A stretch of 64,000 nt of DNA from Porphyra umbilicalis. Taxonomy: Eukaryota > Rhodophyta > Bangiophyceae > Bangiales > Bangiaceae. The translations under genes and the position numbers were made by a program. Positions 1-64,000 of this stretch are shown here, piece after piece. The DNA lies in assembly GCA_002049455.2 (NCBI GenBank), contig KV919039.1, forward strand, positions 41,630-105,629. The letters run 5' to 3'. A model generated the notes under the pieces. The model made no database searches. It was not told where the DNA came from and saw only the letters and a program-made list of their open reading frames with translations. Each line of letters opens with the position of its first letter. Positions within the stretch are counted from its first letter, which is position 1.

Positions 1-518
1 CACGCCCCAGTCGCCAAAGGTCGGGGAGGGGGGGGAGGTGGGTGCCCCGCGGACGGCGGGGAGCAGCGCCGCTGCCGCCGCGGCTGCCGCGGCGAGCGCA
101 GGCCACCTCAGACGCCAGGGGGGCATGGCGCCGCCACACCGCCGGCCGGGACGGCCAGCAGCGGCCGTGGAGGGTCGGGGGGGGAAGGGAAACAAAGACC
201 GCGGCGGTGGGGGTCGTCGTCGGTTGCGTCGGGCCTTGGCGCCAACAAACAAAAAAGAATAAAGGGCAGCACGGGACGTCGACCAAAAGGGCGAGACCCA
301 AATTGACAACAGACGATGTGCCGCAGAAAGACTTGCCAGCGCCGTAGGAGACGGCGCGTTCCTCGCTCGCACGCCGGCCGCGGCCGGCTGGGTGGTGTGC
401 AGCAGACACCGCTCGACAAGGAGGACCAGCGTCCCCTGCGCTCCCCACCCAAACGCCGCGCCGTGCGGTCGGGCAAGGCGGCTGCCTGCGACCGTTACAG
501 TATGGGCCTGCCAGCCGC
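1..518. other. GC-rich flank without a supported gene
   Basis: Ala/Gly/Arg-rich frames are open on both strands, but none shows a recognisable domain. An AATAAA at about 256-261 could be the polyadenylation signal of a gene entering from the left, since frame 1 stays open from the window edge to about 300. That is not enough to call a gene. Confidence 0.3.
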
Positions 519-526
519 GTCGACAG

Positions 527-1665
527 TAGGGATGGGCAAGTGATTAATTGGAATCGGGTATAAATCGATTAATCGGGCCGAAAAAAAAGATCGACAGAAT
601 ATCGATTTAGGAGTCGAGAAATCGGGGCAACCGATTTTCAAAAAAATATGAGAATATAAATATTACCGGAGCACATAATTGACACCACTTCGGACTCAGA
701 CCACCAGACTTAGCCGTCATCGGTCACTTCAGAGCTGGTGGCTCGCCGAGCTGACGCTTGGCAACCGCTGGTTGCTCTCGCTCATTCGTGCGAGGATACG
801 TAACGCGATGCGGCCAGAATGCTGTGGGATGGTTCCATCGGGCACTGAAGTCTGGGTGCAGCGTTGACAGCTTGTCTTCGAACCCCTACACCGTCCGTAC
901 ACAGGCTCTCGTCACCGACTGCGGTTCCCTCCACTACCCCACGACTTTCTTGAAGCGCATCACGGGTTCATGCCTGACGTCCAACACCCCTGACCATGTC
1001 GACGCTGTCTGTGCCGCCCGAGTCGAGCCAGGCCGCCACAGTGCCCAGCGCTGGCCCCTCTGCCCAGTGCGCTGGCGGCCTTTCCCATGCACAAGAATCA
1101 GACTGGCGGTCGGGCGACGGTTTCCGGTGGGGGCCAGTGCCTATGGTGAAGAAGAGGAGTTCTGTCTATGCGTACTTCGGCATCGAGTACAAGGACCCAC
1201 GGGGAGTGATGGTCGTGTTATATAGATAAGCACGCTCTCGGACCTAACGCGGTTGAACGCCAATGGTGCACGCCAGAGGGAGGCGCCGAGAAGCGACGGG
1301 GGGGTGCGGGGGAGGCGCCGAGAGGCAAGGCTGGGAGCGGGGGAGGCGCCGAAGAGCAAGGCGGGGAGCGGGGGTGACTCAGAAGAGCAAGGCAGGGTGC
1401 TGGGGACCCGAAGAAAGGAACGACCGGGACCAGCGCGAGGGTGTTGCTGGACATGCACGAATGGGTGGACGATTACGCGTACCGTCGATAACTACGAGAG
1501 CAACAGTCAAAGACAAGTGCCTGCAGAGTCACCTCCATCCACCTGTTTTCCGCTGCGTGCAAGCCTCGCTGGCGGCAGGTGAAAAAATCGATTTGAAATC
1601 GATCATCGGTTGTGACTGAAGCCCAATTTATCGATTTAGCCCAGCCAACCGATTGCCCACCCCTA
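527..1665. mobile_element. Non-autonomous hAT-type element with 8-bp target duplication
   Basis: The left end reads TAGGGATGGGCAA and the reverse complement of the right end reads TAGGGGTGGGCAA (12 of 13 match). The element is flanked by identical 8-bp copies GTCGACAG at 519-526 and 1666-1673. An 8-bp duplication with C/TAGGG-type ends is the hAT signature. Both ends carry many ATCGATT/AATCGATT subterminal motifs, as hAT transposase-binding regions often do. The 1139-bp interior encodes no transposase and has degenerate GGGGAGGCGCCGA-type tandem repeats at about 1275-1390, so the element must have been mobilised in trans. The perfect duplication points to a fairly recent insertion. Confidence 0.87.
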
Positions 1666-1692
1666 GTCGACAGCTTTGACCACCAACGGACC

Positions 1693-1741
1693 GCGCTTTG
1701 GGCCCCCTCGCGACATCATGTCGCGAGGGGGCCCAAAGCGC
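1693..1741. repeat. Perfect 24-bp inverted repeat with 1-nt centre
   Basis: The left arm 1693-1716 and right arm 1718-1741 are exact reverse complements around a single C. The arms are GC-rich and centred on GCGACATCATGTCGC. It begins 19 bp after the target duplication of the upstream hAT element. It could be a hairpin MITE remnant or a protein-binding palindrome. No coding sequence is involved. Confidence 0.9.
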
Positions 1742-2700
1742 TGACATGATGTCAAGATTGGCAGCTGGGCGCATGTAAGAACCCAGACGTCTGACCCGTT
1801 GCCGTCAGCCGGCGGCCAGGCCATAGAATCGAATGACAATTTCACCACCCATTTTAAGTACGCACATGCACTGTATTTGATCCCTCCCCCACGCCCAGTT
1901 AAGGGCGAACATTAGGATGCAGACACGTTGCAGCCTTACAGCGTACACGTGAAACTTGTACCATCTCCACGGTACCAAGAGGCGTACACATAAGAAGCGC
2001 AAAAAGCAGGTAAAAAGCAGATACTTCTTTTACTGATGGTGACGTACAATGATAGAGAAGCTTGTGGTGCACAATGCTGCGTGGTTTGTAACCCACTTTC
2101 GACGTCCTCGTTTTCTTGTAGCTGCTGCTCTTCTCACGCTACATCTGATGAGAAGATTGTCCCACCTTGACGCATTGATGTCACCTCGTTCCCCACGTCC
2201 AGTTAGCACTGGGTGGTTTATCTCGTAGTGCATGTGGTTGGCTGGTCTCTTAAATTCTCTCTGACTATTGGCCGAAGCGGCAGATGTCAGCATTGACCTG
2301 CTGAGATTGCCGTCCCACCACGATGTTTCACAACCCTTGAGACTCGGCCGCCTCCGTAGACCCCTCTGATGGGCCATGTTGCGACGTGGCACACTGAAAT
2401 CAAAATATGTCCAGGACGTCTTCAGCGGACGCTGCTAAAGATGGGTGACTGACTGATGCCTCTCCGACCCTTCGGCGGGATCGCACCTCTCTTACGAGGC
2501 ATTTCATACCCAGTGTGCTGTCAAGAGAGGTGGTGTTGGGTGGCGTGCATGCAGACGCGGGTTACTACCAGAGTATTAGTGGCGTCACGAGCAATGTAGT
2601 GGGTCTTACGCCTGGTTTCGACTGGGGGCGAAGGCAGAGCGGTGCCACAATGTTGAATCAGGCAAGATAAGCAACTGACTCGCGACTACCTCTTCGTTGA
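1742..2700. other. No gene seen
   Basis: The stretch is moderately AT-richer than its surroundings. Only short overlapping frames without recognisable domains are present, and no terminal repeats or tandem structure were found. Confidence 0.4.
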
Positions 2701-5413
2701 CTATCCTACTGCGACGCCACACGCGCTAAAAATTTTCTTCACCGTCCGATCGCCCTCCTTAAATACCGCTTTGGCCCATTGCCGCCCCTCCTTGATCGCC
2801 TGTTCTACAGTGGCCACGCACTGCGGCTCACTGCCCCTTGTCTTGTTCTCTCTCTTTCGCTTGTCACCGCTCTTTCGCGCCCTTCGTGCGCCCTCTCTCG
2901 CGGGTTTGCGCGCCGTCGGTCGCACCAGGTTAGCATCGCTCGCCTCTCTCGCCACAGCCATAGCCCGAACGAGATTGGCACAGGAGCCCACTTCCGTCTC
3001 CACGGTGTACTTGGCAGTATTCTGATTAAGGAATCCATGCCGAGACTCCACCGCCTGCTCCCCATACAGCGCAATACTGCCAAAGCGCTCAAGAAAGTCG
3101 GGGGCGTGGTGCAACACGATGTGGGGTTTCGGCGACACCGAAACCCAGGGGAAGCCGCGCTTCATCAGTTGCACAAAGTCACGTGCATTAGCTCGAAGCT
3201 GGCGTACCTCATTGGCTTCCACCAATGCCGCCCGGCTCATTTTCCGCCCCAGCCGGCCCCACAGGATCCACAGGCGATTGTAGGCTTGGTGGTGCCGCTC
3301 TGGGACTAAGCCCAGAATAGTGCGACACACCACGTCACTAGCGGCCGCAATCGTGCGGCAGTCTCGTCCAATGAAGACCCCGCCATGGTAGGGGGCAGGG
3401 CTAACACGTACGGCGCAGCGTAACGTCTCTGCAAGGGAGTAGGCAAATACCTTGCCGTCGGTACCTCTGCGACACGAGATGACCAACTCCACGGCTAGCT
3501 GCAACAGTCGAAGCGTAATTCCGAGCAACAGGTGCAGGGGAAGCGGAGCAATCTGCCGCGGATCAATCGTGAAGAGGGGGGGGCGAACGATTGACAGGTG
3601 GTCCACTTGGGACAAATCGGCGATCCGCTGGCCCGGCTCGGCGGCTGGCGCGCCAGCAGCCATCATTCGCACCAAATGAGCAGCCATTCGGGGATGCGAA
3701 GGCCTTAACGTGTCCACATCGTGCAATGTGCCGACAACGCTGTCCAGGGCAGCATTAGCCGCGCTTGGGGAACTTGTTCTCAGGCAATTGAGGCGTGCAT
3801 TGTGGCACTCGGCCCCTTGTGCCCGTGCATCGTGCATAGCGTAGTCCCCAGAGAGGAATAGCCGCACTGCACGCCGCACGCCGTCGACGACCACGCCCTC
3901 GCGCACGAGCTGCCGATCTTGCTCGAGGTGCGTCCCCAGCATCTGAGACACCTCCTCGTACTTGTCCGTCGTCGCCGGGCACACCGCCACCAGGATAATG
4001 TTCCCCAACCTTTGCGGCAGGTGCTGTTTGATGGCCCCCAAAACGATCTTCACCGAGCTGGGTGAGCCCCCTTTGTCCACCGCGAGGGTCCGATGTACAT
4101 CTTTCACGCTCGCAGGGGGAGCGGCGGCGCTGGGCGTCGTCGGTGGGGCGGGGCTCGTACTCGACGGTCTGCAAGATAGGCTGCAGATTCTCGTCTAGTA
4201 ATAGCCGCTCCACAAAGGAGTTAGATGCCGACAGCGCCGCGAGCTTCTCCTGCGCCGCAGCCTTAACGTCGACCAAATGGGCACCGCTGGATGTCACGAT
4301 GACGCGCTTCGCTGGGAGCCGAGCCAGCCGCTCGCAACACGCCCGTAGGGCGGGAACACTCGCGAGACCGACTCGTGACCCATCCAGCCCCATGCGGACC
4401 CCGTTGAATGCCGTCGGGCTAACGCCGTACCACAAAATAAGCCCGAGCTGCTGCTTGGGGCTTGCCGTAATAGGCGCGAACGGAGCTAAGCGGCTGCCCA
4501 CTGGGCATCCGTCGCTTCCAATGTTGACGTTGATTGAACCAGCAGTGACCGCACCACTGAACTTGGCCCCAAAAGCGTCCGTCAACAAATTTAAGCCGTT
4601 GGCTAAGCTTTTGTACATCTGGCTCCTCTGCACGAAAGTCTTGCGAGGGGTGACCTTGCGTTTGTAGACAGTCTCACGCCCATTGGCCAGCGGTACGCGA
4701 ATCTCGGGTGGAGTGCCGCCGCGTACAAACAAGGAGTTGGCGACGGCCTGCAGCACAGGCCCATCCCGGTCACTCAACCACGCCCGACGGTGTAAGGCCT
4801 CCAGGAAACTAGTGCAGGTCTGGGGTTGCGCTGGCGCGCCAGCGCAGACCACGAGTGCTGTCAGCAGACGCACGCGCAGGTCAGCCGCCTTACACGTGAC
4901 CAGCGCTGCCCAGTATGTGGCACGCTCTAGCGCCCTCTCGAGATACGAGAGGCGCTCTCGAAGGGCACAACAAGCTTGGCATTCCCCATCAATTGGCGTC
5001 GTAGTCTTGTGAGCAGCCGAATCAGCACCCAAACCACGATCCCGAGATGCAGTTGGGGCGGCCGGTTGCAATAGAGGCGCCACTAGCGACGCTTGGGCTC
5101 GTCTGCAACCGGCTCCTGCTGCTCTGGCAGCTCCGCAGGGCTTAAATCGTTTGTTCCTGAAATAGCAGCGGTCGCAAATACCGAGGGGCACGCCAGAGCC
5201 GTCCATACCGGCCGACACCTTGCACTTAACGTCTGGTAGTGTGCTGACAGAGTCGAAGAGGGCGCTGTCAATGTTACCCTGTGCCCACTCGCGCCACTCC
5301 TGCAAACCATGACATGGCGTTAGGAACATGTGGTTGCAGCCAGTGCAGCTGTACGCCCATGCAGCCTTCGGAAAGGCCATTCTCACGTCTGAGACCGAGA
5401 CGCTGTTGAGCAA
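2701..5413 (-). pseudogene. Transposase-like protein, broken by a frameshift
   Basis: Two minus-strand frames form one protein of roughly 900 residues. The first (5413 to about 4160) starts with paired cysteines (CTGC near residue 24, CDRC near residue 80), then a coiled-coil-like leucine segment, then a segment with IGSDG and a GLDGS motif. The second frame continues without an upstream stop from about 4180 to 2701. The two overlap with continuous sense around 4100-4180, which implies a 1-nt indel there. The second part ends with HIVLHHAPDF..., YGEQAVESRHGF and a Lys/Arg-rich tail. The H...E-Q-x2-E-S-x-H block resembles the C-terminal part of RNase H-fold transposases found widely in eukaryotic TEs, but I do not recognise the superfamily. 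No terminal repeats were located. A host gene is possible but less likely. Confidence 0.55.
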
Positions 5414-7003
5414 TCAAGGTACAGCAGAAAAAGCGAAACAGATACATGGCGCCAGAAGCGTTAGATTGTGTGGATTACATAACGTGCAGTTGAGTGCACT
5501 AAGTGCTGCGTCCTGCTCAAGGGAGCAGCGCCACTGCTCATTGCACATTACGCACGCTGGGAAGTAATTGTACCTCTGGAGGGTGCGCTTGATCCCCATC
5601 TTCAAAATTCTGGAAGTACTGCCTCCTGCGAACAGAGGAGTGTCTACTGGCGGCAAGGCAAGGAATCAACAGTGCGCCCAATACTGCGCAGGAAGGAGTG
5701 CTTGTGTCAGAATCAACTACATGACATATATACAGCTGCACGGACGGCAGACGAGCGAAGCAAGAAGGATCGACCGAAGCTTAATCAGGCTGCAGATACG
5801 AGGATATCAGCATGCATAAGTGGAATGGCACTGACATACCGTGATGCAAGGCCAAGGCCCACTGGAAGCGCAGGACACGAGACTGGTCACGGATCTGTTG
5901 GACATGGTTTTGCAGGCGACCACTGTCAACAGTCTTTGATCCGTGTAGGGCACAGCTTCAAGAGAGAGTCGAATTCTCGACGCCGTCGGCCCGCGAATAG
6001 AAGGGCGGTATCAATTGGGATGACAACCGCGCTCAACAGCTCAGAAACGCCGGGGGTCAAACCCTTGTCACAGTGTCGCAATCCTTGCCAATAAGGCGTC
6101 GCGACAGCGACCCTCTTCTCCACTCAGAAAGCTCCACGTCGTGCATTTATTTTCGTAGAGTTCTGTAATGCTGCAAGTACTATGAGACTGGTTAACTGGC
6201 CGTGTCCCCATCCGTATCATTGAACCCAAGCTACTACCCCCCACGTGTTTCGATCACAGGCTCATCCAAAAAAGAAAACCACCCAGAGTCATCATAGTGC
6301 TCAACATGGCCTGGTCTGCAACGAGCGTGATCGCGATCCAGCTTGCTCCAGATCGACGCGATTCGCACGGTTCAGCAGGTAAACTTTCGATATGACGCAT
6401 ATTGGAAAATTAACGTGTGCTGTGAATGCCCCGAGACGCCCTAATCCGCCTGCTGCCAGCTACGGTTGGGACACGTCTTCAGAAAGCCGGTTCCAACCGC
6501 TGGACAAATGAAAAGTGTCTGACACCTACCAATCTGGCCAATGAATGGCCGGTAAGCCTAACGTCTATCCCATTCAATTTGACACCTGCTGTTTTGGACC
6601 CCATCGTTGGCGTGCTTGCTGCAAACGGTTTCAAATTTTGTAGTGACATTCGATGACGGGATCCGCGTGAGCACACCAAAAATCACGTCGAGAAGCGCAG
6701 TTCATCGGCCGCTGTGGTGTGTACACCTCCGGCGGCATCGATCTGGTCACACCGATATCGTCCGTTCCGGACCATCTCACATTTGGTCGAATCCGACTCG
6801 AGCTTGATCCCAACTTGAGGGGCTACTTTACGCAGATTTAACAGAGACAAGAGATCAACACGCGATGGTCGCGCGACCACATTCCAGGATCTTCGATGCC
6901 GGAAGCGTCGCGCATCGTAAATTGAAGCGCTGGCGCCAAGCAAGCCGTCTTGACATGCTAAAATCTGTGACTCCCTCAAAACATTTCCCTGTCAACGCCC
7001 AAA
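5414..7003. other. No gene seen
   Basis: The stretch has mixed composition and only short overlapping frames. No domain, tandem repeat or convincing element boundary was recognised. Confidence 0.35.
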
Positions 7004-7360
7004 TCAAAGCATGCCCACGCCGACAAAGTCACATTCACTCCGCGTCCTCCTCATCCACGTCCCCCTCATCCTCCCCATCCTCCTCACTGGAGCTACAACC
7101 GTCCACACCCGGTTCCCCGACAAGGGCCGAGTATCGGCATACTCCCCGTGCGCGATACGGAGAACCGTGCCGCGGCTCAGCCCAGTCGCCGCCGCCGTGC
7201 GGTCGACGGGCTGCTCCAGCATCTCTGCGGCATGGTCTTCACGTTCTGATGCATAAAAGGCACGCAGCCTACCAACAAGAAGCACAACATCGAATGTGAT
7301 GAGGCGCACCGCGCGCACGCGCGTGCGCGGCATCCGCGCAACCGCACGCGTGGTCGGCAT
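7004..7360 (-). pseudogene. Possible N-terminal HTH remnant of a transposase
   Basis: A 118-codon minus-strand frame contains a helix-turn-helix-like segment, roughly AATGLSRGTVLRI, after an Arg-rich start. It then dissolves into low-complexity sequence encoded by TCCTCC-rich DNA. HTH segments of this type open Tc1/mariner-like transposases. Support comes from the adjacent repeat at 7335-7615, which is also found on the upstream side of the Tc1/mariner-like transposase at 20-21 kb. No catalytic domain follows, so the assignment is weak. Confidence 0.28.
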
Positions 7361-7615
7361 TGCGACTCACTGCGCAATGTAGAACAACTACGTAGCCACG
7401 GTCCCGATGAGGGAAGTATCCCACCGCTGTCGCCCCAAGAACGTGCCCCCTGTAGGATCACCCGATCCGGGAAGAGAGGCCGCCAAAGGTACAACACCAA
7501 AGGGCACCGTTTACTAGCCGGCGACGACAGTGCCTCCCACCGTCGTCGCCCTTCGTCCTAAAAGGGCGGAAATTATTGCGTGGGCCCAATTCCCCGAATG
7601 GAAATTGGCCCGCGG
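7335..7615. repeat. Dispersed repeat S, copy 1, with three stem-loops
   Basis: This segment is homologous in direct orientation to 21730-21997. The best-conserved core is 7505-7568. It holds stem-loop 1 at 7522-7548 (CGACGAC...GTCGTCG), stem-loop 2 at 7547-7568 (CCCTT/AAGGG) and stem-loop 3 at 7578-7615 (TGGGCCCAATT paired with AATTGGCCCG). In both copies the repeat lies upstream of a minus-strand transposase-like frame, so it may be the 5' terminal region of that transposon family. Confidence 0.65.
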
Positions 7616-10600
7616 CGCCGACCAATCAATGCAACTAAATACACTACAAGACAAGTCCCCCAATGCGGTAAGTGCAGACGAGGGGGATCGCGGCCGCCGG
7701 GCAGCGCCTGACGCGGCGGCCCCTGGCGTTGCCACGCGGTGGCGCGCGCGCGCCACATAACTGCCACGCCCAGCGGTGCCCTGACAGCCGTCCGCCCCTG
7801 GCCCGGGCGTCCGCGCCCCCTGACAGCTGCCCAGGCCTCGCCGAGGAGCCACCGAAGAAGGCGTGGCCGGCGTGCAGTCCCCCTCGCCGCTTTCCACCCG
7901 CGGGCCGCGTCCACCCAGCCCCCTCTGGGGGCTGTCAGCACCACTCCCCGCCGGGGTTGCTACACGCAAGGCAACACCAAGAGCACTCAGACGCCTGCAG
8001 ATTGGGGGTCGGGGGCGCAGGGGGGCGTGGAGGGTAGGAGCTTTGGGAGAAAGTGCGGGGCGGAGGGGCGCGCGGGGTACCAGAAGGGCACGACACAGTC
8101 GGGGGCGGCCGTGGCGCGAGTCGCAGCGCACGGGCTCAGTCGGCCACAGCAGCCCGCAGTGTGCAAGGCTGGGGCAAAGAAAGCGCGCGCGCGCAAAGCT
8201 CCTGATTGCCCAGGCTCGCCGACCTCGGATAAAAAACGCGCACTTGGCGGATCAAGAAAGATTTAAAGTAGCCCCACAGTTCGAATGGATAATTTTTAAT
8301 CATTGCAGTTTTTTGGTGCTTCTTCGCTACGACCGTCTTGGCAGGCCTCTGCAGACCTTCATGTCAGCTGAAGTACCGCGACCACTGGCCAGTATGATTC
8401 GATTGGATATAGGGACATCGGCTGAAGGCCAAATTCCTTGTTGGTGTCATTTCTCGTCGGGTAGGGACGGCAGGAAGCCCCCAGAGAGAGGTTTGTGCTG
8501 TGTACAGGCACGATGATGAGACGTCTCTCGAATGCCTATGTTTTCCATTGTTTGAAACAAGGATGTTGAGTGGGTCTCTATTGCGCACGAGAAATCCGCT
8601 TGCAAAAAGCTGTTGATGCGGCCGAGCGATGGCCAGGCAAGAAAACTCCTCTTCTCGGGGGTCTACTAGAATGGGATAGACTCTTTCATGTCCGACTCAG
8701 GGGTGTCTTAACTAGGCGTTCAGCCAGATTTCTGATGGCCACCCCGAGCCTGGGCGTGTCACGCTGGCGGCCCCCCGCCGCGGCGGCGCGGCCGCGCCGC
8801 GTGCGGTATCATCCAGCACGCGCATGCGCTGTCCCCGCTGCCGCCGCCAGCGGCCCCGTCGGCCACTTCGCGGTCGGTCAGGCGGAGCCACCCCCTTTCG
8901 CAGGCTTGCGGCTGACGCCTTGATGCTGCCGCCACCGCCCGCGGATGAGAGGTAGCCCGGGCCCTTTGTGGCCGATCGTCCGTGGCCGGCCGCGGCTCCC
9001 GGCCGGCACTGGCCGAGCCGTCCCAGACGTCCCATGGTGGATCGACTTGCACTCCCTCGTGGCCCCCGCCGCTGGTCAATCCCCGTTGCTCGTCGGGCTG
9101 CGGTGGAAACGGGTCGACGCAGCCGTCGCCGCTGCGGTGTTGGCGCCCCAACGCTTGCACAGTGCCGGCGCGGCTCCTCCCAGTCGCCCCGGCTAGCGGG
9201 ATGTCGCCGGCACACCGATCCAGGCCGACGACCGCGCGGTGGGGTGCCTGCTACTCGACCCTCCTCGACGGACCCCTCCTCAATGGACCCCGCCCTTGCA
9301 GTGTTGCCGGCGGTGGAGGTTCTCGCCCGGCGCTCCCTGTCGCCATCGCCGCGCCAGCCGCGCGCGGCGGCGCCGCACCCCACGGCGCGACGCACGGCGG
9401 TGAAAGCGGGGGCGCTCGAGCACCTCCGCGTCGGAGCCGCGTCGATGGCCGGGGGGGGAGCGCGTGCGGGGGCCCCCCCTGAGTCTTGTCGCCGCCGCCC
9501 GCCGTCGAGGCGCCGCCGCGCCCGGCCGCGCCGCCGGCCCGCCCCGCGCAGCGGCGATGCGGGGCGGACGACCTCCTTTTTGGCGCAGATCATGCCACGT
9601 GGGTATTGATACGCCAGCATTTTTCAAGGAAATAGGCGAATAATCTAGGACAGATCAGCAACCAATCGATCAGATCGCTGCTCTGTCGCAGATTGATTAC
9701 AGTTGATCGAACGCGTGCGCGGTCTCCACCGGTGGACAGGTTGCACGCCCAGTCAAGCCTGCCTCAAGCGGCTCTTTTCGATTTCTGGACACTCCATTGG
9801 GTGGCACAACCGACTGATGCCTTCGATTGGCTGGTACGGCGGTTGTCGGCTGAGTTCAGGTTCTCTCCACTTCTTCCCCTCCACAACGCTCAGGCCCGTT
9901 CGCAGTTGCAAACCGTGTGACGGTGTAACGGCGTGACGGCGGTATATATCTATGTTATAAAGCGGGGTATGATAGTCAATCGGCGGACTCCCGGCGGACT
10001 GGTATGATTAGCGGAAATCCACATTGGTCCGACGACCGCGCGCCGACGTCGCGGGGTAGAAAAGGGGCCTCTGGAGCCTCTGCACGCGAGGGGCGGGGCC
10101 GCGCCACTCGGTCGCTCGCCAGCGACCCGACGACCGCCTGTGCGGCCCCTCGGCCGGTGCGGTCGTGGCCCGACCGTTGCTCGCGCGGGACGCAGCCAGC
10201 AGCACTGCGGCCACGCTTCCGCGTGCCACGGCTCGGCCACTGGTCAGCGGCGGCGCTGTCGCCGACCGCCAGCACAGCACGGTGTGGGCCCGGACCGAGC
10301 GCCGCCGTCGCCGCGCAGGCGCAAGTTGTCAGACACCGCCTTTGCGGGAGCGTGTGCATCTGGGTGCGGCTGCACACGGTCGTCGGGTGGCGGGTGGGGG
10401 GGGGGAGCGGCGGGGCGCGACGCCGTCGGGTGCTGCTGGTGTGCGCGCAGGGGGGTGGCACACGCACACCACCAAGGGCACCACACACGGCGCACCCAAC
10501 CCCATGACCGACTGATGTGCACTCCTCAACTCCAATAGGCTCCTCCCCTGGCCAGCCCGGGGGTGGGTGGGGGGCGAGAGGTGGATCGTCTGCGAAGGCC

Positions 10601-10955
10601 TTTAACGATTCTCTGCAGAATATATTCACACGAGGTACCCACCCAAGCGTATTCGACTGGCGACGTGAGGTGATGGCATGCTCATGAGGTGCGTGCATGC
10701 CTGATGAGGTGCTGAGGCGTCATTGCTTTTAGCTTAAATCCTGCGCTCTTTCGGAAACCCGTACCATTTTCTGGGAAAAAAATCTTGAGGGGAGCCGCGC
10801 GGGGCCCGCGGAGAATCTGCCGATCCGCGGCTCCTTTCGCCACTGGGGTGTTGCAAGCGATGCTAGGCTCGGGCCCGGACTCGATCGGCGCACACTCCCA
10901 GCCGCACACGGCAGCCTGCGCGTGCCTGTGTGGGCGAGTGTGGGTTGCCGGCCGG
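7616..10955. other. GC-rich and mixed DNA without a supported gene
   Basis: Long Arg/Pro/Ala-rich frames occur on both strands, for example minus 8712-9620 and minus 9976-10698. They overlap each other in several frames and contain no recognisable domain, which is expected from very GC-rich DNA with few stop codons. No element boundaries were recognised. Confidence 0.35.
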
Positions 10956-11012
10956 CGGCCGGGGGGGGGCGGGCCGTCTGGTGCGCCAGACGGCCCACCC
11001 CCCCCCCGGCCG
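10956..11012. repeat. GC-rich hairpin
   Basis: The arm 10956-10981 (CGGCC, G-run, GGGCCGTCTGG) pairs with 10986-11012 around a TGCG loop. The inner 11 bp pair perfectly, followed by a C/A mismatch, a G-run opposite a C-run, and CGGCC/GGCCG. Such a strong stem could stall polymerases. No transcript is evident. Confidence 0.75.
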
Positions 11013-12133
11013 CACCGCTTCGCGCGCGTGTGTGTGCCGCGTGCTGAGCGGTGATGCGAACTGCCACCGCTCAGATTTTGGCTCAGGAGGGTATCCAACA
11101 GGGGCGGGGGGGGGGGTGGGGGCCGCCGACCGGCCCACCGACCAACCTCCTCGCTGCAATGCGTTGCAGCAGCAACAGCGAGCAGCTGGGGCGGGTGAGC
11201 GAGGCAGCGTCAACAAATGGCACCACCGCTGCCGGTCGGCCGCCTCTCCCCCCCGATCGGCCGCGTTTGCAGACTCTTCTGGTCTCGGCCGCTGTTCCCC
11301 CCGCGGCGCCGCCGTTGTGTTCGTCCAATTGTGTCGCCTTGGCGCTTCGCTCCCGACCTCCTCTGGCGCGGGTGACTTCCGTGGCTCCGCGGTCTGTCGG
11401 CGCACTCTTTTTTTGTGGACCGAACCTCTGCTCGGTGGACCTCGCTTCCTGCTGCCGTCCCCACGCTTCGCTCAGACGGTGTGTTGCCGCGGCCGCCCGG
11501 CGTGTTCGTACCCCCCCCGCCCCCCTGGCCCAACGATGCCCCCCCAGCCGCCGCCCACGGCATCTGGCTCTGGCTGTGCCCTTCCCCACCTGCGCAGGGG
11601 TGAAAATCCGGGGGTGGGACACGAACGACGTTTTACCATGTGGAAAGGTCAGACCGACATGTGGGGCTTCGGCAGGACGCCAAAACGCACACACATTGAC
11701 ATGGTTTTGTGGTGGCTCTTGTCGGTTACAGTTCGGGAGTCGACCCACGGAATATCAGCACATGGAATCTTGAACAGAGAGGCCGACAGTGCAAAACAGC
11801 CAATCAACGCTTTGTCACAAAGCTGATGATGGCCAATGAGAGCTATAAATATTCCTTCTGACGTCGCGCCATCATCTCCACTGGGCCAACATGTTTGGAG
11901 AGCACCCTCGTCTTCTCGCCTTACTGTTGGGAGATATCCCCATACGCAACAGGGCGCCCACAAAGCAGCCGTCGCCTCCACATGCCTCTGTGGACGGACG
12001 CTGAGGCTGTTCCACATGGCTTTGTGAAGCGCACTTCCTTTCCACTTGGGCGGCCAGACTCGGCGCAATGCTCATCCTCTCGTTGAGACGCTTCTGGCTG
12101 TGTGAAGACATCCAACCCCAGAAGACAAGAAGT
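11013..12133. other. No gene seen
   Basis: This is GC-rich to mixed sequence. A 298-codon plus-strand frame at 10930-11826 has no domain and overlaps equally long frames on the other strand. Confidence 0.35.
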
Positions 12134-12630
12134 ACAGTCGTTCCACAAGAAGCCTAGCACTCCTCCGGGATCAATAGTGCCCTCGACATCTCACAAGTGC
12201 CTCTTTTGCGATGCAACGCTCTCAATTTAGGAAAGGCACTTTCAAAAATCCCTTAAAAGTGACTAATCCACGATTCCAGGAGACGCCCAGCGGTCCCGGG
12301 AGACCCTCTCCTCAGGGACTTGAGATACCTGAAACAGGCTGTCGGGGACAGCCGACGCCGCGCCCGGCTTTGGCGTTCGTGGCAGGTCCATTGCAGACAT
12401 GGCTTCAGAATGTCGCCCGCGTTCACACGTGGTGGGCACTACCGCGCAGGCCGGCAAAATGCTGCCTCGAAAGTTCCCGCGGCTCTGCGCCCTCATTGGC
12501 GCGAGGGTCTAGGAGGCACTGCCCACTTTGACGGTGATCTGGTGGACCAATGAGAAAGCGCCAGAGCGTCTCTATTGAAGAAGGGCCCTTCAATAGATAC
12601 CCCACTTGTCACCGGCTCACGGACAGCGTG
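12134..12630 (+). repeat. Dispersed repeat R, copy 1
   Basis: It begins with ACAGTCGTTCCACAAGAAGC and includes ACCAATGAG and a GGGCCCTTCAATAGAT block near 12585. The same blocks occur in the same order, inverted, at 39590-40067. The first 60 bp occur again at 15091-15150. No protein is apparent. The conserved edge near 12134 in all three copies suggests an element terminus. Confidence 0.65.
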
Positions 12631-13347
12631 GAGGCAGGTCACGACTCAGCGGGTTGGTGCCGTCGGAATCCGCCACCTTTTTGGGCAATGGCCTCATCAG
12701 ACGCGGGCTGCTCTGACACACAAGGCAGCACATGACAGCAATGAGCCCTCCATCGCTCTTTCTGGCTCCCTTCATCGTGGAGCCGGTCCCTTCGGCCATT
12801 CTGGCTGGTACCCCACTGGGGGGCGTGCCATGCGTCACACGTCCCGTCTGAATGTTTAGAGCACGGAGGCGGGCCCGTCGGCAAATGTGGCTGACGGCCC
12901 AGTGCGAAGTGGACAAAGGCCAGAAGATCTCCTCTTGCGTGCTATTTTGGGACGATGGCAAGTCCATTGCGAAAACATCAGGAATCGCAGCATGTCCTGA
13001 TCCTGCTTTGATCCCTGAACAATGGCCCGACAATCAAGATCATGGGCCCGTTCTCTGTCGCTCGAAATTACATTCGGACAGTTGTGACGAGCCGGGTGCA
13101 TATGTCGACCGGACGACGGCGTCGCCGATCCGGTCGACGTCGCCCAGGGTTGCAAGTATACGGTGTACTCATCCGCTGAAGGTTTCATTTCAGTATAATG
13201 ATAGAAAGGCTGACAGTATAGTTATAGAAAGCATTTGTGGAAGTCTTATGGGTTCGACGTTCCAATATATATCAAAAATTATTCCAACCGTTTCGCCTGG
13301 CGATCTACCTTGTCACCGGCAATGGCGCGAGCTTACGTTGGCGCTGC

Positions 13348-13470
13348 GGGCAATGCCAGGCAGCCGTTTCGCGGGGGGGGGGAGCTGGGCAATGCCAGGC
13401 AGCCGTTTAGTTGGGGGGGGCGGCGCTGAGGGCAATGCCAGGCAGCCATTTCGCGGGAGGCGGCGGCACT
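13348..13470. repeat. Short tandem repeat, three ~42-bp units
   Basis: Three copies of GGGCAATGCCAGGCAGCC followed by a T-rich pair and a G-run begin near 13348, 13387 and 13431. They lie just upstream of the hAT-type transposase fragment. No function is visible. Confidence 0.8.
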
Positions 13471-13815
13471 GGCTGTGTCTCCAGAGCGCGTTGTGGCTGG
13501 AGCACTGGGGGGGCCTGCGGGCACAGCTCCCGCCGGGCGCCCGTTCCTGCCCCGCACGCCACACTGCCCACCGCCTTCCCGAGCCCCCCTCCCAGGTGCA
13601 CAGTGCTCATGCGCGGCCGTCGCCCACCGCCTACCCCCCCCTCCAATAAGAGCGGGGGGAAAAAAAGGGGCCCACTCCCCCCCACGTCGAGGCCACTCAT
13701 CCCGCCACAATCGGGCCGCTCCCACCCCCGACGCCCCCGCCCCCCCCCTCCCCCAGCGCCACGTCCACCCCCCCCCCCCGCGCCCCCCCCTCCCGCCCCC
13801 CCCCCCCCGCGTGAC

Positions 13816-14652
13816 ATGGGGGCTGCCAAGGACCCCGTCTGGGCCTACTTCACAGCCACCGACGACCCGCGGCGCTTTGTGTGCAAGTTTTGCACCCAAA
13901 CCCTCTTTGGCAATTTCACGATGCTCAAGAAGCACGTGGTCTCCAAGGTGTGCACCCCGCCGGCCGACGTGTACAGCATCCTCCTTGAGCGGCTCGTCGG
14001 CAACCAGCGCAAGGACACCCTGGGCTCCAGCCGTCGCCGTGAGCAGCTGATCGACTTGACGTGCGACCGTGTGCATGACGCGTCTGCGGGGGGGCCGTCC
14101 ATGCACACGGAGAGCACTGGACGGGCGGGCGGTAGCGGTGCTGGTGTTGGTGTCGGCGGTGGCCCTCTGTCGCCGTATGTGTGGTCGCTGTCCAGCAAAA
14201 AGTGCACCGACCTCGACGCCCGGTGTGCACGGTGGCTGTATCGCAGTGCGCTCCCCCTGCGCACGACTGAGGCTCCTGCCTTGCAGGCCTTCTGCAAGGG
14301 GCTCAACGCGGCCTACAAGCCGCCGTTGCGCTTCTCCTTGGGCGGTCCCCTACTCGACCGGGAGTTTGCAGCGCAGTCGGTGCTGGTGGACGCGTTTGTG
14401 GCGCGCAGTGTGGCAGCTGGGGACATCATCATTGGCGGTGACGGCTGGAGAGACCGGCAGCGCAACAGCATCTGTAACGTCATGCTCTTCACCCCCGAGC
14501 CGCTGTACGTGGGGACGAGTATTTGGCCCGAGCAGCGGCACACGGCCGAAAACACGGCGGCGTTCTTCATGAAGCGCATCGAGGCGCTGGGCAAGAGGAG
14601 CGTATGTGCGTCGATTGAATTACAGAACGTAAGTAGAACTTTCCATAAGTAA
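13816..14652 (+). pseudogene. hAT-type transposase, BED zinc finger plus DUF659, 3'-truncated
   Basis: From ATG 13816 the frame encodes about 278 residues. A BED-type zinc finger lies at residues ~3-45, with CKFC followed by KKHVVSKVC, after the aromatic-rich start typical of BED domains. A Gly/Ser linker follows. Then comes a DUF659-like segment at residues ~135-270 that contains GDGWRDRQRNSI and IEALG. DUF659 is normally followed by the hAT RNase H-like catalytic and dimerisation regions, which are absent. The frame runs out where consensus 5' splice sites occur (GTATGT near 14612, GTAAGT at 14629), so this may be the first exon of a split gene. I could not find continuing exons in the next kilobase, so I treat it as a truncated transposase. 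The G/C-run leader just upstream (13720-13810) is low complexity. Confidence 0.72.
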
Positions 14653-15090
14653 ATGGAAAGCAACTACCAACACGCGGTGCACACGTTGCATAATTATAGT
14701 CTGCCGATCGATGGTTCGCATTAATACTGTGAGATTTTCAGGTGTATTAGTCCAACTGTAATTATCCCCTCTCAACCCTGACGTCGCCACCGTTTGTCGC
14801 CGCAGTGCTCGCTACCAAATTGATTTAGAAATATGAGACGTGCATTCCGGGACATGTGATTGGTTGAATAGCGATGAGAATGGACCAATGAGATTGTGTC
14901 GCTCAGCTCACAGAATTCAAATCAAGTCGGTTTGAAATCCCCAGTCCCCCCGGCGGTCCCCCTCCCTCGAATGAGGCTAGATTATAAGATGATCGTACTC
15001 GGGTATGCCATACCAACCAAGTGTCCCAGAACTTCAAACGGCACTTGAATCCCAGCTAGGGCGGCACCTTCCCACTGGTATTTACGTGTA
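14653..15090. other. No gene seen; no continuation of the hAT frame
   Basis: The DNA is AT-richer. It was searched for a continuing hAT catalytic region downstream of the possible donor sites and none was recognised. Confidence 0.35.
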
Positions 15091-15150
15091 GTTACAGTCG
15101 TTCCACAAAAACCTAGCACTCGGCCGAGACCAATAGTACCATGGACAAGA
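15091..15150 (+). repeat. Dispersed repeat R, copy 3 (terminal fragment)
   Basis: The segment from ACAGTCGTTCCACAAAAACC through CGAGACCAATAGTACCATG matches the start of repeat R at 12134. It is nearly identical to the reverse complement of 40018-40067. Only the terminal ~60 bp are retained. Confidence 0.72.
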
Positions 15151-15860
15151 TCCATTTATGAACACGTGGGAAAGAGCTAAGGAAGAGGTGTTACGGAGCA
15201 CTGTGTTGTTGAATCTGATCCGAACAGCATCATTGCTGCACCTGGGAGCGAACCGACACTGGTTTGTGTTGCCACTTCCAGGATCCTCTCAGTGCCCGTC
15301 AGTGTGGCACTGGGCCTTGGGGCCAAAACGGTTGCTCCACTGCGCAGCAGGGGCCAGAGACAGCCAGATTCGACTCGCAACCTGTTCTCGATACGCCTCG
15401 CTGGTACTGTACTGTCGGACCCGCTCGATCGGCTCCTAAGTGTTCATGAATCTAAATCAACCCAGTTATGGGCATCAAATTGGATCTGGAAAGATGCCAA
15501 ACCGTTCAGGATCATTATCGACTCACATTACAATCGGTAGTCGGCGTGCCGCGCAGCCCGGGTCCGCACAAGATTCCGATCGTTGTCATCCGCCACCTGC
15601 TGAATGAGGCGGCGGTGGCCAACGCATCGACCGCCTTTGTGTTTTTTCCATCTAATTCCAATCGTTCCGGCCCGATGCGCATCAGTCGAACAGCGAGCGC
15701 CTCGGCTGCAGTATTCGATGTGCATCGAAGTTCCGATCCAGGCGAACGCGGCGATGAGGTCCTGACTCGAGGGGCCCATGTACCTCGAATGAGGTACCTT
15801 GTGGAATGAAGGAACTGGTCGCACCTCAGTGCTGATGACGACAAACTGGCGAGACTTGTA

Positions 15861-16301
15861 TTGCTGATCCCCCAATTCTGTCCTCATCGATTAGCAACGG
15901 TTCCTGGACGTATGGTTCTTGTAGAACTGGCCAGCCATCGGTCAAGAGTACTTGCAAACAGCTGCTAAGCACGAATCTGAGTCGTTCTATTGGCTTTCCA
16001 ACGGCCAGTTCCGTGCAGATTCAAGTTTCTTCTTTTTCTTGAGATTTTCTTCCGATCCAGTCCGTGTCAGATGGGCAACAGGCTCGCAATCGTTGCGATA
16101 TCGAGATTTTCTGCGAGATACGCAGAAAAGTGCAGAAAAACGAAGGCGTCGAATGTGCGATCGGGGGCCGTACGGGCACATTCTGTATTTATCGGGCCCG
16201 GTATGCGCTGCTGTCCGTCTGATCGACCAATCGCATATCTCCACTCCTTGCTGTTTCACTACCGTTCCGGGGCGATGAGGATAGAACTGGGGGATCAGCA
16301 A
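15861..16301. mobile_element. TA-flanked MITE, 441 bp
   Basis: The terminal inverted repeats are 29 bp and 27 of 29 positions match. The left end is TTGCTGATCCCCCAATTCTG and so on, inward. The right end, read on the minus strand, gives the same start. TA dinucleotides flank both ends (15859-15860 and 16302-16303), the Tc1/mariner-type target duplication. There is no coding capacity. The ends resemble those of the elements at 52088, 56401 and 58633. Confidence 0.85.
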
Positions 16302-16303
16302 TA

Positions 16304-17520
16304 GATCTCCACGGTGTAATCTCGACGACTTGCTGGCAGATTCTCCGCGTGAGGTCCGTTGGTGCGTGGCCCGGCCGGTTGCCTCGTCCTCCTCGTGATC
16401 TGGCTCAAACCGTGCGGCGTCGTCTCGGCCCCCACCACCACCAATCCCCACGACGTGTTTGTTTTTCCTGTGCTGCTTTCTCTTCGAATACTTCGGAGAG
16501 TGTGAGTACCTCTGCCTGCGCGTTTGTGCATCATTCGGGTGATTGCGGCGGGCATGACCGATCGGTTTGCAGTCCTTTTTATCCTTCTTTTCTGTGCTTG
16601 CCTCCTATGCCGCTTTGTATCGACTCGCGCATCGGTCTTCGTGCGGGCTCTCTAACATTGTCTGTTTCGGCGAGCGCTTGCTGTTTCTGTTTGCTTTTGT
16701 TTCCTGCTTCCATTTGTGCGCGACAATCCGTCTTCTTTTCCTTTCAGATAACCTTGTTACCCTCACCGTCGGTCGGTCTGATCCTGAAGAGAAGGGGGGA
16801 AGCGGGAGGGAAAGAGGGGGGGTGTGGTTAGGCGGAACGGCGAAGAGAAAAGGTTGGTTCGAGTGGAGGGTGGCTGACTCGGCGATCTGGTTGATTGAGA
16901 CGAATGCCACGGGCTCTCTCCTTGCTCTATTCTGACTTTGTTCATGCGCTAGCTGTCCTCTGTTCATGGGCTAGTTGTCCTCTGTACGAGTACTCGTTCC
17001 TTTTCGTGGTTGTCCTTTCTTGCTGTTGCTCGTGCGCTCACTGTCTCGGCAAAGGATCTCACCTCAGCACCTCGCCCGCTTCACTGACAGCAGCACAGAA
17101 CCAATCAGTAACAGTGTTTACAAGTGCCTGAACAGCTGCCAAGGACAGCTGCTGATATAGTTAACTCCGAGTAGCTCGAATGCAAATATAGTTACTTCCC
17201 GAGGTGTATTTGTCATCGGGCTCGCATTGGAGGATTCGCATCGCTTTCTCCATCAGAAGTGTAGCGAAAGCGCTCGGAAATGCACTGTATGCTCGAATCA
17301 GGACCCGAACGAACATCGTGTTTTGATGGAAGTGTACCAAACCAGGATGATGTGAAAGCCGCAGGCACGTCTAAATTGTGACAAATTGCGCATGGTGGCC
17401 TGCGGTCGTGGCCGACGAATGGTGACCATTTAGCGCAGCGCGGCCGGCCAGCGGTGCACGCCCCTCTCAACAGCAACAGCCGGGGGTGTTGCAACAACCG
17501 TCCCCCCCCCCCCCCGCTAC
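16304..17520. other. No gene seen
   Basis: Mixed composition with T-rich tracts near 16560-16750 and 16930-17050. The open frames are short and overlapping, without recognisable domains. Confidence 0.35.
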
Positions 17521-18000
17521 GTGGTATCCAAAATTGGAAGTTCTTCGGACACGCAGGACGCCTGTGGGGCCAGGCACTGTGCACCCCCCCTCCACTCCAA
17601 CGTGACGTCCCAAATTGGCATTGGGTTAGACACGCAGGACGTCTTCGGGGCCAGGCACTGGTCGAGCCCCCCCCTCCCGCCCTTGTATCCGAAATTCGCT
17701 GTGTTTCCGAAACGCAGGGTGCCTCAGGGGCCGGGCACTGGGCGCCCCCCCCTTCCTCCATCGTGAGGTCTCAAATTGGCAGTGTGTCTGGCGCGCAGGA
17801 CCTTTTTGGGGCCAGGCACTGGTCCCGCGCCACTCCCCACCTCATCATACCCCAAATTGGCAGTGTTTTCCGACGGCAGGACGTTTTTGTGGGGGCCAGG
17901 TACAGCTTGGGTCCCCCTACCTCCCCCCCTTCATAGAAACCAAATTCGGCAGTGTCTCCAGCACGCAGGTGGTTCCTGGAGCCCGACAGCCACCCACGTG
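17521..18000. repeat. Minisatellite, six units of ~81 bp
   Basis: The motif CCAAATTGGCAGTG, then CACGCAGGACG, GGGGCCAGGCACTGG and a C-run recurs at about 17527, 17609, 17689, 17770, 17851 and 17939. Spacings are 82, 80, 81, 81 and 88 bp. The units are diverged, so this is an old array. Open frames crossing it on both strands are a by-product of the unit length being a multiple of three. Confidence 0.88.
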
Positions 18001-18311
18001 CTGTTCAGGGGCATCGTAGGTCACCTTCTTGTGCGGGTGGGTACAACTCGCCGCACGGGCGGCGAAACCTGGCCCCCGGTGACGTTTGCTGACGATGGCG
18101 CGCCGGCCTCATGCGGACATCACTTTGGTGCGCGGGCCGCCCTGTCTACCGCGTTTCACCAGTTTGCCGAACGTATTAAAGTGCGTGCCGGCGACGACGT
18201 CTAGCGGTTGGGATGGCAACACCGTCGTAACGCTGTCCCCTTCCCAGGCCCGAACCCCCTCCCCCTGCGTCATCGACTCGCCCAACGATTGCTCGGTCCA
18301 CACACCCAACC

Positions 18312-19415
18312 ATGTCATCTGGTGATGAGATATCGCCGGTCTGCGCCTGCCCGGCCGACGATGGGCCGGCCGACACGGGACGCGCGGCTGGATCGGTATC
18401 GTCGTGTTCCGGCCCCACTGAGACATCGGAAGGTGCTGCTTCCTCTGACGATGGGTTGTCCGAGGGGACTGACGAGGACGGCGAGGCCCGTCTGGGCCAG
18501 GCGTGTTCGATTGGCGGGTACCGGAAGCGGTTTTCGCACGATAAGCACAACGCACGGACGAGCGCTGCAAGAAGCCTCGAATGCCCTTTCAGTCCAAGCG
18601 TACCGGCCGAGTTCCGGGCCGAGGTTTGCCCTTGCCCTAACACGACTGAGAAGTCAAAAACATGCGCCAAGTCGCTGTGTACGTTTTCGTTTTTCTTTGG
18701 AGGTGGCACAAGTTTCTTGTGGGATCACAGCGTCGTGCTCGCTACGCCGTATGATCAATGGATGACAAATGCTAACTCGTGTGTCTCTCGCTACAATGTC
18801 ATTGGCTGGTTGTTTTTTAGTTGCACGCTGCGCTTCCAGGAGGGACACCTTCCCCACACCAGGTCCTTGACGAAGGCCTTCACTCTTGGACGTACGAAGA
18901 ATGGTCGGCTATCGATACGTGAAAAAAAAGAGGCGCGCTTCGAGCCCCGTTTTACGGTATGCCCCAAGACCGAGGCTATGCACTTCGAGCGCCAGGCGGC
19001 GTCGGCGCGCCGAGCGGCTATGCTCAAAGCGGAAAGGCGTTAGGCGGTCGAGGTTCAGGAGCGGGCGGCGCTTTGTCACGATATCACCAACCTTCCCCCA
19101 GCCGCCCGGGCTGCAAGAATGGTCCGCGTGGCCGACGCGATGACAGGTTATCACGCCCGAGCCGCGCTGGTAGCTAGTCCAAGCGGCGCTGCCTACGACA
19201 AGGCGTACGCTGGTGGCTTCGGCTTGAGAAAGGCCGAGAACGTCGCCTTGCTGTACGCCAGTGCGACTCAAGCCGGTATTGAGTTCGGCAAATCGGCTTC
19301 TGGGGAAGTGCCCAACACTGAGGTGGTTCGGCGCGGGATTCGCAAGCGGCTTCAGAAAGCGATTGCGACAAAAAAGCAAGCCCACACCGATCACATTAGC
19401 AAGCTGTTAGGCTAA
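18312..19415 (+). pseudogene. Unrecognised ORF of ~367 codons with one internal stop
   Basis: From ATG 18312 a frame runs to TAG at 19041-19043 and continues in the same frame, without further stops, to TAA near 19413. The N-terminus is acidic and Ser/Asp-rich. The middle has two Cys pairs (CPCPN..., CAKSLC) and a T-rich hydrophobic stretch encoded by AT-richer DNA (18640-18860) that might be an intron. The C-terminal third is basic and helical, with FGLRKAENVALLYASA. I do not recognise a family. It may be an accessory protein of a decayed transposon or a host gene fragment. Confidence 0.38.
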
Positions 19416-20132
19416 TTGAGTGGCCCTACCGGGTCATCCAGACTGTACGTTGGCTGTATCGCTTCTCTATTTCGTCGTCTCTCTCCCCCCCCTCTTTCTG
19501 GCATTCCGATTGAGCGAGCGAAAGCTGCAACTTGACACTAACACGAGCTCCATCGACATCCCTGATATTCTTGCGTTTGGATCTAATCCGCTTCACAGGG
19601 ACGCTCACAGCCTCCAAGATGGATCATCCGGCCAACCAGCGCCTGCTGAGTCTCGCGCCGACCCGCCGGCTGCCAACAAAGTGTCTGGGACCCAAACGCC
19701 AGCCACTGGCCTGTCCCGGGGACCCAGCAGCGCTGCTGCCGACGGGAACGCCGCGTTCAATCACTTTGGCCCGGCGCAGCATCCCGAGAGCTTTGTACTG
19801 TTCATTTATCGACCAAGCTCCTCGGCTGAGCGGGAGAGCTTAGTTTGAAAAGCGAGGGCGGGGATGGAAAGCCCATGTGTCCGTAGACACACAGTTTCAG
19901 GGTCGTCTCTGGCTACGTCTGCTGTGGTGGCACTCATTCTGTGTAAGTGGGGGAGCGCCGGGCGGGACCATCCATCTATTGAGGACTTTTCCGTGGGGTT
20001 GGTTGACACAGTCACACGCTGGGCGTCTGTTCATCGTTGAGCGTTGGTGTTTGGAGCCGTTTGCCTTCCTTTGGTTGGTCTCGCACCTTTATCAATAAAT
20101 ATGTCTCTGGCTGTCCTAATCTTCATCATCGT
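19416..20132. other. No gene seen
   Basis: Short overlapping frames only. This lies downstream of the minus-strand transposase's stop codon, so it may hold part of that element's 3' region. No terminal repeat was located. Confidence 0.35.
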
Positions 20133-21233
20133 CTACTCTCGCTCCACTGGCAACTGCTGAAAGGCATCTTGCCAAGGCACCTCTGGACCAGCGAGCTCCG
20201 GCACATTCCGAACGGCCTCCAGAAGACAATGCTCAAAGTGCTCGCCAATATTTTCCGCCGACAAAGAGAGGATCGCTAAGGCGTGGCGGAGGGCGTTGAG
20301 CTCCTCCGGAAAGGAATGATGCATCGTCTGGAGCAGGTTGGACAGCTCACTGATGACCTCTTTCATTGGTTTAAAATCTGCACTGTAGGGAGGAAACCGC
20401 AGTGGGAAAGCGCCCGCCGCCGCAATCCACGCGTCCGCTTCCGCCGTGTGAATGGGTGCGTTGTCCAATAGGAGGACAGACCTATCGGCTTGGAGTGCCC
20501 AAGGCAACCCCAGGACGAACTTGGTCATCCTTGGCAGCATCCCTGCGAGGAAGATGAGCCATTCATCCGAGTTTTGTGACGGGGGGCTGGGTGTCGTCTC
20601 GCAGTGGTTGACGACCGTCTGGTAGGACGCGGCCATCATCGTGGAAGTTCGGAGGATGTGCTTTTCAACGCGCGAAAGGCCGTCATATCGCACCCCGCAC
20701 ACCCACCGACCACGCCTGCGCCGCACGTCGCCTTCATCCTTGTGCGTCTCGTCAACTGAGATAATGCACCGCAGCGGGGTTGGCAGCATAACGCTCGCAA
20801 ACGCCTCCCGGCGCTCCTGGTCCTGCTCCCGTTACATTTAATACAGGTTCTGGTAGGAGAAGCCGGTAGCTCGGAGAATACGGTCAAGCGTCCCAATAGA
20901 GGTCTTGTATGAGTCGCGGTAGCCAGGGAGAGTGGATGGATGGGTAAACACATCCTTTATTTCACCTATCTGCTGCTCAAAGTCCGAAAGGATGACAGCA
21001 TTGACGGCTTGAAGGAAGTGGGAGGCGTGAATGATGATGTCGGCGTGTCGATTGCGTAAAACAGGGTCCGGCCACCACGCGCCCGACGCGACGTAGGCGC
21101 TTATCCAGACATGGACCGGCGCGCAATTGCAAACTAAGCGCCGCGCAGCCTCATTATTGGAGAAGCCCTCAAATCGCACCCAGGAGACCGCCAGAATCCA
21201 CGCGGTGTCATCGAAGACCATGATGTCCTGCAC
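20133..21233 (-). pseudogene. Tc1/mariner-type DDE transposase, two in-frame stops
   Basis: One minus-strand frame of about 367 codons is interrupted by TAA at 20838-20840 and TAA at 20832-20834, with a single ATG between. The N-terminal part (21233-20841) carries a helix-turn-helix-like segment (FSNNEAARRLVCN), then a linker ending SIGTLDRILRATGFSYQNL, the usual join to the catalytic domain. The C-terminal part has IISVDETHKDEG (first acidic residue), SVLLLDNAPIHTAEADAW (second) and FPPYSADFKPMKEVISEL (third). These match the DDE superfamily endonuclease pattern D, DNAPxH, PPYSxDxNPxE. The catalytic positions are preserved, so inactivation by the stops may be recent. Confidence 0.8.
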
Positions 21234-21729
21234 ACGACCCGAACGCGGAGTGTTTTTCCTACCTGCTCATCGCAGAGTTCTTATCGACTCAGATGAGCCT
21301 CATGGTAGCGTTGTGACCCCCCGTGCTGACATGAGACGAATGCGCGGGAGTTTCAGAAGCACGCACGGGAAGAAAAGTAGTCCGCGTGGTCCTGCTAGGT
21401 CTCTGGCGAGCGCAACGTTGAAAAACGCAGTCAAATGTCAATGCAAGGGCACACCAGTGGGATGAGAATGAATTCCTCAGCGCCTTCATTGGTCGTATTG
21501 GCACGCAAGCAACCCGTCACAGACGATACAGTGCAGAATCTGCGGATCTTAGTGATGTTACCCTGGGCCGTGCGAGCTCCATTATCGTTTGAGCTTTATG
21601 TTGCCCCTTGACCACGATGCAGGGGTCCACGGCAACGGCAACAAAGCCTGACAAGAAACATGGCAGCCGTAGAAATGGTCAGCACAGTCAACAAACCACC
21701 TGTGTGCGGGTGACACAGAAGTTTCCGGG

Positions 21730-21997
21730 ACCAACACGACACAGCGCCGTACTGACTGTAGTACAATGAATCGCGATCACGTCGGAGAGGAGGGAAGTAC
21801 CGGCCGTCCTAGTCGCTCGTTTGTCAGCCGCTATGGTACTTGACGTCCAGGAAGTCAGGCCGACCGAAACGCCGAGACAAACAGGCACGGTTTACTTGCC
21901 GGCGACGACGGTGCCTCGCACCGTCGTCGCCCTTCGTCCTTAAAGGGCGCAAACAGCTGCGCGGGGACCGGGGCCACTAGTTGGCCCGGTCCCGCGC
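21730..21997. repeat. Dispersed repeat S, copy 2, with three stem-loops
   Basis: Homologous to 7335-7615 in direct orientation. Stem-loop 1 at 21903-21929 has a perfect 12-bp stem with a CTC loop. Stem-loop 2 lies at 21928-21949. Stem-loop 3 at 21959-21997 pairs GCGCGGGGACCGG with CCGGTCCCGCGC. The sequence of stem 3 differs from copy 1, yet pairing is kept. It lies about 500 bp upstream of the minus-strand DDE transposase start. Confidence 0.65.
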
Positions 21998-22238
21998 TGC
22001 CAAGTACCTACGATGCAGATAATTCCCTCCAATGCATGGCACTACCCAATATGGATTGACACGCCCCGCTTTCAGCACCGGACAATCCGACGAGCTCACC
22101 CAGACACATGCGCCGCAGGCGCTCACACGACGCAGTAGCACGCCACAAAAGCGACACACCACCGACCACCCGGCTTCTGAGCACCAGCGCCCACAGCCAC
22201 GAGTACAACTCCTCTGGCGTAGTACTACACTGACTGTG

Positions 22239-22243
22239 TCTAG
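22239..22243. repeat. Target-site duplication, left copy (TCTAG)
   Basis: TCTAG immediately before the 5' LTR is repeated exactly at 33753-33757 after the 3' LTR. A 5-bp duplication is standard for Ty3/gypsy integrases. Confidence 0.93.
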
Positions 22244-22902
22244 TGTGACGGTCCGTCACATGGCCCCCACACTCCGGGATCCAGATTCCTCGGAAATATG
22301 CCCCACTAACGCATATTTCAAATTGTTCCGTTGGCGATCCACTTGTGATCATCTCGTGGCTCACCAACCACAACCGCAATCCCAATACTTCCCTGGGATT
22401 CATAACCCCCTCGAGCGGGCCCCTACTTAATGGCCTAATTTTGTGTAAACCCCACTTGGATTATCGACTTATGTTACTTTGTGCCCCTGACTCCGGGGCG
22501 CCGCGAGGGTGTCACGTAGCACCCTTCCGCCCGCCTCTACTCAAGGCGGTATTCGAAGCTTCGGCCGTCCTCCGGGTTATGAGCCCAGTGGGCCCTGAGG
22601 AAAGGGCTTTCCGTGGGTCCTTTGAGGGTGTCTGAGGAGGGTTTTCCGAGGGTCCGAGGGAGACGGACGGGATAAGAGGGTGATGCGTGAGTGTCGCCTC
22701 GAGGCCTTCGACGCGGGCAAGTAAACTTCCGGTCACACAACTCGTGTTTGTCGCTCGGGGCGCCTTCCCCCGGTCGACGCCGTGCGTGTGTGCTCTTCGG
22801 GGTTTCCTTCCGGGGCGGGTATTCCCCGACAGGACTACCCGGCGACACGGTTTGGCTCGCCCTCCCCCCAACTGGGTGGGGTGGGCCGAGCGTGTTGTCA
22901 CA
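22244..22902 (+). repeat. 5' LTR
   Basis: 659 bp, starting TGTGACGG and ending GTTGTCACA, so TG..CA with short inverted ends. The first 17 bp (TGTGACGGTCCGTCACA) form a perfect palindrome around one T. The promoter and polyadenylation positions cannot be placed confidently. Confidence 0.95.
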
Positions 22903-22925
22903 TTTGGTGGAGCAGCAGGGGAGGA
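22903..22925 (+). other. Probable primer-binding region
   Basis: TTTGGTGGAGCAGCAGG directly follows the LTR. A TGG two bases inside is typical of primer-binding sites complementary to a tRNA 3' CCA. I cannot name the tRNA from memory. Self-priming, as in some chromoviruses, is not excluded. Confidence 0.5.
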
Positions 22926-23064
22926 AGGCAACTCAACCTTCCTCGGGGTGGTGGCGGTGCGCCAACCCGCCTCGGGGGGAACCTAGTCGGTCCTCCTTCC
23001 CTTGGTGCCTAGCGCTGCGGGCGGTGCCCCGCAACGCCAGGTTTGGCTGAGTCCGGCCGGGTCG

Positions 23065-25319
23065 ATGGCCGATGGGGGGGGGAACGAAGACCCCCCTGGT
23101 GTCGAGGTGCCTGGTGCCGGGGCGGATGAGATTACCCCCCCGGAGGCGGATCGTCGGTTGACGATCGCCACACCAGTGCCGGCACCACGGATGCGGGTGC
23201 CCGCGGGGCGCGGACTTTGTTCCAACCCTTGCCCCCGGGCCTCGATCCAACTGGGACTCGCCCCCCGGCAGGCGCCCCCTCGGGTAGTACTCACCCCGAG
23301 GCGGTCCTGTCGGGTGCTGGCACTCATTTCGGCGTAGGACAGCTGCCCGACGTTACTACGTGGGGCGGTGGGTCTGTGCCACCACCGGCACGGGAACCTG
23401 TGGGTGGGAGCTCTAGTCGTGCTCCCCCAGGTTCACGGAGTGCCAAGGGTGCCCCGGCGCTTGAGCACGGCGCCGGGACCCACGGTATCGGTCCCCCGGC
23501 CCTCGGGCCCGGTGGGAGATCCCCTCTCGGTGCTTGGGAGGGGGGGGCGATGCCAGGATCGGCACGGGAGCCTGCAGGCGGGAGCTCTGGTCGTGCTCCC
23601 CCAGGCTCACGGGGTGCCAGGGATGGCCCGGGTCTCGAGTGGCGAGACGCCGTGGCCGAGGTCGTTCGGTCCGAAGTTACCCGATCGCTAGTTACGATGT
23701 TGAGGGGCTCTACGCCCAGGCCCGCTGAGCGGCGGGGCCGAGCCCGACGCTCTGCTCGTCGGCGCCGACGCGACAACTCGTCGTCGTCGTCGACCACTGA
23801 CGTCTCCCGCTCGGGGGACGAGTCAGCAGTTGCGGCCCTACTTGGTGCTTTCCGTGCAACCCCCCCGCCGTCGACGGTGAGGGAGGGCACTCGAGGTATT
23901 GACTCGAGGGCCCAACCGACTCCTGACTCGGCGGAAGGTGTGCAAGGCGGGGGAGCGGCGCGAGAGTTACCCCGGGGTATTGACCCGGGGTTCCCGACGC
24001 ACTTCTCCTCCGCGACCGGTCCAGAGGCTGGGGGGTGGCCTACTCAAACCACCCCGACACCCCCAACTCGGGTGGTGCCGCCCAAGATTGTGGTGAACCA
24101 CCCGTACTACCGGGTGATGTTCGATTGTGAGACCTACGCGCTAGAAAACAAGTCGGTTGCCTACACGCGGCGCCAGGCCCGTACTATGGCCCGGCGCAAG
24201 AAGGAGGTGGCTCAGTCCTTCGGGGTGAACGACGAGTGGGATGGTTCCCCCCCAGTCAAGGTCTTCCAGGTCTTGCGCGAGTTTGCCAAGGCCTGTGACG
24301 ACAACAACCTCTCCGAAGGCGAAGCCTTCTACGTCCTTCAAGACTTAACGAAGGAACCTCTCAAGTCAGAGGTGATGATGGTTATGCCAACTCGCCGGGC
24401 GGGTAACCCCGGCGAGGTCACTTCATACTTGGAGCTCATCAACTGGATGATTCGGCGTCACGTCAACGAGGCCTCGGTGGCTACTCTAGTCGAGACCATG
24501 AACGTCGCGGTCCAACGGAACGACGAGGACGAGTTGTCCTTCGCCGAGCGCCTCCGCCGCCTCAACACCGAGTGCGGGTTCATGTACGGGGAGGGCGCCC
24601 TCAAGGGGCGCTTTGTGGAAGGTGTCCACCGCGCGGCGCGCGCCACGGTGCGCGAGCGCAACACCCCCGGCATGACTATGGCGGAGCTGGCTCGCGTCGC
24701 CCAGACTAAGGGCGACGAACACCGCTTGCTACGACTTGAGCAGCACAAGGAGCGGACCAAGGAGCGAGAAGCGCTCGCGGAGGAGGCCCGTCTCCGGCGG
24801 CAAGCTCGTGCGGCCGCCCTTCCCCGGATCACTGGGGGGACGCGGGGTTATCAACCACGGGACGCCCCTGTCCGGACCGTCGGGTCCGTGGGTGCCCCCA
24901 CTCCGGGCCCCCGGTACGATGGGTCCCGACCCAAGACTCCGGGCGGCTCGACTCCCGGGGGCCACGACAACTCGCGCTACCGCTCCCGACCGAGCGATGG
25001 GCCTTCCCGACCCAAGTCCCGGTCGGAAGAGTACCCTTGCTGGCAGTGTGGCAAGGTGGGCCCTTGGGCCGAGGTGTGCCCCGTCTTGGACGCACGCCTA
25101 CGCGACCGATTGGCCATAGCCAGTCGGTGGTCCCCTCTCGGGACGTCCTCGGGCTCCCGCGATACCCCGCGAGCGGGCCGGCGAGTAGCTGTTGCCACGC
25201 CCCACGAGGACTCCAGCTCAAGCGGCGAGGAGTCGACGCCGCTTGAGAATGGGGAACCGCAGACCGAGCCCGAGTGCGGACCCACCACCACCTCTGAGTC
25301 CGAGGAGAGAAACGAGTAA
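23065..25319 (+). CDS. gag: gag polyprotein, with a probable 1-nt frameshift near its start
   Basis: The main frame is open from 23130 to TAA 25317-25319 but has no ATG in its first ~140 codons. A frame starting at ATG 23065 (MADGGGNEDPP...) runs into it if one C has been lost from the run of seven Cs at 23135-23141. The N-terminal third is Pro/Gly/Ser-rich and contains an imperfect duplication (23389-23452 and 23569-23632, coding SRAPPGS-type repeats). A capsid-like helical domain follows (about 24090-24730, with FAERLRRLNTECGF and FVEGVHRAAR), matching Retrotrans_gag. Near the C-terminus is a zinc-knuckle-like CWQC...C at 25038-25079 in which the usual His is Pro (CCT 25062-25064), so zinc binding is doubtful. 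Gag would form the particle and bind RNA. Confidence 0.85.
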
Positions 25320-25476
25320 CCACCGGTGTTGGGCCCTCCCCGCGGCAACCGGTGGACCCAACCCGAGACGTGGATAAGATGCCAGTACGCATCCTATCCC
25401 GACCCAAGGGGATCCGCCCCCGGGACGCACCCCTCCCGAAGGGGGTAAGCGGCCAGAATGTGGTGGCCATCCGGAC

Positions 25477-26275
25477 CAGGGCCTGAGGTGGATAAAGTAG
25501 AGCCAGACATATCCGCACATTATACTCGTAATAATCCATAATCCATGCCGCAGCCGCGTATCCATATCGTACTCTGTTCATTTACCGCCGGATATACTGA
25601 GCCTGAATGACTCTCCAAAGGCCGGATATAATATAATCAGAATCGAATTTCCACCTTGCCTGATCCGGCTCACATATTGTGCGCCGCAGTGCTGGCGCGT
25701 GGGGATGCCTCCCCATCCTGTTCAACCGCCATCATCTGGCAGTGCCAAGCGGCGATCTTGACGGAAAATTCCCGAACGGTTCTGTCCTGTGTCTGAAACC
25801 GCCTGCCTTGCTGTCAACGGCGCGCGCGAGATTCCGAACGGGCACCCCCGGGTGAGCTCACGAGAGTTCCAACGATCACTACTGACGAGGACCGCTGCAC
25901 CACCCAAATCAATTCCAACAACCAAATGGTACTTGACGGCGGTTCATCGCGACAAACGCTTGTGAAGAGACACGCGTATTTAAATCACATGTAAGACTGT
26001 ACCTGGAGAGATGTCTCCTTTGATTTCATTTCGTTTCAATTCTAGTCTTCTTCCCGATCCATCATCCAAGAGAATATATTCAATCTGTCTATCCTAACAA
26101 TATCCAAAATCGTACGAATTGAATATCCGACTATAATATTGATCCTGACTCTGTCCGTCCCAGCAAGATCTGATTTTGAATATATGACATCGTCAAATAC
26201 TCAATCCAGAGTGCATGTGAGAGGATGTGGATTATATCCTAATGCAACCAAAAGTGCCAGATTCCAAAGCCCCTG
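25477..26275. mobile_element. hAT-like MITE nested in pol
   Basis: The left end begins CAGGGCCTGAGG; the right end on the minus strand begins CAGGGGCTTTGG (9 of 12 match). The flanks are ATCCGGAC (25469-25476) and ATCCTGAC (26276-26283), an 8-bp duplication with one difference. The 799-bp interior is much AT-richer than the retrotransposon and has no coding capacity. Removing the element plus one duplication leaves an uninterrupted pol frame leading into the protease, which confirms the boundaries. It inserted after the retrotransposon. Confidence 0.85.
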
Positions 26276-29200
26276 ATCCTGACGGGGTCCAGCTACCAGG
26301 TGGCCAGTCGCGTCTGGCTAGACGCGGGGCGGGAGCTAGCCCTCCGCGTCATAGTCGGCACGGGGTCGTGTGTCTCCCTAGTAAGGGAAGCCCTTCTCCC
26401 CCCGGAGATGGAGGTGGCGCCCTTAGACGCGGCGACCGCCCAGTTGTTTGACGTGAATGGGGGACTCCTCCCCATCACGGGCACCGTGACTCTTACGGTG
26501 CGAGTCGGCACTTACTCCACCTCAGTCACGTGTGGGGTAGTGCCGGGCATGTCGGTCCCCCTACTTCTAGGGACCGACTACACGGACGTCCATGTCCCCA
26601 ACATCTGCGGGCCCAAGGGGTACATCCGGTTACTAAACGGATGTAGGGTCCCCATCCTCCGTCGGGGTAAGACGGTGTCGTATGCCCGGGCGGACCAACC
26701 CCAGTCGGGGACCGCTAGTGAGGCGGACACCAAGGTGCACCTAGCACGCGAGGTGGTTATACCCCCGAGGTCCCGGGGATACGTCCCAGTACAGACGTCA
26801 TTCCAAGGGAATGGGGTCATCACCCAGCGCCATCGGGTGTATGAGCGCCACCGCGTGCATGTTGCAACTGGCACCATGGACTGCACCGCCAACCAGACGT
26901 GGTGGGTGGAGGTAACCCATACGGGGAACACGAGTAAGCGACTCCCCAAGGGCATGGTCATGGGGCATATGTCGGCCTACTCCGGTACGGTAGCCGCCAT
27001 ATCCCGGAAGGACTGGGCTGCACTCAGCCCCAGTCCGACCACCGCGCCCGACGCAACGAACCCCGTGGAGGAGCCCCACGTTCATACTTCGAACGTGCCC
27101 GAGGGGCTGCGGCCTCAAGTGCTCGCCCTACTGGAGAAGCACCGAGCCCTCTGGAGTGGGTACTTGGTCTCCATCAAGGCCACGGAGCACCGGATCGAGT
27201 TGAAGCCGGGCTCCAAGCCCGTCCGGCTCAACCCCTACCGGATGGGTCCCCGAACTAGGGAACTCATCAAGGCCCAAGTCGACCGAATGCTCAAGATCGA
27301 AGTTATAGAGCCCAGCCAGAGTGAATGGGCTAGCCCGGTGGTACTCATCCCGAAGCCCGATGCGAGTCCTCGGTTCTGCATCGACTATCGGCAGTTGAAC
27401 GAGCGCACAGTACGCGACTCGTATCCACTACCCCGGATGGACGACTGCCTCGACTCCTTAGGGGATGCACAGTTCTTCTCCACGTTGAACTGCAACGCGG
27501 GGTACTGGCAGATCCCCCTAGCCGAGGAGGATAAGCCGAAGACGGCATTCACTTGCCACTGCGGGACGTACCAGTGTACGCGTCTTCCGTTTGGCCTGTG
27601 CAATGCCCCTGCCTTTTTCCAGCGGGCTATTGACATGATCCTATCCGGAGTCAAGTGGCAGAATGTGCTCGTCTACTTAGACGACCTCATCATCTTCTCC
27701 GCCGATGCCGAGTCGCACCTGTCCCACTTGGACACGGTGCTCACCTTACTCGGGAGGCACGGGTTCACACTCAAGGCTCAGAAGTGCCACCTCTTTACTA
27801 ATGAGGTGGAGTACCTTGGCCATGTAGTACGGCCAGGACGTTTGAGTGTTAACGAGAAGAACCTCAAGGCCATCAAGAAGGCCAGCTTCCCCCAGACCCA
27901 AACCCAACTTAGGAGTTTCCTGGGGATGTGCAATGTCTACCGTCGGTTCACGGTAGACTTCGCTAAGACCGCGAAGCCGCTGAACAACTTGAACAGCGTA
28001 AAGCTTCCGAAGCGGTTGAGTCCCCCTACTCCGGAGGAACAGAACGCGTTCGACAAACTACGCGAACAGCTATGCCACCCGCCCATCCTTGCGATACCGC
28101 GCAAGGAGGGGAAGAACATCATCGATGTGGACGCTAGCTACGACCAGCTAGGGTGCTGCCTACTACAGCAGCAACCCGATGGCAAGTACCTGCCCGCAGG
28201 CTACTTCAGTAAGGGCCTACTACCGGCGGAGAAAAACTACACCGTCACCGAGATTGAGGGACTAGGTGTGGTGTGGGCGGTCGGTTTACTACGACCGTAC
28301 ATCGAAGGCACCAAGTTCCTCATCCGGTGTGACCACAAGGCACTGAAGTGGATACTAACCACGACGGCCTGCACCAACAATCGACTCAATCGTTGGCGCA
28401 TCCTCCTCTCGGAGTTCGACTATGATGTGGAGTACAAGCCCGGCCCCCAACATGCGGTGGCCGACGCTCTGTCCCGCATCCCGACTGAGAGGCTGGACAC
28501 GGGACCCATCTCCCAGGAGATCCCCACAGTCGGGGTGACCACTCGATCGGGGGCGGTACTCGACCCCCGACTCCCCGAGAACAGGGAAACTGCCCGCATA
28601 CCCCTGGGCGAACTAGTCCAGAAGCAGGCGACAGACGAGTTCTGTCAGGGGGTCAAGAAGTTACTTGACACCCCCACTCCCACGCGCTTCTACGAGAACG
28701 CAGACGGGTTGTTGTGCCGTCGCGGACACCGCGAGGGGACCCAGCAGGTACTGGTCCCCCAGTCCCTAGTCAAGGACGTATTACGGGCGGAGCACTCCTC
28801 CCCCTTGGCTGCGCATCCAGGTGGGACGCGCATGTACCAGACCCTGCGGGACCAATACTACTGGCCCTCGCTGGCGATGGATGTTTTCGGGTGGGTGGCA
28901 GCTTGCCCCACCTGTGCTAAGAACCGGCTCATGGGTACGCAGAGTAAAGCGTTCATGAGGTTGTTCCCCGCGACGGAACCCTTCGCAGCGCTGGCCATTG
29001 ACTTACTTGGCCCCCTGCCCAGGACCCCCGAAGGATATGAGTATATCCTAGTTATTTGTGACCGATTTACTAAGGTCACTCGGGCGGTCCCGCTTCGAGA
29101 CATCACGGCTCTGGATGTTCTCAGCGCATTCCTCGACACGTGGGTTGCTAGCTATGGGATCCCCGATTCAGTTCTATCGGATAACGGACCCCAATTTGCT

Positions 29201-29874
29201 GCCGTACTCTGGCAAGGGGTGCTCAAGACCCTGGGTATTGACACTAACTATGCCACCCCTTACCACCCACAAACTAATGGGCAGGTCGAACGGTTTAATA
29301 ATACCTTAGTGAAGCAACTACGCCACTACCTAAGTGACCACGTAGTTACGTGGTCCCGATACTTAAGCCTGGTAGTAACGGCTTACAATTCGCAAGTGCA
29401 TAGTAGCACCGGGCAGATCCCCTTTGCGTTCGTAAGCCCCCGACGGCTTACTCCCGTGGCCCTCGAGCGACTTACAGCGGGTACCGACACCGGGGAGATA
29501 GTAACCCCCGGGCGAGCCAAGGAGAATTTCCTCCAGCGCCTTGACTCCCTTATCCCCCTAGTACGGGAGACCATGGAGAAGGCACAGGCCCGGTAGAAAC
29601 GAGCATTCGTTAAGCGCGTGCAGACTCGCCGCGAAGCGCTCCAAGTCGGAGACTGGGTATTCGTGAACTCCCACGAGAACCAGGGGGGTAAGCTCGTCTT
29701 CAAGACACTGGGACCCTACCAGATCTTGAAGACAGACGGGCGTCGGCTTACCATCGAAAGTGACGATGGTATCCGGACCATCAATGGGAACCACGCCACC
29801 CGGGCCGCAGAACCACCCGAGGGGGACCCGGCGTGGGCGCGGGCACTGGCCGCGTGGCGGGTCCCGTCCCTCCC

Positions 29875-30060
29875 CTCATCGGCCAGTAAACCGATTGAGG
29901 CTGTCTTCGACCGCTTTGTCGGACAGGGGTACGATGACCAAGAGCGACTCATGCTCAAGGTCAGGTGGTTCGGGTATGGACCCCGGGAGGACTCCTGGCA
30001 CTATGTGGAGGACCTCCCGGCTGAGAAGGTCCGCCAGCACTGTGTGCGGCACCGGCTCAC
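29875..30060 (+). other. Chromodomain at the C-terminus of pol
   Basis: Beyond the TAG at 29594, the same frame encodes an integrase tail with VGDWVFV and a GPYQI motif, then a segment with IEAVFDRFV, LKVRWFGYG, EDSWHYVEDL and a closing amphipathic helix. This matches the chromodomain fold, including the aromatic cage positions, and defines chromoviruses. In related elements the domain steers integration to methylated-histone chromatin. Here it would be made only by stop readthrough or by a repaired copy. Confidence 0.85.
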
Positions 30061-30216
30061 AATGAGAGGAAGGGTATAAAACAACTAACAACCCCCAGTA
30101 CGGGGTACCCCTCGCACACACCCCCGACATTAGATCCAACCCAACTGGGGACAAGCCCACCGGGGGCCGGGTCGCGCCTCACTGAGCGCCCCGGCGCCCC
30201 ACTCAAGCCTGGGTAC

Positions 30217-32491
30217 CTACTCCCTACCCGGCGAGTGCGGGCGGTCGTCGCGGACGTACCCCCCAAACTGGTCGTAACCCGAATGGTCCGGGTACTCCTG
30301 GGCCGACCCCCGGTCCGAGGGGCCCGGCCCCCACGACGAGCGCGGCACCCTACTCGGTGCCGCCCCCGCCTCGGAGTACCCCCCACCAGTGGAGGGGTAG
30401 CCGCCCCCATGGTAGGGCGCGGCTGAGCCCGCAGGCTCCCCGGCATACGGGACCCGACTGGGGCCCCCGCCCGCCGAAGTCCCGGCGGGCCCAGCCGCCA
30501 CCCGCTGGCCATGCCCCTCCAAGCGGGAGGCCATCTGGTACCCGATGGCCTCTGGGGTGGTGTCCACCAGGAACTGCGCGGCTGCGGCAGACCGGGGGGA
30601 CGAGGAGTCCGGCAGTACGGACCCCGCCGCCCGGGTGACCCACGCCAGGGTGTCCACCAGGGAGGCAACTATCGCCTCCCCATGGGCCACCCTCAGCGCC
30701 CCCGCCGCACTTGGGTAGGTGGTTGCCAAGGCGTGGGCGCACCGCGGGGTGACGTACCCCCAGCTGAGGCTCTGCCCCGCCCCAAGAGGCGGGTAGTACG
30801 GCACCCCCGGCGGGGCGAACGTCGGACGGCCCGACCGCCCAGCGGGGGATGCCCCCGCCCGGGTGGTCCGCCGGACAGCGCCCCCACGAGCAGGGGGGCG
30901 CTCGGCAGTACCTCGGGTACGCTTGCGCTGCTGGGGGGCACTGGCCCCCGGTGCACCCCAACCCGAGTTCGGTGGGGGCGACGTCGCCGTTACCCCCGCC
31001 GAGTAGGGGTAGGCCAGGTCACCCAGGCCCTCACGGAGGCCTATGCGCCCGGCCACCAGGTGTGTGTCACAGTGGACAAACGCCCGAGGCGCCTCGCCCT
31101 CCTCCCCGCCAACTCGGCGGGCCAGGTAGGGCCCGGCCGCCTCCCAGTCCAAGGACTGGTGAAGGTCCAGCAACTCGCTGAGGTAGGCGTGCGCGTCCGG
31201 GCCGGCCCCCTCCGCCACGTTGGCGAGGCGGAGTCCCACCAGACGTCCCACTATGGCGGCTGGCAGGTGCCAGAGGTACCCCTTAGTCCGGGCGGAGGCA
31301 TACCACACCTCCACTACCTCCAGCACCCACTGATTAGCGAGGATGGCCGCCGCCGGGGTAAACTCCCCCCGGCGGAGCGCAGTGCCAAAGTAGGTCACTA
31401 TGCGCGGCATCCGGGCCGGGAACCCGAAGGGCACCTCCATGGCCGACCACCAGGACGGCTTCGGGACGTAGTATGCCCGCCGCGTCGAGGTGTGGACCTG
31501 AGAACTCTCCACTTGAGAGGCCCGCACCAGGATGCCCGACGCGTCCCGCACCCGGCGTTCGGTGCGGGTGTCCTGGTGGTGGAAGTGGGGGTCCGTCTCC
31601 CCCAAGTACGGGGGGGAGCAACACGCCCACTCCCACGCCACGACGGGCGGCACGTCGTCGGCGGTGGCCTCGTCCATAACATTGGACAGGCGCGCGGCCA
31701 CGCGCTCCACCCACGGCGCGTCCCCCGCCTCCTGTAGGGCGGGGAGGTCCGTGGCCACCCCGGCAGGCAGTTCGTACTGCACGGGGTTGCGCGCCAGCCA
31801 GCGGACTGGGGGCAGCCGGGGGCGTCCACTGAACCAACGCCCCCGGCTCCGCAAGCCCCGCCTCCCCCACTGCCGGTAGGCGCTCCCGGCGCGGCACCGG
31901 CGGGGGGGACTCCTGCTCCATGGGATCATCCCCCGCCTCGCCCGGCTCCGCTGCCGCCGCCGGGGGAGTGGACGGCCGGCTGGGCGGCAGCGGCACGCGC
32001 GCCGCCACCGCGCGGGACCCGACCGCGTCCTCCCCGGCCGACCGCGCCGGCGCACTTGACGCGCGGGAGGCCGACGCCGACCCCGCCGACGACTTGGACC
32101 GGCGGGGGGGAGGCGGCGGTTGGGTTGCTTGACTCCCCGCCGCCGACGACTCCCGGCTCGGGGGCGCGGCGTTGGCCTGGCGCGCCCAGCGGGCTGCCTT
32201 GCGCCGGGACGCCGCCACGGCCGCGCCACTTGACTTGGTGGCGCCGGGAAGCGTGGCAGTTGCCGACGCCGCCGCCCCGCCAAGCCGCGGGGTGGCCGCC
32301 GTCGAGGCCTTGGCCTTGGGGGCGCCCATACTCCCCGGCGCCCCCCCCACCCGCGGGGACCCCGCGGCAGGGCTGCCCGACTTGGCCGTGGCCGACGCCG
32401 GCGTCCCACTCGGCGCCGGCGTGGCGCGCCCCGCACTTGGGGAAGCCATCTCCTCGGTCGGCGCCACTGCAGTCGACCGCGAGGAGGCCAT
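30217..32491 (-). CDS. Antisense ORF in the 3' region of the chromovirus, ~758 codons with one frameshift
   Basis: A minus-strand protein is read from ATG at 32491. The first ~220 codons are Ser/Ala/Pro-rich (MASSRSTAVAPTEEM...) and lie in one frame. Near 31,820-31,840, in a C-rich run, sense continues in the next frame to TAG at 30217-30219. The central part (about 31,800-31,000) looks like a folded domain rich in Trp, Tyr and His, for example DPHFHHQDTRTERRVRD, YYVPKPSWWSAMEVPFGF and ANQWVLEVVEVWYASA. The C-terminus is Gly/Pro/Ser/Tyr-rich. I do not recognise the domain. Antisense ORFs at this position are known in some plant gypsy elements, where their role is unclear. The plus strand over the same interval has only low-complexity frames. 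Confidence 0.6.
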
Positions 32492-33080
32492 AGCACCGCG
32501 CCCGAGTAAGGGGGGGCGGCGAGGGGGAGGGGGGTGCCCCGCGCGGCGAGGAACGCGGGGGGAGGCTCTCAACTTGAGTAGCGGTGGAGGGGGGGACGGT
32601 GACGGTCGGCAGTGGACGGCGTCCCCGTCTAACCCCCGCCTACCCCCTTTTTATGAGCCCCTGTGTGGGGACAGGGGCCCTTACCCCGGGTCCCCTCAGC
32701 CCCACCCCGCGGGCCACTCCCCCTGGACGACTCCCCACGGGGGGGGGCCGCGCGACAGCCCCCCAGCTGAGGGAGGCGGGCGGATGCCATACTGGGCACC
32801 CGCCCCCCTGTTGGCCCGCCGGGCACGGTTAGCGGGCCCGCGCCGGACACGCGGCAGCACCCCTGGCTCCCGCGGCCGTGTCCACCATACGGCAACGGCG
32901 CGTACCCCCTTGCCCCGGCGGGGGGCGCCCCCACGATCCGGGGCCGCCATCGCTGGCGAGGACCGGGGCAGCACCCGGGCCCCACACTGGGGAGCCCGGG
33001 GGCTAGCTGTCCTGGCCCGCCCGCCCCACTCGGGCGGGCCCGCCCCTCCTGGCTCTGGGCCGCCGGGACGGCGACCCCTT

Positions 33081-33093
33081 TAGAAGGCGGAAT
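33081..33093 (+). other. Probable polypurine tract
   Basis: TAGAAGGCGGAAT immediately precedes the 3' LTR and is mostly purine. This is the expected position of the plus-strand primer, though the tract is short and interrupted. Confidence 0.45.
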
Positions 33094-33752
33094 TGTGACG
33101 GTCCGTCACATGGCCCCCACACTCCGGGATCCAGATTCCTCGGAAATATGCCCCACTAACGCATATTTCAAATTGTTCCGTTGGCGATCCACTTGTGATC
33201 ATCTCGTGGCTCACCAACCACAACCGCAATCCCAATACTTCCCTGGGATTCATAACCCCCTCGAGCGGGCCCCTACTTAATGGCCTAATTTTGTGTAAAC
33301 CCCACTTGGATTATCGACTTATGTTACTTTGTGCCCCTGACTCCGGGGCGCCGCGAGGGTGTCACGTAGCACCCTTCCCCCCGCCTCTACTCAAGGCGGT
33401 ATTCGAAGCTTCGGCCGTCCTCCGGGTTATGAGCCCAGTGGGCCCTGAGGAAAGGGCTTTCCGTGGGTCCTTTGAGGGTGTCTGAGGAGGGTTTTCCGAG
33501 GGTCCGAGGGAGACGGACGGGATAAGAGGGTGAGGCGTGAGTGTCGCCTCGAGGCCTTCGACGCGGGCAAGTAAACTTCCGGTCACACAACTCGTGTTTG
33601 TCGCTCGGGGCGCCTTCCCCCGGTCGACGCCGTGCGTGTGTGCTCTTCGGGGTTTCCTTCCGGGGCGGGTATTCCCCGACAGGACTACCCGGCGACACGG
33701 TTTGGCTCGCCCTCCCCCCAACTGGGTGGGGTGGGCTGAGCGTGTTGTCACA
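33094..33752 (+). repeat. 3' LTR
   Basis: 659 bp, aligned end to end with the 5' LTR with three substitutions seen. It is followed by the second TCTAG. Confidence 0.95.
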
Positions 33753-33757
33753 TCTAG
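33753..33757. repeat. Target-site duplication, right copy (TCTAG)
   Basis: Exact match to 22239-22243. It marks the end of the retrotransposon. Confidence 0.93.
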
Positions 33758-34784
33758 GACTGAGCCATTCTGGCGTCTGCGATGCCAGAGGTACAGATGG
33801 TGCAGCACGGGCTGTCCAGCACGACTTGTGAGCTACCCAGGCGTTAACATAGGTCTCCAGAATGTCGCGCTGACGAGCGCATTTCTTCAGCTCTGGTTCC
33901 GGCCTCCATAAAGAGTCCGGTCCAACTAGCGGCGCTCAGCAAAAAGATGGCGTGATAGCCACACATCGGCAGGGTCGTTTTCAAAACAACCAGCGCTGAA
34001 GGGGCAGGCAGATACTAGGGACTTCCATCACAAACCGCTCTCACGGGTCAGACGGCAGCAATATCTATGTCCTGGTCTTTAGCCATTGTGCGACGGCCGG
34101 CCCAGGAAAGAACAGTGGACAGCACCATAATGACAACGTCTTTGACTGCACCATGATGGCGTCAACGGTTCCCACGGTACAAGCAGCGTCAGGAGCGGGG
34201 GTCGGCGCGACGCTTGCGCTGCGCAGGAGTCTAAACAGGTCTTCAGAACGTTGTTGTGCCTTGCGCGTCAGCTCAGGTCTTACTCAATCCACGAACTTCA
34301 GGCTGGTTCAATTGTCGGCACAGGGCGCTACGAATCCTGCTCGGTACGGTAGGCTTCAACCAGTGTCGATTCTACCACGCCCTGGGATCAGTCTATAACA
34401 GTGTTCTGGCTAGATCTCATCCAGATGTTGTCGATTCCGGCCAGCCTACATACAAAAGACGTCGTTACAGGGTGTCACCTGTGCTTCTCGAGGTCTCCAG
34501 GCACCCTCTACCGAATCAACCGGCCCCCACTCCATATAAAGTCGATGGCACCGTTCACGAGAGCGGCACTACATGTGGTCTGGGACAAAAGTACATGACG
34601 AAGATCGGTCCTCGACTCCACGAACTGGACCGCCCCTAGTTGCTCAAGCACGCACCCCCTCCCGCCCACCCGCTTTTGCCATGTGCCGACTATCTGCACC
34701 AGACAACCGACGATTCCTTCCTGGACAGTTGGACTTGATGCGTCTTTGCAAGATGGAAACAGACACAGTGATGTACGGTATCGT
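33758..34784. other. No gene seen
   Basis: Moderate GC with short overlapping frames only. Part may belong to the piggyBac-like remnant that follows on the minus strand. Confidence 0.35.
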
Positions 34785-35345
34785 CTACACCCATTTCTCC
34801 CTCTTCTCCCGCGGCGCCAGAAATATCTCAGACAGGCAGGACATCCAAGGAACGTCACAGCACTGAGTCGTGCACGGAAAGCACGTGAGATGCAAAGCAC
34901 TAGGCCCGGTCTTGGATCTACAGACAAGCTTCTCGCCCCCGTCCCGGCGATTGCACGCGAAGCAGACGAGCGCGCGTGTCTGGGTGGTGCACACGTAACA
35001 TCGGCGCTGCGCCAAAAAGCAACCCGGGACAACCCCGCTGATGGATGGAGCCGCTTGTTCGTCGGGGTGAAGTGCAGGCCGACATTGTACCTCGACAGAA
35101 GCTTGGGATCAATCACAATAGTTCGGGCACGCAGCCGCACGCCCGCTGAGTCGAAAATTCTGTCGATGAGACCGCATGCCAAGTCCTTGTATAACGTCGT
35201 CTGCTTGAGGGAGGCCAGTCGTCCCGCCTTCGAGTGCAGCAGGCATGCGTTGACAATTAGAACACCATCAAGGAGAGTTTTACTCTCTTGGACCAGTGGT
35301 TTGTCCCAAGCTTGTGGTCAAATATCAGGTTTACTTGACGACACC
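34785..35345 (-). pseudogene. piggyBac transposase, C-terminal remnant
   Basis: Reading the minus strand downward from about 35345 gives RQVNLIFDHKLGTNHWSKRV, then after a 1-nt shift VLIVNACLLHSKAG and YKDLACGLIDRIF. This is the order at the end of piggyBac DDE_Tnp_1_7 domains: HN-x-RQ...E/K...W..R, then the NA-x-LL helix, then the LA..LI helix. After LHFTPTNKRL and a further shift comes a Cys-rich tail (RRCYVC, LVCFAC, LHLTCF), the usual C-terminal zinc finger. The three catalytic Asp residues would lie upstream and were not recognised. The TTAA boundaries were not found. A decayed copy. Confidence 0.65.
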
Positions 35346-38300
35346 AGGGGTGGAGATACATCTGCGCACACCATCCGTCGTACATCTGAGCCACATACAG
35401 CTAGGGCACCGACGTTCCGACACGATAAGCCCCACCATCGAGGTCTCCACTGCTTGCACGCCGCTCATAACGGTAAGGGTCAGTCGCCGCAGAGCGTGAA
35501 GGTCAGTGGTGGCAGCAGACTTCCGTGAGGGAAACACTGCGCCATGGAATGGGGGGGGCGCCGCCTGGAGCCGCGAGCCACAGGGTAGATGAACGCAGCG
35601 GGGAGGTAGCGGCCTTGCCACAGCGGACAGGGCGGCAGCGGTGGCCGCCGTCAGCGCTGGCTGGCGACGGACGAAGTGGAAGGGGGGGCGGCGGCCACAG
35701 CCGCACGCAGCCGTGGTGGTCGATGGCATCAGGAGGGGTTGTATGCCGCAGCCAGCTGGGGAGGCGATGGTATGACGACAATACAGCGCAGTGGTAGAGG
35801 CCGCAGACGGTACGACCAAGATGTGGTCAGCAGGCGTGGCCGGGCTGCGGCGTCAGGCACAGCGCGAAGAGGGCCAACGCAGGCGAGTTGATTGATTCGT
35901 GAGAGTATGGAGCCGAAAAGCAGCAACGAGAGAAGGGTGGCGCGCGCTGATCGACAGCGGCGCCAGAACCCAGCCACATCTCGCGCTGAAGCCATCACGG
36001 CATGAAGAACAGCACCAGCGTTCATCTTCACCGGCCTTCGGCGTTGAGGGGAGCAACGTCACAAGAGGAGATGGAGTCACTGAGATAATCAGGGAGCGCC
36101 GGCCATAACCGCGGGCACCTCAAGCATCTGATCAGACGCTGCGGCATGGGCTTTCGCCGCGTCGTTTGCGGTAGCTGATAGAACGCGTCACGTGAGTCAC
36201 GTGACCACAAGGATAATCCGTCCCTGCAGCAGCGGCGGGCGTGCCCGTGGCTCTACTCGCGGCAAGGTACCCCTTCGCAACACGCACCGCGGCATGTTAT
36301 TGTCTGCTGTCAAAGGCGCCCGAAAACAAAGCTCGCATGACATCGGTGACAGCGTGACACCTGCCGTCGCACTCGGAAATTTCGGGGTCAAAAGCGAAGC
36401 CAGAGCGTGGTTCTGCACCGGCTTGTGCACGGAGCGCTTCGCGTCGACCGTTGCCACCTGCCCTGGTCAGCGGCGTTCTGCGCTAGGCTAGAAACGAAGC
36501 GTAGATCGTCGTGCGTCTGGGCGGAATTTACGGGCCCGTCTGGCATACAGTCGAGGACTGCAGCTCGCTGCACCAGATGCATCTGCAAGTATTCGTTGCC
36601 CACGCGGAAATTGGCCTTACATGCGGGCTTGACAAACTTTTCGACAACACGAAGTAGCGTCCCTCAGACAACAGCAAATGACAGCGGATGAGGTTTTATT
36701 CAAAGCCATCGTAGCCGCTGCTTTGAATTTAGCAGTGATTAGGACGAGCGCAGACAACAGGTGCCATGATTACTCGGGAGAGACCAGCCAAAGGGAAAAC
36801 TGCATGATGTCCTCTGAGTCCCTTTTACTCTGGGTTACGTCGTTGTCGTACAGCATGGGAGAATCCAACTTTTCTGGCGCGTGTGTCGAGAACACGCGGT
36901 AGTCAGATAGTGACGGGATTGCACACTGTCTGGGACAGGGGGATGCCTGAATGGATGCACAAAGCACAGGCGTGGTGCGTGTGACAACCCAGGAAAGAAC
37001 GGTTGACTCTTCCACGAGACAGCAATGTGACGCCTGATGGGTAGCTAGCTGCATATGTTGCACTACAAAGGGCGGAGAGCGCTGTTCGGTACAGAGCTTT
37101 CCACTTGGTTCTACAAGTACAGACTGCAACACATAAAGCTGCAATGGAGACAATCGTTCTACGATAACAATCATATCGAGAACCTGATGCTCACGACCTC
37201 AAGCAGAAGTCCCTAACATCGGCCTTGACGGCAACTTTCAATCTTTTCTGGTTTCGTCTTCGGGCACTCGCAGAGCTGACGCCATGCTCGCTGGGAGACT
37301 TTCCGAAAAAGCGCCCGGCGGACATCGAGGTAGTGCCGGCACACGCCTCTGTCATTGCTGACCCTCCCCTTACGCGACCCCGCTCCATGATACCATCTCC
37401 ACAAGTTGCTTTACATCTGTTCATTCGAAAAGAAAGTGGTCCACAGCAATCAAAAGAACATAATGGAACAGATAACGCAACCAGCAGACGGAAAGAAGGG
37501 CACAAAAACGATGGACGACAGCAGCGGTCGTATCAGCACATGGAAAATGCAGCTTGAGAAGACGAACGGCGACAGCTGCACGACCTGCCAATATTCACCA
37601 CACAACAAAGCTTGTCGAACCTGCTATTCTGTGACGCGGCAGCGGTCAAGCAGCTGCGCGCCGACTGCTGCGCCTTCGTCAATGTCCTCGTCGTTCCTTC
37701 CCCCTCCTTCGCGCCGTAGTGAGCTCACGATGAGCTTTGGGCGTAGTTTCGTGCAGCTGCGGATTGGACAGTGTATCTCAAAGCATCCAACAGCACACAC
37801 CAGTTCGGAAAGCGCATCGAGAAAGCAGCTCACCAGCGACCGCGATGGGGGAGTGTGGCGGTGTTTGTGTCAGTGGCCGAACAAAAAAATCAACGAGAGG
37901 AGACGCTGGACCGGAGCCACCTCGGCTTCCTTTACTCGCCTGATCACGCAGATTGGCGTACCAGCCTGCTATAACAGCAGTCTCGACGTCGCCGCCGTCC
38001 ACCGGCCGCATCTTTGAGGAACGTTTTTCTCGCCGTCATCTGTCGGCCCCACGCCGTATGAACCTGACGGTGATGGTTCGATACGGCTGTTGCACAGCAT
38101 TTCGTGTAAGAAAAGGAACCAGAGCATCAAAATTAACAGCACGGTACGCGGAGCAAGCAAAAGAAGAGGACGTGGGCACAACGGAGGACAGCGGTCGTCG
38201 CGTCAAAAACCGCAAAAGTCTGCTGGAGCAGTCGACGAGATGTAGCTACACTAAGGCCAAGTGTTCAACTCCACAGGCGACTTCGGCGTACCTGATGTTT

Positions 38301-39589
38301 TGAAACGCGGTGTGGCTGGCGCTGCCGCTTGCCGGCGACGGCGGCGCGGGCAAAGTTGCGATCGTCGTCCTCGTCCTCTGCGCCGTATCGAGGTGACGAT
38401 GGCGGCGCGACCGTTTCTGGACACGCGCGGAGGAAAAGACAAGTACAAAGCATTCAAAAGCATGACGTGACAACAAAGCGCCAGGAGATAGTGCGAAAGC
38501 GTAAAGGCAGCGGTGGCTTTGTCAGAAAACACAAAGAGCACAGGAGGACCATGAAACACGCGGTGTTCGGCGGTCTTAATGTTGGCGACGGGGAATGGCC
38601 GCATGGTGACGCAGAAATCATAAAGTACATCGTGCGACAGCTTTGTAGTGGGTGGGTGGTCGAGAAGACAATGGAGGCCCGGGAATGGGGACGGCAAATG
38701 TAGCGGACGCGACGGCACAGCCGGGGCGAACAGGGGTCGGCGATGGCGGCACGTCACTCTGTGCGATAATAAGCGACGATGGCGGTGACGAGGACTCCCC
38801 GACGATTCGAATGTTCTTACCCAATCGTCGGCGGGCACAAACTGAAGCCAGAAGTCGCTGCGCTCTTACTGTAACGAAGGACACAATCGTGCTTCCGATC
38901 AGGCCGCTCCACGACACGTGGATGGCTATGAGGGATGCGCACCACCAGTGCCTGAGGAATCCCCTGCGCGTCAAAAACTCTGCCAATTCTGATCCATGAG
39001 GGGGGGGGGCGACCTGTCGTGACCTGGCAGCCTTCTGCTGTTGAAAGACCGACACTACAGCGAGGCCGCGCGGCACCAAGCGGTCACCAGTCGACTTTGA
39101 TAACAGCCGGCCACTCACGCGCAGTCCGTCACATTTTCGAGTGCCTGCGGCATTCGAACGCCGCAGCCACCCCCGGCGGTTTCAGCAGGGTGGTGGATGG
39201 CGACGATCGCATTCCGTCGCCAACCCGGGCTGAATAGCGACACGACGATCGATTCCACTATTGATCGTAATCTGTCCTGAATAATTGAGCACCGGTCCAC
39301 GTTCCGGTCGGGGTCCATCACTGGATTGCACATGATTCCTGTTGACTTGATGTTCAGCTGTGCCATGGTCCTCAGCTGAATTCCAGCAATTCTTAAGTTG
39401 GTGATCGGTGTACAGTCGAATCTGTGTGACTCTGCTGCGGGCCTGGCCCAGGAGTAACCAATTTGTCCGCTCGTCCCAGAGCGGCGCGGCGTCGGCTCGT
39501 GCAAAGCAGACAGCGGCCGCATGACCCATGAACTGTTCTCGAAGAGAAAGGAAGTTCGTTCACAATACAGAGCCGTGGACTCCTGGTCC
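35346..39589. other. No supported gene
   Basis: Composition is mixed. Short frames on both strands carry no recognisable domain. A minus-strand frame at 36770-37174 has a vaguely transposase-like spacing of aromatic residues but cannot be assigned. SSR-like TCCTC and Arg-rich tracts occur near 37640-38500. Confidence 0.35.
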
Positions 39590-40067
39590 GCCTCTTTTGA
39601 GCCGGAGACAAGTGGAGCATCTATGAAGGGGCCCCTCCTGAGACGCGGTGCAGCAGAGCCCACTCATTGGTCGAACCTCTTGCTGAGAGGGCACTAAGAG
39701 CCTGCACCCACGTCAGAGGTCACCGCAGAGGCAACAATTCATGCAACAATTTCCGGCAATCCGCAATAGTGTCTTCCACGTGTGCGTGCGGTGGTCATTA
39801 TGGTGCCACAGCCCCGACAAGGCTGCCACGAGTGTGAAAGTCCGGCACAAGTGAGCTGGCCATCACATTTTTCAACTGTAAATACCGACTGGCATCGAGC
39901 TTTCACCATCACCCTTCGGGGCCTAGAATCGCTGATCCGTCTGGTTCCGCTCGAGCGATGTTAGAGGTGTAGTCCGAATCGCAGAAGTGTCGAATGCCAA
40001 TGTGGCACATGTGACATGTCGATGGTACTATTGGTCTCGGCCGAGTGCTATGTTTTTCGTGGAGCGA
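39590..40067 (-). repeat. Dispersed repeat R, copy 2 (inverted)
   Basis: The reverse complement carries the same ordered blocks as 12134-12630: CTAGCACTC-like start, GACCAATAGTACC, CGACATGTCACATGTGCC, ACCAATGAG and GGGGCCCCTTCATAGATG. Internal parts are diverged. Confidence 0.65.
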
Positions 40068-40275
40068 CGGTACGACGACGTAATTCTGGACGACGGCGCT
40101 TGTTCTAATCCTCTGCTGCTCCACCAAATGTGACAGAATAAGCATCTGCTACTGTCAGCCGCCTGGAAGTTCTTGAAAGGTTGACATCGGAGAGTAAGGC
40201 GCGTCGCCGAAGAATGATCGAATCCAAGAAAGGCTCACAGCAAGTCACAGCAGTTTACAGCAGCTCAGAGCAAAA

Positions 40276-40362
40276 CCAGCAGCGTCGGTTGCGAACCATC
40301 TGCGAACCGGTTAAGGGCGAAGCGTGTGTGCCGGTGAGCGGCCAAAATCGGTTGAGCAGCAA
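40276..40362. repeat. Possible transposon ends near the left side of the Harbinger region
   Basis: CCAGCAGCGTCGGTTGCGAACC at 40276-40297 is matched, inverted, by 49545-49566 (18 of 22). In addition, 40340-40362 followed by TA reads on the minus strand as TTGCTGCTCAACCGATTTTG, close to the ends of the TA-flanked elements at 52088 and 56401. Neither pairing is strong enough to fix an element boundary. Confidence 0.3.
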
Positions 40363-42179
40363 TATGCGCAGGCTCTGCGAACCCGCTCCGCTCGGATCGA
40401 GAGTGCCTGTTTTTTTATATCGGCAGATCGCAGTGTATGGGAAACGGAGAAGGTGACGTTGCTGGCTTGAGGACCTGCGAACTGGAGCTTGCGAACGGCT
40501 TCCGTGTGAGTTGTCCACATTCCGACCTTCCAATGCCAAAATTCAAGCAAACATACCATCGATCGACCTTGCGATCACGTTGATCTGGGCCGCAATTGTC
40601 AGTAAATAACACGGTCAAGTGAGACACGCAGCGAGATATGCCGTAAGGTTTTGCAATCGAGTAGACACAAAGACGTCAAACGCACAAATGTCGGAGACAC
40701 GTTGGCAGTATCTCTCATCATCACGCGGCACGGTTGTATTTCACGACCGACTGCAGTGATATGTCGGTCTCTGATTGCTCCATTCCAGTTGGCATGCGTA
40801 CATTGAGCGTGCAATCTGGTGACGCTGTCACCTCTAGCGAGACTGCATTGTGGAGCGCTTGTGAGGCGGCCGCGAGGTGTCTGCCGGTCACCGTGACTCA
40901 TAGCGGGCTCCCACGCGGCCGCCTGAGGCGGTCGGACGGCCCGGCCTGCGAGTCTGCCGAGACGTGGCAGGGGCCGCGTACGATTGCGTCTCTTGAAGGG
41001 CGGCAGAACTGTGCGACCCCCTCCGATTTTTGTGTCAGCGATCCGCATGCTCATTGGTCAGACGCACTCTCGCTGTGCACCACCCGGCCATATCCTCGAT
41101 TGGCCGTCCACCGTGAACGGCTTATGAGTCGCAGGAGACTCTGTGGCGTTTTAATGAGACGCACGGGCCCGGCAGGCCACGTGTGGAGCGCAGCATCATG
41201 CTCGACATGGCCTGCTTGGCCCTGAGCGTGGCAGGAAAGAAAGGCGGCCGCCCGATTCTCTTCCAGCGAGGGGGTGATCAAGGGCTGCCGACTGTTTTGC
41301 GGGCGTACGCCGGGGTCGTGTCACCTGCGAGACCGTCGAGAACGGTCGCGGTGGAGCCCTCCAGGCCCCTCTGTGATCCTCTACGCAGTGGAAGGGTGGT
41401 GGCGCCGCGGGACCAACTTAAACGGTCGGTTGCGTTGTGGGAAGACTCTGTTTGTGGACCATTTGTGGGTGGGGTCGCAGCGCCGGGGGCAACCGCCCCG
41501 GCGCCGTGACCCGTTCGGCTCTGAGAGAGGAGCCGTGTGCATTTGCGTGCCTGCGTGTGGCCGCCATCGTCGCCAGTGGCCGCCGTTGCAGCGCGGGAGA
41601 GGAGACGTCGTGCGCGCGAGCTTCGTAGCGACCGCCATCTTTGTTTGCGGCCGCGTTGCAACACGGGAGGAAGGACGTGCATGTCCGCGCGCGTTTTCTC
41701 GGCGGCTGTTGTCGTTGGCGGCCGCAACGGCACCGTGTTCGCGTGCGCGCTGCTCTTGGCGGCCGTCTTTCTCTGTGGCCGCCTCCGGTACACGACCGTT
41801 CTTGGACGAGTGTGCGGCGGGAGGCGGGGTGCCTTACTTGTTTGGCAGCCGCTCTGTGCACAAGTGGCCGCCTTTCGCTCGCTTTCCACGAGGCGTCGGA
41901 CTGTGCGAGGACCGGACTCTTCGGCAACATGGTTCTTCGCGCGCCGCGTTCGATCTCAAAAACGGAGCGCCGGCGCGGTCTGCGGGAGTTGTGCCGTGTG
42001 TGCCGATGCACGCTGAGCGTCGGTGACGATCATCCCCTGTGCGCGCCTTCCTTCCCGTTTCCGTGCGCGGCGCGCACTAGGCCCATTTCAGAGGCTCCGT
42101 CACGAGCAGCTGGGGCCGATGCACCACCACCTCGAGCTGTAAACCCTCCTTGCCTGGGTCCACTGCCGTCACGACCGCC

Positions 42180-42650
42180 GAGCCCTCAGTGTCAAGACCC
42201 GCGTCCCTTCGCGTGGCGGCCGCCGCCGACGTGGCCGCCCAGCCCATTTCGGCAAGGCCCAGGTCTTCACGACAGGCGGCCGGGACCGTGCCGGCCGCCG
42301 AGCCCGCCCTGCCAAGGCTCGCGCTCTTCCGAATGGCGGCTGCTGCTGCAGCGGCCGCTGAGCGCGCTTCATCAAGGCTTTCGTTCCCCCGATTGGCGGC
42401 CGGGAACGTGTCGACCGCCAAGCTCGCCCCGTCAAGGCCTGCGTCCCCCCGATTGGCGTCCGGGACCGTGTCGGCCGCCAAGCCGTCCCCGTCAAGGCTT
42501 GCGTCCCCCCGCTCAGCGGCCGGGCCCGTGTCGGCCGCCGAGCCCGCCCCTTAAAGTCCTGCATTCTTTCGACTGGCAGCCGCCGCCGCAGCGGCCGCCG
42601 AGCCCGCTTCGTCAGGGCCTGGGTCCCCCTCATTGGCGGCCGGCGCCCGC
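42180..42650. repeat. 60-bp minisatellite, about 7 units
   Basis: CGGCCGCCGAGCCCGCC-type blocks recur at about 42240, 42298, 42353, 42413, 42473, 42533 and 42593, then GTCAAGGC..GCGTCCCCC. Spacing is 60 bp in the later units and 55-58 in the earlier ones. The period is a multiple of three, which keeps frames open on both strands. Confidence 0.87.
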
Positions 42651-43899
42651 GTGGCTGTGAAGCCGCACTCGCGCATGCCAGCCGTCGCGAAGTCGTCAGC
42701 CACCGGCGAGCTCACCTCGGGAAAGCGCGCCCCGTACCCACGCCCGGCCGTCAAAATCAGGTCCGGAAAGCTCCCCTCATCAAGGCGCATCTGGGTCCAC
42801 CTAGCGGCCGCCCGCGGCGCGACCGCCAAGCCCACTTGGCAAAGGTGTACTCTCTGCAACCCGGCGGCCGTCGCCCCAACGGCCGCCAAGACCCCGAGCC
42901 CTCCGCGTCAAGGACCTCCTGAGCCGACGTGGCCATCTGTCGGACCGTCTCGTCCCGCAAGTCTCTCGGAACGAGCGCGGCCACCAACTCAACCAGGAGC
43001 TGCAGGAAAGCTGCGGGAGCTGCAGGAGCGTGCCCGCAGAGCCCACATCGGGGACCGGACGGCGCAATGGCTGCTTCGAGAGGGCATTCCGGACTCCCTG
43101 GAGAAGAGCAATGGGTGAGACACGCGGCGACACGGGCAGCAGCAGATTATCCAAGGTCACCTGTCGCCGCCTCGGACGCGGCCGGCGTGGGCGCCGATCG
43201 GGCAGCCCCCGACGCCGGCGCCATGGCCGCAGACTGACGCGCTGACGGTCATGTTGAGGCCCCTCCAAGCCGCAGCGTCACACGACGCACATACAACCTC
43301 GTCGCGGGGCGGTCAACAGGGCTTGGGCGAGACCTCGGACGTGAACATGCACTTGGCGGCCCAATCGGCGCCGGCGGACGCGGTGAAGGCGGCGTCTGAG
43401 ATGCTCCCCTCGACACCGATTCCGGGCTTGCAGTCCACGGCTGCGGGGCGGGCAGGCGCGGAGCACTTGGAGGGCGCTGCCCTCCCGGTCGCCGCGGTGC
43501 AGAGGTTGCAGGGGTGCGAGGCGCTGAACAGGCTGTCACTGCAGCCGCCACCGGTCTCTCGGCCCCTGACGCTGCAAGAGGCGAAGGCGGCGCAGCACAG
43601 TCTCGCAGCGCCGCGTGGCTCAGCCGATCAGGCCACGAAGCGGACGCGTTAGCGGCGGCTTACGCGACTGGATCTGCAGCACAGCCGGAGGCGCGGCCGC
43701 CGACGGCGGCCGCGGCGGCGGAAGCGGGGTCGGCGATAGAGGGGGTGCAGCACCCGCCGACCCAGGCGGGTTCATACACGGAGGGGGTGCAGCGGCTCCC
43801 GGTGGAGGCGTGGACAGTTGCGGGTCCCCTTCCTCCTCAGCAACCGCTGCCACAGCCGACGCCGTCGCCGCCGGCGACAAGGAGTCCCCCACAGCCAGG

Positions 43900-44780
43900 G
43901 GCAGAAGACGCGGCTGCGTATGGACCGCGCCAGAGCAAGTGGCACTCCGCCAGGTCTGGTTTGCGGTGACGCAAGACCCGGTGGTCGACCCCGACCAGAG
44001 CCGAGCAACCTTTGCCGCTGCAATTGTCAACAGGTATAAGTCACATTGCCTGATGGGCCCTGTACGCAGGGCGCGCACGGACACCGCCATCGTCCGCGAA
44101 CTGCGTTATTCAGTTTTTGAGAACGTTCAACGCTTTTGATTCTCTATGGTGGCCGTTGGACGGCGCCAGATGACGGGCAATTTGACCGACGAGGACCTGA
44201 TACGCATGGCCACCGCGCACTTTTACGCTGAGAACCTGTATGAGGCCGTGCAGGTGGACGTCAACGACGAGGACGCGCTTGTGCTGGTGGTGAAGACGGG
44301 CGGCGAAAGAGGAGCCGATTGGGTCAAGTGTTGGAAGGTCATGCGTAAGTTAGACAAATTCAGCGGCGCATCGGGGGCGGCCGCCACGGCGGTCGCCACT
44401 CGCGGCGGCCGTCCTGTGCCAGACGGAAGCGTCGAGGCCATTTAGGAGTACGACTCGGGCTCCACGGTCGGCAGGCGGCGCGGCCTGTTCCAAGACGAGC
44501 CTATCGGTACGAAGGCCGCCAAAGCGGCGGCCTCGACTGACATTGCTATCCAAAAGGAAGGCCGCCACGACAGCGGCCGCCCTCAAGTCCTTGTCTCAGA
44601 CAGCCATCAAGCGCGCCGGCATCGACTTTGAGAAGGCCAAGTACGTACCTTAGACGGATGAGTCGGAGCAGTGGCGCAAGAACAAGACGAATCGGCGGCT
44701 TTTGCTCTCCAACGCAAGACTGTGCAAGGTCAAGCCAGCGGAGTCACGGCTCGTTTCCCGCTCGACAACAACGGCGCCGT
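43900..44780 (+). pseudogene. Myb/SANT-like accessory protein of a PIF/Harbinger transposon
   Basis: One plus-strand frame reads CVWTAPEQVALRQVWF, a Trp-x-Glu..L..W Myb/SANT start. DPVVDPDQSRATFAAAI, NRYKSH and LRYSVFENVQRF follow, then TGA (44137-44139). In the same frame come LTDEDLIRMATAHFY and WVKCWKVMRKLDKF, then TAG (44443-44445), and after it DEPIGTKAAKAA. This order is that of the plant-type Myb-like proteins with a NAM-associated C-terminus: DP..G.dq, RR..S..+..F, T.+d....A...Y, W..L, RP.GxKxAK. A 1-nt shift near 44550 continues into ALKSLSQTAIKRAG and a basic tail. In Harbinger elements this protein binds the transposon ends and carries the transposase to the nucleus. Confidence 0.68.
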
Positions 44781-46019
44781 CTATGTCGGGCACCTCTGCG
44801 GCGGCTACCGGGGCCGCTGAGGCGGCGGCGGGTGCGGCCGCAGGTAGGGCTCCAAGTGCGGCCGCATCGCCAGAATATGCAGTTTCTCCAAGAAGCGGTG
44901 TGGCCGCGTCTCTCGGGTCTGGTAGAGCGCCCGCTACTTTCGGCGGCGTGGCTGCGAACGGCGGCGAAGCGGCCGCGCTGGCGCCGGCCGCTGACCTCAC
45001 GGTCGGGTGCCCGGTGTCTGGCGCGGCCGCGAGTGCGGCCGCATTGCCTCCGTCTGCATCTTCCCCGAGTGGCGGCGTCGACGCGTCGCCGCGTACCAGC
45101 GCATCACCAGCCCCGGCCGCAAGCGCGGCCGTTGCGTGCCGCGCTGCGGCCTCGGCCGGTGTCGCCGCGGTCAAGCGGAGGAAGTGGCGAGGCTGAAGCT
45201 CGATGCATACCAAGCAGGCCCGCTTCACGGCGGCCAGGAACACTGTCTCGGGTCCAGGCCGTTTCATGACGCCGCGGCCGCATAATGTGGCCGCTGGCGA
45301 GTAGGGCGACGACGAGAAGGATGCTGCCTGTGGTACCTGTGGCAGCGATTGCGCGGATGGTGACTTGGCCTTAGTTGCATCTCTGTTGACATTTGTGACG
45401 GTGGCGTCTCTTCGCGTGTGGAGTGCACGACTACTGCATCGAATATTGCACGACAATCATACACGGTTTTTTTTTCCCCTTCGCTGGGTTTTTTTTTTCC
45501 TACAAGCCGACTCTGTCCGACCCTGTGACTCTGTCCAAGAGGCAAGCACGGCGCGATCCCCTTACTTGTACACCATTCATACTGCAGCATGAAAAAATAA
45601 GACACTCGCGGACATCCGCCTGCGCCAGACGGAGCGGCGGCCTTGTCCGTCTTCCTAGATAAAGCGGAGGCCTTCCGAGAGTCTTTGCTATCCCGGTTCG
45701 GCGTAGTGGCCGCTGTAGACGTGCAAATGTGTGGAGAAAAACAAAAGCGCAATGATGGCAAAAAAAAAATCTGTGCACGCTACAGATACGGCTCCAGAAA
45801 GGAACCGCGATCAAGAAAGATATGAGCAGCCAGACCGTCGCGGAGACAGAAGAACTCAGATCTATCCGTGGCGATCTGCCGCGCCCACAACTGGAACAGA
45901 ACAGGAACCGGAGGGGGGTACGCGCCGCCCAAAACCACGAGAGCATGCGGCAAAGGCGCCAAACGCGGAGCTGCGGCGGCTGCGGCGGCCGCATCAGCGG
46001 CCGGTCCTGCGGCCGTGGG

Positions 46020-46930
46020 GCCACCCCCCGCAGCCGCAAGCGGATTGACAAGACCGGCGGCCACGGTGGCGGCACCTGAAACATCAGCGCCTACTTCGCC
46101 ACCCACGCCCGGAGGCGAGCCACCGCCGGCGACGGCCGCCGAGCAATTAAAGTCGGCGGCCGCGGCGGCGGCGCCCGCACCACTAGCTCCTCCGCCGCCC
46201 ATCACGCCTGCTGGCGAGCCACCGCCGGCGGCGGCCGCCGATCAACCAAAGGCGGCGGCCGCGGCGCCGGCGCCCGCACCGTCATCACCTCGTCCGCCAC
46301 CCACGCCTGCTGGCGAGCAACTGCCTGCGACGGCCGCCGAGCCACCAAAATTGGCGGCCGCGGCGGCGGCGCCCGCACGCAAAGCGCCTCCTCCAATACC
46401 CACGTGTGCTGCGGAGCCACCTCCCGCAGCCGCAGGCGGACCGACAAAGCCGGTGGCCGCAGCGGCGGCGCCCGACCCATCAGAACCTCCGCCGCACGCC
46501 ACGCCCGCTGACAAGGCACCGCCGGTGGCGGCCGCCAAGCCACCAAAAGCGTCGGCCGCGGCAGCGGCGCCCGCACCAACAGCTTCTCGGCAGCCCATCA
46601 CGCCTGCTACCCTGCCTCCACCAGCGGCGGCCGCCGAGCCACAAACTTCGGCGGCCGCAGCGGCGGCGCCCGCACCGTCACCGCGTCCTTCGCAACCCAC
46701 GCCTGCTGGCGAGCCACCGCCGGCGCTGGCCACAGAGCAACCAAAGACGGCGGCCGCGGCGGCGGCGCCCGCACCACCAGTTCTTCCGCCGCCCATCACG
46801 CCTGCTGGCGAGCCACCGCCGGCAGCGGCCGCCGAGCCACCAGAAGGGGCGGCCGCGGCGGCGGCGCCCGCTCCTTGAACTCCTCCACCGCCCCCCACGA
46901 GTGCTGGCGAGCCACCGCCGGAAGCAGCCG
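46020..46930. repeat. ~98-bp minisatellite, about 9 units, GC-rich
   Basis: GGCGAGCCACCGCCGGCG...GCGGCCGCC recurs at about 46116, 46212, 46312, 46411, 46511, 46608, 46708, 46807 and 46905. Spacing is 96-100 bp. Pro/Ala-rich frames on the plus strand (to 46878) and Ala/Gly-rich frames on the minus strand are by-products. The minus-strand frame is continuous with the last residues of the Harbinger transposase, so the array may have been translated as a tail. Confidence 0.87.
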
Positions 46931-47239
46931 CTGAGCCAACGAGACCGGCGGCGGCGGCGGGGGCGCCCGCACCATCAGCTCCTCTGCCACCGCCGACGCC
47001 CTCTGACGATCGATCGCCGGCGGCCGCCGCCGCAGCGGCAAGGCCGGCGGCCGCGGCAGCCGCGCCATCGGCACGAGCTCGTCGCGGCCAAACGGCGCTT
47101 GTGAAGGGGTCTCCGCCGGCGGCCGCCACCGGGGCGACATCGCCGGCGGCCGCCGCACCAGATCCCGCATCGCCATTCCAGCCGACGTTGTCTGCGCTCC
47201 CGGCATGGCCAAAGCGGGCGGCGGCCGCAAGTTCCAAAA

Positions 47240-48454
47240 CCCTTGCGGCCGCCGCCGCCGCGATATGCTCATGAGCAACATACCCGCCACGCCTCTGCTC
47301 AACGACCATGTTGTGCAGAATGTCGGCCGCATTTCCGGCAAGCATCATCTGATAAACAGAGCCAAAGCGGCCAGGGTGCAGAAGAGTGTGGAACCTCGCG
47401 GTCAGAACTCCGTATATCCGCTCGACATCCTTGCGCAGCGCTTCCTAGAGCCGGCTGAAACTTTTTTCTGCGGGTGTGATGGGGTTGGGGTACGGAGAAG
47501 CGAAAAATGGATACTTCGGATACACACTGTCAGTACGTTAATACAACAAACGACGTGAAAGACCATAAACACAGAAAGAGAAAGACTTCGGCAGCCACGC
47601 ACCCTCCACCACATCAACATACAACGGTGAGATGCGGAACACGATGAGGTCATTGAGGCTCCCCGGCGCCCCGATACAGAAATGTCAAATGTCAATGTCC
47701 TCATCACAAACCGTCTCCATGTCAATGGAGCGCCACTTCTTGCGGTTCTGATACTACCCAGCAAGCCCCTTTGGGCACGCGGCACACTCCCAGTGCGAGC
47801 AGTCGAGGCTGCAGATGCATCTCTGCATGCCTCATTCTGCGTTGCGCTCCAATATGCGCTTGACCTCCTCGGCGCTAGGGGGCCGCAGGTAGACGGGCTC
47901 CCACTCTGCAGCAATCAAGTCAGTCAGCTTCTTGGTGGCCACCTCAATTGCAGACTTGGACAGCCGGACATACTTATCAGCACAATCATACGACTCCCCG
48001 TACGCGAGGACACGGAAGGCGGCCACCAGCTTCTGCAGAGCATAAGCTTGTGGCCGCCCCGTCGCATTGATGCTCTGCCGCCAAAATGGCCAGTCGCGGA
48101 TGGCCGCTTAAATGCGCTTAAAACAGACCGTGGCACACGGAAGCGACGATCAGACGTCTCTTCTTCATACACAGGCGGCTGCCCATCCACACCGAAATAT
48201 TCCCGCATGATGCCGCGCATACCCTAGTCGAAACCACGTGGCCGGTTGGCACGCCGCCCGGCCACAGACCCGACGAATTGCCGTCTGCGCGCTCGTTGCG
48301 CCACATTCCTGCGATGACGGCGCATCAGGAACACAGATTGCGCTGCGACGGCGGCCGAAAGCAACTCGTCCGCGGAGCCCTCCGACTCCCCGCTGCCGTC
48401 ATCGCTCGGCGACCCAGACCCATCATCAGTAGACGCGTTCATCTCCATCCACAA
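47240..48454 (-). pseudogene. PIF/Harbinger DDE transposase, multiply interrupted
   Basis: Read 5' to 3' on the minus strand. The acidic N-terminus ends GRRANRPRGFD, then TAG (48224-48226). Next come MRGIMREYFGVDG and DRRFRVPRSVL; a 1-nt shift follows near 48060; then QKLVAAFRVLAYGESYDCA and YLRPPSAEEVKRIL, then TGA (47832-47834). After that come CICSLDCSHWE (first catalytic Asp, 47802-47804), APGSLNDLIVF (second) and, past three more stops and TAG 47445-47447, EALRKDVERIYGVLTARF (third, Glu). The last block, MMLAGNAADILHNMVVEQRR, is the family's closing helix. All three catalytic residues survive. Family members average ~400 residues, which this matches. The transposase cuts and pastes with the Myb-like partner at 43.9 kb. 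Confidence 0.85.
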
Positions 48455-48780
48455 GTGCAGCCGACGTCAGGAGAGCTAGAGCGGCCGCAGAAGCGGCCGC
48501 AAAGGCGGCCGTCAACACGGCCGCTCACGGCCGCTCACGGCCGCTGCGCCGGCGAAGCAGACGGGCAGAAAGGGGACACGAGATGGGCAACCCCAACGAC
48601 GGCGGAGCCGCAATCGCGGTCCCCCCGACGACGAAGTTGTGATCGACGCGCCGCTGATGGCGGGCGTACCGAGTCGATCAGTCACTCCGCGCCCCCCCCC
48701 CCACAGAAAGTGCAATTGGCAGGTCCCGTGATCGTGCTGCCATTTACGGTGGCGGCCGCGTGACCAAAACTTTGGGCTGC

Positions 48781-50705
48781 GCGGCGCTGCCTGAAAACCC
48801 CCATGCAGTGCCCATTCCCAATAGTGCGTCTGAGCGTGGACTGTCACATGCCCGCCACACAATCATGCGCTGCGCGGAACCCCCCCCCCCTACCGGCTCC
48901 CAGCGCAGGTTGGTGGCACCAGCAGCGCGTAAACTGGGGGCCACCCCACCAAAGATTTCCGCTGCACGACCGCTTTGCGGCCGCGCGCCCACCCGTGCAA
49001 CAGTGCCTCTAGGCGGCCCCCCCCCACTAAGCACACCGTTCAGCCGTGTGGGGGCCGACCCAGAATCGCGCGTGGCGGCGGATGTCCACCATCAAAAACC
49101 GTGTCCCGCCCGCCCCCCCCTCCACAAGGCCCGACCATGAGCGCCGCCGGCGCCTCGAACGGAATCTTTGGCCCCGCACGACCGCATATTCATGGATTTC
49201 AGATCTCGAGACGCCTGTGCGATCGATATCGCAATGTGTGTTTGTCTGCGATCGTCCCGATTTGGGTGTTCGACCCCCCTTTAGGCACAATTGTAGACAG
49301 ATTCGGTTCGCAAAACGTTCGGAAATGCACAAACGTCTGTCCAAACGCCAGTGGTATGGTCGGCCGATGGAGACATGCGGACCTCCTGCGAATCAACGGC
49401 ATATTTCCCGGTTGGACGTATATCTGGCTCACCAGTAGCTCGGTTCGCATATCAGGTTCGCGACGTTGGTGGGATGATCGGTTTTCTCTTATCCCTGCCC
49501 ATACCTGGCAAATATGTCACGTTTAACGAATAATACGCAAAAGCGGTTCGCAACTGACGATGTTGGGTGTGCCCTCGCATCACGGCAATCAAAGTTACTG
49601 TGATCGCCCTTGCCTCCCACAGCCATCCCGGTGCACTTAGCATGCGAGGTCTTTTCAAAACACAGTCACAGCACGGTCACAGCATGCTGTGGTTTGCCGT
49701 GGAACCTGCTCGGATCCCATGATTTTTCGACAACGCGCCACAGTGTCTCGAGCCCATGCCTCCCAGAATAATAGTCTGGTATCTTCACCACTAATCCACG
49801 GGCGCCATGGGCGTGCCAACTACCCCGAATTTGGAGATTTTATCTCCAGTTTATTAGATGATCGTACCCCGGGTATGACATTCGTGACAGAACAAAGACT
49901 GTCACACCGCCCGCAGCTCCTGCCGTCCCTGCTCCCCCCCCCTCCCACTTCCCCGCTGCATTCGCCCCTCCGCCTCCTCTCGTTCCTGTCTTCCACGGAC
50001 TTGTCCGCCGTGGCGCGGGGCTGACGACGCCGACGCCCGAGGACACGTCGGCGGCGTCCGGTCGAGTGAGGAGAGCAGTCGGTCGGTGCGGGTGGCGCCC
50101 TTGCCAACCGACTGGCAATGCGAAATTAGAATTTTGCAAAATTTCCGCGACATACGCTGTGATGTCCCCGTATTGGCTCCACTGGAACTGACCGGCCCCC
50201 CGGCCCGGACTGCGGGGGGGTGGGATTTTCGTGCCGATGGGACTGTGGGGGATGACGACCGGCGGGCGGAGCCATGCACTTACCTCGGATCGCCCACGGG
50301 CCTGTGATGGGCATATATTCGCAGACGCGCGTGCCACGTATCGGCGGCTTGCAAGCGGACCCGATCCTCCGACAGCCAATCACATGCGTCTGCTGGACTT
50401 TCCGCCGCCTCCGCCCAGTCCGTCCGACCTCGGATATCTGCGAAAGACCTTTGGCGTACCGTCTCGCAGATGAAATCAAGGACCCAGTTGTTTTCGTCAG
50501 AGACGCAGGATTTCTATTGCCATCAGGCGCGAACAAGACCGACCGTCGAATCAGCCATGGACCGCCATGCAGCTTGTCAATGCACAGCGACCGCCGACAT
50601 GGACCCTTTCCCCATCCTACTCGCGGGGGCGTTCGTGACGTCCCTAGCGGGGGTAGTACACTCTAGCCCGAGTATCTTTTTATCACCCACCTAATACACA
50701 ACCAG
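48781..50705. other. No gene seen
   Basis: C/G-run-rich to about 49150, then AT-richer. GGTTCGCAACTGACGATG at 49545 is a possible inverted partner of 40276. No domain was recognised in any frame. Confidence 0.35.
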
Positions 50706-50979
50706 TCGCGTTTCTTTTTCCCATATGCGGGCTCGTTACGATCCCCCTTTGAGCGCGCAGTGCGCATGTATGACGGCGCGTTTGATGCCTTGGTGGACAT
50801 TTTGCGTCCGCGCGTACTTCGCCGCGGTCTCACCGCCGAGGTCCGCACAGCTTCGGTCCTGCGCTACATGGGTGGCGGCAGCTAGGTTTACATGGGCATC
50901 GTCTTCGGCGTGCACTCGGAAAGTGTCTACCTTCATTGCGGTCAGCTACCGTGTCGCGCGCCGCGATGTGTGTTCCCAG
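50706..50979 (+). pseudogene. Second PIF/Harbinger transposase remnant (N-terminal part)
   Basis: A plus-strand frame reads SLRSPFERAVRMYDGAFDAL, VDILRPRV, AEVRTASVLRYMGGGS, TAG at 50883-50885, then VYMGIVFGVHSESVYLHCG. This corresponds to the region ahead of the catalytic core in Harbinger transposases: FR+....F..L...+.P.+, then a VE..+...L..+..G..., then FG+..STV. The catalytic part was not recognised downstream. It is not an obvious duplicate of the 47-48 kb copy and probably belongs to a different subfamily. Confidence 0.6.
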
Positions 50980-51837
50980 CGGAGGGAGGGTGGGGGGGAA
51001 CGGTGTGCAGTTTGAAAGGGCGGCGGGTGGGAAGCGTTGCAGCGAACATTGTCATGCAGCGCAGTGCGTCTCGAGTCGGCTGCGGATTCGACTTCTCAGG
51101 CCCTTTCTTAGCCTTTCCTTCGTTCATGTGACGCTTCGTGTGACGAGCTCTCAGCTTGAACAGGTCGCAGTGTGTCGTCTCTTCGTGTGGCAATGTGAGG
51201 CAGAATTCTTTAGATGATTTTAACGTAAGTGATTGACGATCCAAGGGCTGACTTCGAGCGCTCGGTTGCTGGGCTCGACACGGGCGCACACCGATGCTGT
51301 AGAACATCGTGGTTCAACATGCGCTATGAGGGCCACGCCTTTGTTGCCCTCACCTCGTTGCCGGCGCCTCGTTGCCGAACCAGACAGCCTGAAATCGAAC
51401 CCTCGGCGCCACGTTCGCCGAACCAGGATAGCCTTCCTGGATGGTCCATGCAGCAGGCTGTGCAGAACCGGGGAAGAATTCCGTTGGTGGCGGAGCTTGG
51501 GCCCACCATGATACCCGTAGTGTAGGCTTGTATCGCGCTGCGGGTGTACTGAGGAATCCTCGAATTTATGCTGTCGGACAGCAACGGCGACGGAGAGGCG
51601 GCCATCAGTCACAGGGCAGCGTAGGGGGCCAGCTGGTCATTCGGACAAGGCTGGGGAGCGTGGGGCGCTGCCGACGAAGGGGGAAAATGTGTCCCGACTC
51701 GACTGTGGCGTCGCTTTTGGCTGCAGCCAGCAGGAGGGGACGGACTCGAATGTCCATCACACCAGTCAAATTGGAACTGATTGTGTCGAAGTTCGTACTT
51801 GAAATCGGTCGTTACGACCAGCACGTCTCATGGTCGA

Positions 51838-51896
51838 TGTGATCACATGAAGCAACGTCGGAAAGTTCTTCTCCGACGTTGCTTCGTGTGATCACA
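51838..51896. repeat. 25-bp inverted repeat (hairpin), one mismatch
   Basis: Arms 51838-51862 and 51872-51896 pair at 24 of 25 positions around a 9-nt loop. The arms include TGTGATCACA and GAAGCAACGTCGGA. Nearby ATCACATGCGATCACA repeats the outer motif. It could be a foldback MITE remnant. Confidence 0.85.
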
Positions 51897-52087
51897 TGCG
51901 ATCACACTGTTTCGCGTTGCAGCCAATAACTGGCCGCCCCACATCATCACATGAACCGTCACACGAACGAAACCGCAGCTAAGAAAGGGCCTCCGGCATG
52001 TTCGCAGCGGCGTATGTCGCCACACCGGCGAGGAGCTTCCGGATTGTCGACAATTCGTTTGACAGTTCTTGCAAGAGAAGAATTGTA

Positions 52088-55000
52088 TTGCTGTTTGCCC
52101 AATTTTGGCCGATGCCAAGCGCTACGCAAGCAACAGAGGCACTGTACATTTCAACAATAACTTTTCTGATTTTTGTGTAACTCCCATGACTGCGTCAAAT
52201 ATTGAGTGTGGACGATTTGATCTCAAAATTGAGATAGACAGGTCGGAAGCCCCTGGCTGACGGCGTCGTCGCTGTCGTCAACATCCATAGGCTATTGGTG
52301 GTCCTCGGCGGGGGGGGCGGGGGGTTCGGGCGGCGGCGGCAGCGGGGCAGGTGCTATGAAAGCCCGCCCCGCCGCCGCACCCGACGTGCGGCGGCCAGCG
52401 CGGCTGTGGCGGCGGCGCGATCGCTGCCGCGCCGCCGCCGCCGCAGATCAGGTCGGCGGCGCGGCGGCGGTGCGGCGGCGCGGCGGCGGCGGCGCAGTGG
52501 CGGCGGCAGGGTGGCGGCGGCAAGGCGGCGGCTGCGAGGCGGCGACGCGGCGGCGCGGCAAGGCCGTTGGTGCGTGAGGGCTGTCGGTGCGGTCGTCGCC
52601 AGAGGGGGAGGGGGTTTCGGTCGGCGGCGGCGGCGGGGCGGGTGCTGTAAAAGCCCGCTCCGCCGCCGCACCGGACGTGTGGTGGCCGCCGCGGCGTTGG
52701 CGGCGGTGCAATCGCCGCAGCCGCCGCAGATCAGGGCAGCGGCGTGGCGGCGGGGCGGCGCTGGTGCGGCCGCGGCATGGCGGCGGCAGCAAGGCGGCGG
52801 CGCGGCGGCGCGGGGGTGAATGTGGTGCGTGGGGCCTGTCGTTGCGGTCTTCGGCATGGGGGCGGGTGTTTCCGGGCGGCGGTGGCGGCGAGGTGGGTGC
52901 TGAAAAAGCCCGCCCCGCCGCCGCACCCACATGCGGCAGCCCCCACGGCCGCGGCGGCGGCACGATCGTTGCCGCGCCGCTGCCCCCACACGCCAGGTCG
53001 GCCGCGGCGGCGGTGCGGCGGCGTGACGGCGGCGGCAAGACGTCGGCAGCAAGGTGACGGCGCGGCGGCGAGCGGGTGAATTCGGTGCGTGAAGGCTGTC
53101 GGTGCGGTCGTCGGCGTGGGGGCGGGGGTTTTCTGGCGGCGTCGGCGGCGGGGTGGGTGCTGAAGAAGCCCGCCCCGCCGCAGCCCCCGAGATGCGGCGG
53201 CTGTCGTCTTGATGGCGGTGGCCTGATCGTTGCCACACTGTCGTCGCCGCATGCCTGGTCGGCGGCGCGGCGGCGGTGCGCGGCGGCGTGGCGGCGGCGG
53301 CAAAACGGCGCCAGCAAGGTGGCGGCGCGGCGGTGCGGGGGTGAATTTCATGCGTGCGGGCTGTCGGTGCGGTCGTCGGCGAGGGGGGGGGGGCTTCGGG
53401 TGGCGGCGGCGGTGGGGCGGGTGCTGAAAAAGCCCGCCCCGCCGCCGCACCCGCATGCGGCGGTTCCCATGGCCGCGGCGGCGGCACGATCGTTGCCGCG
53501 CCGCTGCCGCCGCACGCCAGGTCGGCGACGCGGCGGCGGTGCGGCGGCGTGGCGGCGGCGGCAAGACAGCGCCAGCAAGGTGGCGGCGCGGCGGTGCGGG
53601 GGTGAATTCGATGCGTGGGGGCTGTCGGTGCGGTTGTCGGCGAGGGCGGGGGGGGCTTCGGGTGGCGGCGGCGTCGGAACGGGTGCCGAAAAAGCCCGAC
53701 CCGTCGCCGCACCCGCATGCGGCGACCCCCACCGCCGCGACGGCGGCACGATCGTTGCCGCGCCGCCGCCGCCGCACGCCAGGTCGGCGGCGCGGCGGCG
53801 GTGCGGCGGCGCGGCGGCGGCGGCGGCAAGGCGGTTGCGCGGCGGCGCGGGGGGGCTGTTGGTGGACGGGGGCTGCTCGTGCTGTCATCGGCGGCGTGGG
53901 GTGGCTTCCGGGCTGCTACGGCGGCAGGGCGGGTGTTGTAAAAGCCCGCCCCGGAGCCGCCCCCGACTTGCGGCGGCCGTCGCCGCGATGCCAGCGGCGC
54001 GATTGTTGCCGCGCCATCGCCGCCGCACATCAAGTCGGCGGCGCGGCGGCGGTGCGGCGGCGCGGCGGCGGCGGCATGGTGGAAGCGGCAACCCAGCGGT
54101 GCGGCGGCGCGGGGGGGCTGTTTGTGCGCATGGGCGGTTGATGCGGTCGTCGGCGGGGGGGGGGGGGCTTCCGAGCGGCGGCGGCGGCGAAGCGGGTGCT
54201 GAAAAAGCCCGCCCCGCCGCCGCACCCGCATGCGGCGGCCGCCGCCGCTGCGGCGGCGGTGCTATCGTCTTCGCGCCGCCGCCGCCACGCACCAGGTCGG
54301 CGTCGCCGCGGCGGTGCGGCGGCGCAGCGGCGGCGGCGCAGCGGCGGTGGCAAGGTTGCGGCACGGCCGCGCGGGGGCGCTGTCTATTACCGGCGGCTGA
54401 TGGTGCTGTCGTCGGCATGGCGAGGCCGTTGCTGCACGCGGGCTGTAGCGGCGCTGCCGTCGGTGCCGCCGCCGAGGTGGTTGGCGACGCAGCGGCGCGG
54501 CGGCGCGAGGGTTTGTCAAGCGTGCTGGGTTATGGTTCTCTATGTCCGGAAGCTTACAAATGAGGACCATCTTTGTTTTGACGGGATATAGAGGTTGTAA
54601 AAACGCAAAACTATCTTCACGAGGCGCCGACGTGTCTCCAGGGACTTAAGGAACCACGACGCTGCAGGGGTTGGGCTCAAAAGATGGCGGTGGGTGGTTT
54701 GGGAGCGGATACTGAGGGGGTGGTGGCGGGGTCGACGAGAAGTGGTGCATCATGCAAGGCACCGTTGGCAAGACGCAGCGGCCAAGCCGTCGACGAGAGC
54801 GATCACTGGCAGGACGCCGAGCTGTGCTCAGGCTGTCCCGCATATTCAGGCGCCTGCCGTCAGATTCTCTGCACTCCGAGTCGCTTCGAAGCCGCAGTCA
54901 CTCAATTTGTTGCAACCCGGGCCAGCGCTGGCTCCGTTTGGGAGCGAGGTCCAAGAAGCTTGCGCATCTCACATCTGAGCCCGTTCGTGACACCCTCGAT

Positions 55001-55267
55001 GGGAATGACATTGACCAGGTCAAGGAATGCATCCCAGACAAATGCGCACCAAGCAGGACAGCTGTGGTAATGACGTGCCAGCGGCAGCTGGTGCTCATGA
55101 ATATATTCTGAAAAATACGGCCGATCCTGACTTTGAACCAATCAGACGAGCCTGATACTGGCTTGCACGAGCATCTTGAACAGAAACGCTCATGCAATTG
55201 TGAACTGTACGATTGGTCGACACGCCGACGAAGCGCTTGGCATCGGCCAAAATTGGGCAAACAGCAA
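52088..55267. mobile_element. TA-flanked element carrying a satellite array, 3.18 kb
   Basis: Ends 52088-52123 and 55232-55267 are perfect 36-bp inverted repeats beginning TTGCTGTTTGCCCAATTTTG. TA precedes the left end (52086-52087) and follows the right (55268-55269), as for Tc1/mariner insertions. The interior holds 8 tandem ~263-bp units (52.32-54.50 kb) flanked by AT-richer unique sequence. There is no transposase. The perfect ends suggest recent activity. The end sequence belongs to the group shared with 15861, 56401 and 58633. Confidence 0.82.
52320..54500. repeat. ~263-bp satellite, eight tandem units
   Basis: A marker block, GTGCTGAAAAAGCCCGCCCC followed by GCCGCCGCACCCGCATGCGG, recurs at about 52351, 52641, 52898, 53158, 53420, 53681, 53933 and 54197. 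Spacings are 290, 257, 260, 262, 261, 252 and 264 bp. The rest of each unit is CGG-rich. Frames of 625 codons on the minus strand and 495 on the plus strand cross it, but they have only Ala/Arg/Pro repeats and are judged non-coding. Confidence 0.9.
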
Positions 55268-55729
55268 TAAACACACGAGACGTGGAGTTCTCTGTTTTCA
55301 GACGGTACACCGCGGTACACAGTCATTGCGCATTTTTATCAGTCCCGCTTATAAGGTACCCTGCTTTACAACTGAGCCCAACTCGATCGCTCCAGTGCGG
55401 GGCCCACCGCACTTGATGGCACTCGAAATGATGATTCACAGCTGATCTGTGATCGAGTAATTTGTTGCCTCAAGTCTGTCAGAATTTGCCTTCCTGCCCC
55501 CCCAGGAACACCTCGTGAAGAACGGGGCACAAGTCTTGCCACGCCTTTCCGTGTCTCATTGCACCATTCATGATTCCAATCCACGATCGAGCGTCATGAG
55601 CGCCTCGGGTGGTTGTCGTTTCGGAACTGATTGTCCAATCAGATACAAATTAACACGTGGGCTACAAAGTGCTCCACCCTGCTTTACAAGCGCACAATGA
55701 CTGTAAACTTCTCCCTGACCTTTAGGATT
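55268..55729. other. No gene seen
   Basis: Lower-GC spacer. TACAAGCGCACAATGACTGT at 55685-55705 is repeated in direct orientation at 58531-58551, on the far side of the inverted-repeat structure. Confidence 0.4.
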
Positions 55730-56400
55730 CCAGGCACGTGCGTGCAATACCCTGGTCTTAGGGCTGTTGCGCGCTCGGCGACGCATCGACACCGGGCGCG
55801 CCGGCCGGCTCCATAGCCGGAAGCGCGCACGGGGGCACGTATAGCCACATTGCCGTGGCGGGGGGAACGTGGGGCGGGAAAAGGTGTGCCGCCGCCGCCA
55901 CCGCAGCGGCGGCGGCCCGCTGGCGTCACGCGACGCCCGCGGGAGGGGCTGTCACTCCGCCGCGCATCTGCGCACGGTGGGAGGGGCGGCCGACACGGCG
56001 CACGGACCGGCAGGTGGGACCGACCGCTGAGCGACGGGGTGCCTCTAACCGCGCCGCTAGATGGCGTCAACAACCGCCGACGCGCCGCCGCAACTGAAGC
56101 TGGCGCGCAGGCACGATCACTCGGGGGTCATTGTGGGCGCGTCGAACCCCGCAAGTCGCTGCGCGCGGTCGCGGCGAGCAACGTTGCTCGTTGCAACGCA
56201 GGGCAGTAGGGAGGGGCAGGGGGGCAGGCGCCGTCCGGGCCCTGTGACACCTGTGGCAGGACAGTCCTTCTTAGCCACATACATCCATTCGCTTTTAGCG
56301 TCATCGCGACCCTTCCAACACTGACACGCCCTCAGATCCCTGAGGACACGAATGCAGACTGCCACCTCTGAAGCGGAGAGCAAGTTCCGTGATCCAAGTA

Positions 56401-57856
56401 TTGCAGACCGCCCAATTTTGGCCGATCCGAACAAGAACACAAGCACTCATGTGTTTTCAAACATTTTTGATAACTCCGCACTTATATCGCATTTATCCAG
56501 GCATGTTTCACAGCAAGTCGGCGAGTAAATTAAATTGAATCTGGAGCCGGTACAAGAGCCGGCGGTCGGGGACCCGGCCGCCGTCGTGCCGACAGCTGCG
56601 CCGCACCCCCCCACCCCCCCCCCCCGCTTGCCCACGGCCGTCACTATCGCCGGCGCCCCCGTCGCTCCGCCGATCGCGGGCAGCTGTCGCCCTTTTGCTG
56701 GGACAGGGTGTCTCACGGAGGTATGCGTCGTTCGCGCACACTCCAGGGGGTCCGCTTCTCTTTTCGGGGGGGGCCGTGAGGGGGGGGGGGGCGCACGGGT
56801 GCTCATTGCATGGCGGCAGGCGCGATCGTTGATGCTGTGCTGCTTGTCTCTGTGTGCTTTTGTTGTAAATTTTGGCCCCTTCCCTGTAGCGCGCGACATC
56901 GGTGGTGAACATGGTCTGTCATCAGCCTGTACTCTCTGCTTGAGTCGTCCATGTGCCCCCCCCCCCTCCCTTGTTTGTGTCCGCCGTCCTTGTAGGCGCA
57001 TCTGGAAAACATGGGGCATTCTGGTTCACGCTCAGTGGGGTGTTCTGGCGGGCGGCGTGGACAGTGGCGGTGGGGGTGGGAGGGCGTGAAGAGTCAAATC
57101 TGCGCATGCACTGGATCGCACTCAAAAACAACACAGGCAGACGCGCCGTCTTTTTCTTCCCTCTTTGTTCACTCTCCCGCTACGTGGGTAGTCTTTCCCC
57201 CTCTTTTGCCGGGGCGTGAGCAATGATCCCAACTGTTGCGCCACTTGGGGGGGGGGGACAGCAGCGCGGCGAAGACGAAGACGACAACGCGCGAGCAGCA
57301 ACGGACAGCCAATCAGCGACCGAATTAAATGTGCAAGGATCTTGCGTCCCAGCCAATCAGCAGGTGTGGAGCTGTAAAGAGGGGCCCCTTCCGACAGTCG
57401 GCGTGTGCTGCGGCCCGACCCAGGTCATTCGGGCCCCCTCGCAGTCCCGTCGTTTCCCTTCGTTTCTCGTCGTTTCTCGTCGTTTCTCGGGCGTTCCGCC
57501 TCGGATCCGCATCAGATGCGGGCTCCGGGGCCCCGAAGTTCTGCAAGACAGGCCAGATCCAGGCAGAATCGCCTGAGAGACGTGCACTGCGACAATAGTG
57601 CGGTGCACCTTGTGCGACCTTCAGATCTTTTCGAGTCATGTTCGGACCAAATCACCCGTAGAAGGGGAGCCAGGGCAGCCCCCCATTCATCAATTCTCTG
57701 ACAGCTCTATTCTCACTCAGATGTTTCCAAAAATAGAGCCTGAGATGTACTGTGATTTGGTCCTTAAAGGCTGTCAGTCCGTACTTCGCACTCTTGTTCT
57801 CGTCCCCCTTGTGCTTGTGTTCCTGTTCGGATCGGCCAAAATTGGGCGGTCTGCAA
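56401..57856. mobile_element. TA-flanked element, 1.46 kb, at the palindrome centre
   Basis: Terminal inverted repeats 56401-56445 and 57812-57856 match at 44 of 45 positions, beginning TTGCAGACCGCCCAATTTTG. TA flanks both ends (56399-56400 and 57857-57858). The interior has no recognisable protein, only C-run and G-run tracts near 56600 and 56770, and a T-rich GTTTCTCGTC repeat near 57450-57490. Confidence 0.83.
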
Positions 57857-57945
57857 TATATGTGTGCATCACTACACTTTGAGAGCACCCTGTACTAAAG
57901 GCCAGGGAACAGGGTGCTCTCAAAGTGTAGTGATGCACACATATA
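57857..57945. repeat. Perfect 37-bp hairpin with 15-nt loop
   Basis: Arms 57857-57893 and 57909-57945 are exact reverse complements. The loop is 57894-57908. It directly abuts the TA-flanked element and begins and ends with TATA, so it may itself be a TA-flanked foldback insert. A 37-bp perfect stem is also the size of small-RNA precursors, but no expression evidence is available. Confidence 0.93.
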
Positions 57946-58632
57946 CTTAGATCACGGAACTTGCTCTCCATCTCAGAGGTGGCAGTCTGCATTCGTGTCC
58001 TCAGGGATCTGAGGCCGTGTCGACGTTGGAAGGGTCGCGATGACGCTAAAAGCGAATAGATTTACGTGGCTGAGAAGGACTGTCCTGCCACAGGTGTCAC
58101 AGGGCCCGAACGATGCCTGCCCCCTTACCACCCCCCACCGCCCCGAGTCGGGCGCGGCGACCGCGCGCAGCGACTACGGGGGTTCAACGTGCCCGCGATG
58201 ACCCGTGGGTGATCGTGGCTGCGCGCCGGCTTCTGTTTCGGCGGCCCGTCGGCCTGCCTTCTACCGGCGTGGTTAGAGGTGCGCTGCGCGGCGGAGTGAA
58301 AGCCCCTCCCGTCGGCGTCGCGCGACGACGGCGAGCCGCCGCCGCTGCGGTGCCGGCGGCGGCACCCTTTTCCCCGCCCCACGTTTCCCCCGCCACAGCA
58401 ACGTGGCTGTACGTGCCTCCGTGCGCACTCGCGGCTATAGAGTCGGCCGGTGTGCCCGGTGTCGATGCGTGGCCAAGCGCGCCACCGCCCTGAAGGCCAG
58501 GGTATTGCACGCACGTGCCTGGAATACAAGCGCACAATGACTGTACACGTACGCGGGGATCCCGCGTATGTCTGTGCCGGTATACCGTCGCGTGACGGGC
58601 TCGGCCAATCAAATCAACGTTACGTCGGTATA

Positions 58633-59031
58633 CTGCTGATCCCCGAAATTTGTCCTGGGGGACAGAGACAGAGACTGACTGTGAATATCAGCACTCTATT
58701 GGTCTAAAACGACAGTAAGCAGTCATCAAAGCCAATAGAAAGCCCGTATTTGGTACCAGAACCTTGCATCCAGCAGAACTCACTGTTTGTTGCCGCTTGA
58801 TCCGATTTTCTTGGCACGGAGCAAGCTGCCCACGCGAGATCATGAGATTTTCTACTGTCTCCTAGCCAGAAGTACAGAAATATAGAGGAGCTGATGTTGA
58901 TTTCCAGGCTGTCTGGGCACATGTAAGCAATCAGAAGCACCAAGTCAGTCCTAGGGGCGCATCCGATTGGTGGAGAGAGTCGGTCCGCAAGACAGTCTGT
59001 GTCCAGCAGGACAAAATTCGGGGATCAGCAA
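58633..59031. mobile_element. TA-flanked MITE, 399 bp
   Basis: The left end CTGCTGATCCCCGAAATTTG and the right end on the minus strand, TTGCTGATCCCCGAATTTTG, match at 23 of the first 25 positions. TA lies at 58631-58632 and 59032-59033. There is no coding capacity. It is closest to the MITE at 15861-16301. Confidence 0.83.
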
Positions 59032-59033
59032 TA

Positions 59034-60700
59034 CAGTCTTTCTCCAATGCTGTCCACCCTCTATGGCGATCGTACGACCACAAAGTAGCCCACATTTTTC
59101 GTGCAGACGACGATGATCGGGAGCCACGATCGCCGTTGATTGTACCGCAGAGGCCGGTCGACCGCGTTCGTTGCTATCCCCCCCTGGACAAGAACGGAAG
59201 CGACAAGAATGGAGAAGGACTGTACCGTCACACGGTCTGCAACTGCGATCGGGCCTCATTCTTCGAGCCGAAAGGTTCTTGGGGCCAATGGGCCTGCGAC
59301 ACGCACACACCAGACCACCCGACATTGTGAAACTCATTTCCGATTCGCCTGATCAGGACGGTCGAACGCGATGGGATTGCAGAGGTCAAGTGGATGGCTA
59401 GCTTTGCTACCGCCTACAGCCCAAACCAATAGCGGTCGGCTGGGTAATTTCCGTTCTTCCCGAGGCAACATTGACCAGGGAACACCATGCCATGCCTAAC
59501 GCACGGGTTACAGACGGCTATCCCAGAAAGTACCCAGAGAAATAGATATCCATACAGAAACGGCTACGGGGTTACGTTCCAGTCTCTGCCAACCTATAGC
59601 GTCGTTGAGCAGGGGTCCTGCTCTGCCAGGTGAGGGTTCAAGGGTGGGGCTATCTGTCAAGCGGCTTCACACGATGGGGCGGGAGGGGTGGATGAAAGGG
59701 TGGCAGCACGACGACAAAGGTCCTCGTACAAGGCAATCTTGCAATAGTCTGCCTTTCTGTCAATTCCCTGGACTTTAGTCTAGGGTGCTTTCTCACACCC
59801 ACACGTCGGAAAAAAAGTCCTTTTTTCTAGTGCACGTTGCGAGAGTACTTAAAAAAACGTTTTTGGCGGTCCGTTTGGCTCCCTACGCCGTTGGAGGACG
59901 TCCCCCGGCGCTTTCTTGACTATGGGAACATGCGCCGGGGCTGTCCGCATCTTTCTGTGAAGTTGCTAGAGGTGGCGACGTCTTCATCGCCCGTACGGTC
60001 CGCGGAAGCAGAATCGTGGTTAAAAAGGTGCGTGAGGGCAGGTGCGGCGTTTACGGGGTCGTGGGGGCAGGTGAACGCGGCCACGAATGGCCATGATGTC
60101 GCAATTCCGCGGTAGTTGGCTAGAATCGGGCTCTGCGGGCCCTGTGGGCGACGTCGGTTTTGATTTTTCAAACAGGGGGTTGTGTCGGCGCTGAATGCGC
60201 TGCGGCCTGCGTTGTCGCGTCCCTTCTGCAACACCCGCGCGCGGCGGGTGGAGGCGGAGGCCACCGCCGCTGGCGGTGTTGCCGCCGCGCCTGCCGCCGA
60301 CGCGGCGGTGAGCAGTGGACGACCGTGCGCACGACGCGCGCCCGCACACGGCAGCGAGTGGCGCCCGCGGCCGCGGCGGCCGCGGCCGCGGCGGTGCCAG
60401 CGGCGGCGGCGGCGGCGGCGTGGCGCCCCTGCTTTTTTCTCGCTCCACCCCGCCACCCGCCCCCCCGTGCCATCGACGGCTTCTTCCCCCCCCCTCCCCC
60501 TCTGTGGCCCCACATACCCCCCCCTCCCCATCCACCGCGTCGCCGCCGCGCACGTGCGCATCGCGCAGCTCGGCCTCGATTCTGCGCTGCGGCAAGCGAC
60601 GACTGCCCAGACAGCGTCGGCCGGTGGTTGCTCGGATGGTGGGGGCCGTGCCTCGGTGGCAGCCGCCGCCCGCCACGGCGGTGGCGGCCGCTGCTGACCC
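59034..60700. other. No supported gene
   Basis: Moderate GC to about 60150, then CGG-rich DNA with overlapping Ala/Arg/Pro frames on both strands. None has a domain. It could include the promoter or leader of the possible membrane-protein exon that follows. Confidence 0.35.
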
Positions 60701-61017
60701 TCCGGTGGGTGCGGCAGGAGCCCCTCGCGGCGATCACCTACCCCCCCTCGGACGAAGACAAAGCGATGGTCGTCGACGAGCGTGCGGGCGGCCGCTACCC
60801 ACCAGTGGGCGGGTACCCCCCCGACGGCAGCAGCTGGCGGTGGGCGGAGCGCCCCCTACGCCAGCAAGCGGTGGTCACGTCGGCGACCGCCACCACCGCC
60901 GCCATGGCCGCCTTCCTCGTCTCCTTTTTTCTGATCTCCCGCTCGTACGTGCGCTCCCAAGCGGCGCCGGTCGTGCAGGTGACGCTCACCCGGGAGGCGG
61001 TGCTCGACTTGCCTATG
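60700..61017 (+). CDS. Possible exon of a single-pass membrane protein
   Basis: The plus frame ending at 61143 contains a non-repetitive stretch: TYPPSDEDKAMVVDERAGG, then WRWAERPLRQQAVV. A clear hydrophobic helix follows (TTAAMAAFLVSFFLISRSYV, near 60890-60950), then QVTLTREAVLDLP. A GTATCT donor-like site lies at 61018. The downstream exon was not found, and the TraB gene starts 340 bp later on the same strand in a different reading frame. It may be part of that gene's 5' region or a separate gene. Weak. Confidence 0.25.
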
Positions 61018-61357
61018 TATCTTTCGTCGTATGAAAACAGTTCTATCGTTTTGCAAGTCCAGGGTGTTTTCGCGAACGCGCTTTCAGTCAATACAAGCCT
61101 TCCAATTGCCACTTCCACGATCGGCGGTCACGAGAGCTTCTGAGATCACCGCAGGAGTCGGGGCGCTTTCATCCAATTTGTGTCATGTAGCCGGGCTTTC
61201 AAATCCAAAAGAGGCACCTTGAATAGGCGTGGGTGCACCCTCGTGCCGACCACCGCCTTTGGCGCAGACGCAGCCCGCCGCGCGCCGCGCTTCCCGAGGT
61301 CGGACGCGCCGCGTCGTACCGCCGCTCCTGACCCCCCCCCCCGCCCGTCCACCCACC

Positions 61358-63496
61358 ATGGCGGCGGAGCCCCCCCCCTCGCCTTCCATGCCCCGCTACC
61401 CTGCGCCCCGTTGCGCTCCCTGCGGCCCGCCGCGGCCGCCGCCGCGTCCACCGCGTGGCGGGCGGCGCCGCGCCGCGCCGCCGCCCCCGCGCGCGCGTGG
61501 GCGCCCCCCCGCCGCGCCCGCCGCGCGGCGCTCACGACGCCCGCCCGGCGGGCGCCGGCCGCCCCCACCGCCACCGCCGACGGTCCCGGCGCGGGGGTGG
61601 GGGCTCCCGCCCCCCCCCGCCACCGCCCCCGCCGTCGCCCCTCCCCCCGTCGGTCGGGTGGGTGACCGACGCGGCGACGCGCACGCCCGTCCTCGTCATT
61701 GGCGTCATGCACGGCATGCCCGTCTCGGTGGCAGACGTGGCGGCGGTGGTGGCGGGGGGGGCGGGGGGGGGGGGGGGGCGCCCTCGGCGGTCGTCTTGGA
61801 ACTGTGTGGGGGGCGCTACGCCGCGCTGTGTGGGCGGGACGCGCGGCATTGGGCGCCCGTGACGGGGCAGGCCGACGGTGGCGGGCGCGGCGGCGACGGC
61901 GTCGGTGGCGGCGGCGGCAGCGGCGGCGGCGGTGCCGTCCATCCCCCGGCAGCAACGCCCCGCGCGCGGCTCGTATTGCACCCGCCCCTGCCGCCGCTGC
62001 CCGCGGCGGCGGCGGGTGTCGGCGCGGCGGGCGCGGCGGGGGGGTGGTAGGGGACGCGGCGTCGCCCCCCCCCCGTCGCCGCCGTCGGCGTCGCCCGCCG
62101 CCCGCTTTGGCCGCGTCGTCGTCCGGTTTGGGGGCGTCGGCGCGGCGCTCTTTGCAATTGGCCTCTCCTCCCTGACGGGCGTGCAGCAGGCGGCGGGGAT
62201 GGACCCGGGGTGTGAGTTTAAGGTCGCCGCCCGGTTGGCGGGGGAGGTGGGCGCGCCGATCGTGTTGGGGGACGATGACGTACGTTGAAGGGGGTGGGGG
62301 GGGGGGGTGCGAGGGCTCGCCGCAGGCGGCGGGAATGGGGTTGGTGCGGCAGAGCCGCGGCAGGAAGGCAGGCGAGGTGGCGTACCCGCTCCATGTGCTG
62401 ACGCCTGCCCCGTCTGCTTCTCCGGTCGCTTTTGCTTGTCTACCTGTCTCTGGTGTGCGGCTGCACCCCGCCACACGCGCTCCCCGTGCCCTCCGTCCCC
62501 AGGCCAGCGTAACCGTGCGGCGGCTGTATGCGGCCTTTTCCCCGCTGGCGGCCATCACCCACCTGCGCGGCGACGTGGCCGAGGTGCTCACGCGCCTCCG
62601 CGAGCGCCCCGCCCACGGCGTGTCGCTCGGGGACGTCTTTGGGCGCCCCCGCTACGCCGCCGACGTTGGCCGCCTTCTCGTCCCGACCGTCACCGCGTCG
62701 ATCCTCGTGCAGTTGGCGGCCAACGCGGTGCTCGGGGGGGCCCTTGGGCAGGTGTTTGGGGGCGGCGGCGGTGGCGTCGGCGGCGGGGGGGGGGGGGGCG
62801 ACGCGGTGGCCACCGCCGCCGCCGCCACAACGGCGGCCGCCGCTGCGGCCATGTCGCCGTCGGTGGCGACGGTGGTGGAGGGGCTCGGCATGGCCGCGAG
62901 GTTGGCGGCCAACGGGTGGTTGCTCGGCACGACGCTGCGGTTTTGGAATACGCTCGTTACGGAGCGGGATGCGTGCTTGTACGGCAGCCTGCGGGGAACG
63001 GTGGCGGCGGTGGCGGAGGAGGGGGGGGTGGGGGGGGGGTTGTACGGCCAGTCGGTACGTGCGTGGGGGGGGTGCGCTACGCTGTGTTGCAGTGTCCTTG
63101 GGCCATAGGGCTGGTGCTGGTGCGGTGGGGCCCGGGGGCGGCCGTGGAACATGGGAGTGGGTTTGGGGTGGCTTGTTACGTGGGCGGCCGACACAGACTA
63201 CTGACGTGCTTGCTTTGCTCGTGCTGTCGCCGAGTGTCTTGTGCCCTTGCGCTGATTGCCGCCCTCCCGTGTGTTGTTCGTACGTGTGGCGCCCTCTGGC
63301 TCGACCCACTGGTTCGTATATCCCACCACTCGGCGCTCTGGCCGCGCGTGCAGTGGCGGTGGTCGGGCTGCTCCACGTCAATGGCATCCTGCGGCGATGG
63401 GAAGCCGCCAACACCGCGTGGGAGGAGGCGCAAGCCGCGGCACCTGCGTTTGCGCCTGTGGCAGACGACGGTGGAGCCACTGGGGCGAGCTCATGA
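61358..63496 (+). CDS. TraB-domain protein, three exons
   Basis: ATG 61358 in good context (ACCATGGCG) is the likely start, though the first ~100 codons are Arg/Pro/Ala-rich and may be an organelle-targeting region. The TraB domain begins with PVLVIGVMHGMPVSVADVAA (about 61690-61750), then after a G-run SAVVLELCGGRYAAL. It continues with AAGMDPGCEFKVAARLAGEV and APIVLGDDD. Exon 2 (62503-63058) carries VTVRRLYAAFSPL, a Gly/Ala-rich insert and WNTLVTERDACLYG. Exon 3 (63354-63496) carries VAVVGLLHVNGILRRW. The GxxHxxP start, ELC..R, PGxEF and the closing VVGxxHxxG are TraB landmarks. TraB family proteins are proposed proteases or membrane-associated regulators; the substrate is unknown. Two frame changes fall in long G/C runs (61,755-61,778 and near 62,045) and are probably base-count errors. 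Confidence 0.68.
62280..62502 (+). other. Intron 1 of the TraB gene (223 bp)
   Basis: Donor GTACGT at 62280, acceptor CCCCAG ending at 62502. Splicing joins LGDDD to ASVTVRRL in phase 0, restoring the conserved LGD...T+RRL segment. The unspliced frame stops within three codons. Confidence 0.75.
63059..63353 (+). other. Intron 2 of the TraB gene (295 bp)
   Basis: Donor GTGCGT at 63059, acceptor GTGCAG ending at 63353, phase 1. The join gives QSV-L-AVVGLLHVNG, the TraB C-terminal motif. A donor four bases earlier (GTACGT) would not keep frame. Confidence 0.65.
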
Positions 63497-63655
63497 ACCA
63501 TTTTTTTTCGGGTGACGCAAGCCCTGTACACTGCCGTCGATGGATCTCGCCTGTGGGCGGTCACGGCAATGCACAGGCGTTATCGGCCCGTGGCAACAAC
63601 TCGAGCAGCGCGCCCAATCGATAGCAGCAGGCAGGCGCACAAAAACTGGAACAAA

Positions 63656-63661
63656 AATAAA
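63656..63661 (+). promoter_or_regulatory. Polyadenylation signal AATAAA for the TraB gene
   Basis: AATAAA lies 160 bp after the TGA at 63494-63496, within an A-rich stretch. The position is typical of a 3' UTR end. Confidence 0.4.
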
Positions 63662-63880
63662 AACAAAGCCCACCGAACATATGGGCCACCGAGCATGTGG
63701 TCCGCCACATCCATGTACAAGTACCAGCGCCCTGCCAGGGGATCGGCCGCTCCTCAGTCGGCCCAGCAGGACACGCCATCACCACACGACCCCCCGCCCG
63801 GCTGGTTCTCAGACACGGAAAAGGGTGTGCGGCAGACCTCAGGAGGCCTGGGCGTCGACTCCCCGCCGCCAGCGGCCCCA

Positions 63881-64000
63881 TCAGGGCGACGTGCTCGTCG
63901 ACCCCGGCGCGGCCAACACGGGCGTAGCGACGTTGGCCCCCCCCACGAGGTTGCTGCGCTTGCTCGGCCGCTTGCGGCCGTCGCCCCCCCCATTCCCGCC
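63881..64000 (-). CDS. Possible C-terminus of a minus-strand gene cut by the window edge
   Basis: The minus frame from the edge runs 39 codons to TGA at 63881-63883. It reads GDGRKRPSKRSNLVGG and ends PGSTSTSP, a basic segment followed by a Ser/Thr tail, more protein-like than the other frames. The plus strand is also open here from ATG 63694, so orientation is unsure. If real, it converges tail-to-tail with the TraB gene. Confidence 0.3.
   Translation of the reverse strand, partial: GGNGGGDGRKRPSKRSNLVGGANVATPVLAAPGSTSTSP

Follow-up and report, generated by a model that had tools for sequence, protein, structure and literature searches.

An antisense gene under purifying selection between pol and the 3' LTR of a Ty3/gypsy retrotransposon in Porphyra umbilicalis

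Results

A Ty3/gypsy element with an antisense gene

We analysed a 64,000-nucleotide stretch of Porphyra umbilicalis DNA (hereafter the window; contig KV919039.1), in which a complete LTR element spans positions 22244–33752 and encloses a gene on the strand opposite to gag and pol (Table 1). Two LTRs bounded by a target-site duplication and the order reverse transcriptase, RNase H, integrase place the element among the Ty3/gypsy LTR retrotransposons. Its pol matched the Pfam families RVT_1 (E 7.2e-34), RT_RNaseH (2.6e-27), Integrase_H2C2 (2.9e-16) and rve (6.2e-11), and the best solved relative of pol is Ty3 Gag-Pol (E 5.7e-115). The gag-like ORF includes a stretch, CWQCGKVGPWAEVC, that we take by eye to be zinc-knuckle-like, with Pro where His is usual. 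Nine further ORFs of the window had no Pfam match.

Table 1. Features of the element in the window copy (positions are those of the window)
Feature	Position	Strand	Basis or remark
Target-site duplication TCTAG, left	22239..22243	.	
5' LTR (TGTGACGG...TTGTCACA)	22244..22902	+	Local alignment with the 3' LTR
gag-like ORF	23217..25319	+	ORF list; no Pfam match
pol: reverse transcriptase, RNase H, integrase	26300..29596	+	Pfam; terminated by a premature stop in the window copy
pol C-terminal end, severed from pol in the window copy	29618..30079	+	Chromodomain-like segment
Antisense gene, C-terminal part in the true frame, from the middle region through the basic linker and C-terminal region to the Gly-rich tail and stop	30217..31803	-	
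Site of 71-bp deletion in the window copy	31803..31804	.	Copy alignment
Antisense gene, N-terminal Ser/Ala/Pro-rich part in the true frame, from its ATG at 32491	31804..32491	-	
Candidate core promoter for the antisense gene, a conserved A/T run (CATAAAAAG)	32636..32661	-	Inference
3' LTR	33094..33752	+	Local alignment with the 5' LTR
Target-site duplication TCTAG, right	33753..33757	.	

A first-pass annotation, made from the letters of the window, had called this element a young chromovirus. A young age of the insertion is supported by LTRs that differ at 3 of 659 bp (the local alignment covers 660 bp with 3 mismatches, its final base lying past the CA end), but the copy is no longer intact, with a premature stop in pol and a frameshift in the antisense gene. 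The severed end of pol contains what we take to be a GPY-like motif and a segment, LKVRWFGYGPREDSWHYVEDL, that we presume by eye to be chromodomain-like. The label of chromovirus has as its single source a Pfam Chromo match to this end, which at 15.0 bits (E 0.024) falls short of the curated cut-off of 25.1. Because chromodomain-bearing Ty3/gypsy elements that are not chromoviruses are described in excerpts of published work (Chronos, PMC5348765; Ectocarpus, PMC12477816), we treat this assignment as tentative.

Two further properties of the element merit mention. First, the near-identity of its LTRs stands beside a premature pol stop and a frameshifted antisense gene, and in at least one other copy (L002) pol reads through the position of that stop; defective copies may be mobilised in trans. 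Second, the interval between gag and pol (25320–26299), nearly 1 kb, has a GC content of 0.51, compared with 0.67 for gag and 0.59 for pol, and contains no frame resembling gag or pol, so that a nested insertion may be present here. After it comes VGTGS, which we take to be a protease-like motif, the usual form presumably being D-T/S-G.

The window copy of the antisense gene is broken

The first-pass annotation had reported a minus-strand ORF of about 758 codons between pol and the 3' LTR. A long open stretch does lie there, but it is made of two frames. The distance from 32491 to 30217 is 2275 bp (3 x 758 + 1), which is not a multiple of 3; the Ser/Ala-rich head, read from its ATG, closes at 385 codons, and the middle and Gly-rich tail lie in another frame. 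The mechanically called ORF of 759 amino acids (30217–32496, minus strand, GTG start) reads the head in a different, Arg/Pro-rich frame. Head and tail are out of register because 71 bp are missing from the window copy, whereas all of the other copies aligned (39 of 39) have this stretch, one of them with a 1-base gap inside. We rejected the idea that these 71 bp are an intron, as they keep the antisense frame open in intact copies and, among the 40 rows aligned, only the window lacks them. The earlier description thus concerns the right protein, seen in a broken copy. The plus strand, which it had called only low complexity, also has a 408-codon frame from 30511 to 31737 in the window, but in the three copies with an intact antisense frame each plus frame has 5–18 stops.

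We searched the assembly (83.8 Mb, 665 contigs) and fetched 47 other copies, 39 at first and 8 later, leaving out one further copy (contig C67, 20797). Because the antisense stretch itself was the query that located all of them, finding it there does not count as independent evidence. In three of the 47 (L012 and L019, 781 amino acids; L043, 786 amino acids) the frame runs unbroken between the homologous ATG and the homologous stop; it is not kept whole in the remaining 44. L043 shares 82–86% DNA identity with the window and 77% protein identity with L019. In 36 of the 39 copies fetched first, the alignment extends into the end of pol, and the gene can be traced to about 78% DNA identity between copies. 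An ORF antisense to gag-pol, in the interval between pol and the 3' LTR, is kept across copies.

Composition and searches of the predicted protein

Taking L019 as reference, residues 1–190 are 28% Ala, 17% Ser and 15% Pro, which agrees with the Ser/Ala-rich head noted earlier in the frame that starts at ATG 32491. A middle rich in Trp, Tyr and His had also been proposed; residues 191–515 do hold 12 of the 15 Trp and 10 of the 17 His, but only 9 of the 23 Tyr. A basic segment follows at 541–568, residues 600–695 are 22% Ala, and residues 696–781 are 22% Gly with 7 Tyr among 86 residues, bearing out the Gly/Tyr-rich tail. Codon composition over residues 280–520 is coding-like, with GC at the three positions of 0.73, 0.53 and 0.87. 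The gene in L019 has a GC content of 0.75, and 0.85 at third positions, compared with 0.59 and 0.72 for pol, an excess that may point to a separate origin.

The libraries searched returned no relative. The three intact proteins matched no Pfam family at E <= 1, L019 had no match in NCBIfam, and neither L019 nor L043 had one in PHROGs. A sequence search of the PDB with L019 gave a single match (E 0.052), which fell in the low-complexity head and which we judged to be chance, and a profile of residues 195–695 found nothing there up to E 10. Two short peptide patterns run against viral contigs gave 70 pattern matches, none of them a relative. Two AlphaFold2 runs reached mean pLDDT values of 30 and 34, which are not interpretable as a fold.

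Two familiar identities could be discarded. The protein is not a duplicate of gag, its best match to the element's own gag having an E of 0.76, and it is not an Env-like third ORF, as it is encoded in antisense and L019 has no membrane-type segment (top 19-residue hydropathy 1.36). The same observations, with the absence of a CCHC motif from L019, weigh against the broader alternative of a structural or Env/Gag-like accessory protein that serves the particle, packaging or movement and is no nuclear regulator. A low-complexity head, a more conserved middle and a Gly-rich tail would suit a nucleic-acid-binding structural protein too, and we consider this alternative unlikely while still worth weighing.

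Purifying selection on the antisense frame

The first-pass annotation had suggested that this lineage has its own accessory protein, and proposed a dN/dS comparison across copies. That comparison, now made, supports the suggestion. In pairs of the three intact copies dN/dS was 0.45–0.50 in the ORF frame and 1.1–1.4 in the two other minus frames. Plus frame 1 gave nearly the same signal as the ORF (0.50–0.54 in the three intact pairs; nonsynonymous to synonymous ratio, N/S, of 1.53 for shared and 2.82 for single variants in the 37-row analysis described below) because the two have the third codon position in common; plus-strand coding is rejected solely by the 17–18 stops that this plus frame carries in the three intact copies.

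We then separated singletons from variants common to at least three rows, counting variants in exactly two copies in neither class. Singletons would mostly have arisen after insertion, and variants in at least three copies would mostly derive from replication of the family. In the 48 rows formed by the window and its 47 relatives (all alleles, all rows; at least 30 usable rows per site), shared variants fell at codon positions 1, 2 and 3 with counts of 140/129/259 and comprised 248 synonymous changes, 273 nonsynonymous changes and 2 stops (2 of 523; N/S 1.11). Singletons were flat over codon positions (543/570/611), with 490 synonymous changes, 1048 nonsynonymous changes and 40 stops (40 of 1578; N/S 2.22). 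The contrast between the classes is significant (Fisher p = 2e-11; stops alone, p = 9e-4), and, read in the two remaining minus frames, shared variants include 28 and 21 stops. A 37-row analysis limited to two-allele sites (at least 25 usable rows) gave N/S of 1.39 for shared variants and 2.74 for singletons (p = 5e-4), with stops alone not significant (p = 0.49). Partial copies L028, L039 and L042 were left out of this analysis, as well as of the all-pairs dN/dS, indel, density and private-change analyses, in the last three of which the minimum was likewise 25 rows.

The constraint is unevenly spread. Relative N/S was 0.50 over the whole ORF, and 0.70, 0.56, 0.37 and 0.30 for residues 1–190, 190–300, 300–400 and 400–515, followed by 0.54 for 515–600, 0.46 for 600–695 and 0.61 for 695–781. 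The 3' end of pol served as a positive control, with 17 rows (the window and 16 copies that reach pol, three of them only partly, the remaining such loci being the same copies again; at least 8 usable rows per site). It gave a relative N/S of 0.12, compared with 0.43 for the antisense ORF in the matching copies and L019, so constraint on the antisense ORF is real and weaker than that on pol. Indels relative to L019 follow the same pattern: both of those common to at least three copies are multiples of 3, as against 5 of the singletons, 53 of which are not (p = 0.012); of the three found in exactly two copies, one is a multiple of 3.

Long open frames come easily in DNA of about 75% GC, and the chance opening of a frame on the complement of GC-rich sequence had to be considered. 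First-order Markov simulations of the region gave a median longest stop-free run of 301 codons over six frames; runs of at least 781 codons appeared in 1 of 2000 simulations, and of at least 758 in 2 of 2000. The comparison of copies, with its contrasts in codon position and N/S, is stronger evidence than this simulation, and together they lead us to reject a chance ORF, the probability of which we regard as negligible. We conclude that the antisense frame encodes a protein that has been under purifying selection during replication of the element, most strongly at residues 300–515 and 600–695, and that this is almost certainly a real antisense protein gene.

The selection data also bear on two other accounts. 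One holds that the antisense transcript itself is functional as non-coding RNA, pairing with genomic RNA and feeding small-RNA silencing or copy-number control, with the frame incidental. Excerpts of PMC7264820 discuss siRNA-type control and non-coding antisense transcripts made by retrotransposons, and the failure of 44 of 47 copies to keep the frame whole would fit. Under this account one would expect neither an excess at third positions, nor a scarcity of shared stops, nor a lower N/S among shared than among private variants, yet all three were observed, as were indels in multiples of 3 common to at least three copies, and we find it very improbable. The other sees a host gene passively captured as cargo. 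The GC excess over pol and the lack of a relative in the libraries searched speak for such a capture, but adjacency to the end of pol, spread down to about 78% identity and purifying selection during replication argue together that this is no recent idle capture, leaving it a rather improbable reading.

The upstream region and a candidate promoter

On the minus strand, a TATA-like CATAAAAAGG lies about 160 bp before the ATG within a conserved 20-bp block. The 20-bp segment at 32636 ranks 19th of 582 for conservation in the upstream region (38 rows, with L028 and L042 left out). The full A/T run is present in 27 of 40 rows and is shorter in L043, an intact copy, and two other blocks, one near 32705 and one near 32961, exceed the TATA-like one in conservation. 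With so modest a footprint, the block is a promoter candidate only. We lean somewhat towards an antisense promoter of the gene's own.

The density of shared variants is 11–18 per 100 bp in the ORF and 17 at the end of pol, rising to 31 in each of the two nearest non-coding stretches, one running from pol to the stop of the ORF and the other covering 308 bp directly upstream of the ATG (32492–32800). In the next 294 bp before the 3' LTR (32800–33094), which are non-coding, it is 15.1; density alone is therefore no proof of coding, as this block is conserved as much as the ORF. The block may hold cis signals, either for the antisense promoter or for replication.

Discussion

Our results reveal a retrotransposon family of Porphyra in which a gene opposite to gag-pol has been maintained by selection. 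Several plant elements, namely Grande (gene23), RIRE2, Retand and PvRetro13, are described as carrying an antisense ORF in the interval from pol to the 3' LTR; in the excerpts available of PMC7264820 and PMC11963269 the function of these ORFs is called unknown and a DNA-binding or regulatory role is proposed. The same excerpts give a nuclear location for the protein of Grande and an antisense promoter upstream of its gene, and they describe Retand as a non-chromovirus confined to Eudicotyledons and Liliopsida, 97% of whose clusters encode TRP28 (PF04195). Like these plant Ty3/gypsy ORFs, so far as those excerpts describe them, the Porphyra gene is antisense to gag-pol, sits between pol and the 3' LTR and recurs across family copies. 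Unlike Retand, its intact proteins lack TRP28, or any Pfam family at the threshold used, and the end of pol gives a sub-threshold chromodomain match.

Outside plants, Boty, a gypsy element of the fungus Botrytis, carries an antisense gene, brtn, likewise placed between pol and the 3' LTR (cited in excerpts of PMC7264820 and PMC8365987), and resembles our element in having such a gene in a non-plant gypsy background, a likeness to brtn by description. The segment after integrase, if it is a chromodomain, would be a feature in common with chromoviruses and with Chronos. As described in part of its report, Chronos is an oomycete element with dual RNase H, unlike ours, which has one RNase H region (577–706) before the next domain at 819 (Pfam, E <= 0.1, window copy); the word 'antisense' occurs 0 times in the available main text of the Chronos paper (PMC5348765). 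Our literature search found no oomycete or Phytophthora case of such an antisense gene, and titles and the starts of abstracts otherwise gave no matching element. We file the Porphyra gene as a variant within the known structural class of ORFs that lie in antisense in the interval from pol to the 3' LTR, not assigned to a named family.

What might the product do? We read it as a trans-acting accessory protein, probably nuclear, akin to the antisense products of Retand/Grande and Boty but lacking TRP28. The gene would be transcribed from its own promoter within the roughly 600 bp that separate the ATG from the 3' LTR, which would yield an antisense mRNA separate from the genomic RNA. The product would start with a disordered head rich in Ser, Ala and Pro, continue with a middle region and a basic linker that could serve as a nuclear localisation signal, and end in an Ala-rich C-terminal region and a Gly-rich tail. 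In the nucleus it would act, in trans, on the RNA, DNA or chromatin of the element and so regulate expression or replication. As an explanation of the whole, we favour, by some way short of certainty, a true third gene on the strand opposite to gag-pol, located before the 3' LTR and next to pol, whose product acts in trans in the nucleus. Nuclear action has as its basis composition, namely the basic segment, and analogy with Grande and Retand; the narrower proposal that the protein regulates the element's cycle from the nucleus is a tentative one, which we hold as a possibility.

Action in trans is suggested by copies with few private changes that have broken versions of the gene. Over 3188 sites, L009, L023 and L010 have 0, 2 and 6 private changes and the window copy 23, and the frame is broken in all four, so that an intact gene in cis seems unneeded for a copy to spread. 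Against this, intact L012 also has few (11), compared with 34 in L019 and 121 in L043. A similar pattern could also result from errors of sequencing in GC runs, or from variants shared with a sister copy, which lower singleton counts.

A bolder version of the nuclear, trans-acting reading would make this protein the founder of a new regulator family. It would be a large nuclear protein of two regions with no relation to TRP28, and its gene would have a promoter of its own and belong to a Ty3 lineage with a chromodomain. Acting in trans, it would serve its own copy as well as defective relatives, perhaps through opposition to silencing by the host or through a limit on copy number. We think it unlikely in this full form.

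Our findings have several implications. First, a single genome suffices to separate private variants, mostly post-insertion, from shared variants, mostly those of replicating copies, and the contrast between them indicates that the antisense product has been useful to the element. Second, residues 300–515 and 600–695 are singled out for testing. Finally, should the element prove not to be closely related to those of plants, an antisense accessory gene would have been gained convergently, with a different protein.
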